From: Jiangella alkaliphila | GTDB lineage: Bacteria; Actinomycetota; Actinomycetes; Jiangellales; Jiangellaceae | Direction of reading: 5' to 3' | DNA: 64,000 nucleotides | Assembly: GCF_900105925.1 (NCBI RefSeq) | Contig: NZ_LT629791.1 | Span: 1,798,001 to 1,862,000, forward strand | Shown here: positions 1-64,000 of the stretch, one piece after another | Layout of the letters: every line of letters begins with the position of its first letter | Position numbering within the stretch: position 1 is the stretch's first letter | Notes under the pieces: generated by a model | What the model was told of the DNA's origin: nothing | Seen by the model: the letters and a program-made list of their open reading frames with translations, nothing else | The model's database searches: none | Position numbers and translations under genes: made by a program

Positions 1-2366
1 TTCAGCGCACCCGCCAGCCCGGCCGGCTGCCCGATGCGCCGGAACAGCTCCAGCGCCGCGAGGTCGTGCTCCAGCGACTCCTCGTGCCGCCCGGTCCGCT
101 CCTTCACCACGCCCAGCGACCGCAGCGTCCTGGCCTGCCCGACCAGGTCGTCGTGGGCGGCGTAGAGCGTCAGCGCGCGCTGCAGGTGCGCGTCGGCGTC
201 GTCGTGGCGGTCGAGGTAGCCGTAGGCGCGGCCGAGCAGCCGGTGCAGGTGGGCGATCGGCTCGGTGTCGTCGAGGACGCGGACGGCCAGCAGCGCGGAG
301 CTGTTCACCCGGGCGATGTCGCGCCACCGCCCGCGCCAGTCCAGGTCGATGGTGAGCGCCCAGGCCAGCTGCCAAGCGTGGACGGGGTGCCCGCGGTCGG
401 CCGCGGCATCTACGGCGGCCAGCAGGGTGCGCCGCTCGGCGGCGAACCAGGCCCGGGCGGCGTCGGGGCCGGCGATCGGCTCCGCGACCTCGGGGCCGGC
501 CGTCGGCGGCGGTACCGGCTCGTACGTCTCGCGGTCCGAGCGCAGCGGCCGGCTGGCCGCCACCGCGGTGGCGAGGTAGTGGTCGAGCAGCCGGCGCAGC
601 GCCGGCTCGCGCTCCCGCGTCCCGGTGCCGGCCAGCTCGGCGGCGTACGCGCGCAGCAGGTCGTGCGCGCCGTACCGGCCCGGCCGCTGCTCGTTGAGCA
701 GGTGGGCGCGGGTCAGCTCGGCCAGCAGCGGGCTGACGGCGTCGGCGTCGAGGCCGGCGAGCGCCGCCGCCGCGGCGGTGCCGATGTCGGGCCCGGGTGC
801 GGAGCCGACCAGCCGGAACAGCCGGGCGGCCGGCCCGCTCAGCCCGTCGTAGGACCAGGAGAACACCGAGCGCAGGTCGATGGTGGCGTCGTCGGCGGCG
901 AACGCCTCGAGGCCGCCGCTGGCCGCGCGCAGCTCCGCCACCCGGTACTCCAGCGAGTCCGGCTGCTCCGCCACCCGGGCGGCGGCGACGGCGAGCGCCA
1001 GCAGCAGCCGCGCGCACAGCGCGACCAGCTCGTCGACGATCCGCCGCTCGACGGTGGCGCGGTCGCCGATGCGCCGGATCACCAGCTCGCGGGCGTCGGC
1101 GACCGGCGGGAGGTCGAGCGTCACGGACCGGGCGCCGGCGGTGGTCCGAAGCCCGAGCAGCTGGTCGCGGCTGGTCACGACGGTCAGGCAGTCGGCCGAG
1201 CCGGGCAGCAGCGGCCGCGCCTGGCGGGCGTCGCGGGCGTTGTCGAGCAGCACCAGCATCCGGCGGCCGGCCAGCATGCTGCGGTAGAGCGCGGCCTGGC
1301 CGTCGGCGTCGGCCGGGATCAACTCGGGCGGTACCCGCAGGGCGTCGAGGAAGCCGTGGATCGCGTCGGTGGGGTCGACCGGCGGCCGGTCGGGGTCGAA
1401 GCCGCGCAGGTTGACGTACAGCTGGCCGTCCGGGAACCGGTCGGCGACGCTGTGCGCCCAGTGCACGGCCAGCGTGGTCTTGCCGACCCCGGCCGTGCCT
1501 GAGACGGTCGCGACGGGCGACGTGGCGGCCGCGTGGTCCAGCAGCGCCAGCGCGTCGGCTCGGCCGACGAAGCCGGGCACGTCGGCGGGGAGCTGACGGG
1601 GGGTCCGGCGCACCGCGGGCGGCGTCCGCCGGGCCGGCGTCTGCGCCAGCAACCGCGCGTACACGGCCTGCAGCCGCGGGACGGGCTCGACGCCCAGCTC
1701 GGCGGAGAGCCGGGTGCGAACCCGCTCGTACTGCGCCAGCGCCTCGGCCCGCCGGCCGGACCGCTCCAGCGCCTCCAGCAGCAGCGCCCAGGACGGCTCG
1801 CGCAGCGGGTGGGCGGCGGTCAGCTCACGCAGCTGCGGGATCAGGTCGGCCGGGCGGCCCAGCTCGAGGTCGAGGGCGATGCGCCGCTCCTGTGCCTGGA
1901 GGTGGCTCTCGGCCAGCCGCGGCCCCTCGGTCCCGGCCAGCCACGCCGACTCGACGTCCTCGAACGGCAGGCCGCGCCACAGTGCGAGCGCCTCGGTGAG
2001 GTACGCCCGCTGCCGCAACGGGTCGAGGTTGCCGTCGGCGCGTTCGAGCAGCCGCTGGAAGCGGAGGACGTCGACGGCGTCGGGCTCGGTGTGCAGCACG
2101 TAGCCGGTGGTACTGGTCGTGATCAGCTCCGCGCCGAGCAGCGCGCGCAGCCGGGTGACGTAGGTCTGGACACTGCGCCGCGGGCTGGCCGGCAGGTTCT
2201 CCGTCCACAGCGCCTCGATCAGTTGCGCCACGGTGACGGAGCGGCCGGCCGACAGCGCCAGCACGGCGATCAGCGCGCGCAGCCGGCCGGTGGTGACGTG
2301 CACCAGCCGCCCGTCCGCCCGCAGGCGCATCGGGCCGAGCAGATCGATCTCGACGCGGGGGTTCAC
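1..2366 (-). CDS. SARP/AfsR-type transcriptional regulator with NB-ARC ATPase and TPR repeats (C-terminus cut by window edge)
   Basis: The protein starts at a GTG and opens with an OmpR-type DNA-binding domain followed by a bacterial transcriptional activation (BTAD) domain, roughly residues 1-245. An NB-ARC-like ATPase follows, with a clear Walker A (GTAGVGKTT) encoded near 1475-1500. The rest is helical TPR-like sequence that continues past the left edge, so the C-terminus is missing. Family members activate antibiotic or catabolic gene sets by binding direct repeats near the -35 region, with the ATPase and TPR parts acting as sensor modules. It starts 5 bases after the GH116 gene stops, so it is probably the last visible gene of an operon with two glycosidases. 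Ligand and targets are unknown. The upstream ATG is closed by an immediate in-frame stop, which supports the GTG. Confidence 0.85.
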   Translation of the reverse strand, partial: MNPRVEIDLLGPMRLRADGRLVHVTTGRLRALIAVLALSAGRSVTVAQLIEALWTENLPASPRRSVQTYVTRLRALLGAELITTSTTGYVLHTEPDAVDVLRFQRLLERADGNLDPLRQRAYLTEALALWRGLPFEDVESAWLAGTEGPRLAESHLQAQERRIALDLELGRPADLIPQLRELTAAHPLREPSWALLLEALERSGRRAEALAQYERVRTRLSAELGVEPVPRLQAVYARLLAQTPARRTPPAVRRTPRQLPADVPGFVGRADALALLDHAAATSPVATVSGTAGVGKTTLAVHWAHSVADRFPDGQLYVNLRGFDPDRPPVDPTDAIHGFLDALRVPPELIPADADGQAALYRSMLAGRRMLVLLDNARDARQARPLLPGSADCLTVVTSRDQLLGLRTTAGARSVTLDLPPVADARELVIRRIGDRATVERRIVDELVALCARLLLALAVAAARVAEQPDSLEYRVAELRAASGGLEAFAADDATIDLRSVFSWSYDGLSGPAARLFRLVGSAPGPDIGTAAAAALAGLDADAVSPLLAELTRAHLLNEQRPGRYGAHDLLRAYAAELAGTGTREREPALRRLLDHYLATAVAASRPLRSDRETYEPVPPPTAGPEVAEPIAGPDAARAWFAAERRTLLAAVDAAADRGHPVHAWQLAWALTIDLDWRGRWRDIARVNSSALLAVRVLDDTEPIAHLHRLLGRAYGYLDRHDDADAHLQRALTLYAAHDDLVGQARTLRSLGVVKERTGRHEESLEHDLAALELFRRIGQPAGLAGAL

Positions 2367-2371
2367 AAGTG

Positions 2372-4810
2372 TTATGACATCCGATGACCGCCTGCGGTTG
2401 CATCCGCGGTCTCACCGGCCGAGAGTACGCGGCCGGCCAGCTCGGCGCTGCCGATGCCGTCGATGTCGATCGACGTCAGCGCCAGCCGGCCGCCACGCAC
2501 CGCCAGGCCGACGCGGACCCCGTCGCCGGACGGTGTCTGGGTCACCGTCCCCCACGCGTCGCCGCTGGCCCAGAACCAGGTGACCGGGCCGCCGGCGAGG
2601 TCGGCCGCGGCGAAGCGGAGCGCGCCGCTCACACCGTCGTACCCGAAGCCGGTCAGCGCCGGGATGGTGCCCCAGGCGGCCATCGCGCGCACGTAGTGGT
2701 GGCCGCACTCGGCCTCGTCGAACGGGTTGCGGCGGCGGCCGTCGAAGCGGCTCCGGACCGCCTCGACGACGCGCACGCCGTCGTCGACGAGCCCGGCCTG
2801 CAGCAGCCCGATCGCCGCGGTGTACTCCAGACCGGACCACACCTCGGCGAAGTACGGGAACGGCCGGGCCGGGCGGTTGCCGTCCGGGTACGACGCGACC
2901 AGCAGGCCCGGCTCGCCGGCCAGCGCGTAGCTGCGCTTGGGGTTGAACGGCGCGCCGGGCGCGGTGCGGTCGTTGTGCCGCAGGATGCTGCGCAGCGTGG
3001 TGCGCACGTGGCCGGTGTCGAGCAGGTCGCCGAGGCCGGTGAGCCGGGCGACGTGCTGCCCGATCAGCTGGTCGGTGAGGCAGCCGTCGCCGATCTGCAG
3101 CTCGGGCTCGGTGAGGTCGCGGGCGCCGATGCCGGGCAGACGCAGTCCCGGCGCGATGGAGTCCTCGCTGCCCGGCGGCCTGATCTCGTGCCGGTAGTAC
3201 TCGCCGGTGAACAGGTGCGCGTCGATCCAGGCGCTGCCGCGGGCGAACAGGCCGGCGCAGGTGGCGGCGAACTCGTCGTCGCCGAGGTGCCGGGCCATCT
3301 CCTCCGCCGCTCGCAGCGCCGCGAGGTACCACGTGCCGACCTGCGGGTTCGGCCCGAAGTACTCGACGTCCATGGTGTTGTGCTGGGATCCCTCCATGAC
3401 GCCGTCGCGGTCGGCGTCCCAGCCGCCGGGGATCCAGGCGAACTCCAGTGCCCGCCGGGCGGCCGGCCACAGCTCGCGCAGCAGCTCGTCGTCGCCGCTG
3501 AGCCGCCACTCGCGGTGCAGCTTCACCAGGCAGCCCATCTGCCCGTCGGCCGCGGCCACGCCGTGCTCGCGCGACCGGTCCAGCGGCAGCTCCAGCCGGA
3601 AGCTCATGTGTCCGTCGTCGCCGGTGGCGTGCCGGAACTCCAGCTCGCGCATCGACCGCGCCAGCTCGCCGAACAGGTACGGCGTGGTGTGCTCGTAGTT
3701 CCACACGTGCGCGCAGTTGCCGTAGCAGCTGCCGCTGTCGTCGTGGCAGCCCTCCCAGCCGTAGAACCGGCCGTCCGGGGTGCGGAAGCAGGTCGGGGAG
3801 CGCAGCGTGCTGACGTTGCTCAGCGCGGCCTCGACGACGGCCGCTGGGAGGTCGCTGCCGGTCAGCGCGGCGACGAAGGCGACGGTGCGGTCCTCGAGCT
3901 CCGCCAGTTTCGGCGCCGTCGCCGTGACGACGTCCCAGGCGTCGCCGTACGCGCCCGTGTAGTGGTTGCCGATGACGGTCTCGCCGCGCCAGTCCCGCCG
4001 GTTGGGGAAGTGCCAGGTCAGCAGGTACGTGAAGGCGTGCGTCTCACCCGGTGCGAGCGTGCGCATGGCTGCGACGGACGCCACCGGCTCGCCGCCGTCC
4101 GGCCGCTCGTCCAGCCGCCCGTCGGCCGCGAGGTCGTCCCAGAAGTCCAGCAGCGGGCCGCCCCAGCTGGACCCGGCCCACGCCGTGCGCACGGTGACGT
4201 CGTCCTCGTCCAGGACGGCGAGGGCCAGCGAGCCCCAGCGCTCGTCGTCCTCGCCGCCACCGGACCGGAGCAGGACGCCGCCGAGCCGCGGCTCGTTGCG
4301 GGGGTCCGCGCCGGGGTTGCGGACGCTGCCGGCGACGGTGACGTCCAGCGGCTCGGCGCCGGTGTTCATGATGGCGTACCGCAGCACGGCCATCGGCAGC
4401 GAGCTGGCCTCGACGTCGGCCGGGACCAGCGGATTGAACGCCTGCAGCCGCACCGTCACCGGCACGTCCGGGTCGTCGAGCAGCACCTGGCCGAGCGGGT
4501 AGGCGGCCAGGAACTCCGACCGCGCGAACCGGGGCAAGCTGTGGTTGGGGACGTCGGCGCCCTCCCAGCCCTCGTAGAGGACCGGGTCGATCGGCCCCTC
4601 CAGCGCCCGGACGGTGTCACCCGCGCGCACGGCGAAGAAGCTGTCGCGCGGCGCGAAGCCCTTCGCCGGCTGGTTGCGCATCTCCCAGTCGCGCAGGTCG
4701 CCGCGGCCGCCGAGCGACACCGTCCCGGTGCCGATGCCGCCGAGTGGCAGCGCGACGCGCAGCGAGTGGTCGGCGTCGTACCGGCGCAGGACCGGCCATT
4801 CCGTCGTCAT
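2372..4810 (-). CDS. GH116-family glycoside hydrolase (GBA2-like beta-glycosidase)
   Basis: An 812-residue protein with the GH116 layout: an N-terminal beta-sandwich (about residues 1-320) opening with a PLGGIGTGTVSLGG motif, then an alpha/alpha barrel. Barrel motifs include HVWNYEHT and MEGSQHNTMDVEYFGPNP. The LTDQLIGQH stretch aligns with the GBA2 region that carries the acid/base Asp; this is an inference from memory of the family. Members hydrolyse beta-glucosides, beta-xylosides or glucosylceramide. No signal peptide is visible, so it is probably cytoplasmic and acts on imported oligosaccharides. I start it at MTTEWPV; an ATG nine codons upstream is also possible, and neither has a well-spaced ribosome binding site. 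It lies 33 bases downstream of the methyltransferase and 5 bases before the SARP gene. Confidence 0.8.
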   Translation of the reverse strand: MTTEWPVLRRYDADHSLRVALPLGGIGTGTVSLGGRGDLRDWEMRNQPAKGFAPRDSFFAVRAGDTVRALEGPIDPVLYEGWEGADVPNHSLPRFARSEFLAAYPLGQVLLDDPDVPVTVRLQAFNPLVPADVEASSLPMAVLRYAIMNTGAEPLDVTVAGSVRNPGADPRNEPRLGGVLLRSGGGEDDERWGSLALAVLDEDDVTVRTAWAGSSWGGPLLDFWDDLAADGRLDERPDGGEPVASVAAMRTLAPGETHAFTYLLTWHFPNRRDWRGETVIGNHYTGAYGDAWDVVTATAPKLAELEDRTVAFVAALTGSDLPAAVVEAALSNVSTLRSPTCFRTPDGRFYGWEGCHDDSGSCYGNCAHVWNYEHTTPYLFGELARSMRELEFRHATGDDGHMSFRLELPLDRSREHGVAAADGQMGCLVKLHREWRLSGDDELLRELWPAARRALEFAWIPGGWDADRDGVMEGSQHNTMDVEYFGPNPQVGTWYLAALRAAEEMARHLGDDEFAATCAGLFARGSAWIDAHLFTGEYYRHEIRPPGSEDSIAPGLRLPGIGARDLTEPELQIGDGCLTDQLIGQHVARLTGLGDLLDTGHVRTTLRSILRHNDRTAPGAPFNPKRSYALAGEPGLLVASYPDGNRPARPFPYFAEVWSGLEYTAAIGLLQAGLVDDGVRVVEAVRSRFDGRRRNPFDEAECGHHYVRAMAAWGTIPALTGFGYDGVSGALRFAAADLAGGPVTWFWASGDAWGTVTQTPSGDGVRVGLAVRGGRLALTSIDIDGIGSAELAGRVLSAGETADATAGGHRMS

Positions 4811-4843
4811 GCCTCCGACCACAACGTGCAACGGCATTCCATG

Positions 4844-5404
4844 TCAAGCCGCGAGCGGTCGCTCCGAGACGAGGACGGCCAGGGTGCGGCGGCCGACCCG
4901 CCGCTCGACCGTCCGCACGCCGGTCTGCCCGAAGTCAGTCAGCCGGGCGGCCACCTCGCCGATCTGCCCCGGCGTGATGCCGTGGCCGGGCCGGTCGAGC
5001 AGCCGCTCGGCCAGCAGCAGCCGGCCGCCGGGTGCCAGCTTCGCGGTGAGCCTGGCCAGGCCGGCGTCGCGGTCGTCCCAGTGGTGCATGGACGCGAGCG
5101 TGTAGATGGCCGCGAACGAGCCGTCGGCGAACGGGACGGTCTCGGCGCCGGCCAGCCGGACGTCTGCGCCGGGCACCCGCTTGCGGGCCATCGCGACGAA
5201 CGTCTCGGACGGGTCGACGGCGGCGACGTACTCGGCACCGGCCTGCCGGGCGGCCAGCTCGAGCGCGACGCCCGGCCCGCAGCCGACCTCCAGGACCGGC
5301 TCGCCGGCGCGCAGCTCAGCGAGGTCGACCACCGCCCGGTTCGTCTCAGGGTGGCGGTTGAACCACGCGTACAGCCGCGCGCCGACGGCGCCGAAGCCGC
5401 TCAT
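4844..5404 (-). CDS. Class I SAM-dependent methyltransferase
   Basis: A 186-residue protein with a single Rossmann-type methyltransferase domain. Motif I is VLEVGCGPGVALELA (about residues 37-51), followed by an acidic post-I VDPSE and a HHWDD segment typical of UbiE/Methyltransf_11-like enzymes. The acceptor cannot be predicted. It sits 9 bases downstream of the secreted GHL10 glycosidase and 33 bases upstream of the GH116 gene, so it is probably co-transcribed with them. The size is at the short end for the family, with little beyond the core fold. Confidence 0.75.
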   Translation of the reverse strand: MSGFGAVGARLYAWFNRHPETNRAVVDLAELRAGEPVLEVGCGPGVALELAARQAGAEYVAAVDPSETFVAMARKRVPGADVRLAGAETVPFADGSFAAIYTLASMHHWDDRDAGLARLTAKLAPGGRLLLAERLLDRPGHGITPGQIGEVAARLTDFGQTGVRTVERRVGRRTLAVLVSERPLAA

Positions 5405-5413
5405 CGTCCGAGG

Positions 5414-6982
5414 CTACGGCAGCGGGATGAACGGCTGCGGGCGCGCTTCGGCGAGATCGCCCGCACGCACCCGGACGACGCTGAGCGGCGCGCCGACGAC
5501 GCGGTCGGGCAGGTCGTAGCGGGCGAGGTAGACGCCGGGCGGCACGTCGACGAAGCCGAACCAGCCGGAGCCGTCGCTGACCTGCGTCCGGGTCTCGCCG
5601 CGGCCGGCCGCCGGCCGCAGCGTGACGGTGACGCCGTCGAGCGGGGCGCCGGTACGCAGCCGCAGCGTGCCGGCCACGTTGCCCGTCGTCGGGTCCTCCT
5701 TCCACGGCATCGACGGCACGGCGGCGTCCTCGGCGAACGGCGCGTCCGGGCCGGTGGTGAGCGCGGCGGCCAGCGCGGCCCGCTCGGCGACCTTCACGGC
5801 CGGCGTCCCCGCGGCGGCGGTGAGTGACGGGTTCGCGTAGGAGTAGCCGCTCCAGCCGGCGACGGTGTTGCCGGCGGCCGTCGGCGTGAGCACGTCGTGG
5901 ACCTGCTGGACGCTGTCGTCGATCTCGTTGAGGTACAGCGCCGGCCCGGACACCGTCTGCCGGTCGCCCTGCCAGTCCGCGAGGACCTCGTTCCACTCGG
6001 CGAACATCCGCGCCTGGTCGGGCATCCACTCGCGCTTGTAGTTCATCGCGACGACGGTGTCGATGATCCCCTCGTCCAGCCAGCCCCGCCAGTCCTGCAG
6101 GACCTCGGCGTAGGTGCGCGTCTTCTCCCAGCCGCCGACGCTCTGCGGGCCGAAGCCGTAGGTGATGCCGTCGTTGGTCAGCCGCACCGTCGGGTCGACC
6201 TCGAAGATCCCGAGGTAGATGCGGCGGACGATGCTGGTGATCTGCTCGCGCCGCCACTCGGTGAACTCCGCGTCGGACGGCACCGGCACGTCCGTGCGGC
6301 CGGTGGCGGCCTGGAACCGGGCGATCGACGTCTCGCTGTAGCCCCAGTCGCTGTGCGTGGTGGTCGAGTTGTGGTCCGGGTAGCGGATGTAGTCGAGGTT
6401 GATGCCGTCGACGTCATACTCGCGCACGATGCTCTGGATCGCGCCGACGACGTAGTCGCGGGCGGCCGGGTTGGCGGGGTCGATGAAGCTGTTCGCGCCG
6501 ACCAGCTCGGTGCCGTCGACGCGCTTGTTGAGCCAGCGGTCCGCGCCGGTGGCGCTCGGGCCGTGCGCGTTGAAGGCGTGGTCGGGGGAGCGCGGCGGCG
6601 TCGCGGAGTTCCACAGCGTGCCGAAGTTGACCCACGCGTGCACCTCGAGCCCGGCGGCGTGCGCCTGCTCGATCACCTCGTCCAGCGGGTCGTACGGGGC
6701 CGGCGCGACGGCGGCGTCGGTGCGCGGGTAGTCAGCCCGGTTGCAGAAGCAGTCGTAGCGGCGGGCCACCTGGACGATCAGCGCGTTCGCGTTGACCTCC
6801 AGCGCGTCGCCGACCAGCTCCTCGACCTGCGCGGGGGTGTAGATGCCCTCGTTGAAGGCGTCGACCCAGTAGCCGCGCCACTGCTCCGGTGCGGGATCGG
6901 GCTCGGCCGCGGCCGAAGGCGCCGCGGCGGCGGCCAGGACGAGTGCCACGATGACGGGAAGCGTGCGGCGACGTCGGCTCAC
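5414..6982 (-). CDS. Secreted GHL10-family glycosidase (DigH-like) with C-terminal carboxypeptidase-regulatory-like domain
   Basis: A 522-residue protein starting at a GTG preceded by GAGGAGGACC. It has an Arg-rich N-terminus, a hydrophobic stretch and an Ala-x-Ala cleavage region, so it is predicted to be exported. The mature part begins QWRGYWVDAFNEG and continues with motifs of the GHL10 (DUF187) barrel: HAWVNFGTLW, YDVDGINLDYIRYPD and a downstream AMNYKREWMPDQ segment. The C-terminal ~90 residues (GNVAGTLRLRTGAPLDGVTV onward) form a carboxypeptidase-regulatory-like beta domain that may bind wall or glycan. E. coli DigH (YddW), a GHL10 enzyme, cleaves denuded peptidoglycan strands; a similar role here is inferred, supported by divergent murQ. 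A dre-like operator lies 14 bases upstream of the start, so GntR control is likely. Confidence 0.8.
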   Translation of the reverse strand: MSRRRRTLPVIVALVLAAAAAPSAAAEPDPAPEQWRGYWVDAFNEGIYTPAQVEELVGDALEVNANALIVQVARRYDCFCNRADYPRTDAAVAPAPYDPLDEVIEQAHAAGLEVHAWVNFGTLWNSATPPRSPDHAFNAHGPSATGADRWLNKRVDGTELVGANSFIDPANPAARDYVVGAIQSIVREYDVDGINLDYIRYPDHNSTTTHSDWGYSETSIARFQAATGRTDVPVPSDAEFTEWRREQITSIVRRIYLGIFEVDPTVRLTNDGITYGFGPQSVGGWEKTRTYAEVLQDWRGWLDEGIIDTVVAMNYKREWMPDQARMFAEWNEVLADWQGDRQTVSGPALYLNEIDDSVQQVHDVLTPTAAGNTVAGWSGYSYANPSLTAAAGTPAVKVAERAALAAALTTGPDAPFAEDAAVPSMPWKEDPTTGNVAGTLRLRTGAPLDGVTVTLRPAAGRGETRTQVSDGSGWFGFVDVPPGVYLARYDLPDRVVGAPLSVVRVRAGDLAEARPQPFIPLP

Positions 6983-6996
6983 GCTGGTCCTCCTCG

Positions 6997-7010
6997 TTGG
7001 ACTAGACCAA
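6997..7010. promoter_or_regulatory. dre-like GntR/HutC operator between GHL10 and gntR genes
   Basis: TTGGACTAGACCAA is a near-perfect palindrome (TTGG-N-CTAG-N-CCAA). It closely resembles the DasR dre/NagR consensus with core TGGTCTAGACCA. It sits 14 bases upstream of the leftward glycosidase start and 55 bases upstream of the rightward gntR start, well placed to repress both promoters. Confidence 0.75.
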
Positions 7011-7064
7011 TATGGGCCCCAAGTCTGGAAGACTTTGCCCGATACGTCTACAGGGGGTGCGGGC

Positions 7065-7787
7065 GTGGCGAAATACCATTCGATCCGGGACGAGATCCTG
7101 GACCTGGTCGCGGAGCTGACTGTGGGCGACGCGCTGCCGGCGGAACGGACGCTGGCGCCGAGGTTCGGGGTGTCGCGCATGACACTGCGGCGGGCCGTCG
7201 AGGAGCTGGTCCGCGAGGGGCGGCTGGTCCGCCGGCAGGGCGCCGGCACGTTCGTCGCCGGGCCGAAGATCGCGCAGGGGCTGGCGGTGACGTCGTTCTC
7301 CGAGGACATGCGCCAGCGCGGCTCCGTCCCGTCCAGTCGCACGCTGGCCGTCGACGACGTGCTGGCCGGCGCGCCGCTGGGCCGCCGGCTGGAGATCTCG
7401 CCGGGCGAGAGCGTCGTGCGGGTGACCCGGCTGCGGCTGGCCGACGCCGCGCCGATGGCGGTCGAGACGCTGCACGTGCCACGCAGCATCGCGCCGGGGC
7501 TCGACGGCGCGATGCTCGCGGACGGCTCGTTCTACGAGCTGCTGCACGACGTGTACGGGCTGGAGCTGTCCGGCGGCGTGCAGACCATCGAGGCGACGGT
7601 CACCGACGAGACGGAGTCCGAGCTGCTCGGCGTGCCGCTGCACTCGCCGGCGTTCCTGTTCGAGCGCATCTCCCGCGACGCCCGCGGCCGGGTGGTCGAG
7701 TTCGTCCGCTCCGTCTACCGTGGCGATCGCTACCAGTTCCGTGTCGATCTACAGCCGGCCCGCCGGCCGGCGAGGACGGCCGAGTGA
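7065..7787 (+). CDS. GntR-family (HutC/DasR-like) transcriptional regulator
   Basis: A 240-residue regulator with an N-terminal winged helix (residues ~1-70; LPAERTLAPRFGVSRMTLRRA recognition region) and a C-terminal UTRA effector domain. HutC-subfamily members such as DasR and NagR sense phosphorylated amino sugars. The GTG start is chosen because the protein then begins at the HTH (VAKYHSIRDEIL) and an AGGGGG lies 8 bases upstream; a longer in-frame ORF has no domain support. Its stop overlaps the murQ start (GTGA), giving a coupled operon. With the dre-like site upstream it is probably autoregulated and controls the divergent glycosidase. A MurNAc-6-P or GlcNAc-6-P ligand is inferred from the neighbours. 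Confidence 0.85.
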   Translation: MAKYHSIRDEILDLVAELTVGDALPAERTLAPRFGVSRMTLRRAVEELVREGRLVRRQGAGTFVAGPKIAQGLAVTSFSEDMRQRGSVPSSRTLAVDDVLAGAPLGRRLEISPGESVVRVTRLRLADAAPMAVETLHVPRSIAPGLDGAMLADGSFYELLHDVYGLELSGGVQTIEATVTDETESELLGVPLHSPAFLFERISRDARGRVVEFVRSVYRGDRYQFRVDLQPARRPARTAE

Positions 7788-8710
7788 CGAACTCCGAGTT
7801 GGACCGGCTGGCGACTGAGAGCCGGTTGCCGGCCGCGGCCGGCCTCGACCTGCGGTCCACCCGCGAGCAGGTCGAGCTGATGGCCGAGCAGGACCGCGTG
7901 GCCGTCGACGCCGTCGCCGCGACCCGCGACCGGCTGGTCGAGGCGATCGATGCGACGGTGGCGCGCCTGCGCCGCGGCGGCCGGCTGATCGAGGTGGGCG
8001 CCGGCACGCCCGGCCGGCTCGCCGTCCTCGACGCCGCCGAGTGCGGCCCCACCTTCGGCGTCGACGAGCGCCAGGTGGTCGCCGTCATGGCCGGCGGGTT
8101 CGACGCCGTGCGCTCGGCCGCCGAGCACGACGAGGACGACCACGACGGCGGCCGGTCCGACCTCGAGCGGCTCGCGCTCGGGCCGGACGACGTCGTGGTC
8201 GCGGTGAGCGCGTCCGGGCGGACGCCGTACGTACTTGGCGCGCTGGCGGCCGCCCGCACGGCCGGCGCGTACACCGTCGCCGTTGTCAACAACGCCGGCT
8301 CACCGATCGCCGCCGCCTCCGACGTCGCCGTCGAGGCGCTCACCGGCCCGGAGGTCGTGGCCGGCTCGACCCGGCTCAAGGCCGGGACCGCGGCCAAGCT
8401 GGTGCTCAACACCATCTCCACGCTGGTCATGGTGCAGCTCGGCCACACCCACGGCGACCTGATGATCGACGTCCGGGCCACGAACGACAAGCTGCGCCGC
8501 CGCGCCCAGCGGATCGTCCAGGAGGCGACCGGCGAGTCCGCCGCGGCGGCCGAGGCGGCGCTGCGGGCCGCCGGCGACGAGACCAAGACGGCGACGGTCA
8601 TGCTGCTGGCCGGCGTCGACGCCGGTGAGGCCCGCCGCCGGCTCGGGGCCGCCGGTGGCCGCGTCCGGGCCGCCATCGAGCCGCGGCCGCCGGGTCAGGC
8701 GACGGCGTAG
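7784..8710 (+). CDS. murQ: N-acetylmuramic acid 6-phosphate etherase MurQ
   Basis: A 308-residue SIS-domain protein. MurQ cleaves the lactyl ether of MurNAc-6-phosphate to give GlcNAc-6-phosphate and D-lactate in cytoplasmic wall recycling. Visible signatures are an N-terminal LATESRLP segment, a sugar-isomerase core with VVVAVSASGRTPYV, and AGSTRLKAGTAAKLVLN, the diagnostic MurQ/GCKR motif. The N-terminal LIEVGAGTPGRLAVLDAAE region corresponds to the conserved GAGTSGRLGVLDAAE block, with Pro in place of the usual Ser after the Thr. The GTG start overlaps the gntR stop by four bases. The 3' end overlaps the convergent DUF202 gene by 16 bases. Confidence 0.9.
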   Translation: MTNSELDRLATESRLPAAAGLDLRSTREQVELMAEQDRVAVDAVAATRDRLVEAIDATVARLRRGGRLIEVGAGTPGRLAVLDAAECGPTFGVDERQVVAVMAGGFDAVRSAAEHDEDDHDGGRSDLERLALGPDDVVVAVSASGRTPYVLGALAAARTAGAYTVAVVNNAGSPIAAASDVAVEALTGPEVVAGSTRLKAGTAAKLVLNTISTLVMVQLGHTHGDLMIDVRATNDKLRRRAQRIVQEATGESAAAAEAALRAAGDETKTATVMLLAGVDAGEARRRLGAAGGRVRAAIEPRPPGQATA

Positions 8711-9015
8711 GCGATCTCCAGGACCGCGAGCAGCAGCGTCACCAGCGCGACGAGGCCGGGCAGCTTGCCGTCGGGCAGGGCGCGGTCGGTGTGCAGCGCC
8801 TCGTGCGAGCGCCGGTAGCGCCGCCGCGCCAGCAGCAGGATCGCGAGCGCGACCGGCGCCACCACCAGGCCGAAGACCACTGCCGCAGGGCCGAGCGGCT
8901 CGGCCGCCAGCCGCGTGGCGAGGACGACGCCGACCAGCAGGGCGAGCGCCGTGCGGGTCCAGGCAAGCGCCGTCCGCTCGTTCTGCGCGCCGCGGTCGTA
9001 CGTCCGCTCGGACAT
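8695..9015 (-). CDS. DUF202 family small membrane protein
   Basis: A 106-residue protein with a short cytosolic N-terminus, the ERTALAWTRTALAL motif typical of DUF202, and three predicted transmembrane helices with a loop of basic residues (RRRYRRSHEA) after helix two. DUF202 proteins are small inner-membrane proteins of unclear function, often in pairs. The gene follows a second DUF202 gene by only 3 bases, so the two probably form a membrane complex. Its last 16 bases overlap the end of murQ on the other strand. Confidence 0.8.
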   Translation of the reverse strand: MSERTYDRGAQNERTALAWTRTALALLVGVVLATRLAAEPLGPAAVVFGLVVAPVALAILLLARRRYRRSHEALHTDRALPDGKLPGLVALVTLLLAVLEIAYAVA

Positions 9016-9018
9016 CGG

Positions 9019-9405
9019 TCAGTCCGCGACCAGCACGACGACGATCACGATGGCGGCGACGGCCAGCCCGAACGCCAGCACCGGCGCCAGCGCGGGCGAC
9101 GGCAGCGGCCGCGACTCGCGCAGCGCCCGCTCCGCCCCGGCCCACCGGAAGAACGCCATGACACTGCAGGTGGCGCCGAGCAGCGACAGCACCACGACGA
9201 GCACCAGCCGCAGCGCCGAGTGGTCCGGGATCTCCAGCGCCTCCAGCGCGATGCCGGCCGCCAGCAGCGCCAGGGCGGTGCGGATCCAGGCCAGGAACGT
9301 CCGCTCGTTGGCGAAGGTGAATCGGGGGTCGGGCTCGCTGCCGGCCTCGTAGACGCTGCGCGGCCAGCGGCGGGAGGTGTCGTCGCGGTCCGCGCCGTCG
9401 GTCAT
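9019..9405 (-). CDS. DUF202 family membrane protein (YidH-like)
   Basis: A 128-residue protein with a polar N-terminus, the motif NERTFLAWIRTALALLAAG and three hydrophobic helices, matching the YidH branch of DUF202. The start codon overlaps the stop of the upstream Pro/Glu-rich gene by four bases (ATGA). It is therefore translationally coupled to that gene and lies in one transcript with the following DUF202 gene. I chose this ATG because longer in-frame extensions are low-complexity antisense sequence. Function is unknown. Confidence 0.75.
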   Translation of the reverse strand: MTDGADRDDTSRRWPRSVYEAGSEPDPRFTFANERTFLAWIRTALALLAAGIALEALEIPDHSALRLVLVVVLSLLGATCSVMAFFRWAGAERALRESRPLPSPALAPVLAFGLAVAAIVIVVVLVAD

Positions 9406-10259
9406 GATCCGTCGCTCTCGATCTGGTAGGTCGCCCTCGATTGTGTCGGAGGCGTGCTGCGCCGGTGCCGGCCGGCCCCGCGCTGCGCCGGTAACCGGAG
9501 GTGCCCGGGCCGGCCGCCGTTGGCGTTGACGGACTCGGCGGGCGGCGGTGGCGGCGGGGTGGCGTCGGGCGGCGTGGCCGGCTCGCGCTGGGCGGGCGGC
9601 CCCGGCTGGGCGGGCGGCTCGGGCTGTGCCGGCTGTGCCGGTCGTACGGGCGGCACGGGCTGATCGGGCTGCGCGGGCGGGTCCGCCGGGAGGACCGGCT
9701 CGGGCCGGGCACGGGGCCGCAGCGGCTCGGGATGCGGCATGTCCGGCCCCAGCAGCTCCGTCCGGAGCGCGTCGGGACGGCCCGGTTGCGGGCGGACGGC
9801 CGTCGGCTCGGGCCGCGCTGGCTCGGGCCGCGCCGGTTTGGGCCGGGCATGTTCGGGTTCGGGACGCGCCGCCGTCGGCTCGGCCTCGGGCTCCGGCTCC
9901 GGCTCCGGCTCCAACTGGATCGGCCGCGTCTCGCGCGTGACATCGGGCTCGACGACGGGCTCGGGGATCACGGGGGTGGGCTGGACCCGCCGCGCGCGCC
10001 GTCCTGCCCCGCGTGACGCCAGCGGCTGGGCGAACGGGTCGGTGGCGGGGTCGAGCCACTCGATGCTGGTGGCCTCGCCGTGGCCGTGCACGGCGACGAG
10101 GTCGTCGAGCGAGCTCCACAGGCTCGTCGCCGGGTGCGTCGATGCCCAGCGCAGCGCGACGTGGCCGTCGGCGAAGACGACGCCGTAGGCCACCACCCCG
10201 ACTCCGGACACACCGGTGTAGTCGACGTGGCGGACGAGGGCGAACCGTCGTGGGAGCAA
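9402..10259 (-). CDS. Hypothetical protein with long Pro/Glu/Ala-rich low-complexity tail
   Basis: A 285-residue protein I do not recognise. The first ~85 residues form a compact region (LVRHVDYTGVSGVGVVAYGV... VALRWASTHPATSLW) resembling small actinobacterial beta-rich domains that act on DNA or regulate neighbours. The remaining ~200 residues are dominated by Pro, Glu, Arg and Ala repeats (PEPEPEPEAEP, PARPEPARPEP), indicating a disordered tail. It is the first gene of a three-gene leftward unit with two DUF202 membrane proteins, coupled by ATGA. The tail repeats are prone to length change, so sequencing errors are possible here. Confidence 0.55.
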   Translation of the reverse strand: MLPRRFALVRHVDYTGVSGVGVVAYGVVFADGHVALRWASTHPATSLWSSLDDLVAVHGHGEATSIEWLDPATDPFAQPLASRGAGRRARRVQPTPVIPEPVVEPDVTRETRPIQLEPEPEPEPEAEPTAARPEPEHARPKPARPEPARPEPTAVRPQPGRPDALRTELLGPDMPHPEPLRPRARPEPVLPADPPAQPDQPVPPVRPAQPAQPEPPAQPGPPAQREPATPPDATPPPPPPAESVNANGGRPGHLRLPAQRGAGRHRRSTPPTQSRATYQIESDGS

Positions 10260-10600
10260 TCGACCACCGTAACGTTGTGAACTCCGGGCAGGCCGGACGT
10301 CACCCCCGTGTCACTCTGGCCTGTGCAGCCCTCATCATCGTCGATGGCCCGCGATCCTGTCACGGCGGCCCGCCGGTGACACGCGGTCCCAGGGGGTGCC
10401 GCCCGTCGACGGGCAGGTCCGGGTTACGGTACGACCCACCTCCCAATCACACTCAAAGGTCGGGTCATGCAACGATCACGAACTCTCTCCAGGCGACCTC
10501 AGCCCTGGACCGAGGGCCGAGGACTCGGGGGGCCTTCGGTCACCTGGAGCCCGTCGGTGTCGCATGACCCTCCCTGTCACCGTTCCCAGGAGTGAGCTCG
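10260..10600. other. Intergenic region between divergent genes, no gene seen
   Basis: This 341-base gap separates the leftward Pro-rich gene from the rightward 91-residue protein. I see no convincing coding sequence or known RNA. There is a small CCGAG-GA-CTCGG palindrome at 10517-10528 and a GC-rich leader before the AGGAG ribosome site at 10590. It presumably holds the two divergent promoters. Confidence 0.4.
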
Positions 10601-10876
10601 ATGGATCCTCGACTGCAGCCCCAGACCCCTGACGTCGATCCCATGGTGACCACCGCCGTGATGAACGTGCGCGATCGATTCGGTGCCGAGGGCCTGCGCG
10701 ACCTCATGGCTCTCGCCCAGATGGAGCTGCGCAACGTCGAGGCGGCGGAGCAGCGGCTCGCCGCGCTGGCCGAGCCGGCGGTCGCCGCGGAGCCTGAGCC
10801 GGTCGACTCCGCCGACACGCAGGCCTGGCTGGCCTACACCGAGGCAGCGCCCGACCACGAGGACGACCGCCGCTGA
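10601..10876 (+). CDS. Small hypothetical acidic protein
   Basis: A 91-residue acidic protein of unknown function. The centre (VTTAVMNVRDRFGAEGLRDL onward to EAAEQRLAAL) is predicted to be an amphipathic helix; the tail is Ala/Pro/Glu/Asp-rich. I chose the ATG at MDPRLQPQ because AGGAG lies 8 bases upstream; a GTG three codons earlier falls inside that ribosome site spacing. It stands alone, convergent with otsA 17 bases downstream. No domain was recognised. Confidence 0.55.
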   Translation: MDPRLQPQTPDVDPMVTTAVMNVRDRFGAEGLRDLMALAQMELRNVEAAEQRLAALAEPAVAAEPEPVDSADTQAWLAYTEAAPDHEDDRR

Positions 10877-10893
10877 GGTGACGCGGGGCCGGG

Positions 10894-12294
10894 TCAGGTC
10901 GCGCGCAGCGCGGTCAGGATCTCGGTGGCCCAGCGCGAGATGTCGTGGCTGGTCACGTGGTCGCGCAGCAGCTTCATCCGCTGTTCGGACTCGTCGGGGT
11001 GGATGCGCATCGCGGCCAGCATGGTGCGCTTGAGGCCGTCGATGTCGTGCGGGTTGACCAGGAAGGCGCCGTCGCCGAGCTCGTCGGCGGCACCGGCGAA
11101 CTCGGACAGGATGAGTGCGCCGCGCAGGTCGGCGCGGGCGCTGACGTACTCCTTGGCGACCAGGTTCATGCCGTCGCGCAGCGGCGTCACGACCATGACG
11201 TCGGCGGCCAGCAGCAGCGCGACCAGCTCGGAGCGGTCGTAGGACGAGTGCAGGTAGTGCACGGCGGGGTGCCCGATGCGGCCGTAGTCGCCGTTGATGC
11301 GCCCGACCTGCAGCTCGACCTCGTCGCGCAGGGTCTGGTAGGCCTCGACCCGCTCGCGGCTGGGCGTGGCCACCTGGACCAGGACCGCCTCCTCGGGCGT
11401 GATGGCGCCCTCGGCGAGCAGCTCGCCGAACGCCTTGAGCCGATGCCCGATGCCCTTGGTGTAGTCGAGGCGGTCGACGCCGAGCAGGATGTGCACAGGC
11501 GCGCCGACCTCTTCGCGGATGGTGGCCGCGCGCTGCTGGACCTCGGGGTCCTCGGCCAACTTCGCGACCTCCTCGACCTGGATCGAGATGGGGAACGCCC
11601 GGGCCAGCACCTCGTGGCCGTCCTCGAGCACCAGTGCCTCGCCCTGCAGCGACGCCGTCGTGAACGTCTCGGCCAGCGCCTCGAAGTTGCTGGCCGCGCC
11701 GGCCCGCTGGAAGCCGACGAGGTCGGCGCCGAGCAGCCCTTCGAGGATCTGCCGCCGCCACGGCAGCTGCGCGAACAGCTCGGTCGGCGGGAACGGGATG
11801 TGCAGGAAGAACCCGATCTTGAGGTCCGGGCGCAGCTCGCGCAGCAGCTGCGGCACCAGCTGCAGCTGGTAGTCCTGGATGAACACGACGGCGTTCTCGG
11901 CGGCCACCTCGGCCGCGGCGCGGGCGAAGCGCTGGTTGACCGCGCGGTAGGCGTCCCACCACTCGCGGTGGTACTCAGGCTGGACGATGACGTCGTGGTA
12001 CAGCGGCCACAGGGTGGCGTTGGAGAACCCCTCGTAGTAGAGCGCGATCTCCTCCGCCGACAACGGCACCGCCACGAGGTCCATGTCGTCGGTCGAGAAC
12101 GGCTCCGGCGCGTCGTCGGGCGAGCCGGTCCAGCCCACCCACGCACCGTCATAGGCCCGCATCACTGGTGCCATCGCGGTGACGAGGCCTCCGGGGCTCC
12201 TGCGCCAGGTTGTCGTGCCATCGGCAGCCGTCACCCTGTCGACCGGCAGCCGATTGGCGACTACGACGAAACTACTCGTTCCAGTCGTGGACAA
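10894..12294 (-). CDS. otsA: Alpha,alpha-trehalose-phosphate synthase (UDP-forming)
   Basis: A GT20-family enzyme that joins glucose-6-phosphate and a nucleotide-glucose to give trehalose-6-phosphate. Hallmarks are [10 protein letters not shown] at the N-terminus, WVGWTG, the [10 protein letters not shown] acceptor motif, [33 protein letters not shown] and [12 protein letters not shown] near the C-terminus. I start it at a TTG with AGGAGG exactly 6 bases upstream (12301-12306). An ATG at 12348 in the same frame adds 18 residues with no family support and would leave only 23 bases to the divergent DUF3263 gene. Its partner otsB lies about 1 kb away on the opposite strand. Confidence 0.93.
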
Positions 12295-12371
12295 ATGGGG
12301 CCTCCTCGTGCCGACAACGGTAACCGAGTTGTGTTGCGTTGCTGTCACAGCCCTTGCCTACGATGGCTGCT

Positions 12372-12617
12372 ATGGACGACCACGAGCGCGCGATCCTCGA
12401 CTTCGAGCACCGCTGGTGGAAGTACCCAGGCGCGAAGGAACAAGCCGTGCGCAGCGAGCTGGGCATCTCCGCAACGCGCTACTACCAGGTGCTGAACGCG
12501 CTGATCGACCGGCCCGAAGCGCTGGCGCACGACCCCCTGCTGGTACGGCGGTTGCGGCGGCAGCGCTCGCGGCGGCTGCGTACGCAATCGGGGCGCCCGC
12601 TCGCTGCGGAGGCATGA
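12372..12617 (+). CDS. DUF3263 family small putative DNA-binding protein
   Basis: An 81-residue protein beginning MDDHERAILDFE and carrying the DUF3263 signature: an aromatic WWKYPGAKEQAVR segment followed by a helix-turn-helix-like stretch (LGISATRYYQVLNALID) and a basic Arg-rich tail. The family is restricted to actinobacteria and probably binds nucleic acid. An ATG three codons upstream is also possible. It is divergent from otsA with a gap of about 77 bases, and is usually found next to trehalose or LytR_C genes, as here. Confidence 0.8.
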   Translation: MDDHERAILDFEHRWWKYPGAKEQAVRSELGISATRYYQVLNALIDRPEALAHDPLLVRRLRRQRSRRLRTQSGRPLAAEA

Positions 12618-12732
12618 GCCGTAGCGCCAGTCCATACGACAGTGTGGCTGATCTTGATCGGGGACACCAGGGCTGGAGACACAGCCTGGTGCCTCGCATC
12701 GGGCATGGGGCGTGGCGTACGCTCCTGACCCT

Positions 12733-13293
12733 GTGACGATGAGTGACCGACTCCAGCGGCTGTGGCCGTCGCTCGTCGCGCTCGTCGGCACGGTGGCGGT
12801 CGTCCTGGCGCTGCTCTGGTACTTCGGTGACGACACCGACGACAGCACCCCCGACGACGTCGCGGCCGGTGACACTTCCACGGAGCCGCCGGCCACCGAT
12901 CCGCCGGCCACCGAGGCCCCGCCCGAGACCGAGGCGCCGCCCACCGACGCTCCCACCGAGGAGCCGACGGAGCCAGCCGAGCCAGTGACCGCCGACCCCG
13001 ACGTGGTCGAGCCGCTCGGCGTGCTCAACCAGACCGACGAGGCCGGGCTCGAGGAGCAGGCCAGCGAGCGGTTCCAGGACGGCGGCTGGGAGGTCGCCGC
13101 GATGAGCGAGTTCACCGGCACCGTCCCGGAGACCACGGTCTATGTGCCCGAGGGCATGGAGGAGGCGGCCGACGCGCTGGTGTTGCAGTTCCCGGAGATC
13201 GGGCGCGTCATGCCGACCGTCGAGCCGTTCAACGACACCCGGCTGGTCATCGTGCTGGCCGACGACTACCTCGACGAGGTCGACTCGGAATGA
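12733..13293 (+). CDS. LytR C-terminal domain membrane-anchored protein
   Basis: A 186-residue protein with one N-terminal membrane segment (about residues 12-30), a long Thr/Pro/Glu-rich linker rich in PPATE and TEEPTEP units, and a C-terminal LytR_C domain. The domain runs from GVLNQTDEAGLEEQ to the VLADDYLDEV end. LytR_C domains occur at the end of LCP ligases or alone in wall-facing proteins; catalytic function is not established. The GTG lies 9 bases after a TACGCT -10 like hexamer (12718-12723), so it may be leaderless; an ATG two codons later is equally usable. The stop overlaps the otsB start (ATGA). Confidence 0.75.
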   Translation: MTMSDRLQRLWPSLVALVGTVAVVLALLWYFGDDTDDSTPDDVAAGDTSTEPPATDPPATEAPPETEAPPTDAPTEEPTEPAEPVTADPDVVEPLGVLNQTDEAGLEEQASERFQDGGWEVAAMSEFTGTVPETTVYVPEGMEEAADALVLQFPEIGRVMPTVEPFNDTRLVIVLADDYLDEVDSE

Positions 13294-14069
13294 CGCCCGA
13301 GCTGCGGCGGCTGTCCGGGCGGCTGGACCGCACCCTCGTCGCGCTCGACTTCGACGGCGTCCTCTCGCCGATCGTGCCCGACCCGGCGCGTGCGGTCGCG
13401 CTGCCCGGCACGGCGGACGTGCTGTCGGCCGTCGCCGCCCGGGTCGCCCGCGTCGCCGTCGTGACCGGCCGGCCCGCCGCCGACGCCGTCCGGCTGGGGT
13501 CACTGGCCGACGTGCCCGGGCTGGTCGTGCTGGGGCATTACGGGCTGCAGCGCTGGTCGGCCGGGACCCTGACCACCCCCGGCAGCGACGACGGCGTCGC
13601 CGTTGCCCGGCAGCGGGTGGCCGAGCTGGCCGCCGCCCGCCCTGGCGTCACCGTCGAGGACAAGCACCACTCCGTCGCGCTGCACACCCGGTCCGCGCCC
13701 GACCCCGCGGCCGCCCTGGCCGAGCTGCGCCCGCACGCCGACGCCGTCGCGGCCGAGGCCGGGCTGCAGGTGACGCCCGGGCGGTTCGTCCTGGAGCTGC
13801 GGCCGGTCGGCGTGGACAAGGGCGTGGCGATCCGGTCGCTGGTCGCCGAAACCGGCGCCACCGCCGTCCTCTATGCCGGTGACGACCTCGGCGACCTGCC
13901 CGCGGTGGCGGCGGTGCGCGACCTGTCCTCGTCGGGCGACGTCGTGGGGGTGGTCGTCTGCTCGGACGCCGAGGAGGCGTCGGCCGAGCTGCGCGCCGCG
14001 GCCGACATCGTCGTCCCCGGCCCGCCCGGCGTGCAGGCGCTGCTCAGCGAGCTCGCCGCCCTCGACTGA
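13290..14069 (+). CDS. otsB: Trehalose-phosphatase
   Basis: A 259-residue HAD-superfamily phosphatase that removes phosphate from trehalose-6-phosphate to give trehalose. Motif I is ALDFDGVLSPI (catalytic Asp pair near residues 19-21). Further motifs are VVTGRPAADAV, GHYGLQRW, the VEDKHHSVALH substrate region, the K of GVDKGVAI and the metal-binding YAGDDLGDLPA. It overlaps the LytR_C gene by four bases, so translation is coupled. Together with otsA it completes the OtsAB pathway for osmotic and desiccation protection. Confidence 0.92.
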   Translation: MTPELRRLSGRLDRTLVALDFDGVLSPIVPDPARAVALPGTADVLSAVAARVARVAVVTGRPAADAVRLGSLADVPGLVVLGHYGLQRWSAGTLTTPGSDDGVAVARQRVAELAAARPGVTVEDKHHSVALHTRSAPDPAAALAELRPHADAVAAEAGLQVTPGRFVLELRPVGVDKGVAIRSLVAETGATAVLYAGDDLGDLPAVAAVRDLSSSGDVVGVVVCSDAEEASAELRAAADIVVPGPPGVQALLSELAALD

Positions 14070-14091
14070 CGCGGTATCACCGCGGTATCAT
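14070..14091. promoter_or_regulatory. Tandem repeat operator and -10 element of the antitoxin/Doc module
   Basis: CGCGGTATCA occurs twice in direct orientation, at 14070-14079 and 14081-14090, with an embedded ACCGCGGT palindrome. The last six bases of the region (TATCAT, 14086-14091) fit a -10 box only 6 bases before the antitoxin ATG. This suggests a leaderless transcript repressed by the RHH antitoxin. Confidence 0.6.
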
Positions 14092-14097
14092 GGTGGC

Positions 14098-14301
14098 ATG
14101 GCGATGACTCTGCGACTCACCGAGGAAGAGACCGAGGCGCTGCGGCTGCAGGCCGAGCGCGAGCACCGATCCATGCAGGAGGAGGCCCGGCTGGCCATCC
14201 GGGAGCACATCGCTCGTGCCGACCGGTCGCGTCGCATCGACGAGATCACTCGCGAGGGCATCGAGCGGCACGCCGGCCTCCTGGCCCGCCTCGCAGAATG
14301 A
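14098..14301 (+). CDS. Ribbon-helix-helix antitoxin of a Doc toxin-antitoxin pair
   Basis: A 67-residue protein with an N-terminal ribbon-helix-helix (MTLRLTEEETEALRLQAE) of the CopG/Arc type and a C-terminal basic then helical tail that would bind and neutralise the toxin. It begins at an ATG that is apparently leaderless. The stop overlaps the doc start by four bases, the usual antitoxin-first layout. A second ATG two codons later is possible. It probably represses its own promoter through the tandem repeats just upstream. Confidence 0.8.
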   Translation: MAMTLRLTEEETEALRLQAEREHRSMQEEARLAIREHIARADRSRRIDEITREGIERHAGLLARLAE

Positions 14302-14678
14302 CCGAATACCTCACCCTCGAGGACGCACTGAGGATCGCCGAACTGACGCTCGGACGCAGGCCCGAGGTGCGTGATCTCGGCCTGCTGGACGCGGCCGTGC
14401 ATCGGCCCCGAACCTCGCTGTTCGGGGCCGATGCCTACCCGGACCTGCACACCAAGGCCGCGGCGCTGCTCGAGTCTGCCGTGCGCAACCATGCCTTGAT
14501 CGACGGCAACAAGCGCCTGGGCTGGATGCTCTGCTACGACTTCTACGCGCTCAACGGTCAGTTGCTCGCGCCCACTGAGGACGACGCCTACGACTTCGTG
14601 ATCGCGGTGGTCGAAGGGAAGATCGAATTGGCGGAGATGGCGGCCTGGCTCGCGGAGAACGTCACACCACGCACCTAG
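14298..14678 (+). CDS. doc: Doc/Fic-family toxin (death on curing)
   Basis: A 126-residue protein with the compact Doc fold. The catalytic Fic loop is NHALIDGNKRLGW (His, Asp, Asn, Lys and Arg all present) near residues 71-83. The N-terminal LTLEDALRIAE and LLDAAVHRPRTSLFG segments are typical of Doc. Doc phosphorylates elongation factor Tu and arrests translation; whether this one phosphorylates or AMPylates is not visible from sequence. It is translationally coupled to the RHH antitoxin. No plasmid or phage genes surround it, so it is a chromosomal module. Confidence 0.88.
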   Translation: MTEYLTLEDALRIAELTLGRRPEVRDLGLLDAAVHRPRTSLFGADAYPDLHTKAAALLESAVRNHALIDGNKRLGWMLCYDFYALNGQLLAPTEDDAYDFVIAVVEGKIELAEMAAWLAENVTPRT

Positions 14679-14768
14679 ACCATCCACGATGCGATACAGA
14701 TTTGTCTCGTATCGCGGACTGATCCTGTCTGGATCCAAACGTCCCACGTAGTGTGACCACCAGTTGTC

Positions 14769-14880
14769 CTCATCCAGAGGAGCCGAGGGACCGGCCCGTC
14801 GAAGCTCCGGCAACCGTCCGCGCCGACCCGCGCGATGACGGTGCCAATTCCGGCCCGCTCACCCGAGCGGGAGAGATGAG
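14769..14880 (+). promoter_or_regulatory. SAM-I riboswitch (S-box)
   Basis: The P1 stem pairs CTCATC (14769-14774) with GATGAG (14875-14880). Between them are the hallmark SAM-I blocks: CCAGAGGAGCCGAGGGACC, GGCCC-N-GAAGCTCCGGCAACC, GGTGCCAATTCC and a P4 hairpin CCCGCTC-acc-GAGCGGG followed by AGAGATGAG. The 3' side of P1 abuts the GAAGGGA ribosome site of the next gene, so SAM binding would most simply block translation initiation. I see no poly-T terminator. Confidence 0.92.
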
Positions 14881-14897
14881 AAGGGATCCGCTGCAGC

Positions 14898-16145
14898 ATG
14901 ACCGTCACCAGCACCACCTCCTTGGGGCGCGCCACGCACCTGTCATGTCGTGAGTGCGGCACCACCGTCGAGCTGGGCCCCTACTACGCGTGCCTGGAGT
15001 GTTTCGGGCCGCTCGAGGTGGCCTACGACTTCGGCACCATCACGCGAGAGCGCATCGAGAGCGGCCCACGGTCCATCTGGCGCTACCGCGACCTGCTCCC
15101 GGTCCCCGAGAACGTCACCGACATCCCGAACACCGACCCGGGGTTCACCCCGCTGGTCCGCGCCGGCAACCTGGCCCGGGAGCTCGGCCTCAAGGCCCTC
15201 TGGATCAAGAACGACGCCGCCAACCCCACGCACTCGTTCAAGGACCGCGTGGTCGCGGTCGCGCTGGCGGCGGCGCGCGAGCTGGGCTTCACCGTCCTGG
15301 CCTGCCCGTCGACGGGCAACCTCGCCAACGCGGTTGCCGCGGCGGCGGCGCGGGCCGGCATCGCCAGCTACGTGTTCATCCCGAGCAACCTCGAGCTGCC
15401 GAAGATCGTGACGAGCGCCGTCTACGGCACCACGCTGGTCGCCGTCGAGGGGAACTACGACGACGTCAACCGGCTGGCCTCCGAGCTGGCCGGCGAGCAC
15501 GACGACTGGGCGTTCGTCAACGTCAACGTGCGGCCGTACTACGCCGAGGGCTCGAAGACGCTCGGCTACGAGACGGCCGAGCAGCTGGGCTGGCGGCTGC
15601 CGCGGCAGGTGGTCATCCCGGTCGCCAGCGGCGCCCAGCTGGTGAAGGTCGACAAGGCGTTCCGCGAGCTGGTCGAGCTGGGCCTGGTCGAGGGCGACGC
15701 GCCGGCCATCTTCGGCGCGCAGGCGACGGGCTGCTCGCCGGTCGCGGCCGCGTTCAAGGCCGGCCACGACGTCGTCCGCCCGGTGCGGCCCGACACCATC
15801 GCGAAGTCGCTGGCCATCGGCAACCCCGCCGACGGACCGTACGTGCTCGACGTCGCGCGGCGCACGGGCGGCGCGGTCGAGGACGTCAGCGACGAGGAAG
15901 TGGTCGACGGCATCAGGCTGCTGGCCCGCACCGAGGGCATCTTCGCCGAGACCGCCGGCGGCGTCACCGTCGCCGTCCTGGCCAAGCTGCTGCGCGAGGG
16001 GAAGCTCGACCCCGACGCCGAGACCGTCATCTTCAACACCGGCGACGGGCTCAAGACGCTCGACGCCGTGTCGTCCGTGGTCGGCCCCGCCGGCACCATC
16101 GCACCCACTACAGAGGCGTTCCACAGCCTCGTCAACGGAGGCTGA
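14898..16145 (+). CDS. Threonine-synthase-like PLP enzyme, probable MetM-type homocysteine synthase
   Basis: A 415-residue fold-type II PLP enzyme of the threonine synthase family. It has an N-terminal zinc-ribbon-like segment (Cys17, Cys20, Cys32, Cys35), the PLP lysine in NPTHSFKDRV (Lys115), and a glycine-rich phosphate loop after SGAQ. Homology alone would give threonine synthase, acting on O-phosphohomoserine. Two context signals argue for homocysteine synthesis from that substrate instead: the gene is preceded by a SAM-I riboswitch, and it is followed 2 bases later by a sulfur carrier ending in Gly-Gly. A MetM/MetO route of this kind has, as I recall, been reported in Streptomyces. Plain ThrC remains possible if no other thrC exists in the genome. 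Confidence 0.8.
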   Translation: MTVTSTTSLGRATHLSCRECGTTVELGPYYACLECFGPLEVAYDFGTITRERIESGPRSIWRYRDLLPVPENVTDIPNTDPGFTPLVRAGNLARELGLKALWIKNDAANPTHSFKDRVVAVALAAARELGFTVLACPSTGNLANAVAAAAARAGIASYVFIPSNLELPKIVTSAVYGTTLVAVEGNYDDVNRLASELAGEHDDWAFVNVNVRPYYAEGSKTLGYETAEQLGWRLPRQVVIPVASGAQLVKVDKAFRELVELGLVEGDAPAIFGAQATGCSPVAAAFKAGHDVVRPVRPDTIAKSLAIGNPADGPYVLDVARRTGGAVEDVSDEEVVDGIRLLARTEGIFAETAGGVTVAVLAKLLREGKLDPDAETVIFNTGDGLKTLDAVSSVVGPAGTIAPTTEAFHSLVNGG

Positions 16146-16147
16146 AC

Positions 16148-16432
16148 ATGAGCGTCGCCGTACGTGTCCCGACCATCCTGCGCACCTACACGAAGGGCGA
16201 GTCCGACGTCAGCGTCGAGGTGCCCGACGGCGCCACGCTGGCCGACGTGCTCGGTGCGCTCGACGTCGCCTACCCGGGCATCGGCGCGCGCGTGCTCGAC
16301 GACACCGGCCAGATCCGCCGGTTCGTCAACGTCTACGTGAACGACGACGACGTGCGCTTCACCGCCGGCCTCGAGACGCCCACGCCCGCTGGCGCGAAGG
16401 TCTCGGTCATCCCGGCGGTCGCCGGCGGCTGA
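16148..16432 (+). CDS. MoaD/ThiS-like sulfur carrier protein, probable MetO-type
   Basis: A 94-residue beta-grasp protein of the MoaD/ThiS/CysO family ending in AVAGG. The C-terminal Gly-Gly would be adenylated and converted to a thiocarboxylate that donates sulfide to a PLP enzyme. It starts 2 bases after the threonine-synthase-like gene, so both are under the same SAM-I riboswitch. CysO plays this role with CysM in mycobacteria, but those partners use O-phosphoserine; here the partner recognises a homoserine-type substrate. No activating MoeB-like enzyme or Mec+ protease is encoded in the window. Confidence 0.85.
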   Translation: MSVAVRVPTILRTYTKGESDVSVEVPDGATLADVLGALDVAYPGIGARVLDDTGQIRRFVNVYVNDDDVRFTAGLETPTPAGAKVSVIPAVAGG

Positions 16433-16436
16433 TCCG

Positions 16437-16601
16437 TCAGCCGCTCAGCCCGACCGTCACCTCGCTGATGTTGAAGGCGTCTTCCGCCCACGGGAAGATC
16501 CAGATGAACAGCGCATAGATGAGCGCGGCGATGAGGATCAAGTAGAGCAGTAGCCGAACGGGCCACGGTCCCGGCAGGTGCCGCCAGATCCAGGCGTACA
16601 T
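16437..16601 (-). CDS. Small membrane protein downstream of class E sortase
   Basis: A 54-residue protein beginning MYAWIWRHLPGPW with one long hydrophobic helix (about residues 16-37) and a short acidic C-terminus. It has a GAGAGGAAG ribosome site that overlaps the end of the sortase gene, 4 bases away. Such one-helix proteins commonly accompany actinobacterial class E sortases and may help place the sortase in the membrane; function is not established. Its stop is only 4 bases from the convergent sulfur-carrier stop. Confidence 0.75.
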   Translation of the reverse strand: MYAWIWRHLPGPWPVRLLLYLILIAALIYALFIWIFPWAEDAFNISEVTVGLSG

Positions 16602-16605
16602 CTGT

Positions 16606-17337
16606 CTAGACTTCCTCTCCGCCGATCAGGATGCCGGTCGCGTACATGCGGTGTGACGAGCCCCAGCGTGGCCAGCAGGTCGTGAGTGTGATGCGTCGCT
16701 CGGTCGCCTCGACCTCGTCGCCCTCGCCCGGCACGGGATCGACCACCCAGCTGTCCCTGATGCCGATGCGGTTGCCGTCGTCGTCGCCGTTCGGTGCGCT
16801 GTCGAGCTCGTAGAGGAACGTTCCGGCGCTCGTCTCGATCTCGACGATGTCGCCGACCTGCAACTCGGGGAACTGGGCGAACGGCTCACCGTGACCGGAA
16901 CGGTGCGCGGCGATGGAGAAGTTCCCGACCTGGCCCGGGTCGACGCTGTCGAGGTAGTGCCCGGGCCCGTTCTTGAGGTCGGAGTCCTCGGTGCCCTGCA
17001 CGACGATCCACTCCCAGTCCTCGCCGAAGCGGGGGATGCGGATGACGCCGTACGCGTCGCCGACCTCGAGCTGGTCGAGCGGGATGGGGTCCTTCTCGAG
17101 CTGCCCGGCGTCGATGCCGAGCTGGTCGCGCAGATCGTCCTGTGCGTTGGCGGTCTGGATGCCGGTGCCCCACAGCGTGTAGACCACGAACAACAGCACG
17201 ACGGCGCCCGCGGTGAGCATGAGTTCGCCGACGCCACCCGCGACGAGTGCGACGACGTTGCGCTGTGGCGTTGGCTGCTGGGTCTTCCGGCGGGAGGCTT
17301 TACGACGCCCCCGGGCCGCCTTGCGATGCATGCCCAA
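16606..17337 (-). CDS. Class E sortase
   Basis: A 243-residue membrane transpeptidase that anchors proteins to the cell wall. It has a very basic N-terminus, one membrane helix (about residues 34-56), and a catalytic domain with the His in SIAAHRSGHGEPF, the Cys in TLTTCWPRWG and the Arg in SSHRMYATG. This His-Cys-Arg set and the TLTTC motif mark class E. A start two codons downstream (MHRKAARG) is also possible. It faces, across about 130 bases, a secreted protease carrying an LPDTG sorting signal, its likely substrate, and is followed by a one-helix protein in the same transcript. Confidence 0.88.
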   Translation of the reverse strand: MGMHRKAARGRRKASRRKTQQPTPQRNVVALVAGGVGELMLTAGAVVLLFVVYTLWGTGIQTANAQDDLRDQLGIDAGQLEKDPIPLDQLEVGDAYGVIRIPRFGEDWEWIVVQGTEDSDLKNGPGHYLDSVDPGQVGNFSIAAHRSGHGEPFAQFPELQVGDIVEIETSAGTFLYELDSAPNGDDDGNRIGIRDSWVVDPVPGEGDEVEATERRITLTTCWPRWGSSHRMYATGILIGGEEV

Positions 17338-17468
17338 GAGCCTAACCGGCGACCCCGGCTCCCCGTGAGTTGATCTCGACGAGAAGGGTCGAACCGGAAA
17401 ATCGGGTCTGCTACCGTACCGCGAGCATGTGCCCTGAGAATCATTGAATCTTCAGGAGATATGAAGTC

Positions 17469-19817
17469 ATGAATCGCAGAATGACGCGGCGGCTGCTGGC
17501 CGCGGTGGCGGTGACCGGGACGGGCGCACTCGCGTTCGCCGGTGCCGTGCCGGCAAACGCCACTGATGAATTGACCGAACTCGTCGATCTCCAGTCCGAC
17601 GAGGTGGTGGCCCGCTCCCTCGAGGTCGCGGCCGACCGTGCCGACCTGGCGGTCGACGTGGTCCGCGAGCTGGTGCAGTCGGGCCAGGCCATCGTGGGCG
17701 ACGGCGGAACCCTCTCGTACACCGACCGGTTCGACGCACCCGACGGCCACGCGAGCGACGCGGCGCCGGCCGCCGACGTCCCGGGTGACCCCGCGGGCGG
17801 CTCGAAGCCGGGCGCGCCGTTCACCGTCTATCTCGACTTCGACGGCGCGACGGTCCAGAACACCGAGTGGAACCGGTCGTATCAGACGGACGTGTTCGAG
17901 CTGTCCGCGAACGCGGCGGCCTCTGACGCGGACTACGTGTACCAGGTGTGGGCGCGAGTGGCGGAGGACTACGCGCCCTTCGACGTCAACGTCACCACCA
18001 CGGACCCGGGTCCCGATGCGCTGTACAAGACGTCTGACGACGACGGCGAGTACGGCATGACGGCCGTCGTCACCGACACCACCGACATCGAGCCGGCCGA
18101 CCAGGCCAGTGGCCGGGCGTGGCTGGGCGGGTTCGGCAACGAGTTCCTGTCGCCGGCCATGATCTTCGCCCCCATCGCGCGCGACAGCAACGCGCCCGAC
18201 GTCGGCAACATCGTCTCGCACGAGATCGGCCACACGCTGAACCTCGCGCACGACGGCATCGGCGAGGACGAGTACTACGGCGACACGCTGGCCGAGCCCA
18301 CCTCGCTGTGGGGCCCGATCATGGGCGCGCCGTGGTCCGCGCCGCTGTCGCAGTGGTCGCCCGGCGACTACGCCGGCGCCACGAACTCCGGCCAGGACGA
18401 CCTCGCCGAGATCACCGCCGACTCCACGCTCCAGACGTTCGCGGTGTTCGACGGCGACACGCTGTGGGTCGACGTCTTCTGCACCGACGCCAGCGACCCG
18501 AACAACCCCCAGCCGGGCGACCAGGCGTTCAAGCCGGCCGGCCCCGAGGGCGACCCGTGCGCCGAGGTCGGCGACGAGCTGACGCTGGAGTTCTACTACA
18601 GCGGCCGCTCCGCCTACGCCGCCGACGACCACGGCGACGTGCTCGACGAGGGCACCGCGCTCGACAACGGCTCCGGCGAGTTCACGGCGGCCGGCATCAT
18701 CGGCCAGTCCGGTGAGCGCGACGTGTTCACGCTCGTCACCGGCGGCGGCCCGATCACCGTCGCCGCCGAGGGTGCGACCGTCGGCAGCAACCTCGACCTG
18801 CGGGTGGAGCTGATCGACGCGGCCGGTGAGCTGGTCGCCGAGGCCAGCCCCGAGACGGCGACCGACATCGCCAGCTCGCCGACCGACCGTCAGGCCACCG
18901 GCCTCGACGCGCAGCTCGAGGCCGAGGTCGAGACCGGTATGTACTACGTGCGGGTCAGCGGCGTCGGCCAGGGCGACCCGGCCGCGAACACGCCGAGCAA
19001 CGGCTCGGGCTACACCGAGTACGGCAGCCTGGGGAACTACACCGTGACCGGCACGGCGGCCGCGTTCGAGGCCGACCCGATCACGATCATCTCGCCCGAG
19101 GACGGCGACGAGGTGCAGCCGTCGCCGGTGGAGATCACCGGCTCGGCCGAGCCCGGCTCGACGGTGACGCTCACGCTCGGCGACGAGGTCGTCGGCGAGG
19201 GCAGCACCGACGACGAGGGCACGTGGAGCATCGTCCTCACCGCCGACCTGCCGTACGGCGAGTCGACGATCACGGCGCAGCAGACGGTCGGCACCATCCA
19301 GGTGCCGGAGACTGCGTCTGTCACCGTCGTGGTCCCGGTCGACCCGCCGACCATCGTGCGGCCGGTCGACGGCGACACCGCCACCACGGCGACGCCGACG
19401 TTCTCGGGTGACGGCCTGCCCGGCGCGTCCGTCGAGCTGAGCATCACCTGCGGCGAGGAGACCTGGTCCGGCACGGCCGAGGTCGACGGCGAGGGCGCGT
19501 GGACGTTCACGCCCGAGCAGAACCTGCCCAACGGCGAGTGCACGGTCACCGCGGTGCAGTCGATCAACGGCGTCACCTCGGCGCAGACCGACCCGGTGTC
19601 GTTCACCGTCGACGTCGCCGGTGGCGACGAGGGCGGCTCTGACGACGGCGGCGACGGCGGCACCGACGACGGTGGCGAGGGCGGCGCCGAGGACGGCGAC
19701 GACGACCTGCCGGACACCGGTGCGTCGACGAACCTGTACGTCCTGACCGCCGGCCTGCTCCTGCTCGGCCTGGGCGGCGCGCTGTACGCGCGCACCCGGC
19801 ACAGCGTGACCGGCTGA
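17469..19817 (+). CDS. Secreted zinc metalloprotease with LPDTG cell-wall sorting signal
   Basis: A 782-residue exported protein. It has a signal peptide (about residues 1-34, ending VPANAT) and a propeptide (about 35-120). The zincin catalytic domain contains NIVSHEIGHTLNLAHDG, an HExxHxxxxxH site. A beta-rich PPC-like domain (about 410-530) and two Ig-like repeats (ITIISPEDGD and PTIVRPVDGD units) follow. A Gly/Asp/Glu-rich wall spacer, LPDTG, a hydrophobic helix and a basic tail end the protein. It should be cleaved at LPDTG by the divergent sortase. Class E sortases often prefer LAxTG, so the Pro is worth noting. The AGGAG site lies about 10 bases before the ATG. Confidence 0.85.
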   Translation: MNRRMTRRLLAAVAVTGTGALAFAGAVPANATDELTELVDLQSDEVVARSLEVAADRADLAVDVVRELVQSGQAIVGDGGTLSYTDRFDAPDGHASDAAPAADVPGDPAGGSKPGAPFTVYLDFDGATVQNTEWNRSYQTDVFELSANAAASDADYVYQVWARVAEDYAPFDVNVTTTDPGPDALYKTSDDDGEYGMTAVVTDTTDIEPADQASGRAWLGGFGNEFLSPAMIFAPIARDSNAPDVGNIVSHEIGHTLNLAHDGIGEDEYYGDTLAEPTSLWGPIMGAPWSAPLSQWSPGDYAGATNSGQDDLAEITADSTLQTFAVFDGDTLWVDVFCTDASDPNNPQPGDQAFKPAGPEGDPCAEVGDELTLEFYYSGRSAYAADDHGDVLDEGTALDNGSGEFTAAGIIGQSGERDVFTLVTGGGPITVAAEGATVGSNLDLRVELIDAAGELVAEASPETATDIASSPTDRQATGLDAQLEAEVETGMYYVRVSGVGQGDPAANTPSNGSGYTEYGSLGNYTVTGTAAAFEADPITIISPEDGDEVQPSPVEITGSAEPGSTVTLTLGDEVVGEGSTDDEGTWSIVLTADLPYGESTITAQQTVGTIQVPETASVTVVVPVDPPTIVRPVDGDTATTATPTFSGDGLPGASVELSITCGEETWSGTAEVDGEGAWTFTPEQNLPNGECTVTAVQSINGVTSAQTDPVSFTVDVAGGDEGGSDDGGDGGTDDGGEGGAEDGDDDLPDTGASTNLYVLTAGLLLLGLGGALYARTRHSVTG

Positions 19818-19833
19818 CGTTCGACCCCTGCGA

Positions 19834-19866
19834 CGGGGCCCGGGACCACGTGTCCCGGGCCCCGTC
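19834..19866. terminator. Strong stem-loop terminator after the metalloprotease gene
   Basis: A perfect 14-base-pair stem (ACGGGGCCCGGGAC paired with its complement) closes a 5-base CACGT loop, 17 bases after the stop codon. There is no T-run, which is usual for terminators in GC-rich actinomycetes. Confidence 0.85.
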
Positions 19867-19932
19867 CGCGTTCCCGGGCCGACGCAACCGCGGCCGCGTC
19901 CCGTGCGTCAGATTCAGGAAGGAGGAATCGAC

Positions 19933-20352
19933 GTGCCTGACACCACCTCGCAGCAACGCCGGACCGTGCTGGCCGCCGCGGCCGCTGTCGTGGTGGTGGC
20001 GCTCGCCGTGGTGCTCGCGGTCTGGCTGACCCGTGGCTCCGGCGACGACGACCCCGCCGGCGACTCCGTCGCGGTGCCGTCCGACGCGCCGTCGGCCTCC
20101 GCCCCGTCCGACGCGGGCACCGACGCCGGCACCGTCGCGCCGGGCGGCCAGGGCGATGTGCTGCCGCGCGCGATGAGCGGCCAGGAGGCCATCGACGCGC
20201 TGGCCGAGCACCTCGACCACGTCGCCGAGCTCAACGACATGACCCCCGACCAACTGCGCGACCTGCTGCTGCGCGACGCCAGCGTCGAGGTCACGCCGAG
20301 CGGCCGCCTGATGTACGACGACCAGATGACACCACCCGCCACGTCGGAGTGA
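19933..20352 (+). CDS. Membrane-anchored hypothetical protein with propeptide-like tail
   Basis: A 139-residue protein starting at a GTG with AGGAGG about 6 bases upstream. It has a short N-terminus, one strongly hydrophobic helix (about residues 13-32), a Ser/Pro/Asp/Ala-rich extracellular linker and a C-terminal ~45-residue helical segment. That segment includes MTPDQLRDLLLRDASVEV then SGRLMYDDQM. It resembles the propeptide of the neighbouring protease (RELVQSGQAIV then GTLSYTDRF). No catalytic motif is present. It could be a stand-alone inhibitor or a regulator of secreted proteases, but this is inference. The flavin oxidoreductase gene begins 22 bases downstream. Confidence 0.6.
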   Translation: MPDTTSQQRRTVLAAAAAVVVVALAVVLAVWLTRGSGDDDPAGDSVAVPSDAPSASAPSDAGTDAGTVAPGGQGDVLPRAMSGQEAIDALAEHLDHVAELNDMTPDQLRDLLLRDASVEVTPSGRLMYDDQMTPPATSE

Positions 20353-20374
20353 CCGCCGACGTAAGATCGGAGAT

Positions 20375-21838
20375 GTGCAGGCGTCGGAGCAGTGTGACGC
20401 CGTCGTCGTCGGGTCCGGCCCGAATGGGCTGGCGGCGGCGGTGGTGCTCGCCCGGGCCGGTCTGCAGGTCCGCGTCTACGAGGCGCAGCGCACGGTCGGC
20501 GGCGGTGCCCGCACCCTCGACCTCGGCCTGGCGCCCGGCATCGTCCACGACATCTGCTCGGCGGTGCACCCCATGGCGGCCGCGTCGCCGTTCTTCCGCG
20601 CCTTCGACCTCGCCGCGCGCGGCGTCCGGCTGAACTACCCCGACGTCTCCTACGCGCAGCCGCTCGACGGCGGCCAGGCCGGCATCGCCTACCGCGACCT
20701 CGACCGCACCGTCGAGGGCCTGGGCCGCGACGGCCGGGCCTGGCGGCGGCTCATGCGCCCACTCGTGCGGCACTCGCCGGCGGTCACCGAACTGGCGCTC
20801 TTCGACCGTCGCAGCCTGCCGCCCGACCTGCTGACGTCGGCGCAGTTCGCGCTGTCGATGCTCGAGCAGGGCACCGGCCTGGGCAAGCTGCGCTGGAAGG
20901 ACGAGGTCGCGCCGGCCCTGCTGATGGGCGTCGCCGCGCACGCCATCACGCCCATCCCCACGCTCACCGCGGCCGGCACGGCGCTGTCGCTGGGTGCGCT
21001 GGCGCACTCGCCGGGCTGGCCGCTGCCGGTCGGCGGCAGCCAGGCCATCGTCGACGCCATGGTGGCCGACCTCGAGGCGCACGGCGGCACCGTCCACCGC
21101 GGGTTCGAGGTGACGTCCATGGCGCAGCTGCCGGAGGCGCGCGCCTACCTGTTCGACACCAACCCGTGGACGCTCGCCGCCATCCTGGGCCAGGAGCTGC
21201 CGGCCCGCTACCGCCGCGCCATCGAGCGCTTCAAGCCCGGCAACGCCGCCGCCAAGGTCGACTTCGTGCTCTCCGGCCCGGTGCCGTGGACGCATCCCGA
21301 GGTCCGCCGGGCCGGCACCATCCACGTCGGCGGCACCCTGGCGGAGATGTCGCTGGCCGAGGCCGAGGTCAAGGCCGGCCGGCACGCCGAGCGGCCGATG
21401 ATCCTGGCCTCCGACCCCGCGCTGTTCGACCCCGCCCGCGAGGTGGGCGGGCTGCGGCCGTTCTGGACGTACGCCCACGTGCCCGCCGGCTCCACCGTCG
21501 ACGTCGGCGCGGTCGTCCAAGCACAGATCGAGCGGTTCGCGCCCGGCTTCGGCGACCTCGTCGTCGAGCGGCACACCATCCCGGCGGCGAAGATGGCCGA
21601 CCACAACGCCAACTACCGCGACGGCGACATCGCCGGCGGCGCCATGACCATGTGGCAGATCTTCGCCCGGCCCACGCTGTCCTGGAACCCCTACGCCACC
21701 CCGGTACCGGGCGTCTATCTCTGCTCCGGATCGACGCCGCCCGGCCCCGCGGTGCACGGCATGAGCGGCCTGAACGCCGCCAAGCGGGCGCTCAGGACGC
21801 GGTTCGGGATCCGCCGGGTACCGTCACTCGCTCCCTGA
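20375..21838 (+). CDS. FAD-dependent oxidoreductase, phytoene-desaturase-like
   Basis: A 487-residue flavoprotein of the CrtI/amine-oxidase superfamily (COG1233). The N-terminus has the dinucleotide-binding motif VVVGSGPNGLAAAVVLARAG followed by an acidic VYEAQ. The C-terminus has the matching FAD segment VYLCSGSTPPGPAVHGMSG. Substrate is unknown; no carotenoid genes accompany it, so a true phytoene desaturase is unlikely. The start is a GTG shortly after a CGGAG; the next in-frame choices would remove part of the FAD motif. It follows the membrane-anchored hypothetical gene by 22 bases and may be co-transcribed. Confidence 0.8.
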   Translation: MQASEQCDAVVVGSGPNGLAAAVVLARAGLQVRVYEAQRTVGGGARTLDLGLAPGIVHDICSAVHPMAAASPFFRAFDLAARGVRLNYPDVSYAQPLDGGQAGIAYRDLDRTVEGLGRDGRAWRRLMRPLVRHSPAVTELALFDRRSLPPDLLTSAQFALSMLEQGTGLGKLRWKDEVAPALLMGVAAHAITPIPTLTAAGTALSLGALAHSPGWPLPVGGSQAIVDAMVADLEAHGGTVHRGFEVTSMAQLPEARAYLFDTNPWTLAAILGQELPARYRRAIERFKPGNAAAKVDFVLSGPVPWTHPEVRRAGTIHVGGTLAEMSLAEAEVKAGRHAERPMILASDPALFDPAREVGGLRPFWTYAHVPAGSTVDVGAVVQAQIERFAPGFGDLVVERHTIPAAKMADHNANYRDGDIAGGAMTMWQIFARPTLSWNPYATPVPGVYLCSGSTPPGPAVHGMSGLNAAKRALRTRFGIRRVPSLAP

Positions 21839-21852
21839 GTGCCCAGTCGGCC

Positions 21853-21992
21853 GTCCCCCTGCTGCCCATTTTCTTAGCCGTGGACGCGCGCCTCAAGTCC
21901 GACGCCGCTGCTGGTTGCGGTGGTCTGTGGTGGGGGCTCTGGACTTGACCCGCGCGTCCCCGGTCCAAGAACTCGGCAGTTATCAGGGGGAC
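21853..21992. repeat. Long imperfect hairpin repeat, copies A and B
   Basis: Arm A (21853-21900) starts GTCCCCCTGCTGCCCATT and ends GCGCCTCAAGTCC. Arm B (21941-21992) is a diverged inverted copy, reading on the minus strand GTCCCCCTGATAACTGCC to GGGTCAAGTCC. The arms are about 50 bases with a loop near 40 bases. Two further copies flank the insertion sequences downstream. Confidence 0.7.
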
Positions 21993-22140
21993 GGGGGAAG
22001 TGTGGCGACGGTCCTCACTCGCGTGGGGAGTACCTCACTCGCGTGAGGACCGGATGGCGGCTGGATCGGTGCCGGGTGCGGTCCTGCGGCGGGTGAGGTG
22101 TGTCGGTGGCGGGTGAGGTCTCGCCGTCGTCGATGGGGGC

Positions 22141-22208
22141 GGTCGTCCTCGATGTCGGGAGCCGTGGTCTGCGGGGCTCGAGGACGACTTTCGCCATCGA
22201 GGACGACC
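22141..22208. repeat. 14-base perfect inverted repeat with a third internal copy
   Basis: GGTCGTCCTCGATG at 22141-22154 is matched by its exact complement at 22195-22208. A further CTCGAGGACGAC lies between them at 22178-22189. Immediately upstream, near 22015-22045, CCTCACTCGCGTG appears twice. Apart from the hairpin repeats, the rest of 21839-22360 has no recognisable gene. Confidence 0.6.
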
Positions 22209-22282
22209 GTCCGGGTCGGGGCCGGCTAGGAGAATTCCGGCGAACGGCGCAAATGGTCCCGGGGTGTGCCCGGTTCTTCCCC

Positions 22283-22311
22283 GTCCCCCTGATAGCTGCC
22301 CGTTCTTAGCC
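22283..22311. repeat. Hairpin repeat copy C (truncated left arm)
   Basis: The stretch begins GTCCCCCTGATAGCTGCCC and ends TTCTTAGCC, matching the first 29 bases of arms A, B and D, then stops abruptly before the IS1380-like sequence. Paired with copy D beyond the IS256 element, it looks like one hairpin split by insertion. Confidence 0.6.
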
Positions 22312-22360
22312 TCGATCCACCGACAGGTGGAGTGTCGTGGTAGGGCGTGGGAGCGTGAGA

Positions 22361-22471
22361 ATGCCCTTCTGAGCTGGGAGGATACGACTTGTCTAAGGCA
22401 CGTATCGCCAGCTCAAGAAGGGCATCTCGTAGATGCAACTCTCTCACACCCGACCGGTCGTCTCGGCGGTG
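22361..22471 (+). pseudogene. 5' remnant of an IS1380-like element, interrupted by IS256-family insertion
   Basis: An inverted repeat (ATGCCCTTCTGAGCTGG at 22361-22377 against its near complement at 22408-22425, with GATACG/CGTATC inside) precedes an ATG at 22433 encoding MQLSHTRPVVSAV. As I recall the family, this is how actinobacterial IS1380 transposases begin. The reading frame is then broken at the left end of the IS256-family element, and the rest of the transposase is not found on the other side. The family call rests on 13 residues and the leader hairpin, so it is tentative. Confidence 0.55.
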
Positions 22472-23891
22472 GGCGTGTTGAATCTTTCGTGTAAGGCCGG
22501 GTGGGCCAGGATTGGTCCGGGCGTGTTTGCGTCGTGGCCGCGAGAGGATTCTTTGTGTCGGAGCAGGAGAAGGTTGTCGATTCCTCGGATGAGGCAGCTC
22601 GTCGGTTGGCGGCGGTGTTGTCGGATGAGGCGATTGATAATCTGTTGGCGGATGCCGAGTCGTCCGGGACACCGGTTGATGGTGTTCATGGGTTGTTGAA
22701 TCGGTTGACGTCGAGAGTTCTGGAGCGGGCGTTGGAGACCGAGATGACCGATCATCTCGGTTATGAGCCCGGTGATCCGGCTGGGCGCGGATCGGGGAAC
22801 TCCCGGAATGGGCGTTCGGCCAAGACGGTCGCGACGACGGCCGGCCCGGTGAACGTGACCGTGCCACGAGACCGGAATTCGACATTCGCCCCGCAGATCG
22901 TGCCGAAACACTCCCGGCGTGTCGGCGCGATCGAGGACATCATTCTGTCGTTGTATGCGCGCGGGCTATCGACCCGGGAGATCGAGGCGCACCTGAAGGA
23001 GATCTACGACATCAACACGTCGCCGGCGCTGATCTCCAAGATCACCGACGTGGTCGTGGACGAGATCACACTGTGGCAGAACCGGCCGGTCGACGAGGTC
23101 TACCCGATCGTCTACGTCGACGCCATCCGGATCCGGGTCCGCGACCGCGGCTCGGTCACGCTGAAGTCCGCACACCTGGTCGTGGGCGTCGACGTCGACG
23201 GGTTGAAGGACGTGCTGGGGATCTGGATCGCCGCGGAGGAGGGCGCGAAGTTCTGGGCGCACGTGCTCACGCAGCTGCGCAACCGGGGCCTGCGCGACGT
23301 CCTCATCCTGTGCTGCGACGGGCTGACCGGGCTGCCTGACGCCGCGCGCAGCGTGTTCGACAAGGTCACCGTGCAAACCTGTGTGGTGCACGTGATCCGC
23401 AATACGATGCGGTTCATCTCCTACGGCGACCGGAAAAAGGTCGCCACGGCGATGCGTCACATCTACACCGCTCCCGGCGTCGCGGCGGCCGAGATCGCGT
23501 TGAAAGAATTCGAGCAGAATTTCGGGCAGCAGTATCCCGGCGCGATCGAGGTGTGGAAGAATGCGTGGAACGAGTTCATCCCGTTCCTGGATTACCCGGC
23601 CGAGCTACGCCGAATCGTCTACACGACGAACCTGATCGAATCAATCAACTACCAGCTGCGGAAGATCACCAAGACTCGCGGCCACTTCCCCGACGATGAC
23701 GCCGCCATGAAGCTGCTCTTTCTCGGGATCCGTAACATCAGCCGGAAACGAGGAGGAGCATCAGGCACCGGAACCCATGGATGGAAGAAAGCACTCAACT
23801 TCCTGGTCGTGGAATTCCCCGGAAGACTCACCTAGAAAAGTCACATCAAGGTAAAGGTTTGCCCTGTCTTACACGAAAAACTTGACAGGCC
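22472..23891 (+). mobile_element. IS256-family insertion sequence, about 1.42 kb
   Basis: Terminal inverted repeats of 24 bases (22472-22495 and 23868-23891, 19 matches, sharing TTTCGTGTAAG/CTTACACGAAA) enclose a single intact transposase gene. Flanking bases do not form an 8-9 base target duplication, which suggests a deletion or recombination after insertion. The length fits the family. Confidence 0.85.
22555..23835 (+). CDS. IS256-family transposase
   Basis: A 426-residue DDE transposase of the mutator-like IS256 family that cuts and joins the ends of its own element. Family marks are the HLGYEPGDPAGRGSGNSRNG segment, RRVGAIEDIILSLYARGLST, the first catalytic Asp in YPIVYVDAIRIRVR, the second in LCCDGLTG, the CVVHVIRN C/D-(2)-H motif and a downstream Glu near NEFIPF. 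The start is a GTG with AGAGGA upstream. The ORF is complete, so the element may still be active. Codon use is less GC-biased at the 5' end than in neighbouring genes, consistent with recent arrival. Confidence 0.92.
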   Translation: MSEQEKVVDSSDEAARRLAAVLSDEAIDNLLADAESSGTPVDGVHGLLNRLTSRVLERALETEMTDHLGYEPGDPAGRGSGNSRNGRSAKTVATTAGPVNVTVPRDRNSTFAPQIVPKHSRRVGAIEDIILSLYARGLSTREIEAHLKEIYDINTSPALISKITDVVVDEITLWQNRPVDEVYPIVYVDAIRIRVRDRGSVTLKSAHLVVGVDVDGLKDVLGIWIAAEEGAKFWAHVLTQLRNRGLRDVLILCCDGLTGLPDAARSVFDKVTVQTCVVHVIRNTMRFISYGDRKKVATAMRHIYTAPGVAAAEIALKEFEQNFGQQYPGAIEVWKNAWNEFIPFLDYPAELRRIVYTTNLIESINYQLRKITKTRGHFPDDDAAMKLLFLGIRNISRKRGGASGTGTHGWKKALNFLVVEFPGRLT

Positions 23892-23902
23892 CCATCAGTC
23901 CG

Positions 23903-23947
23903 CTTGAGGCGCGGGTGCGCGGCTAAGAGAATGGGCAGCAGGGGGAC
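23903..23947. repeat. Hairpin repeat copy D
   Basis: On the minus strand it reads GTCCCCCTGCTGCCCATT then CTTAGCCGCGCACCCGCGCC and CTCAAG, closely matching arm A. It lies 11 bases beyond the right end of the IS256-family element in inverted orientation relative to copies A and C. Confidence 0.7.
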
Positions 23948-24008
23948 GCCCAGCTAGGCAACCCCCGACCAACGCGACTTGCCATACGGAAGACGGCCGG
24001 CCGGTGGC

Positions 24009-24896
24009 TCAGGCGGCGTTCGTCGGCATCGGGGGACGCTGGCGCACGCGGGCGAGCAGCCGCTGCGTCACCGGCACCAGCCGCTCCAGCGGCAGGAACG
24101 CCAGCCAGCAGATGACCGTCGGCAGGAAGTGGATGCCCAGCGCCAGGTAGGTCATCAGGTGGAATCCGCAGAAGGTGACCACCGCCAGGTACAGCGCCTT
24201 GCCCTTGAGCCACAGCACCACGGGCGACAGGAACTCGATGGTGATCAGGCCCCACTGGGCGATGATCAGCAGCCACGGGTAGTCGGTGGTCCACCTGACG
24301 AGGTCCGAGCCGCGCCGGATGATCGCCCAGATGAACACCGCGCCGTTGGCCCACGTGGCCGGCGAGCCGCTGCGCACCCACTTCACGATGGCCGAGGCGA
24401 AGTACGTCGCGATGACCGACACCTGGATGCAGCGGAACGCCCAGCCGGCCGACTCGCTGGAGTCGGGCTCGGTGAACCGGGCCCGGCCGATGGTCGGCAG
24501 CACGACGACCGCCACGATCAGCGCCAGGTGGTCGTGCGACACGTAGCCGTAGCCCTGGCTGAACACCATCCACTGGAGGTACGCGACGGCCACCACGCCG
24601 CCGGCCAGCCGCGGCAGCACTCCCGTCGCGGCCACCAGGCAGCCCACGACGATGACGATCTGCAGGGTGTACGCCAGCGGCAGCGACGGGTCGGGCAGCG
24701 GCAGCACCCGGCCGACCCAGGTCGGGTTGTACAGCTCCGGCGCGTGCGCCATCGGGATGACGTCGTTGGTGAGCCGGAAGATGTCGTAGAGCACGAACAG
24801 GTAGATCGCGACCCGCAGCACGGCCACCCGGGCCAGCGGGACCGGCCGGGTCCACCAGCCGACGACGGCGCGCCCGGCGCCCAGCGCGCGGCTCAT
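24009..24896 (-). CDS. HTTM-domain membrane protein
   Basis: A 295-residue integral membrane protein with several hydrophobic helices. It has HTTM-domain features (the fold shared with vitamin K-dependent gamma-carboxylase): an N-terminal PLARVAVLRVAIYLF helix, LYNPTWVGRVLPLP, SQGYGYVSHDHLALIV, and FRCIQVSVIATYFASAIVKW. The catalytic function of bacterial HTTM proteins is mostly unknown. The ATG overlaps the stop of the upstream membrane-anchored gene by four bases (ATGA), so the two are probably partners. Confidence 0.8.
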   Translation of the reverse strand: MSRALGAGRAVVGWWTRPVPLARVAVLRVAIYLFVLYDIFRLTNDVIPMAHAPELYNPTWVGRVLPLPDPSLPLAYTLQIVIVVGCLVAATGVLPRLAGGVVAVAYLQWMVFSQGYGYVSHDHLALIVAVVVLPTIGRARFTEPDSSESAGWAFRCIQVSVIATYFASAIVKWVRSGSPATWANGAVFIWAIIRRGSDLVRWTTDYPWLLIIAQWGLITIEFLSPVVLWLKGKALYLAVVTFCGFHLMTYLALGIHFLPTVICWLAFLPLERLVPVTQRLLARVRQRPPMPTNAA

Positions 24897-25357
24897 GGCC
24901 GCACCTCCCACGAGGTCAGCTGCTCGACGTCGGGCTCGCCCTGCTGGATGCCGTCCTCGAGCTGGTAGATGCTGCGCATCACATAGAGCGTGACGTACTG
25001 GTCGGCGTCGGGGTGCAGGTCGGACCAGGAGTCGGCGATCGCCTGCAGCAGCGACGGGTCCGCGACGATGCGGTCCAGCTGCGACTCGATGTCGGCCCGT
25101 CCGACCCCGACGCCCTGTGGGTTGAGCGGGACCCTGACCCGCTCGCCGGTCTCGGTGTCGGCCATCACGTAGACGGAGCGGACGGTGCCGTCGAGGTCGC
25201 GCGGCGTCGCGTACTGCGACAGAGATCCGAGCGGGAAGTAGTCGTTGGTGTCCTGGAGCTGGCCCATGGTCAGGATCACCAGGGCCCCGCCGGTGACGCC
25301 GAGCCGCCAGACCAGGCCCCGCCGGGAGATGCGCCGGACGGCCGGTTCGGAACTCAC
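24893..25357 (-). CDS. Membrane-anchored hypothetical protein paired with HTTM protein
   Basis: A 154-residue protein with a basic N-terminus, one membrane helix (about residues 17-34) and an extracytoplasmic domain starting [16 protein letters not shown]. Short proteins of this type regularly precede HTTM-domain genes in actinobacteria. No enzyme motif is visible. Its coupled overlap with the HTTM gene suggests a two-protein membrane complex. The start is an ATG facing the groEL control region. Confidence 0.7.
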
Positions 25358-25388
25358 AGCCCGCGAGTATACGGGGTATAGCGCGGCG

Positions 25389-25415
25389 CTTGCACTCTCC
25401 TGGGTAGAGTGCTAA
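25389..25415. promoter_or_regulatory. CIRCE operator 1 (HrcA binding site)
   Basis: CTTGCACTC, nine bases, then GAGTGCTAA: the CIRCE inverted repeat with one or two mismatches in the left arm. HrcA represses groE genes through this site at normal temperature. Confidence 0.9.
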
Positions 25416-25423
25416 ACACGTTG

Positions 25424-27193
<1,770 letters not shown>

Positions 27194-27229
27194 GTCCGGC
27201 CGTTCCCTGGCACGACCAGCATCACCGTA

Positions 27230-27263
27230 CGAGGGCGGTACCCCAGCAGGGGTGCCGCCCTCG
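27230..27263. terminator. Stem-loop terminator after groEL
   Basis: A 15-base-pair stem (CGAGGGCGGTACCCC against GGGGTGCCGCCCTCG, one G-T pair) closes an AGCA loop, 37 bases after the groEL stop and just before the next gene. Confidence 0.85.
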
Positions 27264-27281
27264 TCGCATCGAAGGGCTGTG

Positions 27282-27710
27282 ATGAGCACCGACGCCGGTT
27301 CGCTGACCACCGACGACCTCGAGTTCCTCCGACGTCCGCTGCACGGGTTCCTGTCCATGGCCGGGGGACCGCTGCCGCCGCAGCCCCGTCCGGTGTGGTT
27401 CGAGGCCACCGCCGAGGGCACGATCCAGCTGTTCACCGGCCCGGACACCCTCAAGGTGCGGCAGGTACGCCAGGACCCGCGCGCCTCGATCGTCGTCGCC
27501 GCTCCCGTGGGTGAGCGTGAGCGCTGGGTGTCGGTCGCGGGGCGCGCCACGGTGGAGCCCGACGGAGCGCACGAGCTGTGCACCCGCCTGGCCGCCCGCT
27601 ACTGGGACCTCGACGACCCGGTCCGCGCCGCCGACCTCGCCGCGATCCTGGCCGACGACCAGGTGCGTCTGGTCATCCACCCCGAGACCGTCCGCCGCTA
27701 CCGGTACTGA
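27282..27710 (+). CDS. Pyridoxamine 5'-phosphate oxidase-like FMN/F420-binding protein
   Basis: A 142-residue split-barrel protein. It contains a core RPVWFEATAEGTIQLFT, a KVRQVRQDPRASIVVAA motif typical of PNPOx-like and F420-dependent (FDOR) families, and WVSVAGRATVEPDG. Such proteins reduce or bind small cofactors and substrates; the exact reaction cannot be assigned. The ATG is 18 bases after the groEL terminator. It converges on the WYL regulator 2 bases downstream. Confidence 0.75.
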   Translation: MSTDAGSLTTDDLEFLRRPLHGFLSMAGGPLPPQPRPVWFEATAEGTIQLFTGPDTLKVRQVRQDPRASIVVAAPVGERERWVSVAGRATVEPDGAHELCTRLAARYWDLDDPVRAADLAAILADDQVRLVIHPETVRRYRY

Positions 27711-27712
27711 CC

Positions 27713-28672
27713 TCAGCGCGTGCTCTCGGCGGCGCGGACGTAGCGCGCGGCCATGCGGCGGAGGTGGCCGGCGAACTCGGGCGGGTCCAGCACGTCGAAG
27801 TCGACGTCGAGCATGGCCGTGTAGACGGCGATCATCTCGTAGCTGTCGGCGCCGGTGTGGATGACGCAGGTGTGCTCGCTCTCCGGCTCGACGGTGATGG
27901 TCACCGGCAGCTTGGCGGCCACCGCCTCGGCCGGCGCGTGCAGCCGCAGGCTGGCGCGGTACCGCCACAGGGCGAGGTCCAGCCCGCGGTTGACGAAGTC
28001 GGCGACGTCGCCGCCGGGGTCGGAGCGCGGGGCGAACCGCGGCCCGGTCGGGATCTTCGGCGTCATCCGGTCCACCCGGAACGTCCGCCAGTCCGACCGG
28101 TCCACGTCCCAGGCGACGAGGTACCAGCGGCGGCCGCGGTTGACCAGGCGGTGCGGCTCGACCTCGCGGCGCGACGAGCCGCCGTCGTGGCCGACGTAGT
28201 CGAAGCGGAGCCGTTCGTGGTCGCGCACGGTGGCCGCGATCGCCGTCAGCACGCCCGAGTCCACCGTCGGCCCGCCGACCGGCACCGGCACGGTCGCCGA
28301 CGACAGCGCGGTCACCCGGTGCCGCAGCCGCGCCGGCAGCACCTGCTCCAGCTTGGCCAGCGCCCGCACCGACGTCTCCTCGATGCCGGTGACGGAGCCG
28401 CCGGCCGCCGTCCGCAGCCCGACCGCGACGGCGACCGCCTCCTCGTCGTCCAGCAGCAGCGGCGGCATCTCGGCGCCGGAGCCGAGCCGGTAGCCGCCGG
28501 ACACACCGGGCGTCGAGTCGACCGGATAGCCCAGCGTGCGCAGCCGGTCGACGTCGCGCCGGACGGTCCGGACGGCGACGCCGAGCCGGCCGGCGAGGTC
28601 GGCGCTGGCCCACTCGCGGCGCAGTTGCAGCAACGACAGCAGCTTCAGCAGCCGGGCCGAGGTTTCCACCAT
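27713..28672 (-). CDS. HTH-WYL transcriptional regulator
   Basis: A 319-residue regulator. It has an N-terminal DeoR-like winged helix (SARLLKLLSLLQLRREWASA, VRTVRRDVDRLRTLGYPV), a GGYRLG wing, a WYL domain in which RRWYLVAWD is clear, and a C-terminal WCX-like part. WYL regulators sense nucleic acid or small ligands. It is divergent from an epoxide hydrolase with a perfect 12-base palindrome in the 62-base gap, so it probably controls that gene and itself. Confidence 0.87.
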   Translation of the reverse strand: MVETSARLLKLLSLLQLRREWASADLAGRLGVAVRTVRRDVDRLRTLGYPVDSTPGVSGGYRLGSGAEMPPLLLDDEEAVAVAVGLRTAAGGSVTGIEETSVRALAKLEQVLPARLRHRVTALSSATVPVPVGGPTVDSGVLTAIAATVRDHERLRFDYVGHDGGSSRREVEPHRLVNRGRRWYLVAWDVDRSDWRTFRVDRMTPKIPTGPRFAPRSDPGGDVADFVNRGLDLALWRYRASLRLHAPAEAVAAKLPVTITVEPESEHTCVIHTGADSYEMIAVYTAMLDVDFDVLDPPEFAGHLRRMAARYVRAAESTR

Positions 28673-28688
28673 GTCGTCGATTCTGACA

Positions 28689-28719
28689 GCAATCGCGGCC
28701 CGTAACTGGCCGCGATTGC
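28689..28719. promoter_or_regulatory. Perfect palindrome between WYL regulator and epoxide hydrolase genes
   Basis: GCAATCGCGGCC and its exact complement GGCCGCGATTGC are separated by seven bases (CGTAACT). This is a likely operator for the WYL regulator, placed 16 bases from both start codons. Confidence 0.75.
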
Positions 28720-28734
28720 CGAGACAGTGGGGTC

Positions 28735-29865
28735 ATGACGAACTCCACCGAGATCCGCCCCTTCCGCATCGAGATCTCCGACGCCGACCTCGCCGACCTG
28801 CGCGACCGGCTGGCCGCCACCCGCTGGCCGGTCGAGGTCGCGGGCACCGGCTGGGAGCGCGGCGTCCCGTCCGGCTATCTCCAGGAGCTGGCCGCGTACT
28901 GGCGCGACGGGTTCGACTGGCGCGCGCAGGAGCGGGCGCTCAACGCGTACCCGCAGTTCACCACCGCGATCGACGGCGCGAACGTGCACTTCCTGCACCT
29001 GCGCTCGGACAACGAGGACGCGCTGCCGCTGCTGCTCCTGCACGGCTGGCCCGGCTCGTTCCTCGAGTTCCTCGAGCTGGTCCCGCTGCTCACCGACGAG
29101 TTCCACCTGGTCATCCCGTCGCTGCCGGGCTACGGGTTCTCCGGCCCGGTCACCGAGACCGGCTGGACCGACGGCCGGTCCGCGGCCGTTCTGGCCGAGC
29201 TGATGGACCGGCTCGGCTACGACCGCTACGGCGTCCAGGGCGGCGACGTCAGCGGGTTCATCGGCCCGGAGGTCGGCCGTGTCGCGCCGGACCACGTCGT
29301 CGGCGTGCACATCAACGCGTTCGTGACGTTCCCGTCCGGCGACCCGGCCGACTTCGAGGGCCTCACCGAGTCCGAGCAGCGGCGGATGGCCGTGTTCGAG
29401 AACTTCCAGCAGGAGCTCGGCGGCTACCTGCAGCTGCAGGGCACCCGGCCGCAGACGGTGTCGTACGGCCTGACCGACTCGCCCACGGCGCAGCTGGCCT
29501 GGATCGTGGAGAAGTTCAAGGACTGGACCGACCCGGCCGGTGAGCTGCCCGAGGACGCCGTCGACCGCGACCGGCTGCTCACCAACGTCAGCCTCTACTG
29601 GTTCACGAACACCGCGAGCTCCACCGCGCACACCTACTACGAGCGGTTCCACGACGCGGCCGGCTGGGCGCCGCGCCAGCGGTCCACCGTCCCGACCGCC
29701 GTCGCGAACTTCACCACGGACATCGCGATCCGCCGGTTCGCCGAGCGCGCCGACACGATCGTGCGCTGGACCGAGTTCGACCGTGGCGGCCACTTCGCCG
29801 CGCTGGAGGCGCCCGACCTGCTCGCCGACGACGTCCGCGCGTTCTTCGCCGGCCTGAACAACTGA
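28735..29865 (+). CDS. Epoxide hydrolase (EHN-type), first of a tandem pair
   Basis: A 376-residue alpha/beta hydrolase with an N-terminal EHN domain ([20 protein letters not shown], then TRWPVEV). It has the oxyanion motif [12 protein letters not shown], the nucleophile Asp in VQGGDVSGF (about residues 161-169) and the catalytic His in [10 protein letters not shown] near the C-terminus. It hydrolyses an epoxide to a vicinal diol through an Asp-ester intermediate. The substrate is unknown. The next gene is a close paralogue 12 bases downstream. The mycofactocin locus lies about 3 kb away, whose dehydrogenases could oxidise the alcohol product. Confidence 0.87.
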
Positions 29866-29877
29866 GGAGACGAGATC

Positions 29878-31023
29878 ATGACCGACATTCGCCCGTTCCG
29901 CATCGACATCTCCGACGCCGACCTGGCCGGCCTGCGCGACCGGCTGGCCCGCACCCGCTGGCCGGTCGAGGTCGCCGGCGCCGGCTGGGAGCGCGGCGTC
30001 CCGCTCCCGTACCTGAAGGAGCTGACCGAGTACTGGCGCGACGGGTTCGACTGGCGGGCCGCCGAAGCCGAGCTGAACGCGCACCCGCAGTTCGTCACCA
30101 CCGTCGACGGCCAGGACCTGCACTTCCTGCACGTCCGGTCGGCCAACCCGGACGCGACGCCGCTGCTGCTGGTGCACGGCTGGCCCAGCTCGGTCGTCGA
30201 GTTCCTCGACCTGATCCCGCTGCTCACCGACGAGTTCCATCTGGTGATCCCGTCGCTGCCCGGATTCGGCTTCTCGCCGCTGTCCGGCCCCGGCTGGGGC
30301 AACCTGTTCCGGGTGGCCGGCGCGGTCGCCGAGCTGATGAGCCGGCTCGGCTACGAGCGGTTCGCGGCGCAGGGCGGCGACCTCGGCGCCGGCGTGGTCG
30401 GCATGCTGGCGATGCTGCACCCCGGCCGCGTCATCGGCACGCATGTCAACGGCCCGTCGCCGTACCCGTTCGGACCGCCGGCCGAGCTGGACGGGCTGTC
30501 CGACGCCGAGAAGGTGCGGGCCGAGCGGTTCAACACGTTCCGCGAGGACGGCATCGGCTACCTCGCTCTGCAGGCCACCCGGCCGCAGACGCTGGCGTAC
30601 GGACTGGCCGACTCGCCGGTCGAGCTGCTGGCCTGGATCGCGGAGAAGTTCCGCGAGTGGACCGACCCGGCCGCCGAGCTGCCCGAGGACGCCGTCGGCC
30701 GCGACCGGCTGCTCACCAACGTCAGCCTCTACTGGTTCACCGGCACCGGCGCGACCGCCGCGCACGTCCTCTACGAGGGGATGCAGGCATACAAGCAGTT
30801 CATGGCCAGCGCGGGTGAGCAGGAGTGGAGCGCCGAGGCGCCCACGCCGCCGCCCGGTGCGGTCGCCGTCTTCGCCGCCGACAGCTCCATCCGCCACCTC
30901 GTCGACCCGATGGGCACGGTGGTGCGCTGGACCGAGTTCGATCGCGGCGGCCACTTCGCCGCGCTGGAGGCGCCCGCCCTGCTCGCCGCCGACGTCAAGG
31001 AGTTCTTCGCGACCCTGCGGTGA
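29878..31023 (+). CDS. Epoxide hydrolase (EHN-type), second of a tandem pair
   Basis: A 381-residue paralogue of the preceding gene, with near-identical EHN start ([20 protein letters not shown]). It carries [13 protein letters not shown], the nucleophile Asp in [11 protein letters not shown] and the His in [10 protein letters not shown]. The cap region differs ([32 protein letters not shown]), which suggests a different substrate. A GAGGAGACGAGATC leader gives a usable ribosome site. It is co-transcribed with the first copy and converges on the mftF-like gene behind a long hairpin. Confidence 0.87.
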
Positions 31024-31040
31024 CGGCGGCAAGGAGTGGC

Positions 31041-31135
31041 GGAGGGGTCGGGGGATGTGGAGCCGGCGTCAAGAGCGCCCTTGGCATGCTTCACCGCCGC
31101 GTAGCGGAGCCGGCGCAGCATCCCCCGACCCCTCC
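31041..31135. terminator. Long-armed inverted repeat between convergent genes
   Basis: GGAGGGGTCGGGGGATG (31041-31057) is perfectly repeated in inverse at 31119-31135, with a 61-base loop that includes a second GGAGCCGGCG pair. It sits over the 3' ends of the epoxide hydrolase and glycosyltransferase genes and would serve as a bidirectional terminator. Confidence 0.55.
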
Positions 31136-32601
31136 GTCCGCCGCACCTCGGCCACGAGGTCGTCCGCCGACCCGACCCGCAGCCGCCAGCCCAGATCGGG
31201 GCGGAGCGGGTCGAGCTCGCCGGTGGCCAGCGCGCCTGACCACATGCCCCAGCCGTACGCGGCGTCGTCGAGGCGCCGGGTGAGCAGCCAGCGGACGGGG
31301 TCGAGGTCCGGGCGCTGCCGCCGCCACTCCAGGACCGACGGGACGACGGCGGCCGCGGCGAGGGCGGGGCGCAGCCGGGGGACGGCGACGCCGGCGGCCA
31401 GCGCCGCGGGCCACCACGTCCGCACGACGGCGTCCGCGGCGGCCTCGCCGGCCCGCAGCGTGCCGCCGCCGGCCAGCCGGACCGCCGTCCGGACCGGGTC
31501 GGGCACCACGCCGCGCAGTTCGGCCGCCAGCAGCGCGCAGGCCGTCGCGGTGATCGCGGCCGCGGCGACCGGCCGCCGCAGCGCCACCGCGGCCCACGCA
31601 GCGGCCGTCCACGGCGACATCGCCAGCGGCCGGGCCGCACCCGGGTGCCGCCGGGCCAGCGGTGCGGCGGTCCGCCCGTAGTAGGCGCGGCGGCCGAGGA
31701 AGGCCCGCGGTGCGGTCAGGTGCTCATGCGCGACCCGGGCGGCCGGCTCGTACCGCACCTGCCGGCCGGCCGACGTCAGCCGCCAGACGAGGTCGACGTC
31801 CTCGCCACCGCGCAGCGAGGTGTCGAACCCGGGGAAGTGCGCGGCCCGCACCAGCACCGTCGCCGTCGGCACGAACGGGATGCGCCCGCCCGGCGTGACG
31901 AGACCGGGCAGGGCGCCGCGGTCGTACGGTGCGCGGTGCTCCTCGTAGCGGTCCAGCCAGCCGCGCCGGCCGGCCTCCAGCGCCACGACGCGGGGCGCGA
32001 CGGCGGCCACCTCGGGGTCGGCGAAGTGCGGCAGCAGCGCGGACAGCCAGCCCGCCGCCGGGACGCAGTCGGAGTCGACGAACGCCAGCACGTCGCCGGT
32101 CGCCACGGCCGCGCCGGCGTTGCGCGCGCCCGGCGCCCGCTGCCGCTCGTCCAGACGGACCAGCCGTGCCCCGCCCGCCGCGGCCACCGCGGCATGCGCG
32201 GCGGCGTCGGCGGACGCGTCGTCGACGACGATCACCTCGTGCACCGGCTCGCCCTCGGCGAGCGACCCGAGCGACCTGAGCGACGCCAGCGCCGTCAGCA
32301 GCCGGGCCAGCTGCCGCGGCCGGTCGCGCACGGGGATCACGACGCTCACCCGCGGCCACCCGGCCGCATCCGCGCGAACCGCCGGCGGCACCGGCAGCGC
32401 CAGCCCGGCCGCGACCAGCGCACGGGCCAGCACGCCGTCGTCCGGCCCGCTCACCCGCCGGCCCGCCAGCCACCCGTCCACCGTCGCCCGCTGCCGCCCG
32501 GACAGCGTCACCACCCGGAACGGCGTCCCGCCGAACAGCACGCCGCCGTCCAGCCAGGCACCGGGGTCCAGCGCGACCCCGAACCCGCCGGGCAGGGTCA
32601 C
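31069..32601 (-). CDS. Second mycofactocin-type family 2 glycosyltransferase (MftF paralogue)
   Basis: A 510-residue membrane-associated GT2 enzyme. It opens LPGGFGVALDPG with a small domain shared with MftF, then a GT-A fold with VSVVIPVRDRP, VIVVDDASAD, FVDSDCVPAAGWL and the GGEDVDLVWRL acid/base segment. Several hydrophobic helices follow in the C-terminal third. MftF adds beta-1,4-glucose units to the mycofactocin core; this paralogue is coupled to mftR (GTGA overlap) rather than to mftE. It may add a different sugar, start the chain or act under different conditions. The last ~25 residues overlap the terminator hairpin and look non-conserved. Confidence 0.8.
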   Translation of the reverse strand: MTLPGGFGVALDPGAWLDGGVLFGGTPFRVVTLSGRQRATVDGWLAGRRVSGPDDGVLARALVAAGLALPVPPAVRADAAGWPRVSVVIPVRDRPRQLARLLTALASLRSLGSLAEGEPVHEVIVVDDASADAAAHAAVAAAGGARLVRLDERQRAPGARNAGAAVATGDVLAFVDSDCVPAAGWLSALLPHFADPEVAAVAPRVVALEAGRRGWLDRYEEHRAPYDRGALPGLVTPGGRIPFVPTATVLVRAAHFPGFDTSLRGGEDVDLVWRLTSAGRQVRYEPAARVAHEHLTAPRAFLGRRAYYGRTAAPLARRHPGAARPLAMSPWTAAAWAAVALRRPVAAAAITATACALLAAELRGVVPDPVRTAVRLAGGGTLRAGEAAADAVVRTWWPAALAAGVAVPRLRPALAAAAVVPSVLEWRRQRPDLDPVRWLLTRRLDDAAYGWGMWSGALATGELDPLRPDLGWRLRVGSADDLVAEVRRTEGSGDAAPAPLRGGEACQGRS

Positions 32602-33242
32602 GTCGCGAACCGCTCGCCCAGCATCCGCAGCGCCGACTCGAGCAGCTCGGTGAGGTCGGCGTCCTCGTGCACCAGCCACTGCTCGTAGGCCGACAGCGCG
32701 ATGCCGAGCATGGTCCACGCCAGCGCCTGCGGTTCCAGGGTGTCCGCCGGCACCTCGAGCCGCCGGGCGGCGTACTCGGCCACGACGTCGCGCCACGCCT
32801 GGAACTTCAGCGTCGAGTGCGCGAGCAGCGCCGGGACGCCCAGCAGCAGCCGCATGCGCTGCCGGTGCCACGGCACCTCCTCGGGCGGGATGCGGTTGAA
32901 CTCGATCACCGACGCGCAGACGGCGTCCATCAGCGGGAGGTCGTCGGGGAGGCCGTCGAGGTACGCGCGCATGCGGTCCAGCTGGGCCTCGAAGTCGCCC
33001 CACGGCAGGTCGTTCTTCGAGGCGAAGTAGCGGAAGAACGTGCGCCGCCCGATGCCGGCCGCGGCCGCGATGTCGTCGACGGTGGTGTCCTCGAAGCCGC
33101 GCTCGGCGAACAGCGTCAGCGCGACGTGGCTGAGCTCCGCCTGAGTGGTGGACGGACGCCGTCCCAGCCGAGGCGCACCGCTCTCACCTGCAGGGGAACC
33201 GTCGTCGGTGGGCAAAGTCGGGTCACCCCTTCCATTCGGCAC
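32598..33242 (-). CDS. mftR: Mycofactocin system TetR-family regulator
   Basis: A 214-residue TetR regulator with the HTH segment ELSHVALTLFAERGFEDTTV followed by IAAAAGIGRRTFFRYFASKNDL and a C-terminal ligand domain. Its position divergent to mftA and the motif RIPPEEVPWHRQRM fit MftR. In mycobacteria, MftR represses the mft operon and responds to long-chain acyl-CoAs; the same is inferred here. Its stop overlaps the start of the second glycosyltransferase. The 54-base gap to mftA presumably holds its operator. Confidence 0.88.
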   Translation of the reverse strand: MPNGRGDPTLPTDDGSPAGESGAPRLGRRPSTTQAELSHVALTLFAERGFEDTTVDDIAAAAGIGRRTFFRYFASKNDLPWGDFEAQLDRMRAYLDGLPDDLPLMDAVCASVIEFNRIPPEEVPWHRQRMRLLLGVPALLAHSTLKFQAWRDVVAEYAARRLEVPADTLEPQALAWTMLGIALSAYEQWLVHEDADLTELLESALRMLGERFAT

Positions 33243-33294
33243 TGGGTGCCATTAGTATCCGAACCATACCGCCAACTCGACCTGAAGGAGCATG
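33238..33294. promoter_or_regulatory. Putative mftA promoter and MftR operator region
   Basis: GGCACTGGGTGCC (33238-33250) is a short palindrome spanning the mftR start. TAGTAT (33253-33258) fits a -10 box for mftA, and AAGGAG at 33285-33290 is the mftA ribosome site, 6 bases before the ATG. The assignment of the palindrome to MftR is inference. Confidence 0.4.
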
Positions 33295-33296
33295 TC

Positions 33297-33401
33297 ATGA
33301 GCCAGACGGATCAGACAGCGGTGACCGAGCCTGACGACCTCGTCGAGGACGACTCTCTGGTGGAAGAGGTCTCCATCGACGGCATGTGCGGCGTGTACTG
33401 A
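33297..33401 (+). CDS. mftA: Mycofactocin precursor peptide MftA
   Basis: A 34-residue peptide with an acidic leader (about residues 1-24) and the invariant C-terminal core IDGMCGVY. MftC decarboxylates and cross-links the terminal Val-Tyr pair, MftE releases the Gly-Val-Tyr-derived core, and MftD and MftF finish the redox cofactor. A preceding ATG at 33292 reads into an immediate stop, so the second ATG is used, with AAGGAG at ideal spacing. It is the first gene of the plus-strand mycofactocin operon. Confidence 0.97.
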   Translation: MSQTDQTAVTEPDDLVEDDSLVEEVSIDGMCGVY

Positions 33402-33409
33402 GCACCGCC

Positions 33410-33685
33410 GTGCCCGCCATCGACCTGGACCGGGCCTTCGACCTGCACCCGCAGGTCGCGGTGCGGCCCGAGCCGTTCGGGGCGCTGCTGTACCACTTCG
33501 GCACCCGCCGGCTCTCCTTCCTCAAGGACCGCACGCTGCTGGCCGTCGTGCAGTCGCTCGCGGCCGAACCGACGGCGCGGGCGGCCTGTTCCGCGGCCGG
33601 TGTCGGCGGCGCCGACCTGCCGCGGTACCAGAAGGCGCTCGACGTCCTGGTGCAGTCCCAGATGGTCGTCGAGAGGACCCCATGA
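33410..33685 (+). CDS. mftB: Mycofactocin RiPP recognition chaperone MftB
   Basis: A 91-residue PqqD-like winged-helix protein that binds the MftA leader and presents it to MftC. It contains the family motifs DLHPQVAVRPEPFGALLYHFG and RRLSFLKDRTLLAVV. I start it at a GTG 8 bases after mftA because the homologous region begins there (VPAIDLDRAF); a GTG at 33386 overlapping mftA is an alternative. The stop overlaps the mftC start (ATGA), so B and C are produced together. Confidence 0.92.
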   Translation: MPAIDLDRAFDLHPQVAVRPEPFGALLYHFGTRRLSFLKDRTLLAVVQSLAAEPTARAACSAAGVGGADLPRYQKALDVLVQSQMVVERTP

Positions 33686-34926
33686 CCACCGCAACCACGC
33701 CGAAGCTGGTCGAACTCTTCGAGCATGGACTCGACGCGCCCATCTGCCTCACCTGGGAGCTCACCTACGCCTGCAACCTGTCCTGCGTGCACTGCCTGTC
33801 CAGCTCCGGCCGGCGCGACCCGCGCGAACTGAGCACCGAGGAGTGCAAGGCGGTCATCGACGAGCTCGAGCGCATGCAGGTGTTCTACGTGAACATCGGC
33901 GGCGGCGAGCCGACCGTGCGGCCGGACTTCTGGGAACTGGTCGACTACGCGACGGAGCACCGCGTCGGCGTGAAGTTCTCCACCAACGGCGTCAAGATCG
34001 ACACCGAGGTCGCGGCCCGGCTGGCCGCCAGCGACTACGTCGACGTGCAGATCTCCCTCGACGGCGCGACCGCCGACGTCAACGACCTCGTCCGCGGGCC
34101 GGGCTCGTACGCCACCGCGATCCGGGCGATGGAGCACCTGGCCGCCGCCGGCTTCACCGGGTTCAAGATCTCCGTGGTCGTGACCCGGCAGAACGCCGGC
34201 CAGCTGGACGACTTCAAGGCCATCGCCGACCGCTACGGCGCCCAGCTGCGGCTCACCCGGCTGCGCCCGTCCGGCCGCGGCGCCGACGTCTGGGACGAGC
34301 TGCACCCGACCGCCCAGCAGCAGCGCGAGCTGTACGACTGGCTGCTCGACCACGGCGAGAACGTGCTCACCGGCGACTCGTTCTTCCACCTGTCCGCGTA
34401 CGGCGAGTCGCTGCCGGGCCTCAATCTGTGCGGCGCCGGCCGTGTCGTCTGCCTGATCGACCCGGTCGGGGACGTGTACGCGTGCCCGTTCGCCATCCAC
34501 GAGTCGTTCCTGGCCGGCAACGTCCGCGCCGAGGGCGGTTTCACCCGGGTCTGGCGCGAGTCGGACCTGTTCGCCGAGCTGCGCAGCCCGCAGACCGGCG
34601 GCGCGTGCACGAAGTGCCAGCACTTCGACTCCTGCCGCGGCGGCTGCATGGCGGCGAAGTTCTTCACCGGCCTGCCGCTGGACGGGCCGGACCCGGAGTG
34701 TGTGCAGGGTTACGGCGCGGACGCGCTGCTGGCCCGTGGCGACGTCCGCCCCCCGAAGCCGGACGTCGACCACTCCCACCGGACCGCGCCCGCGAGCCCC
34801 CGCCGCGGGCACGGTCCGGTCCCGGTCACCATCGCGCGCCGGCGCCCCGAACGTCCGCCGGTCAGCGCGTGCGAAGAGAGCCCGCTCGCGGGCCTGGATC
34901 TCAGCGGGGTGCGTAGCAACACCTGA
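33682..34926 (+). CDS. mftC: Mycofactocin radical SAM maturase MftC
   Basis: A 414-residue radical SAM/SPASM enzyme that oxidatively decarboxylates the C-terminal Tyr of MftA and forms the Val-Tyr cross-link. The SAM cluster motif is CNLSCVHC (Cys31, 35, 38). Auxiliary cluster ligands are Cys250, 257, 268, 309, 312, 318, 322 and 340. GGGEPTVRPDF is the SAM-binding strand. The C-terminal ~65 residues are Pro/Arg-rich and not part of the conserved enzyme. In mycobacteria mftD follows directly; here five dehydrogenase genes follow instead, 21 bases on. Confidence 0.96.
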   Translation: MTTATTPKLVELFEHGLDAPICLTWELTYACNLSCVHCLSSSGRRDPRELSTEECKAVIDELERMQVFYVNIGGGEPTVRPDFWELVDYATEHRVGVKFSTNGVKIDTEVAARLAASDYVDVQISLDGATADVNDLVRGPGSYATAIRAMEHLAAAGFTGFKISVVVTRQNAGQLDDFKAIADRYGAQLRLTRLRPSGRGADVWDELHPTAQQQRELYDWLLDHGENVLTGDSFFHLSAYGESLPGLNLCGAGRVVCLIDPVGDVYACPFAIHESFLAGNVRAEGGFTRVWRESDLFAELRSPQTGGACTKCQHFDSCRGGCMAAKFFTGLPLDGPDPECVQGYGADALLARGDVRPPKPDVDHSHRTAPASPRRGHGPVPVTIARRRPERPPVSACEESPLAGLDLSGVRSNT

Positions 34927-34947
34927 CATCCACGAAGGAGGCGCGCA

Positions 34948-35760
34948 ATGGGGCGTGTCGAAGGCAAGGTCGCGTTCATCACCGGTGCGGCTCGCGGTCA
35001 GGGCCGCAGCCACGCGGTCCGGCTGGCGCAGGAGGGCGCCGACGTCATCGCGATCGACCTGTGCGGCCCGGTGCCCGGCATCGGCTACCCGCCGGCGACG
35101 CCGGAGGACCTCGAGCAGACGGTCAAGGACGTCGAGGCGCTGGACCGCCGCATCGTCGCCCGGCAGGCCGACGTCCGCGACCGCGATGCGATGAAGGCGG
35201 CCATCGACGAGGGCGTGGCCGAGCTCGGCCGGCTGGACATCGTCGTGGCCAACGCCGGCATCTGCATCCTCGCGCCGTGGGACGAGGTGACGCCGGAGGT
35301 CTTCCGCGACACCCTCGACATCAACCTCACCGGCGTCTGGAACTCCGTCCAGCTGGCCGCGCCGCACCTGGTGGCCGCCGGCGGCGGGTCGATCATCATG
35401 ACCAGCTCCGCGGCCGGCCTCAAGGGGCTGCCGTTCCTGACGCCGTACGTCGCCGCCAAACACGGCGTCGTCGGGCTGATGCGGGCGTTCGCCCACGAGC
35501 TGGCCGAGCACCACATCAGGGTCAACAGCGTCCACCCCACCGGCGTCGACACCCCGATGGGCGCGGGCGACGGCATGGCCCAGATCGGCGCGTGGCTCGA
35601 GCAGCACCCGCGGCTGGCCGGCATGTTCACCAACAGCCTGCCGGTCGAGATCACCCAGCCGGTCGACATCAGCAACGCCGTGCTGTTCCTCGCCTCCGAC
35701 GAGGCCCGCTACGTGACGGCGCTGACGATGACCGTCGACGCCGGCAACACCCAGTATTGA
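34948..35760 (+). CDS. Mycofactocin-coupled short-chain dehydrogenase, copy 1
   Basis: A 270-residue SDR of the mycofactocin-associated class. These enzymes hold NAD non-exchangeably and pass electrons to mycofactocin. The nucleotide motif is [12 protein letters not shown], followed by the class-specific insertion ([16 protein letters not shown]) between strands. The active site is TSSAAG with Tyr167 and Lys171. GAAGGAGGCGC precedes the ATG. Relative to copies 2, 4 and 5 it lacks the roughly ten-residue loop after the QND/QNE motif and has [12 protein letters not shown] there, so its substrate probably differs. Confidence 0.92.
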
Positions 35761-35831
35761 CCGACGTCGTGACCGGGATGCCGACTGGACGCCTAGGCGG
35801 CGCCGATCACCCTACGGAGAGGAGGCACGCA

Positions 35832-36662
35832 ATGGGGCGTGTCGACGGAAAGGTCGCCTTCATCACGGGCGCGGCGCGGGGCCAGGGCCGCAGCCACGCG
35901 GTCCGGCTGGCACAGGAGGGCGCGGACATCATCGCGGTCGACCTCTGCGGGCAGATCGACACCGTGCCGTTCCCGATGTCGACGCCGGAGGACCTGGCCG
36001 AGACGGTCAAGGAGGTCGAGGCGCTGGACCGGCGCATCGTCGCCACCCAGGCCGACGTGCGCGACTACGACGCCGTCCAGGCCGCGCTCGACGAGGGCGT
36101 CGCCCAGCTGGGCCGGCTGGACATCGTCGCCGCCAACGCCGGCATCAGCGAGGAGGGCACTCCGGCCGCCGACATGGACGAGCGGAGCTGGCAGAACACC
36201 ATCGACGTCAACCTGACCGGCGTCTGGCACACCTGCAAGGCCGCCGTTCCGCACCTGCGCGCCGCCGGCGGCGGGTCGATCGTCATCACCAGCTCCGGCG
36301 CCGGGCTGAAGGGGATGGCGAACCTCGCCGCGTACGTCTCGGCCAAGCACGGCCTGGTCGGCCTGATGCGCACGCTCGCCAACGAGCTGGCGCCGGACAT
36401 GGTCCGGGTGAACTCGGTGCACCCGGGCGTGGTGAACACCCCGATGGTGCAGAACGACGCGATCTACAAGCTGTTCCGGCCCGACCTGGAGCAGCCGACC
36501 CGCGACGACACGCTGGACGTGTTCCGGTCGCTGCACGCCCTCGACATCCCGTGGCTCGAGGCCGTGGACATCTCCAACGCAGTCCTGTTCCTGGCCTCGG
36601 ACGAGGCGCGGTACGTCACCGGCGTCACCCTGCCGGTCGACGGTGGATTCTTCGTGAAGTGA
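35832..36662 (+). CDS. Mycofactocin-coupled short-chain dehydrogenase, copy 2
   Basis: A 276-residue paralogue with [19 protein letters not shown], insertion [21 protein letters not shown]-type active site, Tyr168 and Lys172. Its substrate loop reads [18 protein letters not shown], the form typical of mycofactocin SDRs annotated as carveol-type dehydrogenases. A GGAGAGGAGGCACGC leader gives a strong ribosome site. The 71-base gap after copy 1 is the largest between the five copies and could hold an internal promoter. Confidence 0.92.
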
Positions 36663-36673
36663 GGAGAGCATCG

Positions 36674-37486
36674 ATGGGCAAGCTCGAGGGCAAGGTCGCC
36701 TTCATCACCGGCGCGGCGCGCGGCCAGGGCCGCAGTCACGCGGTCCGGCTGGCGCAGGAGGGCGCCGACATCATCGCCGTCGACATCTGCAAGCAGATCG
36801 ACTCGGTCGCGTACCCGATGTCGACGCCGGAGGACCTGGCCGAGACCGTGAAGGAGGTCGAGGCGCTGGACCGGCGCATCGTCGCCACCCAGGCCGACGT
36901 CCGCGACCGCGACGGGCTGCAGGCCGCGTTCGACGACGGTGTCGCGCAGCTCGGTGGCGTCGACATCGTGCTGGCCAACGCCGGCATCGCGCCGATGGGC
37001 GTGAACGTCCTGCCGAACGAGTGGGACGACGTCGTCGCCGTCAACCTCACCGGCGTCTACAACACCCTCGAGGTGGCCAAGCAGGCGCTGATCGAGCGCG
37101 GCGGCGGCGCCGTCGTCATCACCAGCTCGACCGCCGGGCTCAACGGCATCGGCGGCAGCCAGCCCGGCGGGCTCGGCTACACCGCCTCGAAGCACGGCGT
37201 CGTCGGGCTGATGCGCTCGTACGCCAACGTGCTGGCCGAGCACTCCATCAGGGTCAACACCGTCCACCCGACCGGCGTCAACACGCCGATGGTCGTCAAC
37301 GACGTCATGCAGGAGTTCCTGCAGAACGACCCGAGCCTGTCCAACGCGATGCTGAACGCGCTGCCGGTGCCGATGCTCGAGGCCGTGGACATCTCCAACG
37401 CGATCCTGTGGCTGGTCTCCGACGACGCCCGCTACGTCACCGGGGTGACGCTGCCCGTCGACGCCGGCTACACGAACAAGAAGTGA
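36674..37486 (+). CDS. Mycofactocin-coupled short-chain dehydrogenase, copy 3
   Basis: A 270-residue paralogue, 11 bases after copy 2. The N-terminal half is almost identical to copy 2 ([39 protein letters not shown]). The C-terminal half diverges: [25 protein letters not shown] around the active site and a loop [19 protein letters not shown]. This suggests a changed substrate pocket on a conserved cofactor-binding half. The C-terminus ends NKK. Confidence 0.92.
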
Positions 37487-37496
37487 GGGGCTGACG

Positions 37497-38333
37497 ATGG
37501 CCGGACGGGTCGAGGGCAAGGTCGCGTTCATCACCGGTGCGGCGCGCGGTCAGGGCCGCAGCCACGCGGTGCGGCTGGCGCAGGAGGGCGCCGACATCAT
37601 CGCCGTCGACCTCTGCGACGAGGTGCCCGGCCTGCCCTACCCGCCGGCCACCGAGGAGGACCTCGCCGAGACGGTGAAGGAGGTCGAGGCCCTGGACCGG
37701 CGCATCGTCGCGTCGAAGACGGACGTCCGCGACCTCGCCGCGCTTCAGGCGGCCGTCGACGACGGCGTCGCACAGCTCGGCCGGGTCGACATCGTCAGCG
37801 CGAACGCCGGCATCGGCACCCAGCCGCACCCGTCGCACGAGCTGTCCGAAGAGCTCTGGCGCGACATGATCGACATCAACCTCACCGGGGTGTGGCACAC
37901 CACGAAGGTGGCGATCCCGCACCTGATCGAGCAGGGCGACGGCGGGTCGATCGTCATCACCAGCTCCGCGGCCGGGCTGCAGGCGTACCAGAACATCGCC
38001 CACTACGTGTCGGCCAAGCACGGCGTGGTCGGCCTCATGCGCACGCTGGCGGTGGAGCTGGCGCCGCACTTCATCCGGGTCAACAGCATCCACCCGACGC
38101 AGGTCGACACGCCGATGATCCAGAACGAGGGCACCTACCGGCTGTTCCGGCCGGATCTTCCGAACCCGACCCGCGACGACTTCGTGCCCGCGTCGCAGGC
38201 GATGAACGCGCTGCCGATCCCGTGGGTCAAGCCGGTGGACATCAGCAACGCGCTGCTGTTCCTGGCGTCGGACGAGGCGCGGTACATCACCGGGGTGGCG
38301 CTGCCGGTCGACGCCGGCGCGGTCGTGAAGTGA
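37497..38333 (+). CDS. Mycofactocin-coupled short-chain dehydrogenase, copy 4
   Basis: A 278-residue paralogue, 10 bases after copy 3. It starts [11 protein letters not shown] and has the insertion [16 protein letters not shown], active-site TSSAAGLQAY with YVSAKHG, and the loop MIQNEGTYRLFRPDLPNP. The last motif is shared with copy 5, so copies 4 and 5 are likely the most recent duplicates in the array. GAGGGGCTGACG supplies a weak ribosome site. Confidence 0.92.
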   Translation: MAGRVEGKVAFITGAARGQGRSHAVRLAQEGADIIAVDLCDEVPGLPYPPATEEDLAETVKEVEALDRRIVASKTDVRDLAALQAAVDDGVAQLGRVDIVSANAGIGTQPHPSHELSEELWRDMIDINLTGVWHTTKVAIPHLIEQGDGGSIVITSSAAGLQAYQNIAHYVSAKHGVVGLMRTLAVELAPHFIRVNSIHPTQVDTPMIQNEGTYRLFRPDLPNPTRDDFVPASQAMNALPIPWVKPVDISNALLFLASDEARYITGVALPVDAGAVVK

Positions 38334-38354
38334 ACCGAGAGAGGAGCTGAGCCG

Positions 38355-39197
38355 ATGGCGGGACGGGTCGAGGGCAAGGTCGCGTTCATCACCGGCGCCG
38401 CGCGTGGGCAGGGCCGCAGCCACGCGGTGCGGCTGGCGCAGGAGGGCGCTGACATCATCGCGGTGGACATCTGCGAGGACGTCCCCGGCGTCACCCGGTT
38501 CTACCAGGGCGCGACGGAGGCCGACCTCGCCGAGACGGTCGAGCAGGTCGAGGCGCTGGACCGGCGCATCGTCGCGACCAAGGCCGACGTGCGCGACTAC
38601 GAGGCACTCAAGGAGGCACTGGACGACGGCGTGGCCCAGCTCGGGCGCGTCGACATCGTCAGCGCCAACGCCGGCATCTTCATCTTCGGCGACCAGTCGC
38701 ACCTGGTGTCCGAGCAGGACTGGCGCGACGTCACCGACATCAACCAGACCGGCGTCTGGCACACCTGCAAGGCGGCGATCCCGCACCTGATCGAGCAGGG
38801 CACCGGCGGGTCGATCGTCATCACCAGCTCGACCGCCGGGCTGAAGGGCACGCCGAACGTCGCGCCGTACACGGCGTCGAAGCACGCGGTCGTCGGCCTG
38901 ATGCGCACGCTGGCGCTGGAGCTGGCGCCGCACTCGATCCGGGTCAACACCGTCCACCCGACCAGCGTCGACACCGGGATGATCCAGAACGAGGCCACCT
39001 ACCGGCTGTTCCTGCCCGACGCGCAGCACCCGACCCGCGACGACGCCGAGCCGATCTTCCGGACCATCAACGCGCTGCCCGTGCCGTGGGTGGAACCGGT
39101 CGACATCAGCAACGCCGTGCTGTTCCTCGCCTCGGACGAGTCCCGCTACGTCACCGGCCTCGAGCTGAAGGTCGACGCCGGCTACACGATCAAGTAG
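38355..39197 (+). CDS. Mycofactocin-coupled short-chain dehydrogenase, copy 5
   Basis: A 280-residue paralogue, 21 bases after copy 4 with GAGAGAGGAGCTGAGCC as ribosome site. It has [46 protein letters not shown] with YTASKHA, and the loop MIQNEATYRLFLPDAQHP. It has a short extra stretch (VTRFYQGATEADL) in the region after strand two. It ends 8 bases before the MoxR ATPase gene, linking the dehydrogenase array to the MoxR-VWA pair. Confidence 0.92.
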   Translation: MAGRVEGKVAFITGAARGQGRSHAVRLAQEGADIIAVDICEDVPGVTRFYQGATEADLAETVEQVEALDRRIVATKADVRDYEALKEALDDGVAQLGRVDIVSANAGIFIFGDQSHLVSEQDWRDVTDINQTGVWHTCKAAIPHLIEQGTGGSIVITSSTAGLKGTPNVAPYTASKHAVVGLMRTLALELAPHSIRVNTVHPTSVDTGMIQNEATYRLFLPDAQHPTRDDAEPIFRTINALPVPWVEPVDISNAVLFLASDESRYVTGLELKVDAGYTIK

Positions 39198-39205
39198 GAG
39201 GTCAC

Positions 39206-40120
39206 ATGACGGCGCTGACGGAGGTCCGCGACCGCGTCCGCCGGCACCTGGTGGGCCGCGACCACGAGCTGACCGTGCTGCTGGCCGCCGTCGCCGCCGG
39301 GCGGGACATCATCCTGGAGGGACCGCCCGGCACCAGCAAGAGCACGCTGCTGCGGGCCATCACCGCCGAGTGGGGCATCCCGCTGGTGTTCGTCGAGGGC
39401 AACGCCGACCTCACGCCGGCGAAGCTGGTCGGCCACCACAACCCGGCACGGGTGCTGCGCGAGGACTACAGCCCGGAGAACTTCGTCGACGGGCCGCTGC
39501 TGGAGGCGATGCGCGGCGGCGGCTTCCTGTACGTCGAGGAGTTCAACCGGGCGCCGGAGGACACGCTGAACACGCTGCTCACGGCGATGGCGGAGCGCGA
39601 GATCGCGGTGCCTCGGGTCGGCCGGGTGGCGGCGCTGCCGACGTTCCGGGTGATCGCGTCGATGAACCCGTTCGACAACGTCGGCACCACCCGGCTGTCG
39701 ACCAGCGTGCACGACCGGCTCTGCCGGCTGGCGATCGGCTACCAGGACGCCGAGGCCGAGCGGGGCATCGTCGCGCTGCGGGCGCCGCTGCCCGACGTCG
39801 ACCCGCTGCTGTACGAGCGGCTGGTGGCCGACGCCGTCGCCGTCACCCGGGCGACCCGCGAGCACGAGGACCTCAGGCAGGGCAGCAGTGTGCGTGGCGC
39901 GATCGACCTGACGCTGGTGGCGGGCTCGCTGCTGGGGTTCGCCGAGGTCGGATCGGCGTCGGACCCGCGCTACCCGGACGTCGTCTTCGACGCGATGGTC
40001 GTGGCGCTGTCCGGGCGGATCTTCCTCGACGAGACCGTCGAGACGACGCCCGAGCGGGTGCTGCGGATGATCTGGGAGGACCACTTCATCCTCCAGCCGG
40101 CGGCGGCCGCGCCGGGTTGA
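39206..40120 (+). CDS. MoxR-family AAA+ ATPase within the mycofactocin operon
   Basis: A 304-residue AAA+ ATPase of the MoxR/CoxD type. It has Walker A GPPGTSKST (about residues 39-47), a Walker B-like GGGFLYVEEFNRAPED, and sensor region FRVIASMNPFDNVG with STSVHDRL. MoxR ATPases work with VWA proteins to remodel or insert metal into target enzymes, as CoxD-CoxE do for the copper-molybdenum centre of CO dehydrogenase. TAGGAGG directly precedes the ATG. It is followed by its VWA partner. No obvious metalloenzyme target lies in the operon; the dehydrogenases, MftC or MftE are candidates by position only. Confidence 0.9.
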   Translation: MTALTEVRDRVRRHLVGRDHELTVLLAAVAAGRDIILEGPPGTSKSTLLRAITAEWGIPLVFVEGNADLTPAKLVGHHNPARVLREDYSPENFVDGPLLEAMRGGGFLYVEEFNRAPEDTLNTLLTAMAEREIAVPRVGRVAALPTFRVIASMNPFDNVGTTRLSTSVHDRLCRLAIGYQDAEAERGIVALRAPLPDVDPLLYERLVADAVAVTRATREHEDLRQGSSVRGAIDLTLVAGSLLGFAEVGSASDPRYPDVVFDAMVVALSGRIFLDETVETTPERVLRMIWEDHFILQPAAAAPG

Positions 40121-40144
40121 AGGACGGTCGAGGCGTCGTCGCCC

Positions 40145-41104
40145 GTGCGGCGGCGGGCCACGTCGCCGGTTCGGGAGCTGCGGCCGTTGCGGCGGCGGCC
40201 CAAGCACCTGGACGCCGACCCCGTCCTGCATGACGTGTCGTCGTCCGGCGGCGGCGGGAGCCTGGTGGCGCCGGGCGGGCTCCGGCCGCCGGGTCCGCGG
40301 CGGGTGCCGTCGGGCTCGGCCTCGCCCGGCATGACGGACGAGGCGGCGACCCTGCTCGCGACGCCCCCGGCCGACGCCGAGCCGGACCCGGAGGTGCTGC
40401 GCCGGGCCCGGCAGATCGCCGCCCGGCTGGCGGTGCCGCGGCCGCGTCGCGACGTCACCGCCCGGCGCGGCGTCGGCGAGCTGGCCAGCGTCCGCTACCG
40501 CGGCGGCTCCGATGACATCGACCTGGACCGGACGCTCGAGCAGCTGGTCGAGCACCCTGTCCCGGAGGACGACGACATCATCGTGCGCGAGCGCGTGCAG
40601 GCCCGGCGGTCGGTGGCGCTGCTGGTGGACGTGTCCGGGTCGATGCGCGGCGAGCGGGTCCGGACGGCGGCGGCCACTTTGGGTGCGCTGGCCGCCGAGC
40701 TGTCGGCCGACGACGTCGCCGCGATCGCGTTCTGGTCCGACGCCGCCGTGCTGGCCCACCTGGGCGAGCGGGTGGCGCCGCAGCGGCTGCTCGACACGCT
40801 GCTGCGGATCCCCGCCAAGGGCCTCACCAACGTCGCGTTCCCGCTGCAGGTGGCCGCCCGCGAGCTGGCCCGGGCGCCGGCCCGCGACGCGCGGGTGGTG
40901 CTGCTGTCCGACTGCGTGCACAACGCCGGCCCCGACCCGCGCCCGTTCGCCGCCCGGCTGCCACGGCTGGACGTCCTGCTGGACACGTCCGGCGAACACG
41001 ACACCGACCTCGGCCGCGACCTCGCCCGGCTCGGCCGCGGGCGGCTGTTCCGGGTCGGCGGCTATCGTGAGGTGGCACCGGCACTGGGGGAGATGTTCGC
41101 GTGA
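40145..41104 (+). CDS. VWA-domain (CoxE-like) partner of the MoxR ATPase
   Basis: A 319-residue protein. The N-terminal ~150 residues are basic then Gly/Pro-rich with a helical segment (PEVLRRARQIAARLAV). The C-terminal half is a von Willebrand A domain with the MIDAS motif LLVDVSGSM (Asp162, Ser164, Ser166), the Thr in KGLTNVAFPL and LLSDCVHNAG. It should bind a divalent metal and a protein partner. The gene overlaps mftE by four bases (GTGA), so translation of the cofactor protease is coupled to it. The start is a GTG 24 bases after the ATPase stop; a later start is possible because the first ~60 residues look unstructured. Confidence 0.85.
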   Translation: MRRRATSPVRELRPLRRRPKHLDADPVLHDVSSSGGGGSLVAPGGLRPPGPRRVPSGSASPGMTDEAATLLATPPADAEPDPEVLRRARQIAARLAVPRPRRDVTARRGVGELASVRYRGGSDDIDLDRTLEQLVEHPVPEDDDIIVRERVQARRSVALLVDVSGSMRGERVRTAAATLGALAAELSADDVAAIAFWSDAAVLAHLGERVAPQRLLDTLLRIPAKGLTNVAFPLQVAARELARAPARDARVVLLSDCVHNAGPDPRPFAARLPRLDVLLDTSGEHDTDLGRDLARLGRGRLFRVGGYREVAPALGEMFA

Positions 41105-41775
41105 GGCTTCTGGGCGACCTGCGCTGGCCGTCGGTCCCTGCCGACGCGATCCTGGCGCTGCCGCTGGGGTCGACCGAGCAGCACGGGCCGCACCTGCCGT
41201 TGTCGACGGACGCCGACGTGGCTTGGGCGCTGTGTTCCGCTCTGGCGTCGGTGCGCCCCGAGGTCGTGGTAGCGCCGCCGTTGCCGTACGGCGCGAGCGG
41301 CGAGCACCAGGACTTCCCCGGCACGGTGTCCATCGGCACCCCGGCGCTGACCCAGGTGCTGGTCGAGCTCGGCCGCTCGGCGTCGGCGACGTTCCCGCGG
41401 CTGCTGGTCGTATCCGGGCACGGCGGCAACCTGGCGGCCGTGCGTTCGGCGCTGGCCACGCTGACGGCGGAGTCGCGCGACGTGCTGGCCTGGTTCCCGC
41501 GCTGGGACGGCGACGCGCACGCCGGTTTCGTCGAGACGTCGTTGCAGCTGCACCTGTCCGCCGGGCGGGTGGCGCTGTCGTCGGCCGAGGCGGGTGCGGT
41601 GGAGCCGCTGGCCTCGCTGATGCCGGCGCTGCGGTCCGGCGGGGTGCGGTCGGTCAGTCCCAACGGCGTGCTCGGCGACCCGGCCGGCGCGTCCGCGGAG
41701 GCCGGCCGGACCATCTTCGACGGGCTGGTCGCCGACCTGGTCACCGCGGTGGCCGCCTGGGTGAGCCGCCCGTGA
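41101..41775 (+). CDS. mftE: Mycofactocin precursor peptide peptidase MftE
   Basis: A 224-residue creatininase-family metallopeptidase that cuts the modified MftA before the last Gly-Val-Tyr. Metal ligands are visible in GSTEQHGPHLPLSTD (Glu26, His28, Asp37), GEH (His69) and VSGHGGN (His107). The GTG start overlaps the stop of the VWA gene and its own stop overlaps the mftF start, so three genes are translationally chained. Size fits the family. Confidence 0.95.
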   Translation: MRLLGDLRWPSVPADAILALPLGSTEQHGPHLPLSTDADVAWALCSALASVRPEVVVAPPLPYGASGEHQDFPGTVSIGTPALTQVLVELGRSASATFPRLLVVSGHGGNLAAVRSALATLTAESRDVLAWFPRWDGDAHAGFVETSLQLHLSAGRVALSSAEAGAVEPLASLMPALRSGGVRSVSPNGVLGDPAGASAEAGRTIFDGLVADLVTAVAAWVSRP

Positions 41776-43229
41776 GCCCTGCGTTGCCCGCCGGGTTCGG
41801 GGTGGTGCTGGACCGGCACACCCGCGTCCTCGACGGCGGCCGCGTGCTGCTCGGCGGCTCGCCGCGGCGGGCGCTGCGATTGTCGCCGGCCGGGGCGGCG
41901 GCGTTCGCGCGGCTGCGTCGGGACGGGTACGTGACGGACCAGCGCACGGCGTGGCTGGCCCGTCGACTGGTCGACGCCGGAGTGGCGCACCCGCGCCCTC
42001 CGGTCGCCGCTGGTGCCGCTGCGGGCGTGACGGTGATCGTCCCGGTCCGCGACCGGCCGGCTGCCCTCGACCGCTGCCTCGCCGCCCTGACCGGCGCCGA
42101 CGTGTCGTTGGGAACCGACGTGGCGGCCGGTGCCCACGCTCGGGCCGGTGCCAGCGTGCTCGTGGTCGACGACGGCTCGGCCGACCCGGCGGCGATCGCC
42201 GAGATCGCCGCCCGCCACGGCGCCAGGTTGATCCGGCGCCCGGAGTCCGGCGGACCCGCCGCCGCCCGCAACACCGGCCTCGCCGCCGCCTCCCAACGGG
42301 GCGGTGTGGCGGAGCTGGTGGCGTTCGTGGACAGCGACTGCGTGCCGTCGCCGGGGTGGCTCGACCGGCTGGCCGGGCACTTCGCCGACCCCGCCGTTGT
42401 GGCCGTCGCGCCGCGGATCGTGCCGGTGGTGGCGCCGGAGGCGGGCCGAGTACTCGGCGCGTTCGCGGCCGCCCGGTCGCCGCTGGACCTCGGGCCGGAC
42501 GAGGCGCTCGTCCAGCCCGGCGGCCGGGTGTCGTACGTGCCGACGGCGGCGCTGCTGGTCCGGCGGCCGGCGCTGGACGGGTTCGACGAGGCGTTGCGCT
42601 ACGGCGAGGACGTCGACGCGGTGTGGCGGCTGGTGGGGTCGGGCGGGCGGGTCCGCTACGACCCGTCGGTCACGGTCGCGCACGCCGAGCCGGCGACCTG
42701 GCCGGCCTGGCTGCGCCGCCGCCACCACTACGGCACGTCCGCCGGTCCGCTGGCCCGCCGCCACCCGGACCGCCTCGCCCCCTTGGTCGTCGCGCCCTGG
42801 CCGGCCGCGGTGACCGCGCTGCTGCTGGCCCGGCGGCCGCTGCTGGCGACGGCGACCGGCGCGGTCGCGGCGGCCCGCCTCGCCGTCCGCCTGCGCCGCG
42901 ACGGCCTCCCACCGTCGGCCGCCGCCCCGATGATCGCCGAGGCCACCGCCGCGACGCTCACCAGCACCGGCCGCGCCGTCACCCAGTTGGCCCTCCCGGC
43001 CGCGGTCGCTCTAACCCGGGGCCGGCGCCGCCGGCTCGTCACACTGGCCGCCCTGGTCGCCGCACCCGCGCTGCGCGACTGGCTGCGGCTGCGCCCGTCA
43101 CTGGACCCGCTGCGCTGGACCCTCGCCAGCACCGCCGACGACCTCGCGTACGGCACCGGCGTCTGGCGCGGCGCCGTCCGGGCCCGCACGCTCCGCCCGC
43201 TCCTTCCCCGCCGCTCACGACCACGTTGA
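41772..43229 (+). CDS. mftF: Mycofactocin glycosyltransferase MftF
   Basis: A 485-residue GT2 enzyme that builds the oligoglucose chain on the mycofactocin core. It has the MftF N-terminal segment LPAGFGVVLDRHTRVLDGG with LLGGSPRRALRLSPAG. The catalytic domain contains VTVIVPVRDRP, SVLVVDDGSADP, FVDSDCVPSPGWL and YGEDVDAVWRL. Hydrophobic helices lie in the C-terminal third. The GTG start overlaps the mftE stop. It is the last plus-strand gene, ending at a long hairpin shared with the convergent mftD gene. Confidence 0.93.
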   Translation: MSPALPAGFGVVLDRHTRVLDGGRVLLGGSPRRALRLSPAGAAAFARLRRDGYVTDQRTAWLARRLVDAGVAHPRPPVAAGAAAGVTVIVPVRDRPAALDRCLAALTGADVSLGTDVAAGAHARAGASVLVVDDGSADPAAIAEIAARHGARLIRRPESGGPAAARNTGLAAASQRGGVAELVAFVDSDCVPSPGWLDRLAGHFADPAVVAVAPRIVPVVAPEAGRVLGAFAAARSPLDLGPDEALVQPGGRVSYVPTAALLVRRPALDGFDEALRYGEDVDAVWRLVGSGGRVRYDPSVTVAHAEPATWPAWLRRRHHYGTSAGPLARRHPDRLAPLVVAPWPAAVTALLLARRPLLATATGAVAAARLAVRLRRDGLPPSAAAPMIAEATAATLTSTGRAVTQLALPAAVALTRGRRRRLVTLAALVAAPALRDWLRLRPSLDPLRWTLASTADDLAYGTGVWRGAVRARTLRPLLPRRSRPR

Positions 43230-43300
43230 TCTTGGAGTTCTTCGGGGATCCATCGGACATTCCGCCCCGCAATTGCCGAACTACTCCAAGATCAACGTGG
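43221..43300. terminator. Long inverted repeat between convergent mftF and mftD
   Basis: CCACGTTGATCTTGGAGT (43221-43238) is perfectly inverted at 43283-43300. With a two-base mismatch the arms extend to 25 bases, closing a loop of about 30 bases. It begins inside the last codons of mftF and should stop transcription both ways. The arm sequence resembles dispersed intergenic hairpins of actinomycete genomes. Confidence 0.7.
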
Positions 43301-43311
43301 CGGGGCGGACG

Positions 43312-44490
43312 TCAGGCGCCGAAGGTGCGGTGGAAGTCGCGGGGGATGACGAGGTCGTCGGGGGTGAGGTCGGCGACCGAGGACTTGCCGAGGCCGCGCA
43401 GGGCGGAGTCGATGCCCCCGGAGAGGATGTCGAGCACGTTCTCGACGCCGGCCTGGCCGTTCGCCGCCAGCCCCCAGAGGTAGGCGCGGCCGATCATGAC
43501 CGCCTTGGCGCCGAGTGCGAGCGACTTGACGACGTCGCTGCCGCGCCGGATGCCGCCGTCCTGGACGACGTCGATCTGCGAGCCGACCGCGTCGACGACG
43601 GAACGCAAGGAGCGGACGGCGGCCGGAGTGCCGTCGAGGTTGTTGCCGCCGTGGTTGGAGACCGAGATGGCGCTCACCCCGGCGTCGACCGCGCGCTTGG
43701 CGTCGTCGACCCGCATGACGCCCTTGAGCATGAACGGGCCGTCCCATTGCGAGCGCAGCCAGGCGACGTCGTCCCAGGTGGCGGGCGGGGTCTGGATCCA
43801 CTGGCCGTAGGCGCCGAAGAACGTCGGCGCGACGCCGTCGGCGCCCTCGAGGTTGGGGGTGGTGAGGTCGGGCAGCTTGCCGGCCCGCAGGTAGCGCAGC
43901 AGCCAGCCGGGGTGCGGCAGCACCTGCGGCGCGAACCGCGCCATGGTCTTGAGGTCCAGCCGTTCCGGGATGGACGGGCTGCCCCAGTCGCGGCCGTTGC
44001 TGAACGACCAGTCCAGCGTGAGGATCAGCCCGACGGCGCCGGCGCGGCGGGCGCGGTCGATGATGCGCAGGATCTCGTCGCGGCTGCCCAGCCAGTAGAT
44101 CTGGAAGAACGCCTTGGGGTTGGCCTTGACGACGTCCTCGACGGAGCGGCTGGCGAACGAGCTCAGCCCCATGGCGGTGCCGCGGTTGGCGCCGGCCCGG
44201 GCGACGGCCACCTCGCCGTCGGGGTGGACGGCCTGGACGCCGGTCGGCGACAGGATCACCGGCAGCGCGAGGGACTGGTCCATGACGTGCGTGGACAGGT
44301 CGCGCTTGTCAGACGTGGCGGCGACGTGCGGGGCGAACCCGAGCTCGGTGAACGCGGCGAGGTTGTCCTGGAGCGTGAGCCCCTTCTCGGAGCCGGCCAC
44401 CAGCGCTCCGTACACCGATTTCGGCAGTTGCCGGCAGGCCCGCCGCTCGGCTTCGGCCACGGTCTCGAACCACTTGTTCCTGCCGAACAT
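43312..44490 (-). CDS. mftD: Pre-mycofactocin synthase MftD (FMN-dependent alpha-hydroxy acid dehydrogenase family)
   Basis: A 392-residue FMN enzyme of the L-lactate dehydrogenase family. MftD deaminates the MftE product to give the redox-active alpha-keto amide of pre-mycofactocin. Motifs include LPVILSPTGVQAVHPDGE, FFQIYWLGSRDEI, the FMN/substrate region AISVSNHGGNNLDGTPA and VVQDGGIRRGSDVVKSLALGA. I start it at MFGRNKWF with GAGGTGAC upstream; the frame extends 32 codons further without family support. It is transcribed against the rest of the operon, so it needs its own promoter. Confidence 0.94.
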   Translation of the reverse strand: MFGRNKWFETVAEAERRACRQLPKSVYGALVAGSEKGLTLQDNLAAFTELGFAPHVAATSDKRDLSTHVMDQSLALPVILSPTGVQAVHPDGEVAVARAGANRGTAMGLSSFASRSVEDVVKANPKAFFQIYWLGSRDEILRIIDRARRAGAVGLILTLDWSFSNGRDWGSPSIPERLDLKTMARFAPQVLPHPGWLLRYLRAGKLPDLTTPNLEGADGVAPTFFGAYGQWIQTPPATWDDVAWLRSQWDGPFMLKGVMRVDDAKRAVDAGVSAISVSNHGGNNLDGTPAAVRSLRSVVDAVGSQIDVVQDGGIRRGSDVVKSLALGAKAVMIGRAYLWGLAANGQAGVENVLDILSGGIDSALRGLGKSSVADLTPDDLVIPRDFHRTFGA

Positions 44491-44656
44491 CGTCACCTCT
44501 GAGCTCGCTGGTGGACACGTCGGTGTGCCGCTGCTCCCAGAATAATGGCACTGAGGGCCAAAATGAAGAGCGATCGGATCCAGCAAACAACTCTGGTACG
44601 CTAAGTGAACGAAAGGTGAACAACACCTGACTCAAGAGTGGCCGAAGGGAGCGCAC

Positions 44657-44797
44657 ATGGCGACGATGACACAGGTCCAGCGTCCCACGCTCGTGGGCCG
44701 CTGGGTGACGGTGACCGACATCTCCGGCCGCTCGCGGACGGAGCTGCGGTGGGTCGCCGTCCAGGACGAACGACCCGCCCACGTACGGGCGGCCTGA
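44657..44797 (+). CDS. Small hypothetical protein
   Basis: A 46-residue protein beginning MATMTQVQRPTLVGRWVTVTD and continuing SGRSRTELRWV. GAAGGGAG lies 8 bases before the ATG. The composition is coding-like and short proteins with the pattern VGRWVTVTDxxGR are common in actinobacteria, but no function is known. The 5' region carries TACGCT and AAGTGAACG stretches that may hold promoters for it and, in the other direction, for mftD. Confidence 0.6.
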   Translation: MATMTQVQRPTLVGRWVTVTDISGRSRTELRWVAVQDERPAHVRAA

Positions 44798-44801
44798 CCG
44801 G

Positions 44802-45179
44802 CTAGAGCGCACCGAGAGGCGCGGCCAGGCGGCCGGTCTTCTCACACACCCACTGCGGATCGGGCCCGAGTTCGGGCTCGATCCGCAGTTCGTGCGCCTC
44901 CTCGTCGACACACGTCTCGCACGACGGCCATCGGCCGACCTTGGCGTCGAGCAGCCGATCCTGGACGTCCTGGGCCAGCTGCCCGGCCACGAACGCGGCG
45001 CCGTCGGGCCACTGCTCCACCCACCATCGGCGTTCGGTCAGCGCTGCGTCCAGGACGTCGACGGCGGCCGCGATGTCGAGCCCGCGCGCGCCGAGGTCGC
45101 GCAGGACCAGCGCCCGCGCCACGAGCATCACGTCGTCGACCACATGTCGATCGTGCCATGCGGGGTGCAGACACCCCAT
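44802..45179 (-). CDS. Hypothetical protein with C-terminal CxxC pair
   Basis: A 125-residue protein I do not recognise. It is helical in the first part (VMLVARALVLRDLGARGLDI) and has WWVEQWPDGAAFVAGQLAQD in the middle. The end carries CETCVDEEAHELRIEPE, a Cys-x-x-Cys that could bind zinc, and a further Cys in WVCEKTG. The start at MGCLHPAWHD is uncertain; longer in-frame sequence is antisense to cutC and was excluded. It is divergent from cutC with about 19 bases between starts. Confidence 0.5.
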   Translation of the reverse strand: MGCLHPAWHDRHVVDDVMLVARALVLRDLGARGLDIAAAVDVLDAALTERRWWVEQWPDGAAFVAGQLAQDVQDRLLDAKVGRWPSCETCVDEEAHELRIEPELGPDPQWVCEKTGRLAAPLGAL

Positions 45180-45198
45180 AGCTGGCACACTGATCCAC

Positions 45199-45903
45199 GT
45201 GCGTCCGCTGCTGGAGGTCATCGCCCTGGGTCCCGGCGACGTGCCCGGCGCGGTCGAGGGCGGCGCCGACCGCCTCGAAGTCGTCGCCGACATGGACGCC
45301 GACGGCCTGACGCCGTCGCTGGACACCGTCCGCGACCTCAAACGCGCCTGCGACCTGCCGCTGCGGGTCATGCTGCGGACCAACGACGGCTTCTCGACCA
45401 GCGGGTCCGAGCTGGCCCGGCTGCGCATCGCCGCCTACCAGCTCGCGAACGCCGGCGCCGACGGGTTCGTCCTGGGCTTCCTGGGCCTCAACGCCGAGAT
45501 CGACGTCGAGGCGACGCTGGCTCTGGCCGACGAGCTGGGCGGCCGACCGTGGACGTTCCACCGCGCCATCGACCACTGCCTCGACCTGAACGAGGCGTGG
45601 GAGGTCGTGCCCGGGCTGCCCGGCCTCGACGCCGTGCTGACCGCAGGCTCCGCCCGCGGCGTCGGCTCCGGCCTGGACGAGCTGTGCACCCGGGCGACCG
45701 GCTCGGCGCGGGCGGCGGAGGTCATGATGGCCGGCGGCGGCCTCGAACCGGACCACGTGCCGTGGTTGGCCCGGGCCGGCGTCCGTCAGTTCCACGTCGG
45801 CAGCCGGGTCCGTCCGGGCGGGTCGTGGAAGGCCTACATCGACGCCGGGCTGGTGCGGTCGTGGCGCATCCTCATCGACGACGCGGTGGCAGCGGCCCTG
45901 TGA
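45199..45903 (+). CDS. cutC: CutC family protein
   Basis: A 234-residue TIM-barrel protein of the CutC family. It has LLEVIALGPGDVPGAVEGGADRLE split over strand one, LPLRVMLRTNDGFSTSG, GADGFVLGFL, WTFHRAIDHCLD and VLTAGSARGVGSGLDEL. CutC was first linked to copper tolerance in E. coli, but its biochemical role is unsettled. The GTG start lies at the first conserved strand; no longer start is supported. It is followed 73 bases later by the DUF4031 gene. Confidence 0.85.
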   Translation: MRPLLEVIALGPGDVPGAVEGGADRLEVVADMDADGLTPSLDTVRDLKRACDLPLRVMLRTNDGFSTSGSELARLRIAAYQLANAGADGFVLGFLGLNAEIDVEATLALADELGGRPWTFHRAIDHCLDLNEAWEVVPGLPGLDAVLTAGSARGVGSGLDELCTRATGSARAAEVMMAGGGLEPDHVPWLARAGVRQFHVGSRVRPGGSWKAYIDAGLVRSWRILIDDAVAAAL

Positions 45904-45941
45904 GGGCCGGTCCGGGCCAGCAGGCGACTGGAGGGAAGGAG

Positions 45942-45980
45942 ATGCCGTTGCCCGGCCCGAACATCGAGGTGTCACTGTGA
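45942..45980 (+). CDS. Possible 12-codon leader ORF before DUF4031 gene
   Basis: ATG with GGAAGGAG immediately upstream encodes MPLPGPNIEVSL and stops in an overlap with the next GTG start (GTGA). The ribosome site is almost touching the ATG, so initiation here is doubtful. It may couple translation into the DUF4031 gene. Confidence 0.25.
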   Translation: MPLPGPNIEVSL

Positions 45981-46234
45981 TTCTTGTGGATCCGCCGGCG
46001 TGGGCCGGTCACGGACGGCTCTGGTCGCATCTTGCCTCGGACGAGTCGTTCGAGGAGCTGCACGCGTTCGCCGCCCGGCTGGGGCTGCCCGCGCGCGGCT
46101 TCGACGGCGACCACTACGACCTGGCGGCCGCGGACTACCAGCGCGCCATCGACGCCGGGGCGGTGCCGGTGCGCAGCCGCGACCTCGTAGCCCGGCTGCT
46201 CGCCGCCGGCCTGCGCCGCCGCAAGCGTCACTGA
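45977..46234 (+). CDS. DUF4031 domain protein
   Basis: An 85-residue protein beginning VILVDPPAWAGHGRLWSHLASD and containing LHAFAARLGLPARGFDGDHYDL, which is the DUF4031 family pattern. Function is unknown; conserved Asp and His residues suggest metal binding. The GTG start is fixed by the very N-terminal conserved strand. It overlaps the convergent two-repeat protein by seven bases at the 3' end. Confidence 0.8.
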   Translation: MILVDPPAWAGHGRLWSHLASDESFEELHAFAARLGLPARGFDGDHYDLAAADYQRAIDAGAVPVRSRDLVARLLAAGLRRRKRH

Positions 46235-47103
46235 CCCGCCAGCGCCGCCAGCTCGTCGCGGTGCCGGTCGAGGTACTCGTGCACCCGCCGGTCGGAGTCG
46301 GCCCAGTCGCCGTGCAGCATCTTCGACGGCTCCTCGGTGAACGTGAGGACATAGTCGTCGCGGTCGATCAGGAGATCGACGCTGAGCGCGCCGCCCGCCG
46401 TCGCCCGGGTCAATTCCTCGTGCCAGTCGCCGCGCACGAACGTGAGCCCGTCGGGCGACGGGAACTGCACCTGCGCCAGCTCGCCGCCCTCGACGACGAT
46501 GACGACATGCGTCCGCGCGCTGTCGGCCAGGCCGTCGGGCGCGAGCTCGCACTCCCACCGGCAGACGATGCGCAGCCAGCCGTCCGGCGCGGCGTCGCGG
46601 TAGACCGTGACGATCTCGTCGAGAGTGCTCTGCTGCTCCGGCGTCACGTCGCGACCCTGCCGTCCCGGTGGACGGGATCCGTGCTCGGCGACCCAGCGGT
46701 CGAGGTAGGTCTCGAACCGGCCCATCGACTCCTCGTCGTGGATGCCGCGGGCGCGCTTGGGCGGGTCGTAGCCGAGCTCGGCGCGGAACGTGTGGTCCTG
46801 GTCGACCTCGAGGTCCAGGACGGTCCAGGCGTGGCCGGGTGCGTCGGCGGCGGCCAGGCGGTTGAGCTCGGCGACCAGGTCGTAGAGCGGCTCGTCGTAG
46901 CCGACCTGGCCGTACTGCCACCGGTCGCCGGCGTCGACGACGGCGAGGGTGAGGTAGTCGAGGGTGAGCTCGCCGGCGGGCTCGGCGTACGCCTCCCAGT
47001 TGCCGACCAGCCGCACCCACCCCGCCGGCGCCACCTCGGCGAACCGGCGTACGACGCGGTCGAGCTGCTCCTGCTGTCCGGCTTTGCCCACTGCGGACGT
47101 CAC
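46228..47103 (-). CDS. Hypothetical two-repeat protein (possible immunity-like fold)
   Basis: A 291-residue protein made of two similar halves. Half one has FAEVAPAGWVRLVGNWEAY, half two has YRDAAPDGWLRIVCRWECE. Both continue into beta strands, an aromatic segment (YLTLAVVDAGDRWQYGQV; VIVVEGGELAQVQF) and a helix. The pattern recalls YezG/DUF600-type immunity proteins, but no toxin gene is adjacent. The GTG start overlaps the stop of the HD phosphohydrolase gene, so both are in one operon. Confidence 0.6.
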   Translation of the reverse strand: MTSAVGKAGQQEQLDRVVRRFAEVAPAGWVRLVGNWEAYAEPAGELTLDYLTLAVVDAGDRWQYGQVGYDEPLYDLVAELNRLAAADAPGHAWTVLDLEVDQDHTFRAELGYDPPKRARGIHDEESMGRFETYLDRWVAEHGSRPPGRQGRDVTPEQQSTLDEIVTVYRDAAPDGWLRIVCRWECELAPDGLADSARTHVVIVVEGGELAQVQFPSPDGLTFVRGDWHEELTRATAGGALSVDLLIDRDDYVLTFTEEPSKMLHGDWADSDRRVHEYLDRHRDELAALAGQ

Positions 47104-47726
47104 GGGGCGAAGGCACGGAGCAGGACGAGCTCCGTCTCCAGGTTGTGCCGGGCCGGGTCCTCCCAGCGACGGTGGCCGGCCTCGGTGCGGAACAGCGCTG
47201 GCCGGTCCAGCAGGCCGGTGAGCACGGCGGCCCGCCCCGCGGCGAAGTCGGCGTCGGACACGTGCGCGTAGTCCTCGCGGACGGCGGACGCGTAGGCTGC
47301 GTAGTCCGACGGCGAACCGGCCAGGACGGCGAGGTCGGCGTCGCAGAGCACGGCGCCGTTGCCGTCGCCGGGCTCGGGGTCGTGGCCTGCGGTCAGCAGC
47401 ACCAGCCGCTCGACCTCGTCGACCTGCGCCGCCGGCCGGTCGAGCGTCGTCAGCACCTCGCGGGCCAGCCGCGCGCTGGCCGCCTCGTCCTCGCCCGGCC
47501 GGCCGTCGTAGACGGCGTCGTGGAACCAGGCGGCGAACCGGACGGCGTCGGGGTCGCTGGCCGCGTCGTCCAGCTGATCCAGAGCCTCCAGCACGGCGGC
47601 CAGGTGCGTGATCGCGTGGTAGTGACGGTGCGGCTCGCGCCAGCGGGACAGCAGGCCTGCGCCGGCCTCTGCCGCGGCGGGGGAGTCGCCGGCGAGCGCG
47701 GCCCAGCGCCGTTCGAGATCGTTCAT
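47100..47726 (-). CDS. HD-superfamily metal-dependent phosphohydrolase
   Basis: A 208-residue protein with an HD-type metal site: HYHAITH near residue 38, AAWFHDAVYDG near residue 66 and a later LLTAGHDPEPGDG then LCDADLAVL. These give the His/His-Asp/His/Asp ligand order of predicted HD phosphohydrolases, whose substrates are mostly unknown. It begins at ATG and its stop overlaps the next gene. It is divergent from the MFS transporter with about 90 bases between them. Confidence 0.78.
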   Translation of the reverse strand: MNDLERRWAALAGDSPAAAEAGAGLLSRWREPHRHYHAITHLAAVLEALDQLDDAASDPDAVRFAAWFHDAVYDGRPGEDEAASARLAREVLTTLDRPAAQVDEVERLVLLTAGHDPEPGDGNGAVLCDADLAVLAGSPSDYAAYASAVREDYAHVSDADFAAGRAAVLTGLLDRPALFRTEAGHRRWEDPARHNLETELVLLRAFAP

Positions 47727-47817
47727 ATGGACATTCTCGTTGTAGAATGTGAACAGCACAGGGAACAGCGCGCGTCTGGTGGCGGGAGACGCGCCGGCCG
47801 AGCATTCCGGAGTTCCC

Positions 47818-49071
47818 GTGTCGCCCATCGCCTCGTACCGCCGCCTCCTCTCCCTCGCCGGTCTCGGCTACGTCGTCGTCGCCTTCCTCGGCCGGTTGCC
47901 GCTGGCCATGAGCCAGCTCGGCACGCTGCTGTTGGTGTCCGACGCGACCGGCCGCTACGCCGCCGGTGGCCTGGCCGCCGGCGCGCTGGCCGTCGCGAAC
48001 GCCGTCGGCGCCCCGCTCGCCGGTAGCATCGCCGACCGCGTCGGGCAGCGGCCGGTCGTGCTGGCGCAGTCATTGACGGCGGGCGTCGCGCTCGCCGCGC
48101 TGGTCGCGGCCGTCCACGCCGATGCGTGCACTCCGGCGCTGATCGGTGCGGCCGCCGTCGCCGGGTTCACGATGCCGCAGGTCGGCCCGCTGGCCCGGGT
48201 GCGCTGGCGGCCCATCACGCACCGCACCGGCAGCGCGCAGCCGCGGCTGGTCGACGCCGCGTTCTCCTACGAGGGCGCCGCCGACGAGGCCTCGTTCGTG
48301 CTCGGCCCGGCGCTGGTCGGCCTGGGCGCGGTGGCGCTGAGCCCCAGCGGCGCGCTGCTGGCCGCCGCCGCGCTGCTGGTGGTGTTCGGCTCATGGTTCG
48401 CACTGCACTCGACCGCCCGGCTGACCCACGCACTGCGTGCGTCCGCGGCCGCGCACGGCGGGTCGTTCGTCACCGTCGCGTTCCTGACGCTGTGCCTCGC
48501 ACAGCTGCTCATCGGGGTGATCTTCGGCGCCACCCAGACCGGCACGACGGCGCTGGCCACGGCCGAGGGCACTCCCGGGATGGCCGGGCTGGTGCACTCG
48601 CTGCTCGGTGCGGGCAGCGTGCTGGCCGGCCTGGCGACCGCGGCGCTGCCGGCCCGGTTCGGTTACGACCGGCGCATCCTGGTGTTCGCGATCGGGCTGG
48701 TCGTGCTGTCGTCGCCGCTGCTGCTGACCGGCTCGCTGGCCGCGCTGGTGCCGGTCGTGCTGGTGCTCGGCCTGGCCGTCGCGCCATACATGATCAGCGT
48801 GTTCGCCGCCGCCGAGCGGCAGGTGCCGGCCACCCGGGTGGGCGCGGCGATGACGCTGCTGGCCGGCGCCACCGGCATCGGCTACGCCATCGGGTCCGGC
48901 GTCGCCGGCCGGCTGGCCGACCTCGGCGGGCACCGGCCCGCGTTCGCCGTGACGGTGACCGCGGCGGCGCTCGCGGTGGTGCTGGCCGTCGTCCGCCTGC
49001 GCACCCAGCGGCGGCAGGAAGCGGACGGCGTCACCACTCCCGGTGAGCTGGCAGCAACGTCCCCGGGTTGA
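47818..49071 (+). CDS. MFS transporter
   Basis: A 417-residue protein with about twelve hydrophobic helices and the MFS loop motif AGSIADRVGQRPVVLAQ between helices 2 and 3. The C-terminal half repeats the pattern with ARFGYDRRIL and AGRLADLGGHRPA. The family moves small molecules with proton exchange; substrate is unknown. I prefer the GTG with GGAG a few bases upstream over an ATG 23 codons earlier. The 3' end overlaps the convergent ether-lipid-type flavoenzyme gene by 41 bases. Confidence 0.8.
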   Translation: MSPIASYRRLLSLAGLGYVVVAFLGRLPLAMSQLGTLLLVSDATGRYAAGGLAAGALAVANAVGAPLAGSIADRVGQRPVVLAQSLTAGVALAALVAAVHADACTPALIGAAAVAGFTMPQVGPLARVRWRPITHRTGSAQPRLVDAAFSYEGAADEASFVLGPALVGLGAVALSPSGALLAAAALLVVFGSWFALHSTARLTHALRASAAAHGGSFVTVAFLTLCLAQLLIGVIFGATQTGTTALATAEGTPGMAGLVHSLLGAGSVLAGLATAALPARFGYDRRILVFAIGLVVLSSPLLLTGSLAALVPVVLVLGLAVAPYMISVFAAAERQVPATRVGAAMTLLAGATGIGYAIGSGVAGRLADLGGHRPAFAVTVTAAALAVVLAVVRLRTQRRQEADGVTTPGELAATSPG

Positions 49072-50719
49072 GGTTCCGGCCAGGGTCGACCGACTTCAGC
49101 AGGCCGACCATGACGTCGGTGCCGGCCGGCGAGATGTCGTCCTCGAGCCAGTACGCGTGGTCGGTGCCGACGCCGTGGTGGTGGGAGATGGTGGCCTCGT
49201 TGTCGATGAACGACTGCTGGATCGCCTTCTTCACCACCCAGTACTGCTCGATCTGCTCGGCCGGCACATCGGTGCTGGGCGGGAACGCGAAGGTGAAGTA
49301 CAGGCACGCGCCGGAGTGGTAGCTGTGCGACAGGTGGCACATCGCGAAGCCCTTGACGCCCAGCTCGTCGTAGGCGTCGTTGGCCGCCCGGATCGTGTTG
49401 GCGTACAGGTTCATCAGTTTCGACCACGGCGCCGCGGTCTCGGACACGTCGCCGAGCGCGCCGATGTCGAGCAGGAAGTCGCGGATGTACGGGGTGTCGA
49501 ACTTCTTCTGGTCGTACAGCGCGCCCGGGCCCTTGCCCAGCTTGATGCCGCCGTGCTTCTTGACGATCTTGCCGACGAGGCCCTTCTGGTACTTCAGGTG
49601 AGAGGCCTCGCCCTCATAGCCGATGTAGGACAGGCACGCCGCGGACAGGTCCCAGCCGCGCCGCTCCAGCACGTTGAACAGGATCGGCCCGGCCTTCGCC
49701 GCCAGCCCCTTCGACGGCTTCTGCATCGCCAGCGAGAACGCGGTCTCGTTCGCGTCGGAGACGCGGGTGACCGTCGGCGCCGCGTCGGACTCGGAGATCT
49801 CGTGCATGGCGGCGATGGCCGCGGCCCAGGTCGGGTAGAGGTAGGCGATGATCTCGCGGTTCTCGGGGACCCGGTGCACGTTGACCCACGCCTCGGTGAT
49901 GACACCCAGGCGGCCCTCGGAGCCGAGGATCATCTCGCGGACGCTCGGTCCCGACGACGTGCTCGGCAGCGGCCGGAGGGCGATCACCTTGCCCGGCAGC
50001 ACGACCCGCAGGCCGCGGGTGATGTCGGCGATATCCCCATACTTGTCCGACTGCATGCCCGAGCTGCGCGTCGCGATCCAGCCGCCCAGTGTCGAGTGCT
50101 TGAAGCTGTCGGGCTGGTGGCCCATGGTCCAGCCGCGGGCGTTGAGCTGGTCCTCGAGGTCCGGTCCGAGCCCGCCGGCCTGGATGCGGGCCAGCCCCGC
50201 GGCCTCGTCGACCTCGAGCACCCGGTTCAGCCGGCCGAGGTCGAGCGAGACGACGACGCGATGCTCGGCCGGCTGCGGGGTCAGCGAGCCGGAGATGTTC
50301 GAGCCGCCGCCGAACGGGATGACGACGCCGTCGGCCGCGACCACGGCGTCGACCACCTGGCGCACCTGGTCCTCGTCGCCCGGGTAGACCACGACGTCGG
50401 GGACGCGCGGGAGGTCGCCGGCGCGGACGCGCACGAGGTCGACCAGCCCCTTGCCGTAGGTGTGCACGACCCGGTTGAGATCGCCGGTGTCGACGTACTG
50501 CTCGCCCAGTGCGTCGCGCAGCTTCCCGCCGAGGTCGTCGCCCATCCGGGAGGCCGGCACCTCGAGGTCATCGAACGCCGGCGGCGGCGTGCCGGGCCGG
50601 TTGAGGTCGATGCCGATCTTCTCCATGACGAACGGCGCCATCCTCGGCTTGTCGTCGTGGGTGAAGGCGATGCCCTCGACCCCCCAGCCCCACCACTTCT
50701 GGTGCTTGACACCGGTCAC
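49031..50719 (-). CDS. Alkyldihydroxyacetonephosphate-synthase-like FAD enzyme
   Basis: A 562-residue VAO-family flavoprotein. AGPS exchanges the acyl chain of acyl-DHAP for a fatty alcohol, making the ether bond of ether lipids. Sequence evidence: PMH-type FAD strand with PFGGGSNISGS; MGHQPDSFKHSTLGGW followed by TRSSGMQSDKYGDI, the closest match to animal AGPS (GHEPDS, STVGGW, TRASGMKKNxYGN); catalytic-Tyr region SHSYHSGACLYFTF (Tyr467); and the HHHGVG triplet at residues 513-515. It ends NLNPGTLLPA. It is last in a four-gene operon and overlaps the acyltransferase stop (GTGA). Annotated alternatives are generic FAD-linked oxidases, but the His triplet favours AGPS chemistry. Confidence 0.88.
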   Translation of the reverse strand: MTGVKHQKWWGWGVEGIAFTHDDKPRMAPFVMEKIGIDLNRPGTPPPAFDDLEVPASRMGDDLGGKLRDALGEQYVDTGDLNRVVHTYGKGLVDLVRVRAGDLPRVPDVVVYPGDEDQVRQVVDAVVAADGVVIPFGGGSNISGSLTPQPAEHRVVVSLDLGRLNRVLEVDEAAGLARIQAGGLGPDLEDQLNARGWTMGHQPDSFKHSTLGGWIATRSSGMQSDKYGDIADITRGLRVVLPGKVIALRPLPSTSSGPSVREMILGSEGRLGVITEAWVNVHRVPENREIIAYLYPTWAAAIAAMHEISESDAAPTVTRVSDANETAFSLAMQKPSKGLAAKAGPILFNVLERRGWDLSAACLSYIGYEGEASHLKYQKGLVGKIVKKHGGIKLGKGPGALYDQKKFDTPYIRDFLLDIGALGDVSETAAPWSKLMNLYANTIRAANDAYDELGVKGFAMCHLSHSYHSGACLYFTFAFPPSTDVPAEQIEQYWVVKKAIQQSFIDNEATISHHHGVGTDHAYWLEDDISPAGTDVMVGLLKSVDPGRNLNPGTLLPAHREW

Positions 50720-51486
50720 GACGCCTCCTCCTTCTGGGCGTGATCGCTCGCCTGCTCAGCCGGCTGGTCCGGCCGGGCGGCGTCGCGCCGCGGTTTCCCC
50801 TCGGCGTCGGGGTCGCCGGTGGCCACCATGGCGGCCACCTTCGCCTCGAGCCGTTCAGTCAGTTCGCGGGTCCGTTCCCCGGGCTGCGGGCTGATCGGTG
50901 CGCCGATGACCAGCGTCACCGGCGGCCGGCCCGGCTTCGGCCAGAAGTGCCCGACCGGCATGGCGGCGTCGGTGCCGATGATCGCCACCGGCACGCACGG
51001 CACGCCCTGCGCGATGCTCAGCGCCGCCGCACCCGGCTTGAACCGCTTGACGCCGCCCTCGGTGTTGCGCCGGGTGCCCTCGGGGAACACGACGACGGGG
51101 ACGTTCTCGCTCAGCAGCCGGTTGGCCAGGCCGCGGCCCTTGCCCATGTCGGCGTTGGTGCGGCTCACCGGGTAGGTGTTGAAGAAGACCGACGTGGTCG
51201 CCTTCATCCACCACCAGCGGTAGAAGTAGTCGGCGGCGGCGTTGACGGCCATGGTGCGGGTGTAGCGCCGCGGCAGCTCGGTGACCAGCAGCGGCGCGTC
51301 GAGGTGGCTGCTGTGGTTGGCCACGACGATGAACGGGACGGCCAGCCCGTCGAGGTTCTCGGCGCCGCGCACCGACACCTTCGTCGTCAGGTGCACCACC
51401 GGACGCAGGAGCAGGCGCTGTGCCACGAACCTGGCGAATCTGTGCCAGGCCGCGTGGTACCTCTTCGTACTCGCCTGTTCGCTCAT
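50716..51486 (-). CDS. PlsC-type 1-acyl-glycerol-phosphate acyltransferase
   Basis: A 256-residue acyltransferase with a membrane-associated N-terminus, the HX4D catalytic motif in ANHSSHLDAPLL, the glycerol-phosphate motif VVVFPEGTRRN and a downstream VPCVPVAIIGTD. The C-terminal ~35 residues are charged and disordered. It acylates lysophosphatidate, an alkyl-glycerol-phosphate or DHAP. In the operon it could form the acyl-DHAP that feeds the AGPS-like enzyme or place the sn-2 chain. It overlaps both neighbours by four bases. Confidence 0.88.
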   Translation of the reverse strand: MSEQASTKRYHAAWHRFARFVAQRLLLRPVVHLTTKVSVRGAENLDGLAVPFIVVANHSSHLDAPLLVTELPRRYTRTMAVNAAADYFYRWWWMKATTSVFFNTYPVSRTNADMGKGRGLANRLLSENVPVVVFPEGTRRNTEGGVKRFKPGAAALSIAQGVPCVPVAIIGTDAAMPVGHFWPKPGRPPVTLVIGAPISPQPGERTRELTERLEAKVAAMVATGDPDAEGKPRRDAARPDQPAEQASDHAQKEEAS

Positions 51487-52268
51487 CGTCGTCCGCTCAC
51501 CAGTCGCGCCGTGACCTTGCGCACCGCCGCCCGTGGAGCGTGCTCGGCCAGCCAGGCCAGGACCTTGAACCGTGCTGACGGTACCGAACGGACCCGCCTC
51601 TTCTCGACATCGGCCAGACAATCGGCCACGACGCGGTCGGCGTCGAGCCACAGCGACGACGGGATCGAGCTGGTCCGGATGCCGGCCCGCTCGTGGAACT
51701 CGGTGCGCACCCAGCCCGGCAGCAGCGCCGTGACCTGCACCCCGGTGCCGGCCAGCTCGAGCGACAGACTCTCGGAGTAGATGCGGACGAACGACTTGAT
51801 CGCCGCGTAGCCGCCCTGCGGGTTGAAGCCGGCGACCGACGACACGTTGACGATGACGCCGTGCCCGCGCTCGCGCATGGTGCAGGCGGCGGCCGCGCCG
51901 AGCACGACGACCGCGGTGATCATCAGGTCGATGGCGTGCTCGTGCTCGCTGGTGTCGTCGGTGGCGAGGCGCGAGTGGACGCCCTTGCCGGCGTTGTTGA
52001 CGAACACCTCGACGGGGGAGTCCGGGTCGGTCAGCCGGGCGGCGACGGTGTCCACCTGGGCGCGGTCGGCGAGGTTGGCCGTCAGCAGCTCGACGTCGAC
52101 GCCGTGTCGCCGGCGCAGGTCGTCGGCGGTGCTCTTGAGCCGATCCTCGTCGCGGGCCACCAGCACGAGGTCGCAGCCGCGGGCGGCCAGCGCGTTGGCG
52201 AAGGCGAGACCGATGCCGGACGTCCCGCCGGTGACCAGCGCCCGGCCGGTGAGCAGCGGCCCGGTCAT
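51483..52268 (-). CDS. Short-chain dehydrogenase, possible acyl/alkyl-DHAP reductase
   Basis: A 261-residue classical SDR with RALVTGGTSGIGLAFANALA, the NNAGKG motif, active-site VSSVAGFNPQGGYAAIKSF (Ser, Tyr-x-x-x-Lys) and PGWVRTEF. This resembles the DHRS7B/PexRAP and Env9-like group that act on lipids. In the operon it would reduce the ketone of alkyl-DHAP to alkyl-glycerol-3-phosphate; this is inference from context. The ATG overlaps the stop of the acyl reductase gene, and its own stop overlaps the plsC start. Confidence 0.85.
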   Translation of the reverse strand: MTGPLLTGRALVTGGTSGIGLAFANALAARGCDLVLVARDEDRLKSTADDLRRRHGVDVELLTANLADRAQVDTVAARLTDPDSPVEVFVNNAGKGVHSRLATDDTSEHEHAIDLMITAVVVLGAAAACTMRERGHGVIVNVSSVAGFNPQGGYAAIKSFVRIYSESLSLELAGTGVQVTALLPGWVRTEFHERAGIRTSSIPSSLWLDADRVVADCLADVEKRRVRSVPSARFKVLAWLAEHAPRAAVRKVTARLVSGRR

Positions 52269-54559
52269 GCCCGTCGTGCTCCTCGCACGCTGCGTAGCAC
52301 CGGCGACAGGCGGCCCTCGGCGGTGGTGGTCCAGCTGTGCACCGGCCAGCGCTTGGACTTCGCGTACCGGTAGAGGCTGGCGTCGGGGTTGACGGCGTTC
52401 GGGTGGCCGACGACCTCCAGCCAGGAGCGGTCGGTGTAGCTGTCGCCGTAGGCGTACGAGCCGGTGAGGTCGAGACCCTCGGAGCGGGCGTAGCGGCGCA
52501 GCCAGGTGGCCCGTGCCTCGCCGACCAGCGGCGGCGTGGCCAGGTGCCCCGTCCAGCGGCCGGACTCGTCGGACTCCATCTTGCCGGCGACCATGACGTC
52601 GAACAGCGGCGCCAGCGGCTCGACGAACACGTCGATCTCGCCGGTGAGCAGGACGGTGCGGTGCCCGGCCGCGCGGTGCGCCTTGATGCGCTCGAGCGCG
52701 TCCTCGAACAGGCCGCGGTGCAGCGACACCGTCACCTCGTCGGCGATGACCTTGCGCAGCTCGTTCTCGTTGACGCCCTCGTAGCGGCGCATGAACGTGC
52801 GGATGAAGTCGCCGCGGTCGCGCCGCTCGGCCTGCAGGTAGCGCGGGCCCAGGGCGACCAGGTTGCTCAGCACGACCGGCCACCGCGACAGTGGCTTGGC
52901 GGCCAGCTCGATCCACACGTAGTGCTCGACCAGCGTGGCCGCGGCGACGGTCTTCTGCAGGTCGAAGACGGCGACGACGTCGGTGCGCCGCGGCAGCTCC
53001 AGCGGCGCAGAACCGGCGGCGGCGCCGTCGCCGCTGGCGCCCCGGGTCAGGCCGGGCACGCCGGGGATGTGGATCTTCTGCAGGTAGTGCGCCCAGTCGA
53101 TCTCGGTGACGTCGAAGCCGTGCTCGGCCTTGCGGTCGTCGGGCAGCGCCGCGTGCAGCGCCCGCAGCTTGGCGTCGTCGAAGATGACCTCGGTCTCGGT
53201 GTACGGCTGGTACAGCGAGGTGAACTTGCGCAGCGTGTCGAGGTCGCGGCGGGCCCGGTAGATGGTGGAGATCCACTTGCGCGACCGCTGGCCCGGCGGC
53301 AGCCGGTCGACGGCCTTGTCGGCGAGGTCGACGACGCGCTCGCGGCGGCGCAGCGCCCGCTCGACCACGCCGCGGTGCGGGAACGACCATGACGGGACGG
53401 CGACGTGGCCCTTGGCGTCCTTGAGCGGGTTGGCCTCGAAGTACTCGTGCACGAGCCGGAGCAGCCGGCCGAACGGCAGCGGGTTGGTGATGCCGGAGCT
53501 GACCTGGAAGTACTGCGCCTCGCCGGACGGTGGCGGCACGGCGGCCGCGGCCAGAGCGGCGTTGACGACGAAGTCGACGGGGATGACGTCGAGCACGGTG
53601 TCGGCCAGCGCGGGGAACTCGGGCAGCAGGCCGCGCCCGTACGCCGCTATCAGCGGGTCGGCGACCTTGAAGCCGTCGATCCAGCCGGGGAACGGGTGCT
53701 TGAGCGACGACTCGATGATGGTCGGCCGGACGACCGTGAGCCGGTGCCCGTTGCCGGCCCAGAGGTCCTCGGCGACCCGCTCGCCCAGCGCCTTGGTGAA
53801 TGTGTAGACGTCGGGCCAGCCCAGGCTCTGCGCCCGGGTGCGGCCGGCCTCGACCAGCTCGACGCGGACCCACTCCTGCCGGGCCTGCTCGGCGGTGTCG
53901 GTGACGACCCGCGCGCCGGCTCGGCCGTGCTCGTCCTGCGCCTCGGTGAGCAACCGGCGCAGCAGCCGGGGGCTGCGCGACATGCGCTCGACGTCGGGCC
54001 GGGCGGCCTGCGCGTAGGCGAGTTCGGCCGTGCGGTCGACGTCGTGCTCGAGGCTGCGCTCTTCGGCGATGCCCTTGCGCAGCCCGGCGACGTAGCCGGT
54101 GGAGATGTGGACGACGTGCGGGTCGGAGCCGGCGGCCAGCAGCGCGCGGTACAGCGACTCGGGGCCGGAGACGTTGGAGGCGAACGCCTCGTCGATGGGC
54201 AGGTCGAACGACACCGTCGAGGCGGAGTGGATGACGACGTCGACACCGTCGGGCAGCGGCGGCAGCGCGCCGAGGTCGCCCTCGAGGACGGTGACCCGCG
54301 CGCGGTACTGCCGCTCGGCCTCTTCTTCACCGACGGCCGCGCGCCAGGTGCCGAAGACCGGCTTGCGGAACAGCCGGTCGATGCGGTCCTGCGCGCTGAG
54401 CGCCCCGCGCGGGCGGACGATCAGGCTCATCCGGGTGTCGGGGTAGGTCGACAGCAGCTTCTCGAGCAGGGCCTGGCCGACGAAGCCGGTCGCGCCGGTG
54501 AGGAGAACGTGTGCGCCGTGCAAGGTCGAGGTTCCTCCGGTGGCCGTGGCGGCGCTCAC
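52265..54559 (-). CDS. Fatty acyl-CoA reductase fused to a HAD-IB-like domain
   Basis: A 764-residue fusion. Residues ~1-520 form a fatty acyl-CoA reductase: LLTGATGFVGQALLEKLL (NADPH site), ISTGYVAG, VYTFTKALGE (Tyr252, Lys256) and VVRPTIIESSLKHPFPGWID, then a sterile-like C-terminal part. Residues ~525-764 form a HAD-IB domain with VAVFDLQKTV (motif I), VLLTGEID (motif II) and YAYGDSYTDRSWLE (motif IV). Motif I has Gln535 where the second Asp is expected, so phosphatase activity may be changed or lost. The reductase would supply fatty alcohol for the AGPS-like enzyme. The GTG start overlaps the stop of a 19-codon leader ORF. Confidence 0.88.
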   Translation of the reverse strand: MSAATATGGTSTLHGAHVLLTGATGFVGQALLEKLLSTYPDTRMSLIVRPRGALSAQDRIDRLFRKPVFGTWRAAVGEEEAERQYRARVTVLEGDLGALPPLPDGVDVVIHSASTVSFDLPIDEAFASNVSGPESLYRALLAAGSDPHVVHISTGYVAGLRKGIAEERSLEHDVDRTAELAYAQAARPDVERMSRSPRLLRRLLTEAQDEHGRAGARVVTDTAEQARQEWVRVELVEAGRTRAQSLGWPDVYTFTKALGERVAEDLWAGNGHRLTVVRPTIIESSLKHPFPGWIDGFKVADPLIAAYGRGLLPEFPALADTVLDVIPVDFVVNAALAAAAVPPPSGEAQYFQVSSGITNPLPFGRLLRLVHEYFEANPLKDAKGHVAVPSWSFPHRGVVERALRRRERVVDLADKAVDRLPPGQRSRKWISTIYRARRDLDTLRKFTSLYQPYTETEVIFDDAKLRALHAALPDDRKAEHGFDVTEIDWAHYLQKIHIPGVPGLTRGASGDGAAAGSAPLELPRRTDVVAVFDLQKTVAAATLVEHYVWIELAAKPLSRWPVVLSNLVALGPRYLQAERRDRGDFIRTFMRRYEGVNENELRKVIADEVTVSLHRGLFEDALERIKAHRAAGHRTVLLTGEIDVFVEPLAPLFDVMVAGKMESDESGRWTGHLATPPLVGEARATWLRRYARSEGLDLTGSYAYGDSYTDRSWLEVVGHPNAVNPDASLYRYAKSKRWPVHSWTTTAEGRLSPVLRSVRGARRA

Positions 54560-54615
54560 CGGCGGGATCCCAGGGCATCGCGTCCGGCCCGTGCCAGGTC
54601 GAAGTCAGATGCCAT
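54556..54615 (-). CDS. 19-codon leader ORF coupled to the acyl reductase gene
   Basis: An ATG with GGAGGG at good spacing encodes a 19-residue peptide starting MASDFDLARAG and ending LGSRR. Its TGA overlaps the GTG start of the reductase, which has no good ribosome site of its own. This looks like translational coupling by a leader peptide. The peptide has no recognised function. Confidence 0.5.
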   Translation of the reverse strand: MASDFDLARAGRDALGSRR

Positions 54616-54793
54616 GCGCCCTCCCCAGGCAGGTGCCGCCGCTCGGTCGAGCTGCATTTTTAGTTACCCGTGCCGTCGGCCGGCGGCCCTTGTCGAAGTC
54701 CAGGGGGTGCCGATGACCCCATACGCCGTGCAGACAATACACAGAATGTAGCCCTTCGCGGGCATGGCCATCGTATCGCTACTGGTGAGCTGG

Positions 54794-56830
54794 TCACCTT
54801 TCCCTTGTGGGACTCCCCGCTGTCTTGGACCTCGCGGTCGGCGAGGCGAGCGCGCCGGGCAGCGGCTCGCGGTGCACGACGGTCAGCGACGACACCGCGC
54901 GGGTGAGCACGACGTAGAGGCGGCGCAGCCCGGCCGGCTCGGCCGCGACGATGGCGGCCGGCTCGACGACGACCACGTGGTCGTACTCGAGGCCCTTCGC
55001 CAGGGTGGCCGGCACCAGCGTGATCCGGGCGTCGTCGGCGAGGTGGCCGTAGTCGAGGCCGGCGGCGTCGAGCGCGGCCTCCATGTCCGGGACGGCGGCG
55101 TCGGCGACGATGACGCCGAGTGACCCCTCGCGGGACGCGACATCGACAGCGGCGACGGCGACGGCTTCCCGCAGGTCTCCGGCCGCGTCGACCAGGTCGA
55201 GCCGGCCGGGGTTGGACCGGACCGGCTCCGGTGGCGCGATTCCCGGTGCGATGACCGGCAGCAGCCGCCCGGCGAACTCCACCACGGCCGCGGGCACGCG
55301 GTAGCCCTTGCGCAGCACCTCAAGGTGGGCGTCGTCGTGGGCGAGGTGGCGCAGCGCCTCCGGCCAGGACGGCGTCGCCCACGGCGTGGTGCCCTGGGCG
55401 ATGTCGCCGAGGACGGTGAGCGAGCCGGTGCCGGCGCGGCGGCCGACGGCGCGCAACTCCATGGGGGAGAGGTCCTGCGCCTCGTCCAGCACCACGTGCC
55501 CGACGCCGGGGACCCGCTCCAGCGCCGCGGCGGCCTCGTCGACCAGGACGGCGTCAGCGTGCGACCACGGCGCGGTCTTCGGGCCGCGGGCGGGCTTGCG
55601 CCACAGCAGGCGGCGCTGCTCGTCGTCGTCCAGGATGCCAGCCGCCGCGGTGGCGAGCAGGTCCGGCTCGCTGAGCAGCCGCATGACCAGCTTGACCGGG
55701 TCCAGCGCCGGCCACAGCTCGTCGACGTGCGCCTTGACCGGCCGGGACCGGGCGACGGCGTTCTGGACGCGGTCGTCGGTGATCTCGCCGGCCGCCTCCA
55801 TGCGCAGCAGGATCCGGTGCGCCAGCCGCTGGCCGAGCAGCGATCGGGCCGTCGTGTAGCCGTCGCCGCGCTCGCGCAGCGTCCGGATCGCGTCGGCGAC
55901 CTCGTGCACCGGGACCCGCCAGCGCCGGGTGCCGCGGGGCACGTAGAGCGTGTCGGCGGGCTCCTGGACGTGCGACCAGATCGCGTTGCGGACGACCTCG
56001 GCCAGGCGGGCGTCGCCCTTGAGCGTCGCCGTCTCCGGGTCGTCGGTGCCCCTGATCGGGACCGTCTCGACCAGCTCGGCGACGGTGACCTGGCGGACGT
56101 CGACCTCGCCGAGCGTCGGCAGCACCTGGGCGATGTAGTGCAGGAACGCCTGGTTCGGCCCGATGACCAGCACGCCGGTGCGCGACAGCCGGTCGCGGTA
56201 GGCGTGCAGCAGGAACGCCGCCCGGTGCAGCCCGACGGCGGTCTTGCCGGTGCCTGGCGCGCCCTGCACGCACACCGTCCGGTCGAGCGAGGCGCGGACC
56301 ACCTCGTCCTGCTCAGGCTGGATGGTGGCGACGATGTCGCGCATCGGCCCGACGCGCGGCCGCTCGATCTCCTCGGTGAGGATGCGGCTGGTGATGTCGG
56401 TCTCGCCCGGGTCGAGCAGGTGCTCGTCCTCGTACGAGGTCAACTCGCCGCCGGCGAACCCGTAGCGGCGGCGCAGCGTGACGCCATGCGGGTCGTCGCG
56501 GGTGGCCCGGTAGAACGCCCGCGACACGTCCGCCCGCCAGTCGACCACCATGGGGTCGCCGTCGCCGTCCATGACGTGGCGCCGCCCGATGTGAAAGGTC
56601 TCGGCGTGGTCGTCGTCGGTGCGGTCGATGCGGCCGAAGAACAGCGGCAGCGACGGGTCGTCCTCCAGCGCCTTCGCCCGCCGGTACAGCGCGGCCTTGA
56701 GGTATTCCGTCGAGACGTGGTCGCCGCCCTGCGCCGTCAGCGACAGGGTGTGCTCGCGCATCGAGTTGAGATCGGCGCGCGAGCGGCTCAGATGGTCCCG
56801 CTCGGTCTGCAGGACGGGGTCGACGGACAC
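54794..56830 (-). CDS. HelD/HelR-like RNA polymerase-associated UvrD-type ATPase
   Basis: A 678-residue superfamily 1 ATPase lacking the usual UvrD accessory length. It has an N-terminal helical region, then FFGRIDRTDD, VMDGDGDPMVVDWRAD and a Walker A CVQGAPGTGKTAVGLHRAA. Walker B-like VVLDEAQDLSPMEL, VLGDIAQGTTPWA and VVLTRAVSSLTVVH follow. The actinobacterial HelR group displaces stalled RNA polymerase and can give rifamycin tolerance. The GTG start has GGGAGG 6 bases upstream. I saw no rifamycin-associated palindrome upstream, so it may be the housekeeping HelD type. It stands in its own unit. Confidence 0.85.
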   Translation of the reverse strand: MSVDPVLQTERDHLSRSRADLNSMREHTLSLTAQGGDHVSTEYLKAALYRRAKALEDDPSLPLFFGRIDRTDDDHAETFHIGRRHVMDGDGDPMVVDWRADVSRAFYRATRDDPHGVTLRRRYGFAGGELTSYEDEHLLDPGETDITSRILTEEIERPRVGPMRDIVATIQPEQDEVVRASLDRTVCVQGAPGTGKTAVGLHRAAFLLHAYRDRLSRTGVLVIGPNQAFLHYIAQVLPTLGEVDVRQVTVAELVETVPIRGTDDPETATLKGDARLAEVVRNAIWSHVQEPADTLYVPRGTRRWRVPVHEVADAIRTLRERGDGYTTARSLLGQRLAHRILLRMEAAGEITDDRVQNAVARSRPVKAHVDELWPALDPVKLVMRLLSEPDLLATAAAGILDDDEQRRLLWRKPARGPKTAPWSHADAVLVDEAAAALERVPGVGHVVLDEAQDLSPMELRAVGRRAGTGSLTVLGDIAQGTTPWATPSWPEALRHLAHDDAHLEVLRKGYRVPAAVVEFAGRLLPVIAPGIAPPEPVRSNPGRLDLVDAAGDLREAVAVAAVDVASREGSLGVIVADAAVPDMEAALDAAGLDYGHLADDARITLVPATLAKGLEYDHVVVVEPAAIVAAEPAGLRRLYVVLTRAVSSLTVVHREPLPGALASPTARSKTAGSPTRER

Positions 56831-56961
56831 GGGTGGCCTCCCAGGGCTCGGCGGAAGATGGCGCTTTCCGACGGCCCGGTGGTCCGGTCCGGTCGCGAAG
56901 GGCATGGGAGCTTAGCCCAGACTGCCCGGGCGTGTCCACTCGAATGCGGTCGCGCCGGGCG

Positions 56962-58608
56962 TCAGCTGTCGCGGAGGACGTCCTCGGCGTCGGCGATCTG
57001 GTAGGCGTAGCCCTGCTCGGCGAGGAAGCGCTGGCGGTGCTGGGCGTAGTCCTGGTCGACGGTGTCGCGGACGATCACCGAGTAGAACCGGGCCGTGCGG
57101 CCGTCGGACTTGGGCCGCAGGATGCGGCCGAGCCGCTGCGCCTCCTCCTGCCGCGAGCCGAACGTGCCGGACACCTGGATGGCGACGCTCGCCTCGGGCA
57201 GGTCGATGGAGAAGTTCGCCACCTTGCTGACCACCAGCGTGCGGATCTCGCCGGTGCGGAAGCCGTCGAACAGCCGCTGCCGCTCGCGCACCGTCGTCTC
57301 GCCCTTGACCACGGGGGCGCCGAGGCGCTCGCCGAGCTCGTCGAGCTGCTCGATGTACTGGCCGATGACCAGCGTCGGCTCGCCGGCATGCCGCTTCACC
57401 AGGCCCTCGACGACGCGGGTCTTGGCGTTGGTGCACGACGCCAGCCGGTAGCGCTCGTCGGGCTCGGCGGTGGCGTAGGCGAGCCGCTCGCCGTCGGACA
57501 GGGTGACGCGCACCTCGACGCAGTCGGCGGGGGCGATCCAGCCCTGGTTCTCGATCTCCTTCCAGGGCGCGTCGTAGCGCTTCGGGCCGATCAGCGTGAA
57601 GACGTCGTCCTCGCGGCCGTCCTCGCGCACCAGCGTGGCCGTCAGCCCGAGCCGGCGGCGCGCCTGCAGGTTCGCCGTCATGCGGAAGATCGGCGCCGGT
57701 AGCAGGTGCACCTCGTCGTAGACGACGAGGCCCCAGTCGCGGGCGTCGAGCAGCTCGAGATGCGGGTAGACGCCCTTCCGCCGGGTGGTCAGCACCTGGT
57801 ACGTCGCGATGGTGACCGGGCGGACCTCCTTCTTCGCGCCGGAGTACTCGCCGATCTCGTCCTCGGTGAGGCTGGTGCGCTTGACCAGCTCGTCCTTCCA
57901 CTGCCGGGCCGCGACGGTGTTCGTCACCAGGATCAGCGTGGTGGCGCCGGCCCGCGCCATGGCGGCCGCGCCGACCAGGGTCTTGCCAGCGCCGCAGGGC
58001 AGCACGACCACGCCGGAGCCGCCGTGCCAGAAGCCGTCGACGGCGTCGCGCTGGTACGGCCGCAGCGTCCAGCCGTCCTCGGCCAGCGCGATGGCGTGCG
58101 CCTCGCCGTCGACGTAGCCGGCGGTGTCCTCGGCCGGCCAGCCCAGCTTGACCAGCGCCTGCTTGAGGTTGCCGCGCTCGGACGCGTGGACGACGACGGT
58201 GTCGGGGTCGAGCCGGTTGCCGACCAGCGGGGCGACACGCTTGGACCGCAGCACCTCCTCGAGCACGGCGCGGTCGGTGGTGACCAGTACCAGCCCGTGC
58301 ACCGGGTGGCTCTCGAGCCGGAGCCGGCCGTACCGGGCCATCGTCTCGGCGACGTCGACCAGCAGCGCGTGGGGCACGGGGTAGCGGGAGTACTTGAGCA
58401 GGGTGTCGACGACCTGCTCGGCGTCGTGACCGGCGGCCCGGGCGTTCCACAGGCCGAGCGGCGTCAGACGGTAGGTGTGGACGTGTTCGGGTGCCCGCTC
58501 CAGCTCGGCGAACGGCGCGATGGTGCGGCGGCAGTCGTCGGCGAGGTCGTGGTCGACCTCGAGGAGCAGGGTCTTGTCACTCTGGACGATCAGGGGTCCG
58601 TCGTTCAC
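56962..58608 (-). CDS. XPB/Ssl2-type DNA repair helicase
   Basis: A 548-residue superfamily 2 helicase. The N-terminal damage-recognition-like region (LIVQSDKTLLLEVDH, LTTDRAVLEEVLRSK) is followed by Walker A VVLPCGAGKTLVGAAAM, DEVHLLPAPIFRMTA, GLTATLVREDGREDD with the RED motif, and QRLGRILRPKSDGR. Actinobacterial XPB unwinds DNA 3' to 5' and is thought to act in repair. The GTG start is placed where the conserved N-terminus begins, 25 codons inside the longest frame. Confidence 0.93.
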   Translation of the reverse strand: MNDGPLIVQSDKTLLLEVDHDLADDCRRTIAPFAELERAPEHVHTYRLTPLGLWNARAAGHDAEQVVDTLLKYSRYPVPHALLVDVAETMARYGRLRLESHPVHGLVLVTTDRAVLEEVLRSKRVAPLVGNRLDPDTVVVHASERGNLKQALVKLGWPAEDTAGYVDGEAHAIALAEDGWTLRPYQRDAVDGFWHGGSGVVVLPCGAGKTLVGAAAMARAGATTLILVTNTVAARQWKDELVKRTSLTEDEIGEYSGAKKEVRPVTIATYQVLTTRRKGVYPHLELLDARDWGLVVYDEVHLLPAPIFRMTANLQARRRLGLTATLVREDGREDDVFTLIGPKRYDAPWKEIENQGWIAPADCVEVRVTLSDGERLAYATAEPDERYRLASCTNAKTRVVEGLVKRHAGEPTLVIGQYIEQLDELGERLGAPVVKGETTVRERQRLFDGFRTGEIRTLVVSKVANFSIDLPEASVAIQVSGTFGSRQEEAQRLGRILRPKSDGRTARFYSVIVRDTVDQDYAQHRQRFLAEQGYAYQIADAEDVLRDS

Positions 58609-58769
58609 CGCACCATTGTCCCGTACGGTCGGCCTGTCGAGAACCGTGCATACCGACGACGACTGGGGGCCGGAGGCTCCCACGAGTTGTCGGTCGGCTA
58701 TGGACGGCCGAGGCGCGGGGTCTGCGCGTGTGCGAGCGGCGCATGCACGGGGCGAGACGTAGGGGTGTG

Positions 58770-59288
58770 ATGGTGAGCGAAATGGTGGAACGCGTCACCG
58801 AGATCGACGACGAGCTGGTGTCGTGGCTGCTGACCTGCTGGGTCGACGTGTCGAACGCGGGCGGCGCCGTCGGCTTCCTGCCGCCGGTCGACGCGGACGA
58901 GGTGCGGCCGGCGCTGGACGACCACCTCGCCGAGCTCGCCGGCGGCGCCGGATTCCTCGCCGTGCTGCGGGTCGACGGCGAGCGGGCCGGGTTCGCGTTC
59001 GTCATCGGTTCCACCCGGCCGCTGTTCCGGCACTGGGCGACGGTGCTGCGGCTGCAGGTCCATCCGCGGTTCCAGGGCCGCGGCGCCGGCCGGGCGCTGC
59101 TCGACGGCGTGGCCGACCTCGCCCGCGCCGACGGCCTGGAGTTCCTGCACCTCACGTACCGCGACGGGCTCGGGCTGGGCCGGTTCTACGAGTCCTGCGG
59201 CTACGTCGAGGTGGGCCGCAACCCCGGCTCGATCCGGGTCGCGCCGGGTGACGACCGCGACAGCGTGCTCATGCAGCGGAAGCTGTGA
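58770..59288 (+). CDS. GNAT family N-acetyltransferase
   Basis: A 172-residue acetyltransferase. The acetyl-CoA motif is LRLQVHPRFQGRGAGRALLDGV (shown here in two parts: LRLQVHPRFQ and GRGAGRAL), followed by FLHLTYRDGLGLGRFYESCGYVEVG typical of GNAT motif B. Substrate is unknown. A GTG directly before the ATG is an alternative start; AGGGG lies upstream. It is divergent from the XPB helicase gene. Confidence 0.8.
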   Translation: MVSEMVERVTEIDDELVSWLLTCWVDVSNAGGAVGFLPPVDADEVRPALDDHLAELAGGAGFLAVLRVDGERAGFAFVIGSTRPLFRHWATVLRLQVHPRFQGRGAGRALLDGVADLARADGLEFLHLTYRDGLGLGRFYESCGYVEVGRNPGSIRVAPGDDRDSVLMQRKL

Positions 59289-59439
59289 ATCCAGACATGC
59301 CGGACGCGCCGGGAACCGCGGGTGCCTCGGCGGGAGTTCGACTCGTGAGGCACAATGTCCGGCGACCCATCGGCAGCACGTCCCGAATCCGGTGAAGGAG
59401 GCAGGCCCGCGCAGGGGCACGCGCGCGGCGGCGGCATCG

Positions 59440-61062
59440 ATGAGCAGCGACGAGACGGTCGGCCGACGAGCTCGGGGGCGGCGCAACAGCGTCAGCCCGG
59501 CCGAGTATCGCCGTTTTCTGCGCCAGGTCGGCGTCGGTGCACTGGTCCCCGGTGTCGGGCTGATCTCGGCCGGGCGCAAGAAGCTGGGCTGGACTGTCCT
59601 GACGCTGTTCCTCCTGCTGGCCGCGGGCGCGGCGGTCTACGTCGTCCGCAGCGGCATCAGCGGCCTGGTCGACGACGGCACCGACACCGACACACTGAAC
59701 CTCATCACCGGCGTGCTCGCGGCCGTCGCCGTGGTCTGGCTGCTCACCGCGCTGGTCAGCCTGTACCTGCTGCAGCCGCGCGGGCTGAAGGCGCCGCAGC
59801 GGCTGCTCTCGGCGCTGGTCGTCGTGGTGGTCGCGTCGCTGGTGGTCGCCCCGCTCAGCATCGGCAGCCGGTACGCCTACACGCAGCGCGGCTTCATCGG
59901 CAACGTCTTCGCCGACGACGACTCCCACAGCCTCACCCGCCCGGACAGCTCGGACGAGGACCCGTGGGCCGGCCAGCAGCGGGTCAACGTGCTCATCCTC
60001 GGCTCCGACAGCGGGCCGGGCCGCGAGGACACCCGCACCGACACCGTCATGGTCGCCAGCATCAACACCGAGACCGGCGACACCGCGCTGTTCTCGCTGC
60101 CGCGCAACCTGCTCAACCTGCCGATGCCGCCGGACACCCCGCTGGCCGAGGCCTACCCCGACGGCTACATGGGGCCCCAGGACGACGCCTACTACTGGCT
60201 CTCCGCGGTCTACCGGTTCGTGCCGCACGAGTTCCCCGAGTTCTTCGAGGGCGTCGCCGACCCCGGCGCCGAGGCGGCCAAGCTCATCGTCGGCGAGGCG
60301 CTCGGGCTGGACATCCACTACTACGTCATGGTCAACCTGCGCGGGTTCCAGTACCTGGTCGACGCGTTCGGCGGCATCGACATCGACGTCCCGTACCGCA
60401 TCCCGATCGGGACCAAGGAGCAGTTCGGCGCCTGCACCGAGCCGACGGGCTGGATCGAGCCGGGCGAGAACCAGCACCTCGGCGGCTACCAGGCGCTCTG
60501 GTTCGCCCGCGCCCGCTGCGGCCCCGGCCCGGTCTCCGATGACTACGAGCGCATGCGGCGGCAGCGCTGCGTCATCGGCGCCATCGCCGAGCAGGCCGAT
60601 CCGGTGACGTTGCTGCGCCGCTACCAGCAGCTCGCGTCGGCGGCCGAGAACACCATGTCCACCGACATCACCGAGTCGCGGCTGTCCGACTTCGCCGAGC
60701 TGGCGCTGAAGGTGCAGGACGCCGGCGGCCTGCGCAGCCTGCCGTTCACCAACGACATCATCGAGTACCACGACCCCGACTACGACGTCATCCGCGAGTA
60801 CGTCCAGCAGTCGCTCGACCCGGCCCCGACACCGCCGCCCAGCGCGACCGAGGAGCCGGCAGGGGGCACGACCGAGGACCCGGCCGAGGAGGCTCCCACG
60901 GAGGAGCCGACCGAGGAGGCTCCCGCCGACGACCCGACCGAGGAAGAGGCACCGCCGGACGAGGCCGCGCCGCCGGCCGAGCCCGGTGAGGGCGAGACGC
61001 CGGGCGCGACCGAGACCCCGAGCGACGCCGACGGCGCCGTCAACGTCGACGACGTCTGCTGA
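59440..61062 (+). CDS. LCP (LytR-CpsA-Psr) family cell-wall ligase
   Basis: A 540-residue membrane protein. It has a basic N-terminus, three hydrophobic helices (about residues 45-135) and an extracellular LCP domain. The domain begins RVNVLILGSDSGPGRED with the conserved RTDTVMVASIN, LPRNLLNLPMP and GGIDIDVPYRIP. The C-terminus is a long Pro/Glu/Thr-rich tail. LCP enzymes transfer lipid-linked glycopolymers such as teichoic acid or arabinogalactan to peptidoglycan. Arg residues of the phosphate pocket are present. Three N-terminal helices instead of one is notable. The start is uncertain; GGAGG lies about 40 bases before the ATG. Confidence 0.88.
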   Translation: MSSDETVGRRARGRRNSVSPAEYRRFLRQVGVGALVPGVGLISAGRKKLGWTVLTLFLLLAAGAAVYVVRSGISGLVDDGTDTDTLNLITGVLAAVAVVWLLTALVSLYLLQPRGLKAPQRLLSALVVVVVASLVVAPLSIGSRYAYTQRGFIGNVFADDDSHSLTRPDSSDEDPWAGQQRVNVLILGSDSGPGREDTRTDTVMVASINTETGDTALFSLPRNLLNLPMPPDTPLAEAYPDGYMGPQDDAYYWLSAVYRFVPHEFPEFFEGVADPGAEAAKLIVGEALGLDIHYYVMVNLRGFQYLVDAFGGIDIDVPYRIPIGTKEQFGACTEPTGWIEPGENQHLGGYQALWFARARCGPGPVSDDYERMRRQRCVIGAIAEQADPVTLLRRYQQLASAAENTMSTDITESRLSDFAELALKVQDAGGLRSLPFTNDIIEYHDPDYDVIREYVQQSLDPAPTPPPSATEEPAGGTTEDPAEEAPTEEPTEEAPADDPTEEEAPPDEAAPPAEPGEGETPGATETPSDADGAVNVDDVC

Positions 61063-61088
61063 CCCGGGAGAGACACACCCCGCGGGCG

Positions 61089-61925
61089 TCAGACGAGGTG
61101 GACCTCGACGCCCGCGGTGCGCAGGGCGGCCAGCTCGTCCTCGGGCGCACTGGGGTCGGTGACCAGCACGCCGACCTGGTCGACGTCGCAGATGCGGGCG
61201 AACGCGCGGCGGCCGATCTTGTCGCCGGTGCCCACGACGACCACGCGGCTGGCTCGCTGCACCATGAGCGCGTTGATGCCGGCCTCGCCGACGTGCCGGC
61301 AGGAGGCGCCGCCGTCCGCCGTCAACCCGTCGATGCCGAGGATGAGGACGTCCAGCCACAGCTCGTTGAGGACCAGCGTGGCCAGCGGCCCGGTCATCTC
61401 GTAGGACTGCGGCCGGGCCACGCCGCCGAGCGAGACGGTGCGGATGTGCGGGCGCAGCACCATCTCCGTCGCGATGTTCAGCGCGTTGGTGACGACGGTC
61501 AGCGCGTGCTCGCCTGAGTGCGTGCCGTGCTCGATGCGGGCGGCCAGCCGGCGGGCCGTCGCCGACGTCGTCGTGCCGCCGTTGAACCCGACCACCATGC
61601 CGGGCTCGACGAGGTCGGCGGCCAGCGCGGCGATGCGCTCCTTGGGGTCGCTGCCCGACGACGCGCGGTAGCGGGCCGGCAGGTCGTAGGCGACGGCGGT
61701 GGCCAGGACGCCGCCGTGGGTGCGGGTGACCAGCTGCTGGCGGGCCAGCTCGGTGAAGTCGCGGCGGACGGTCGCCTCGGAGACCGACAGCGCCGACGCG
61801 GTCTCGGTGACGCTGAGCCGGCCGCGCTCGGCGAGCAGGTCGAGCATCTGCCGCCAGCGCCGCGCGCGGTCGGGCGCCTGCCCGTCCAGGTCGGCGCCGG
61901 CCTCACCGGCCGGCTGCTCGGTCAC
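61089..61925 (-). CDS. DeoR/GlpR-family sugar regulator
   Basis: A 278-residue regulator with an N-terminal HTH (MLDLLAERGRLSVTETASAL, SEATVRRDFTEL, THGGVL) and a DeoR effector domain (GMVVGFNGGTTTSATARRL, LTVVTNALNIA, LILGIDGLTADGGAS, DKIGRRAFARI). It senses a phosphorylated sugar and usually represses a transport operon. It lies 13 bases downstream of two sugar permease genes in the same direction, so it is probably part of that operon and controls it. Confidence 0.88.
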   Translation of the reverse strand: MTEQPAGEAGADLDGQAPDRARRWRQMLDLLAERGRLSVTETASALSVSEATVRRDFTELARQQLVTRTHGGVLATAVAYDLPARYRASSGSDPKERIAALAADLVEPGMVVGFNGGTTTSATARRLAARIEHGTHSGEHALTVVTNALNIATEMVLRPHIRTVSLGGVARPQSYEMTGPLATLVLNELWLDVLILGIDGLTADGGASCRHVGEAGINALMVQRASRVVVVGTGDKIGRRAFARICDVDQVGVLVTDPSAPEDELAALRTAGVEVHLV

Positions 61926-61938
61926 GACGGCGTCCCCC

Positions 61939-62811
61939 TCACTTGACCGCCCCGGCGGTCAACCCCGCCACCAGTCTCTTCTCGATCAGCGCGAACAGCA
62001 CGACCACCGGCACGATACCGACGATCGACACGCCGAACACATACTGCCAGGCCGACTCGTACTGGCCGACGAACTTGGTCAGCGCCACCGACAGCGGCTG
62101 GTTCTCCGCCGTCGTCAGGATGACGAGGCTGGCGGCGAACTCGTTCCAGCAGGCGACGAACGTGAAGATGATCGCGGTGACCACGCCGGGCCAGACCAGC
62201 GGCAGCGTCACCCGGCGCAGGATCTGCAGCCGCGACGCGCCGTCCAGCGCGGCCGCCTCGTCCAGCTCGCGCGGGATCGCGGCGAAGAAGCTGTGCATGA
62301 TCCAGACCGCGAAGGACAGGTTGAACGCGCTGTTGACCAGGATCATCGCCAGCCAGGTGTCGTTGATGCCGAGCGTGACGAACTGCCGGAACAGCCCGGT
62401 GGCCAGCACCGTCGGCTGCAGCATCTGCGTCATCAGCACCAGCAGCAGGAACACCAGCCGGCCGGGGAACCGGTGCCGCGCGGTGTAGTACGCGGCCGGC
62501 GCGGCGACGACCAGCACCAGCAGCGTCGCGCAGACCGCGATCACGATCGTCGACACCAGGTTGTACGGCAGCGGCGTCTCGGGCGTGGACCACATGTTGA
62601 CGTAGTTCGACGGGTGCCACTCCTGCGGCAGGTACGTCGGCGGGACCTGCAGGATCTCCGACCGCGACTTGAACGACCCTATCAGCATGATCAGGTACGG
62701 CAGCACGAAGACCAGCGCGATGAGGGCGCCGGCGACGGCCATCAGCGGCCGGCGGGCTCCCCGGGGGCGCCGGGCGCCTCGCGCGCCTCGGGTGCGGACG
62801 GCGGCGGACAC
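61939..62811 (-). CDS. Sugar ABC transporter permease (CUT1, MalG-like)
   Basis: A 290-residue inner-membrane permease with six hydrophobic helices. The EAA loop for ATPase contact reads ELDEAAALDGASRLQILRRV, and the order of motifs (FVACWNEFAASLVIL near the C-terminus) is MalG-like. I start it at the GTG 2 bases after the stop of the first permease gene; the longer frame is antisense. It forms a heterodimer with the upstream permease. No ATPase gene is visible, so a shared MsiK-type ATPase is likely. Confidence 0.9.
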   Translation of the reverse strand: MSAAVRTRGARGARRPRGARRPLMAVAGALIALVFVLPYLIMLIGSFKSRSEILQVPPTYLPQEWHPSNYVNMWSTPETPLPYNLVSTIVIAVCATLLVLVVAAPAAYYTARHRFPGRLVFLLLVLMTQMLQPTVLATGLFRQFVTLGINDTWLAMILVNSAFNLSFAVWIMHSFFAAIPRELDEAAALDGASRLQILRRVTLPLVWPGVVTAIIFTFVACWNEFAASLVILTTAENQPLSVALTKFVGQYESAWQYVFGVSIVGIVPVVVLFALIEKRLVAGLTAGAVK

Positions 62812-62813
62812 GG

Positions 62814-63710
62814 CTAGTCCTCCCTCATGGGCTTGACGACCTTCAGGTACACGAGGATCACCGCGAGCACGATGAGGAAGTTGACGATGCTCAGCGCGCT
62901 GGCGGTGTCGATCTGCCGGTCCGCCCGGATGAACTTGAAGATCAGCGTGGTGGTCGTGTCGGCGTCGTAGCCGGGGATCGAGCCGGTGATCACCTGCAGG
63001 ATCGGCAGCGAGTTGAACACGTTGATGATGTTGATGATCGTGGCGACGGCGAGCGCGGGGCGCAGCAGCGGCAGGATGATCCGCCGGTAGGTCGCCCACG
63101 GCCCGGCGCCGTCCATGGCCGCCGCCTCGCGCACGTCAGGCGGGATCGTCTGCAGCCCGGCCAGCAGCGTGTACGTCGTGAACGGCAGCGACACGAACAC
63201 CGCGATGCCCATGGCCGTGAGGAACGCCGGCACCGCGTTGCGGGTGAACCCGTACGGCTGGTCGAGCAGCCCGACGTCCACGAGGAACGCGTTGATGATG
63301 CCGTAGAACGGGTCCAGCCCGTAGTAGACGACGGTGGTGGTCATGACGACGCTGGCCGCCCACGGCACGATGATCGTGAGCCGGACGAACCGGCGGCCAG
63401 GGAACGCCTTGTCCAGGAACTGCGCCAGCGCGAGCGAGATCAGCACCGTCACCACAACCACGCCGACCACCCAGACGACGGTGTTCAGCAGCACCCGCGG
63501 CAGCGCGGTGAACTCCAGCAGCCGCGCGTAGTTGTCGAGGCCGGCCGAGCCGTTGTCGACGCCGAACTGGCTCAGGTCGCGAAACGACGTCCACGCCATG
63601 TAGCCGGCCGGGAAGAACACCACGCCGGCGACGAGGACCAGCGTCGGCCCGAGCCACGGAAGGGCCCGGGCCGTCGCGGTCCAGCGTGCCGGGCGACCGC
63701 CCGTCGTCAT
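62814..63710 (-). CDS. Sugar ABC transporter permease (CUT1, MalF-like)
   Basis: A 298-residue permease with six helices starting LPWLGPTLVLVAGVVFFPAG. The EAA loop is DVREAAAMDGAGPWATYRRI and a downstream INIINVFNSLPILQVIT helix follows. The ATG overlaps the stop of the substrate-binding protein gene by four bases, giving the usual binding protein, MalF, MalG order. Substrate cannot be predicted from the permeases. Confidence 0.9.
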   Translation of the reverse strand: MTTGGRPARWTATARALPWLGPTLVLVAGVVFFPAGYMAWTSFRDLSQFGVDNGSAGLDNYARLLEFTALPRVLLNTVVWVVGVVVVTVLISLALAQFLDKAFPGRRFVRLTIIVPWAASVVMTTTVVYYGLDPFYGIINAFLVDVGLLDQPYGFTRNAVPAFLTAMGIAVFVSLPFTTYTLLAGLQTIPPDVREAAAMDGAGPWATYRRIILPLLRPALAVATIINIINVFNSLPILQVITGSIPGYDADTTTTLIFKFIRADRQIDTASALSIVNFLIVLAVILVYLKVVKPMRED

Positions 63711-64000
63711 GCGTCGTCGGCGCTGGCCTGGATCTGCTGCATGACCGTTGCGGCGTCCTGGGTTTGGATCTGGCCGACCAGGGTCTGCAGCGCACCCTGC
63801 GTGGCCGCCCACGCCTCGTTGGTGCTCGGGTAGAACTGCGCGTCGGGCAGCACCTCGAGGAAGTCGGCGAACCGCTCCGCGTTGGCGGTGCCCTCGGCGC
63901 CGGACATCGTGGTGGGCAGGAAGCCCTCGGTGTCGACGAAGCTCAGGTACACCTCGGAGCTGAAGAAGTGGTCGAGGAAGGCCCGGATCGCGTCCTGCTT
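63707..64000 (-). CDS. Sugar ABC transporter substrate-binding protein (C-terminal part only)
   Basis: Only the last ~97 residues are in the window; the gene continues past the right edge. The visible part has KQDAIRAFLDHFFSSEVY, FVDTEGFLPTTMSG, FYPSTNEAWAATQGAL and a helical end. This matches the C-terminal lobe of extracellular family 1 solute-binding lipoproteins. It is coupled to the MalF-like permease gene. Confidence 0.85.
   Translation of the reverse strand, partial: KQDAIRAFLDHFFSSEVYLSFVDTEGFLPTTMSGAEGTANAERFADFLEVLPDAQFYPSTNEAWAATQGALQTLVGQIQTQDAATVMQQIQASADDA

What the first reader, a model, noticed from the sequence alone, without database searches (positions are those of the whole stretch)
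31069..33242. Second MftF-type glycosyltransferase paired with mftR
Besides the usual mftF after mftE, a second GT2 protein with the same N-terminal segment and C-terminal helices overlaps the mftR stop. Two glycosyltransferases suggest a longer, branched or differently capped mycofactocin glycan, or a switch between two forms.
Basis: partly seen in the sequence, partly recalled or inferred. Interest (0 to 1): 0.65.

Follow-up and report, generated by a model that had tools for sequence, protein, structure and literature searches.

The report
Second mycofactocin glycosyltransferase in Jiangella
These soil bacteria carry two old, distinct versions of the enzyme that puts a sugar chain on the redox cofactor mycofactocin, one at each end of a single gene cluster, which makes it likely but not shown that their cofactor carries a more complex or differently controlled sugar chain.

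Summary
Window 31069-32601 (-) encodes a 510-residue MftF-type glycosyltransferase (F2) whose start overlaps the mftR stop by 4 nt. The usual MftF (F1, 41772-43229 +) overlaps mftE in the same way. Both pass NCBI's curated MftF cut-off (400 and 426 bits against 280), the only two in the genome that do. There is one mftC, so one cofactor core. All 7 Jiangella genomes with the cluster show both genes (5 complete pairs, 2 with one gene cut by a contig end); the other 5 Jiangella have neither. A sister genus has one pair. Elsewhere two copies are rare. F1 and F2 are not a recent duplication: they fall in two well-separated clades, and joining them is rejected (AU p 0.0025). F1 appears to have come with mftE, while mftR groups with a different lineage, so the locus looks like a mosaic. 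Both genes are under purifying selection and keep the GT2 motifs; Jiangella F2 alone has lost the GP of the GPxxARN loop. Best reading: two active glycosyltransferases share the work on one mycofactocin glycan. Isoenzymes under different expression remain possible. No chemistry was tested.

The parts
31069..32601 (-). F2: second MftF-type GT2 glycosyltransferase, 510 aa
   Evidence: TIGR03965 400.2 bits, cut-off 280; PF00535; model pLDDT 92.6
32598..33242 (-). mftR, TetR-type regulator; stop overlaps F2 start by 4 nt; true start may be TTG 33215
   Evidence: TIGR03968 281 bits; overlap and start candidates
33235..33253 (.). MftR operator-like palindrome between the divergent operons (overlaps the first mftR start candidate)
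   Evidence: one mismatch to the mycobacterial operator consensus of PMC8728441; GGCA-N5-TGCC core also in L121, L122, L126
33297..33401 (+). mftA precursor peptide, ends in IDGMCGVY
   Evidence: translation
33386..33685 (+). mftB
   Evidence: TIGR03967 109 bits
33682..34926 (+). mftC radical SAM maturase, the only one in the genome
   Evidence: TIGR03962 671 bits; one match in the genome
34948..35760 (+). mycofactocin-coupled SDR 1
   Evidence: TIGR03971 385 bits
35832..36662 (+). SDR 2, same family by its start motif
   Evidence: translation; start
36674..37486 (+). SDR 3, same family by its start motif
   Evidence: translation; start
37497..38333 (+). SDR 4, same family by its start motif
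   Evidence: translation; conserved in synteny
38355..39197 (+). SDR 5, same family by its start motif
   Evidence: translation; conserved in synteny in L121 and L122
39206..40120 (+). MoxR-like AAA+ ATPase
   Evidence: PF07728, PF07726, PF20030
40145..41104 (+). VWA / CoxE-like protein (start uncertain)
   Evidence: PF13519, PF05762
41101..41775 (+). mftE peptidase
   Evidence: TIGR03964 283 bits
41772..43229 (+). F1: the usual MftF, 485 aa; start overlaps mftE stop by 4 nt
   Evidence: TIGR03965 425.8 bits; overlap; model pLDDT 93.3
43312..44586 (-). mftD, convergent to F1 (start uncertain)
   Evidence: TIGR03966 682 bits

Best explanation
F2 is a second, active MftF-type inverting glycosyltransferase that acts on the same mycofactocin as F1, and the two divide the work on its glycan: one (probably F1, partnered with MftE) starts or builds the beta-glucan on the cyclised dipeptide, the other extends it or adds a different sugar or linkage. 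Shown: family membership, intact GT2 motifs, one aglycon pathway per genome, two old clades joined in one locus, joint retention, purifying selection, coupling of F2 to mftR and of F1 to mftE. Inferred: catalysis by F2, its acceptor, division of labour, control of both operons by MftR at the shared site.
For: Both pass the curated MftF cut-off. One mftC in each of the 7 cluster-bearing Jiangella and in G020, so two enzymes serve one core. Joint presence: 7 of 12 Jiangella have the cluster, with both genes (5 complete pairs; G005 has F1, and G002 has F2, cut at a contig end), and 5 of 12 have neither. Same order F2-mftR / mftA-B-C ... mftE-F1 in all five fetched Jiangella loci that reach across it (L118-L122, L122 cut inside F1), with a sister-genus locus (L126) alike. 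dN/dS median 0.25 (F2, 15 pairs) and 0.28 (F1, 10 pairs). F2 keeps the DD, DSD, GEDVD and YG motifs. The F2 model aligns well with glycan-making GT2 enzymes, including cellulose synthase (Z 21.3, rmsd 3.8, 290 residues) and hyaluronan synthase (Z 20.6, rmsd 3.4, 319 residues). MAG G399 also has one F1-clade and one F2-clade copy with one mftC.
Against: Genomes such as G278 and G078 carry a single MftF next to mftR, and most others a single one after mftE, so one MftF normally suffices and position says nothing about role. Two of three cluster-bearing genomes of the sister genus have one MftF only. F1 and F2 models do not differ in a way that names a role. No donor, acceptor or product was tested.
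Confidence: 0.5

Rival explanations
1. Isoenzymes: F1 and F2 make the same beta-1,4-glucan, and differ only in expression. F2, tied to the regulator's own transcript, gives a basal level; F1 comes with the induced operon.
For: F2 is translationally coupled to mftR in the window and placed likewise in L118-L122; an operator-like site lies between the two operons; both models resemble the same synthases; single-MftF genomes use either position.
Against: Two clades 43-47% identical kept side by side, never one without the other in 12 Jiangella, and Jiangella-specific changes in F2 at otherwise near-invariant sites are more than is needed for a dosage copy.
Confidence: 0.3
2. F2 is mainly structural: a weakly active or inactive MftF that holds the biosynthetic proteins together, while F1 does the glycosylation.
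For: In M. smegmatis loss of MftF also abolishes the aglycons, which the authors read as a possible complex (PMC7491314 section 10). F2 of Jiangella lost the GP of the GPxxARN loop in 6 of 6 sequences.
Against: The GT2 motifs are intact, and chondroitin synthase, an active GT2, lacks the same Gly in its first domain (alignment).
Confidence: 0.1
3. F2 glycosylates something other than mycofactocin and merely sits in the locus.
For: GT2 enzymes change substrates readily (general knowledge).
Against: F2 passes the MftF equivalog cut-off, occurs only in Jiangella that have the cluster, and its clade relative L039 lies next to mftR-A-B-C too.
Confidence: 0.08

Closest known systems
MftF of Mycolicibacterium smegmatis (MSMEG_1426; TIGR03965), PMC7491314
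   Same: Same family, same locus partners, same GT2 motifs; F1 also has the same position after mftE.
   Different: That paper and its pathway model know one MftF per cluster; here there are two from different clades, the second in the mftR operon.
Single-MftF loci with MftF next to mftR (L160, L161, L114)
   Same: MftF directly downstream of mftR, divergent from mftA-B-C.
   Different: Their MftF is in another clade and is the only one in G278 and G078; L114's genome was not searched.
GT2 synthases of alternating glycans: chondroitin synthase K4CP, hyaluronan synthase
   Same: GT2 fold shared with the F2 model.
   Different: One polypeptide makes the alternating polymer there; here two separate proteins, and alternation is not shown.

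Membership tests
MftF, mycofactocin glycosyltransferase (TIGR03965) | Whole-protein score over the curated equivalog cut-off (280 bits) | tested here: met
   F2 400.2, F1 425.8 bits
MftF, mycofactocin glycosyltransferase (TIGR03965) | GT2 domain with nucleotide and metal motifs (DD, DxD, ED) | tested here: met
   PF00535 in both; motifs in alignment
MftF, mycofactocin glycosyltransferase (TIGR03965) | Family-wide conserved columns kept (63 columns at 90% or more in 125 other sequences) | tested here: met
   F2 departs at 4 of 63, F1 at 3 of 63; two of the F2 departures are the GP of GPxxARN
MftF, mycofactocin glycosyltransferase (TIGR03965) | Genome and locus hold the rest of the mycofactocin pathway | tested here: met
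   mftA, B, C, D, E, R in the window
MftF, mycofactocin glycosyltransferase (TIGR03965) | Attaches glucose to the mycofactocin precursor | not testable with these tools
   needs enzymology or metabolomics
Recent in-locus duplicate of MftF | F1 and F2 are each other's closest relatives | tested here: not met
   separate clades; one clade rejected, lnL 78 lower, p-AU 0.0025
MftR regulon as in mycobacteria | Operator T-N2-GGCA-N5-TGCC-N2-A upstream of mftA | tested here: inconclusive
   33235-33253 matches with one mismatch, at the right place; but 5 such one-mismatch sites occur in the window against 1.2 expected, and binding cannot be tested here

The most novel reading that the evidence does not exclude
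Jiangella and its kin make a mycofactocin with a composite glycan: F1 and F2 use different sugar donors or linkages (alternating, branched or capped) on one cofactor, so that the glycan is a clade-specific, evolvable part of mycofactocin put together by swapping glycosyltransferase modules between clusters.
Probability: 0.25. Interest if true: 0.72.

Novelty: new variant of a known kind. Interest (0 to 1): 0.5.

Why it matters
Why mycofactocin carries a sugar chain at all is open. A lineage that keeps two different MftF enzymes for one core is a natural test of whether the glycan's make-up matters, and suggests that the glycosylation step is exchanged between clusters independently of the peptide chemistry. 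It also warns that 'one MftF per cluster' is not a safe rule.

Tried and rejected
Recent duplication: rejected by trees and AU test. Artefact of one assembly: rejected, the layout recurs in other Jiangella genomes. Pseudogene: rejected, open frames and dN/dS about 0.25.

N-terminal domain as a RiPP recognition element: the models show strands followed by helices and a 2025 paper reports such domains fused to PF00535 (PMC12710340, passages only), but a profile comparison with 71 MftB sequences gave nothing (1.3% probability). Left open.

Methyltransferase MftM (NF041255) as the alternative glycan-modifying step: none over the cut-off in the 8 two-MftF Jiangellaceae genomes searched, but the 5 other actinobacteria searched as a control did not reach it either, so this says nothing. 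The family accession was recalled and proved right.

Mosaic origin: mftE groups with the F1 clade's mftE (17-row set SH-aLRT 93; holding them together not rejected, p 0.64; with a Microbacteriaceae set rejected, p 0.0003, though that set is not a clade in the free tree and part of the penalty is its own; the earlier test, p 5.6e-05, has the same weakness). mftR groups with Microbacteriaceae-type clusters (SH-aLRT 96 for a 13-row set). For mftC it is only a leaning (Jiangella with Microbacteriaceae p 0.33, with the F1 set p 0.061). mftD gave no clear kin. So E-F1 as a block from another lineage is supported, the rest is suggested.

Against a simple picture: G399, the only genome outside Jiangellaceae found with one copy of each clade, is a metagenome bin with the two genes on different contigs, and none of the 6 other MftF-bearing genomes of its family (35 searched) has two. 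G020's F2 and mftC are each split between frames. The F2 relatives beyond L039 have only moderate support (84/89 and 81/57).

Rows dropped: from trees L038 (same as L118), L123 and L125 (fragments); one search used 66 of the 139 rows; searches used chosen subsets (67, 73, 63, and 47 and 39 rows); one search dropped hits with stops or too short. One search used wrong-frame SDR2 and SDR3 queries, so its 'SDR2' rows are noise; repeated without them.

Literature: full-text searches listed no paper on two MftF proteins, on mycofactocin with MoxR as a cluster part, or on mycofactocin in Jiangella; subscription papers are mostly not held. PMC3023750, PMC7491314, PMC8728441, PMC11778925, PMC12710340 and PMC7470986 were seen as passages, PMC7491314 also in section 10; the rest only as listings.

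Full report
What is there. The window lies in a 7.7 Mb genome whose closest named record is Jiangella muralis (F2 88% identical; the matching contig of G009, same genus, has the same length). A mycofactocin locus spans about 31.1-44.6 kb. On the - strand, mftR (32598-33242) is followed with a 4-nt overlap by F2 (31069-32601). On the + strand run mftA, mftB, mftC, five SDR genes, a MoxR-like ATPase, a VWA protein, mftE and F1 (41772-43229), F1 overlapping mftE by 4 nt; mftD faces F1. F1 and F2 score 425.8 and 400.2 bits against the MftF model with cut-off 280, and no other place in the genome reaches it. They are 45% identical to each other.

How widespread. In the family (22 genomes) 10 have a match at E<=1e-45. 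Of 12 Jiangella, 7 have MftF; 5 of these show two full copies, G005 has F1 cut at a contig end (90% over 257 residues) and G002 has F2 cut at a contig end (89% over 98 residues). The 5 others have none. In the sister genus g5, 3 of 5 genomes have MftF: G020 has two, G015 and G019 one. In a sample of 393 genomes of the class, 105 match, 95 of them outside the family; of these G338 and G058 have two distinct copies over the cut-off, far apart in the genome; G349 has a second match far below the cut-off, and G066's two have the same score at both ends of one contig, probably one gene assembled twice. A phylum sample (396 genomes) has 69 with a match at E<=1e-60, 18 of them already seen; of the 51 new ones only G501 has two, both below the cut-off. 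So a pair flanking one cluster was seen only in Jiangellaceae.

One core, two enzymes. A search for mftC in 14 genomes found exactly one in 13, among them the 7 cluster-bearing Jiangella, G020 and G399; G338 had none at E<=1e-80.

History. Trees of 139 and 66 MftF proteins put F1 (with G020's copy, 99/92) in a 17-row clade (100/99) with Jatrophihabitans, Patulibacter and others, and F2 (with G020's copy, 100/99) beside L039, an actinomycete bin (100/97). Forcing Jiangellaceae F1 and F2 together costs 78 log units, p-AU 0.0025. L039 has its MftF next to mftR-A-B-C like F2, and the same bin holds a second MftF on another contig that falls in the F1 clade (SH-aLRT 99). The mftE of Jiangella groups with the mftE of the F1 clade's members, while mftR groups with Microbacteriaceae-type clusters that carry SDR-MoxR-VWA too. 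G015 and G019 keep one MftF of a third kind, near Agromyces. I infer that in the Jiangella line mftE-F1 came in as a block and F2 was added behind mftR, in place of the single MftF seen in G015 and G019; the direction of these events is inference.

Is F2 functional? Six Jiangella sequences give dN/dS 0.18-0.30 for F2, close to F1 (0.21-0.32, five sequences) and mftE. Of 63 columns conserved in 125 other MftF, F2 departs at 4 and F1 at 3; the DD, DSD, GEDVD and YG motifs are kept. Notable is the loss of GP in GPxxARN in 6 of 6 Jiangella F2, but not in L039, and with only the Gly kept in G020. An active enzyme, chondroitin synthase, lacks that Gly too in its first domain, so I read it as altered specificity rather than loss (inference). 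AlphaFold models are confident (pLDDT 92.6 and 93.3), and both align with GalNAc transferases, cellulose synthase and hyaluronan synthase at Z about 19-22; the fold alone names no donor.

Control. PMC8728441 (passages) reports that MftR of M. smegmatis represses the cluster at a palindrome T-N2-GGCA-N5-TGCC-N2-A. The window has TTCGGCACTGGGTGCCATT at 33235-33253, one mismatch, in the gap between mftR-F2 and mftA; the core is intact in L121, L122 and the sister genus L126 and has one changed base in L118-L120. Four other one-mismatch sites lie elsewhere in the window. The site overlaps the first mftR start candidate, so it plausibly governs both operons (inferred).

Reading. PMC7491314 (passages and section 10) shows that one MftF is responsible for a beta-1,4-glucan of up to nine glucoses, and that losing it also abolishes the aglycons. 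Two old MftF lineages kept together for one core in Jiangella are best explained by a division of labour on the glycan (confidence 0.5), then by isoenzymes under different expression (0.3). No paper on this was found in the literature searched, but it is a variant of a known pathway. Interest 0.5.

Noticed in passing
39206-41104: A MoxR-like ATPase and a VWA/CoxE-like protein lie inside the mycofactocin operon. The same pair lies in 10 of 79 non-Jiangella loci, MoxR alone in 19 of 79, and neither in the 44 class-sample loci (loci of different reach). A search for mycofactocin with MoxR listed one paper, not on this. Possibly chaperones of mycofactocin-dependent dehydrogenases (guess).
   Followed up: partly
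28735-31023: Two tandem epoxide-hydrolase genes (PF06441) end next to F2 and are conserved there in other Jiangella loci (both or one).
   Followed up: no
L129, L130 (G338): A genome with two MftF over the cut-off, 386 kb apart, but no mftC at E<=1e-80 and no other mft gene found beside either copy.
   Followed up: partly
L131, L132 (G058): Two MftF of different clades 3.5 Mb apart, with mftC at a third place: a second, separate two-MftF case with a scattered cluster.
   Followed up: partly
L126 (G020): Both mftC and the F2 copy are split between reading frames: assembly errors or decay.
   Followed up: no
31069-32601 and 41772-43229, N-terminal about 75 residues: Predicted small domain of strands then helices in front of the GT2 domain; no sequence link to MftB; role unknown.
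   Followed up: partly
22501-23835: ORF that reads like an IS256-type transposase (by eye, from memory), about 7 kb from the locus end.
   Followed up: no

Follow-up and report, generated by a model that had tools for sequence, protein, structure and literature searches.

The mammalian peroxisomal route to ether lipids relies on FAR1, GNPAT, AGPS, and PexRAP/DHRS7B, and an operon of the soil actinobacterium Jiangella appears to cover the same four reaction types. The AGPS of Jiangella is homologous to the mammalian one, and every catalytic residue that was checked is kept. The bacterial set differs in that it forms a single operon, with no peroxisome, and in that its fatty acyl-CoA reductase (FAR) bears a HAD domain and its acyltransferase belongs by sequence to the PlsC/AGPAT type. 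A further difference is that PF10520 (the PEDS1/CarF, TMEM189 family) had no match in the Jiangella genome or in eight others, in a search where no control genome matched either.

Among bacteria, the aerobe Myxococcus xanthus has the MXAN_1676-1674 operon, which encodes AGPS, a FAR-GNPAT fusion, and an NAD-dependent epimerase/dehydratase (PMC9131029). The AGPS homologue is a minor contributor there, and its loss lowers ether lipids only slightly (PMC9131029), a point against the reading proposed for Jiangella. AGPS, FAR, acyltransferase, and dehydrogenase thus share one operon in both organisms; in Jiangella, however, two different proteins provide FAR and acyltransferase, the FAR protein also bears the HAD, and the reductase is a classical SDR. 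The first-pass annotation had proposed that the Jiangella genes would be a distinct aerobic route to alkyl lipids, on the view that anaerobes (PlsA/R) and myxobacteria (elb) make their ether lipids with other genes. The ether-lipid character of the gene set is supported, but the contrast with myxobacteria was partly wrong, given the AGPS, FAR-GNPAT fusion, and dehydrogenase of MXAN_1674-1676 (PMC9131029). The myxobacterial elb operon (ElbB, HAD-like; ElbD, FAR-ACS-ACP-AT; and ElbE) also combines FAR-like and acyltransferase domains with a HAD, as Jiangella does. The Jiangella operon has no multidomain protein of the ElbD type, and AGPS, present in this operon, is absent from elb. As for the anaerobic plasmalogen synthase PlsA/PlsR, it shares dimethyl acetals (DMAs) as an outcome, but it converts diacyl lipids directly, unlike the route proposed here.

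The window, that is, the whole stretch of DNA analyzed, spans 64,000 nucleotides of Jiangella alkaliphila (contig NZ_LT629791.1). On its minus strand the genes follow in the order FAR-HAD, SDR, PlsC-type acyltransferase, and AGPS-like flavoenzyme, with these features (window positions):

52265..54559, minus strand: gene 1, FAR-HAD fusion, 764 aa (Pfam and PDB matches)
51483..52268, minus strand: gene 2, classical SDR of 261 aa, proposed to reduce acyl/alkyl-DHAP (Pfam match and catalytic residues)
50716..51486, minus strand: gene 3, PlsC-type acyltransferase of 256 aa, proposed to acylate DHAP or, at sn-2, alkyl-G3P
49031..50719, minus strand: gene 4, AGPS (alkyl-DHAP synthase) homologue, 562 aa (PDB match, residues, tree, and model)
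52265..52268, minus strand: 4-base overlap FAR-HAD/SDR, ATGA (FAR-HAD stop 52265-52267, SDR ATG 52266-52268)
51483..51486, minus strand: 4-base overlap SDR/PlsC, ATGA (SDR stop 51483-51485, PlsC ATG 51484-51486)
50716..50719, minus strand: 4-base overlap PlsC/AGPS, GTGA (PlsC stop 50716-50718, AGPS GTG 50717-50719)
54560..54793, minus strand: non-coding gap upstream of the operon, expected promoter region (ORF layout)

All three junctions, read from the sequence, carry the 4-base overlaps that had been described for this succession of genes. The earlier extension of the operon to 54615 did not survive, because a stop at 54605-54607 closes the FAR-HAD frame and the start is therefore GTG 54559 or later. 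The PlsC start is placed at 51486 because the longer listed ORF extends into the SDR gene. Beyond the gap, the next gene upstream encodes a HelD/UvrD-like helicase. A promoter scan of the gap found no sigma-70 consensus match, and a terminator scan gave nothing useful.

The operon is far beyond chance: each gene has Pfam and PDB matches, and the same gene set surrounds AGPS in 80 actinomycete loci. A survey of the co-occurrence of the four genes across actinobacteria, suggested in the first-pass annotation, found the set conserved, with PlsC beside AGPS in 77/77 loci, SDR in 73/76, and FAR-HAD in 57/74. At the level of genomes, FAR-HAD is present in 30 of the 33 with a type I AGPS versus 35 of 264 others.

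The flavoenzyme encoded by gene 4 is an AGPS homologue by sequence, residues, tree, and predicted fold. Its best PDB matches are AGPS structures (2uuu, E 3e-107; 4bby, 2e-79), followed by GlcD-type proteins at 1e-17, and it is 31% identical to mammalian AGPS over 518 residues. The catalytic Tyr, the two Arg, and the HHH motif of AGPS are all present: H201, R319, R413, Y474, and H513-515 correspond to H300, R419, R515, Y578, and H615-617 of the guinea pig enzyme and are invariant among 79 homologues. In Dictyostelium AGPS the catalytic residues are Y508, R352, and R447 (PMC3509576). The triplet at 513-515 and the catalytic Tyr region noted earlier are thus confirmed, while GlcD paralogues carry H, G/A/S, E, and GEH in the places of Y474, R413, R319, and HHH. 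Clustering with D-lactate or glycolate oxidases had been named as the outcome that would speak against an AGPS; the tree instead groups gene 4 with the AGPS of Dictyostelium and guinea pig (support 95/93), the only two eukaryotic sequences included, and separates it from GlcD-type paralogues (100/100). This grouping of actinobacterial and eukaryotic AGPS bears on the origin of the peroxisomal enzyme, though a tree with just two eukaryotic members cannot decide it. The comparison with mammalian AGPS structure, also proposed earlier, gave a match for the predicted model, whose confidence is low in parts of the active-site loops: Z is 37.7 over residues 2-556, versus 31.2 for D-lactate dehydrogenase, aligned over residues 59-556 only. 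The model therefore has the overall fold and the AGPS-specific N-terminal part, since AGPS chains align from residue 2 and D-lactate dehydrogenases from 59.

In the product of gene 1, residues from about 1 to 505 make up an alcohol-forming fatty acyl-CoA reductase and those from about 523 to 764 a HAD-IB domain, with Pfam matches to NAD_binding_4 (5e-46), Sterile (8e-9), and HAD (9e-30) and a PDB match to the fatty acyl-CoA reductase 7eoz (E 1.4e-53). Besides the NAD_binding_4 and Sterile domains, it has the conserved SDR-type Y252xxxK expected of alcohol-forming enzymes. In the HAD domain, the nucleophile D533, T537, and GD705-706..D710 are invariant among 58 homologues. The domain departs from the HAD phosphatase motif, DxDx(T/V) with a general acid at D+2: E, Q, or H replaces the usual acid at D+2 in 58/58 homologues. 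Gene 2 matches adh_short (1.4e-38), and its NNAG, S144, Y154, and K158 are conserved among 68 homologues; among curated families mycolate reductase comes closest (E 2.9e-50, under that family's cut-off), and an acyl/alkyl-DHAP reductase is proposed. Gene 3, one of six PF01553 genes in the Jiangella genome, matches Acyltransferase (8.8e-21) and the PlsC structure 5kym (2e-13) and conserves H58x4D63 and E136-G137-R140 among 71 homologues. Its best matches are AGPAT/PlsC models, in a comparison set without a direct GNPAT profile. The earlier equation of the four genes with FAR1, acyl/alkyl-DHAP reductase, an acyltransferase, and AGPS is supported on several grounds (homology and phylogeny, the catalytic residues, the predicted fold, and the conserved linkage), except that gene 3, being of the PlsC/AGPAT sequence type, is not equatable with GNPAT by sequence.

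Very probably, then, the operon encodes a glycerone-phosphate (acyl-DHAP) route to 1-O-alkyl ether lipids, for which we infer the following steps and products. FAR would reduce a fatty acyl-CoA, probably iso- or anteiso-branched, to the fatty alcohol, and an acyltransferase (the PlsC of the operon or another) would provide 1-acyl-DHAP. AGPS, with FAD, would replace the acyl group by the fatty alcohol to yield 1-O-alkyl-DHAP, and the SDR would reduce the ketone of this product to 1-O-alkyl-G3P. After sn-2 acylation, the 1-O-alkyl-G3P would enter phospholipid synthesis.

Another question is whether the route may extend to plasmalogens. The new element at these loci is a linked diiron protein, DiA. 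DiA and a possible extension to plasmalogens were absent from the earlier reading of the locus. DiA is a ferritin-fold diiron protein that flanks FAR-HAD in 36 loci, and in linked loci it always stands beside FAR-HAD; in Jiangella the single copy, 72% identical, lies away from the operon. In one family, DiA occurs in 66/66 AGPS-positive versus 10/184 AGPS-negative genomes. Sequence and predicted model place the ligands E...ExxH...E...ExxH in a ferritin-like bundle, and the set E45, E77xxH80, E141, and E171xxH174 is invariant. The model (pLDDT 88) is closest to stearoyl-ACP desaturases (best Z 18.5). In fold and in the pattern of its six diiron ligands, DiA resembles the acyl-ACP desaturases (PF03405) of plants and mycobacteria, but at 12-19% identity, under the Pfam cut-off, and it differs from them in its link to FAR-HAD and in having a ligand-poor partner or paralogue, DiB. 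The candidate desaturase in actinobacteria is DiA, in the place that CarF takes in Myxococcus.

DMAs are a mark of plasmalogens and require a vinyl ether or a free aldehyde. Subtercola and Frigoribacterium faeni are aerobes carrying AGPS, FAR-HAD, and DiA. The anaerobic enzyme was rejected as a source of DMAs in cluster-bearing genomes, where DUF2229, which we take to be the domain of anaerobic PlsA, had no match in eight genomes while the control genomes were positive. DMAs total about 21-29% of peak area in Subtercola (PMC5945732), and the anteiso-15:0 aldehyde/DMA was reported for F. faeni and F. adelgis (PMC12823222). Branched DMAs in aerobic actinobacteria were reported as a surprise, because they are usually found in anaerobes (PMC7472656). 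A direct literature search on actinobacterial AGPS and ether lipids returned nothing useful, and one aimed at DMAs in Microbacteriaceae beyond Subtercola was unproductive, the Frigoribacterium reports (PMC12823222) apart. A point against the reading is that the fatty acids reported above 10% in Jiangella gansuensis are all ordinary branched ones (PMC5292007), though alkyl ethers would escape detection as methyl esters. The gene set, together with DMAs in Subtercola and F. faeni and the unmatched PlsA domain, points to alkyl ethers made by the acyl-DHAP route and possibly desaturated to plasmalogens by DiA.

Quite possibly, with a chance just under even, DiA, whose gene adjoins FAR-HAD in many relatives but lies at another place in the Jiangella genome, introduces the 1' double bond of the alkyl chain, so that plasmalogens would be made aerobically. 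The DMAs seen in Subtercola and Frigoribacterium would then reflect this step. More tentatively, aerobic actinobacterial plasmalogens may represent a third arrangement, in which an animal-type AGPS route gives alkyl ethers and DiA (with DiB), a soluble protein of the acyl-ACP-desaturase fold unrelated to PEDS1/CarF and PlsA/PlsR, forms the vinyl ether. Should DiA prove to be the desaturase, it would stand for a third chemical origin of vinyl ethers. Its linkage in relatives points to a previously unrecognized enzyme by which some aerobic bacteria may extend the route to plasmalogens, and operon and DiA together offer a concrete, testable genetic basis for the branched DMAs of aerobic actinobacteria.

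It is also possible, though less likely than not, that the operon gives alkyl ethers only (plasmanyl lipids or alkylglycerols) and that DiA is unrelated, for instance an ordinary acyl chain desaturase sharing the FAR-HAD neighborhood. The closest folds to DiA are indeed acyl-ACP desaturases. DiA is also absent beside many type I AGPS operons, including Georgenia-type loci and one genus (11 sampled genomes), and from 13/33 type I genomes of the class sample, and some genomes have DiA without AGPS; DiA is therefore not strictly tied to AGPS. Against this stand the co-occurrence in that one family, the constant presence of FAR-HAD at linked loci, and the DMAs in genera that have AGPS, FAR-HAD, and DiA and no PlsA-type domain.

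The remaining readings concern the alkyl ethers themselves. The FAR, SDR, and PlsC families cover a wide range of functions, and elsewhere FAR enzymes take part in making waxes (PMC11948995), so that DHAP acylation and reduction could be a second route to ester phospholipids or wax esters, with FAR alcohol for waxes and the AGPS homologue acting on another substrate. This is improbable: an AGPS with all its catalytic residues, in one overlapping operon with an enzyme that forms fatty alcohol, would serve no obvious purpose in making ester lipids, and its adjacency to PlsC and SDR is near-universal. That gene 4 encodes a D-2-hydroxyacid dehydrogenase or a glycolate oxidase subunit and was mistaken for AGPS, as the PF01565/PF02913 domains shared with GlcD might suggest, is scarcely credible, and GlcD/D-lactate dehydrogenase was ruled out by PDB ranking (about 90 orders of magnitude), residues, tree, and fold. 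The acyl-DHAP route to alkyl ethers stays the preferred reading, and its genes may not be confined to it: in two genomes of the family surveyed for DiA, the places of AGPS and SDR are taken by a Lar_N protein and a zinc dehydrogenase, so that FAR-HAD and DiA may have another use as well.

Four minus-strand genes of the single 7.7 Mb Jiangella contig follow one another in the order FAR-HAD, SDR, PlsC, AGPS. The overlaps of four bases that the first-pass annotation had placed at every junction can be read at all three (ATGA, ATGA and GTGA). Its left bound for the operon, 49031, stands, but the right one, 54615, is too far, because the FAR-HAD frame is closed at 54605-54607. The downstream neighbor is a convergent MFS gene.

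Features of the operon and its upstream side (window positions)
54559-52265, minus strand, FAR-HAD, 764 aa
52265-52993, minus strand, HAD-IB domain, C-terminal part of FAR-HAD
52268-51483, minus strand, SDR, 261 aa
51486-50716, minus strand, PlsC-type acyltransferase, 256 aa
50719-49031, minus strand, AGPS-like flavoenzyme, 562 aa
54794-56905, same strand as the operon, HelD/UvrD-like helicase gene, 234 bases upstream
56962-58683, same strand, XPB-type helicase gene, beyond the former and further upstream

By sequence and predicted model, the flavoenzyme is an AGPS. Among solved structures, phmmer finds Dictyostelium AGPS best (3e-107), with guinea pig AGPS at 2e-79 and the next family, D-lactate dehydrogenase, at 1e-17. 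In the phmmer alignment, guinea pig H300, R419, R515, Y578 and H615-617 correspond to Jiangella H201, R319, R413, Y474 and H513-515, which are invariant across 79 actinomycete homologues. Dictyostelium R352, Y508 and R447, whose importance was shown by mutagenesis (PMC3509576), are residues of these same kinds. Compared with mammalian AGPS, the predicted model (pLDDT 79.7) scores Z 37.7 over residues 2-556, versus Z 31.2 with D-lactate dehydrogenases, where the match starts only at residue 59. Could the protein be a D-lactate/glycolate oxidase, the alternative raised at first pass? A maximum-likelihood tree speaks for AGPS, separating GlcD-type paralogues at 100/100, a split that is firm. The same tree unites type I AGPS, the operon's subfamily, with two eukaryotic AGPS (support 95/93) and leaves type II, a further actinobacterial AGPS subfamily (roughly 33-41% identical), outside; unlike the GlcD split, the exact eukaryotic placement is tentative because of long branches, that of guinea pig included. 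Named relatives of the AGPS gene at 86-94% identity are all Jiangella, which places the host in that genus. Type II (L024-L028) has the full catalytic set and is widespread in the class, where 158 of 297 genomes hold an AGPS-like protein of some kind and only 33 hold type I.

As for the partners, a fatty acyl-CoA reductase of known structure matches FAR at 1.4e-53, and FAR contains Male-sterility domains. The HAD-IB domain retains the nucleophile Asp, Thr and the GD....D motif; its D+2 acid position holds Glu (33), Gln (17) or His (8) in all 58 homologues and Asp in none, so that it is no standard phosphatase, and its phosphatase chemistry seems altered or lost. The SDR carries the catalytic Ser, Tyr and Lys, and its nearest curated family is mycolate reductase, by its name a reducer of a bulky lipid ketone. 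The acyltransferase, of PlsC/AGPAT sequence type, is a candidate for acylation of either DHAP or alkyl-G3P; with six PF01553 genes encoded in this genome, both acceptors are kept.

Animals are known to use the acyl-DHAP route, and this sequence of reactions, assigned by homology to the observed genes, is the best supported mechanism. FAR would deliver fatty alcohol, acyl-DHAP would be formed, AGPS would swap the acyl group for alkyl, the SDR would then reduce the ketone, and sn-2 acylation would follow. A Myxococcus operon combines AGPS with a dehydrogenase and a fused FAR-GNPAT protein, and this AGPS has a minor role in the organism's ether lipids (PMC9131029); in Jiangella, by contrast, FAR is fused to HAD and PlsC is separate. 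Actinobacterial AGPS homologues have been counted in metagenomes (PMC11868695). The literature searched, with subscription journals mostly outside it, holds no description of the Jiangella-type operon or of DiA, the diiron protein discussed below. We regard the operon as a variant on the already known route, and DiA as the more novel possibility.

How well is the gene set conserved? Among 80 named loci (Jiangella, Georgenia, Ruania, Subtercola, Frigoribacterium, Herbiconiux, Microlunatus, Propioniferax, Streptomyces, Mycobacterium and others), counting only those with enough flank, PlsC adjoins AGPS in 77/77, the SDR lies within 3 kb of it in 73/76, and FAR-HAD within 7 kb in 57/74 (25 in line, 32 divergent). 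Across the 297 genomes of the class, FAR-HAD occurs in 30 of 33 with type I AGPS versus 35 of 264 without. Propionibacteriaceae and relatives keep SDR-PlsC-AGPS with FAR-HAD not nearby, an arrangement seen at loci L059-L062, L064, L066, L069, L073, L082, L100, L102, L104, L109 and L112; PlsA/PlsR genes are also reported in Propionibacteriales (PMC9702350). The type I operon is also found in Mycobacterium simulans and a Mycobacterium-labelled MAG (L057, L056; AGPS identity about 70%), and gene transfer is suggested because the M. simulans AGPS groups beside Jiangella and Georgenia in the tree.

Two genes paralogous to each other, DiA (about 264 aa) and DiB, flank FAR-HAD in 36 loci, and no DiA locus lacks FAR-HAD (36/36). 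All 36 DiA sequences share the ligand pattern E45, E77xxH80, E141, E171xxH174; several of these ligands have been lost in DiB. Sequence profiles give a mere hint of Rubrerythrin and acyl-ACP desaturase. For the confident DiA model (pLDDT 88.4), the nearest structures are stearoyl-ACP desaturases (Z 18.5, 237 residues, 3.3 A), followed at Z about 15 by ribonucleotide reductase R2 and R2-like oxidases; since helical bundles generally score high, the match establishes a common fold rather than a function. Within 250 genomes of one family, Microbacteriaceae as judged by gene order shared with named members, DiA occurs in 66/66 with type I AGPS (26 genera, same-genus genomes not being independent) versus 10/184 without. 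In the wider class its tie is to close-type FAR-HAD (22/23) rather than to type I AGPS (20/33).

From this linkage, the fold, the oxygen chemistry of the fold class and reports of dimethyl acetals (DMAs), we infer an added step in which DiA would make plasmalogens from the operon's alkyl ether lipids. Acid methanolysis turns vinyl ethers into DMAs. Subtercola boreus, S. lobariae and S. vilae have iso-16:0, anteiso-15:0 and anteiso-17:0 DMAs (PMC5945732), and their genomes hold the operon genes with DiA/DiB (L063, L072, L075, L065, L076). Anteiso-15:0 aldehyde/DMA is recorded for Frigoribacterium faeni (locus L097) and F. adelgis (PMC12823222), F. faeni also showing a "C14:0 2-OH" peak at 17% (PMC7033078); Agreia (L094) is low in DMA (PMC5945732). 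In another actinobacterium, "C14:0 2-OH" was anteiso-15:0 DMA by GC-MS, misnamed by the automated system (PMC7472656), and large "C14:0 2-OH" values in aerobic Microbacteriaceae such as Frondihabitans (PMC5945732, PMC7033078) may be the same. If so, DMA-negative records need rechecking. Might the anaerobic route be the source instead? DUF2229, which we take to mark PlsA of that route, was not found in eight cluster-bearing genomes, the control genomes being positive, so the PlsA route is unlikely there. PEDS1/CarF, searched without a positive control, had no match in Jiangella and eight other genomes.

The proposed mechanism has weak points. One is the absence of DiA from several AGPS-bearing lineages; Jiangella itself has one DiA (72% identity), about 0.7 Mb from the operon and flanked by no related gene. 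Lone DiA-DiB pairs, with neither FAR-HAD nor AGPS nearby, occur in two Microbacteriaceae-type genomes (L120 9816-11462, L121 9150-10771). Another lies in a pair of genomes from the host's family where AGPS and SDR give way to a zinc dehydrogenase and a protein of the Lar_N (lactate racemase N-terminal) type, the order being FAR-HAD, zinc dehydrogenase, Lar_N and PlsC (L125 8984-16025, where DiA comes next; L129). In Subtercola, FAR-HAD and DiA are separated by a Lar_N protein and an additional PlsC (L063 2591-4153).
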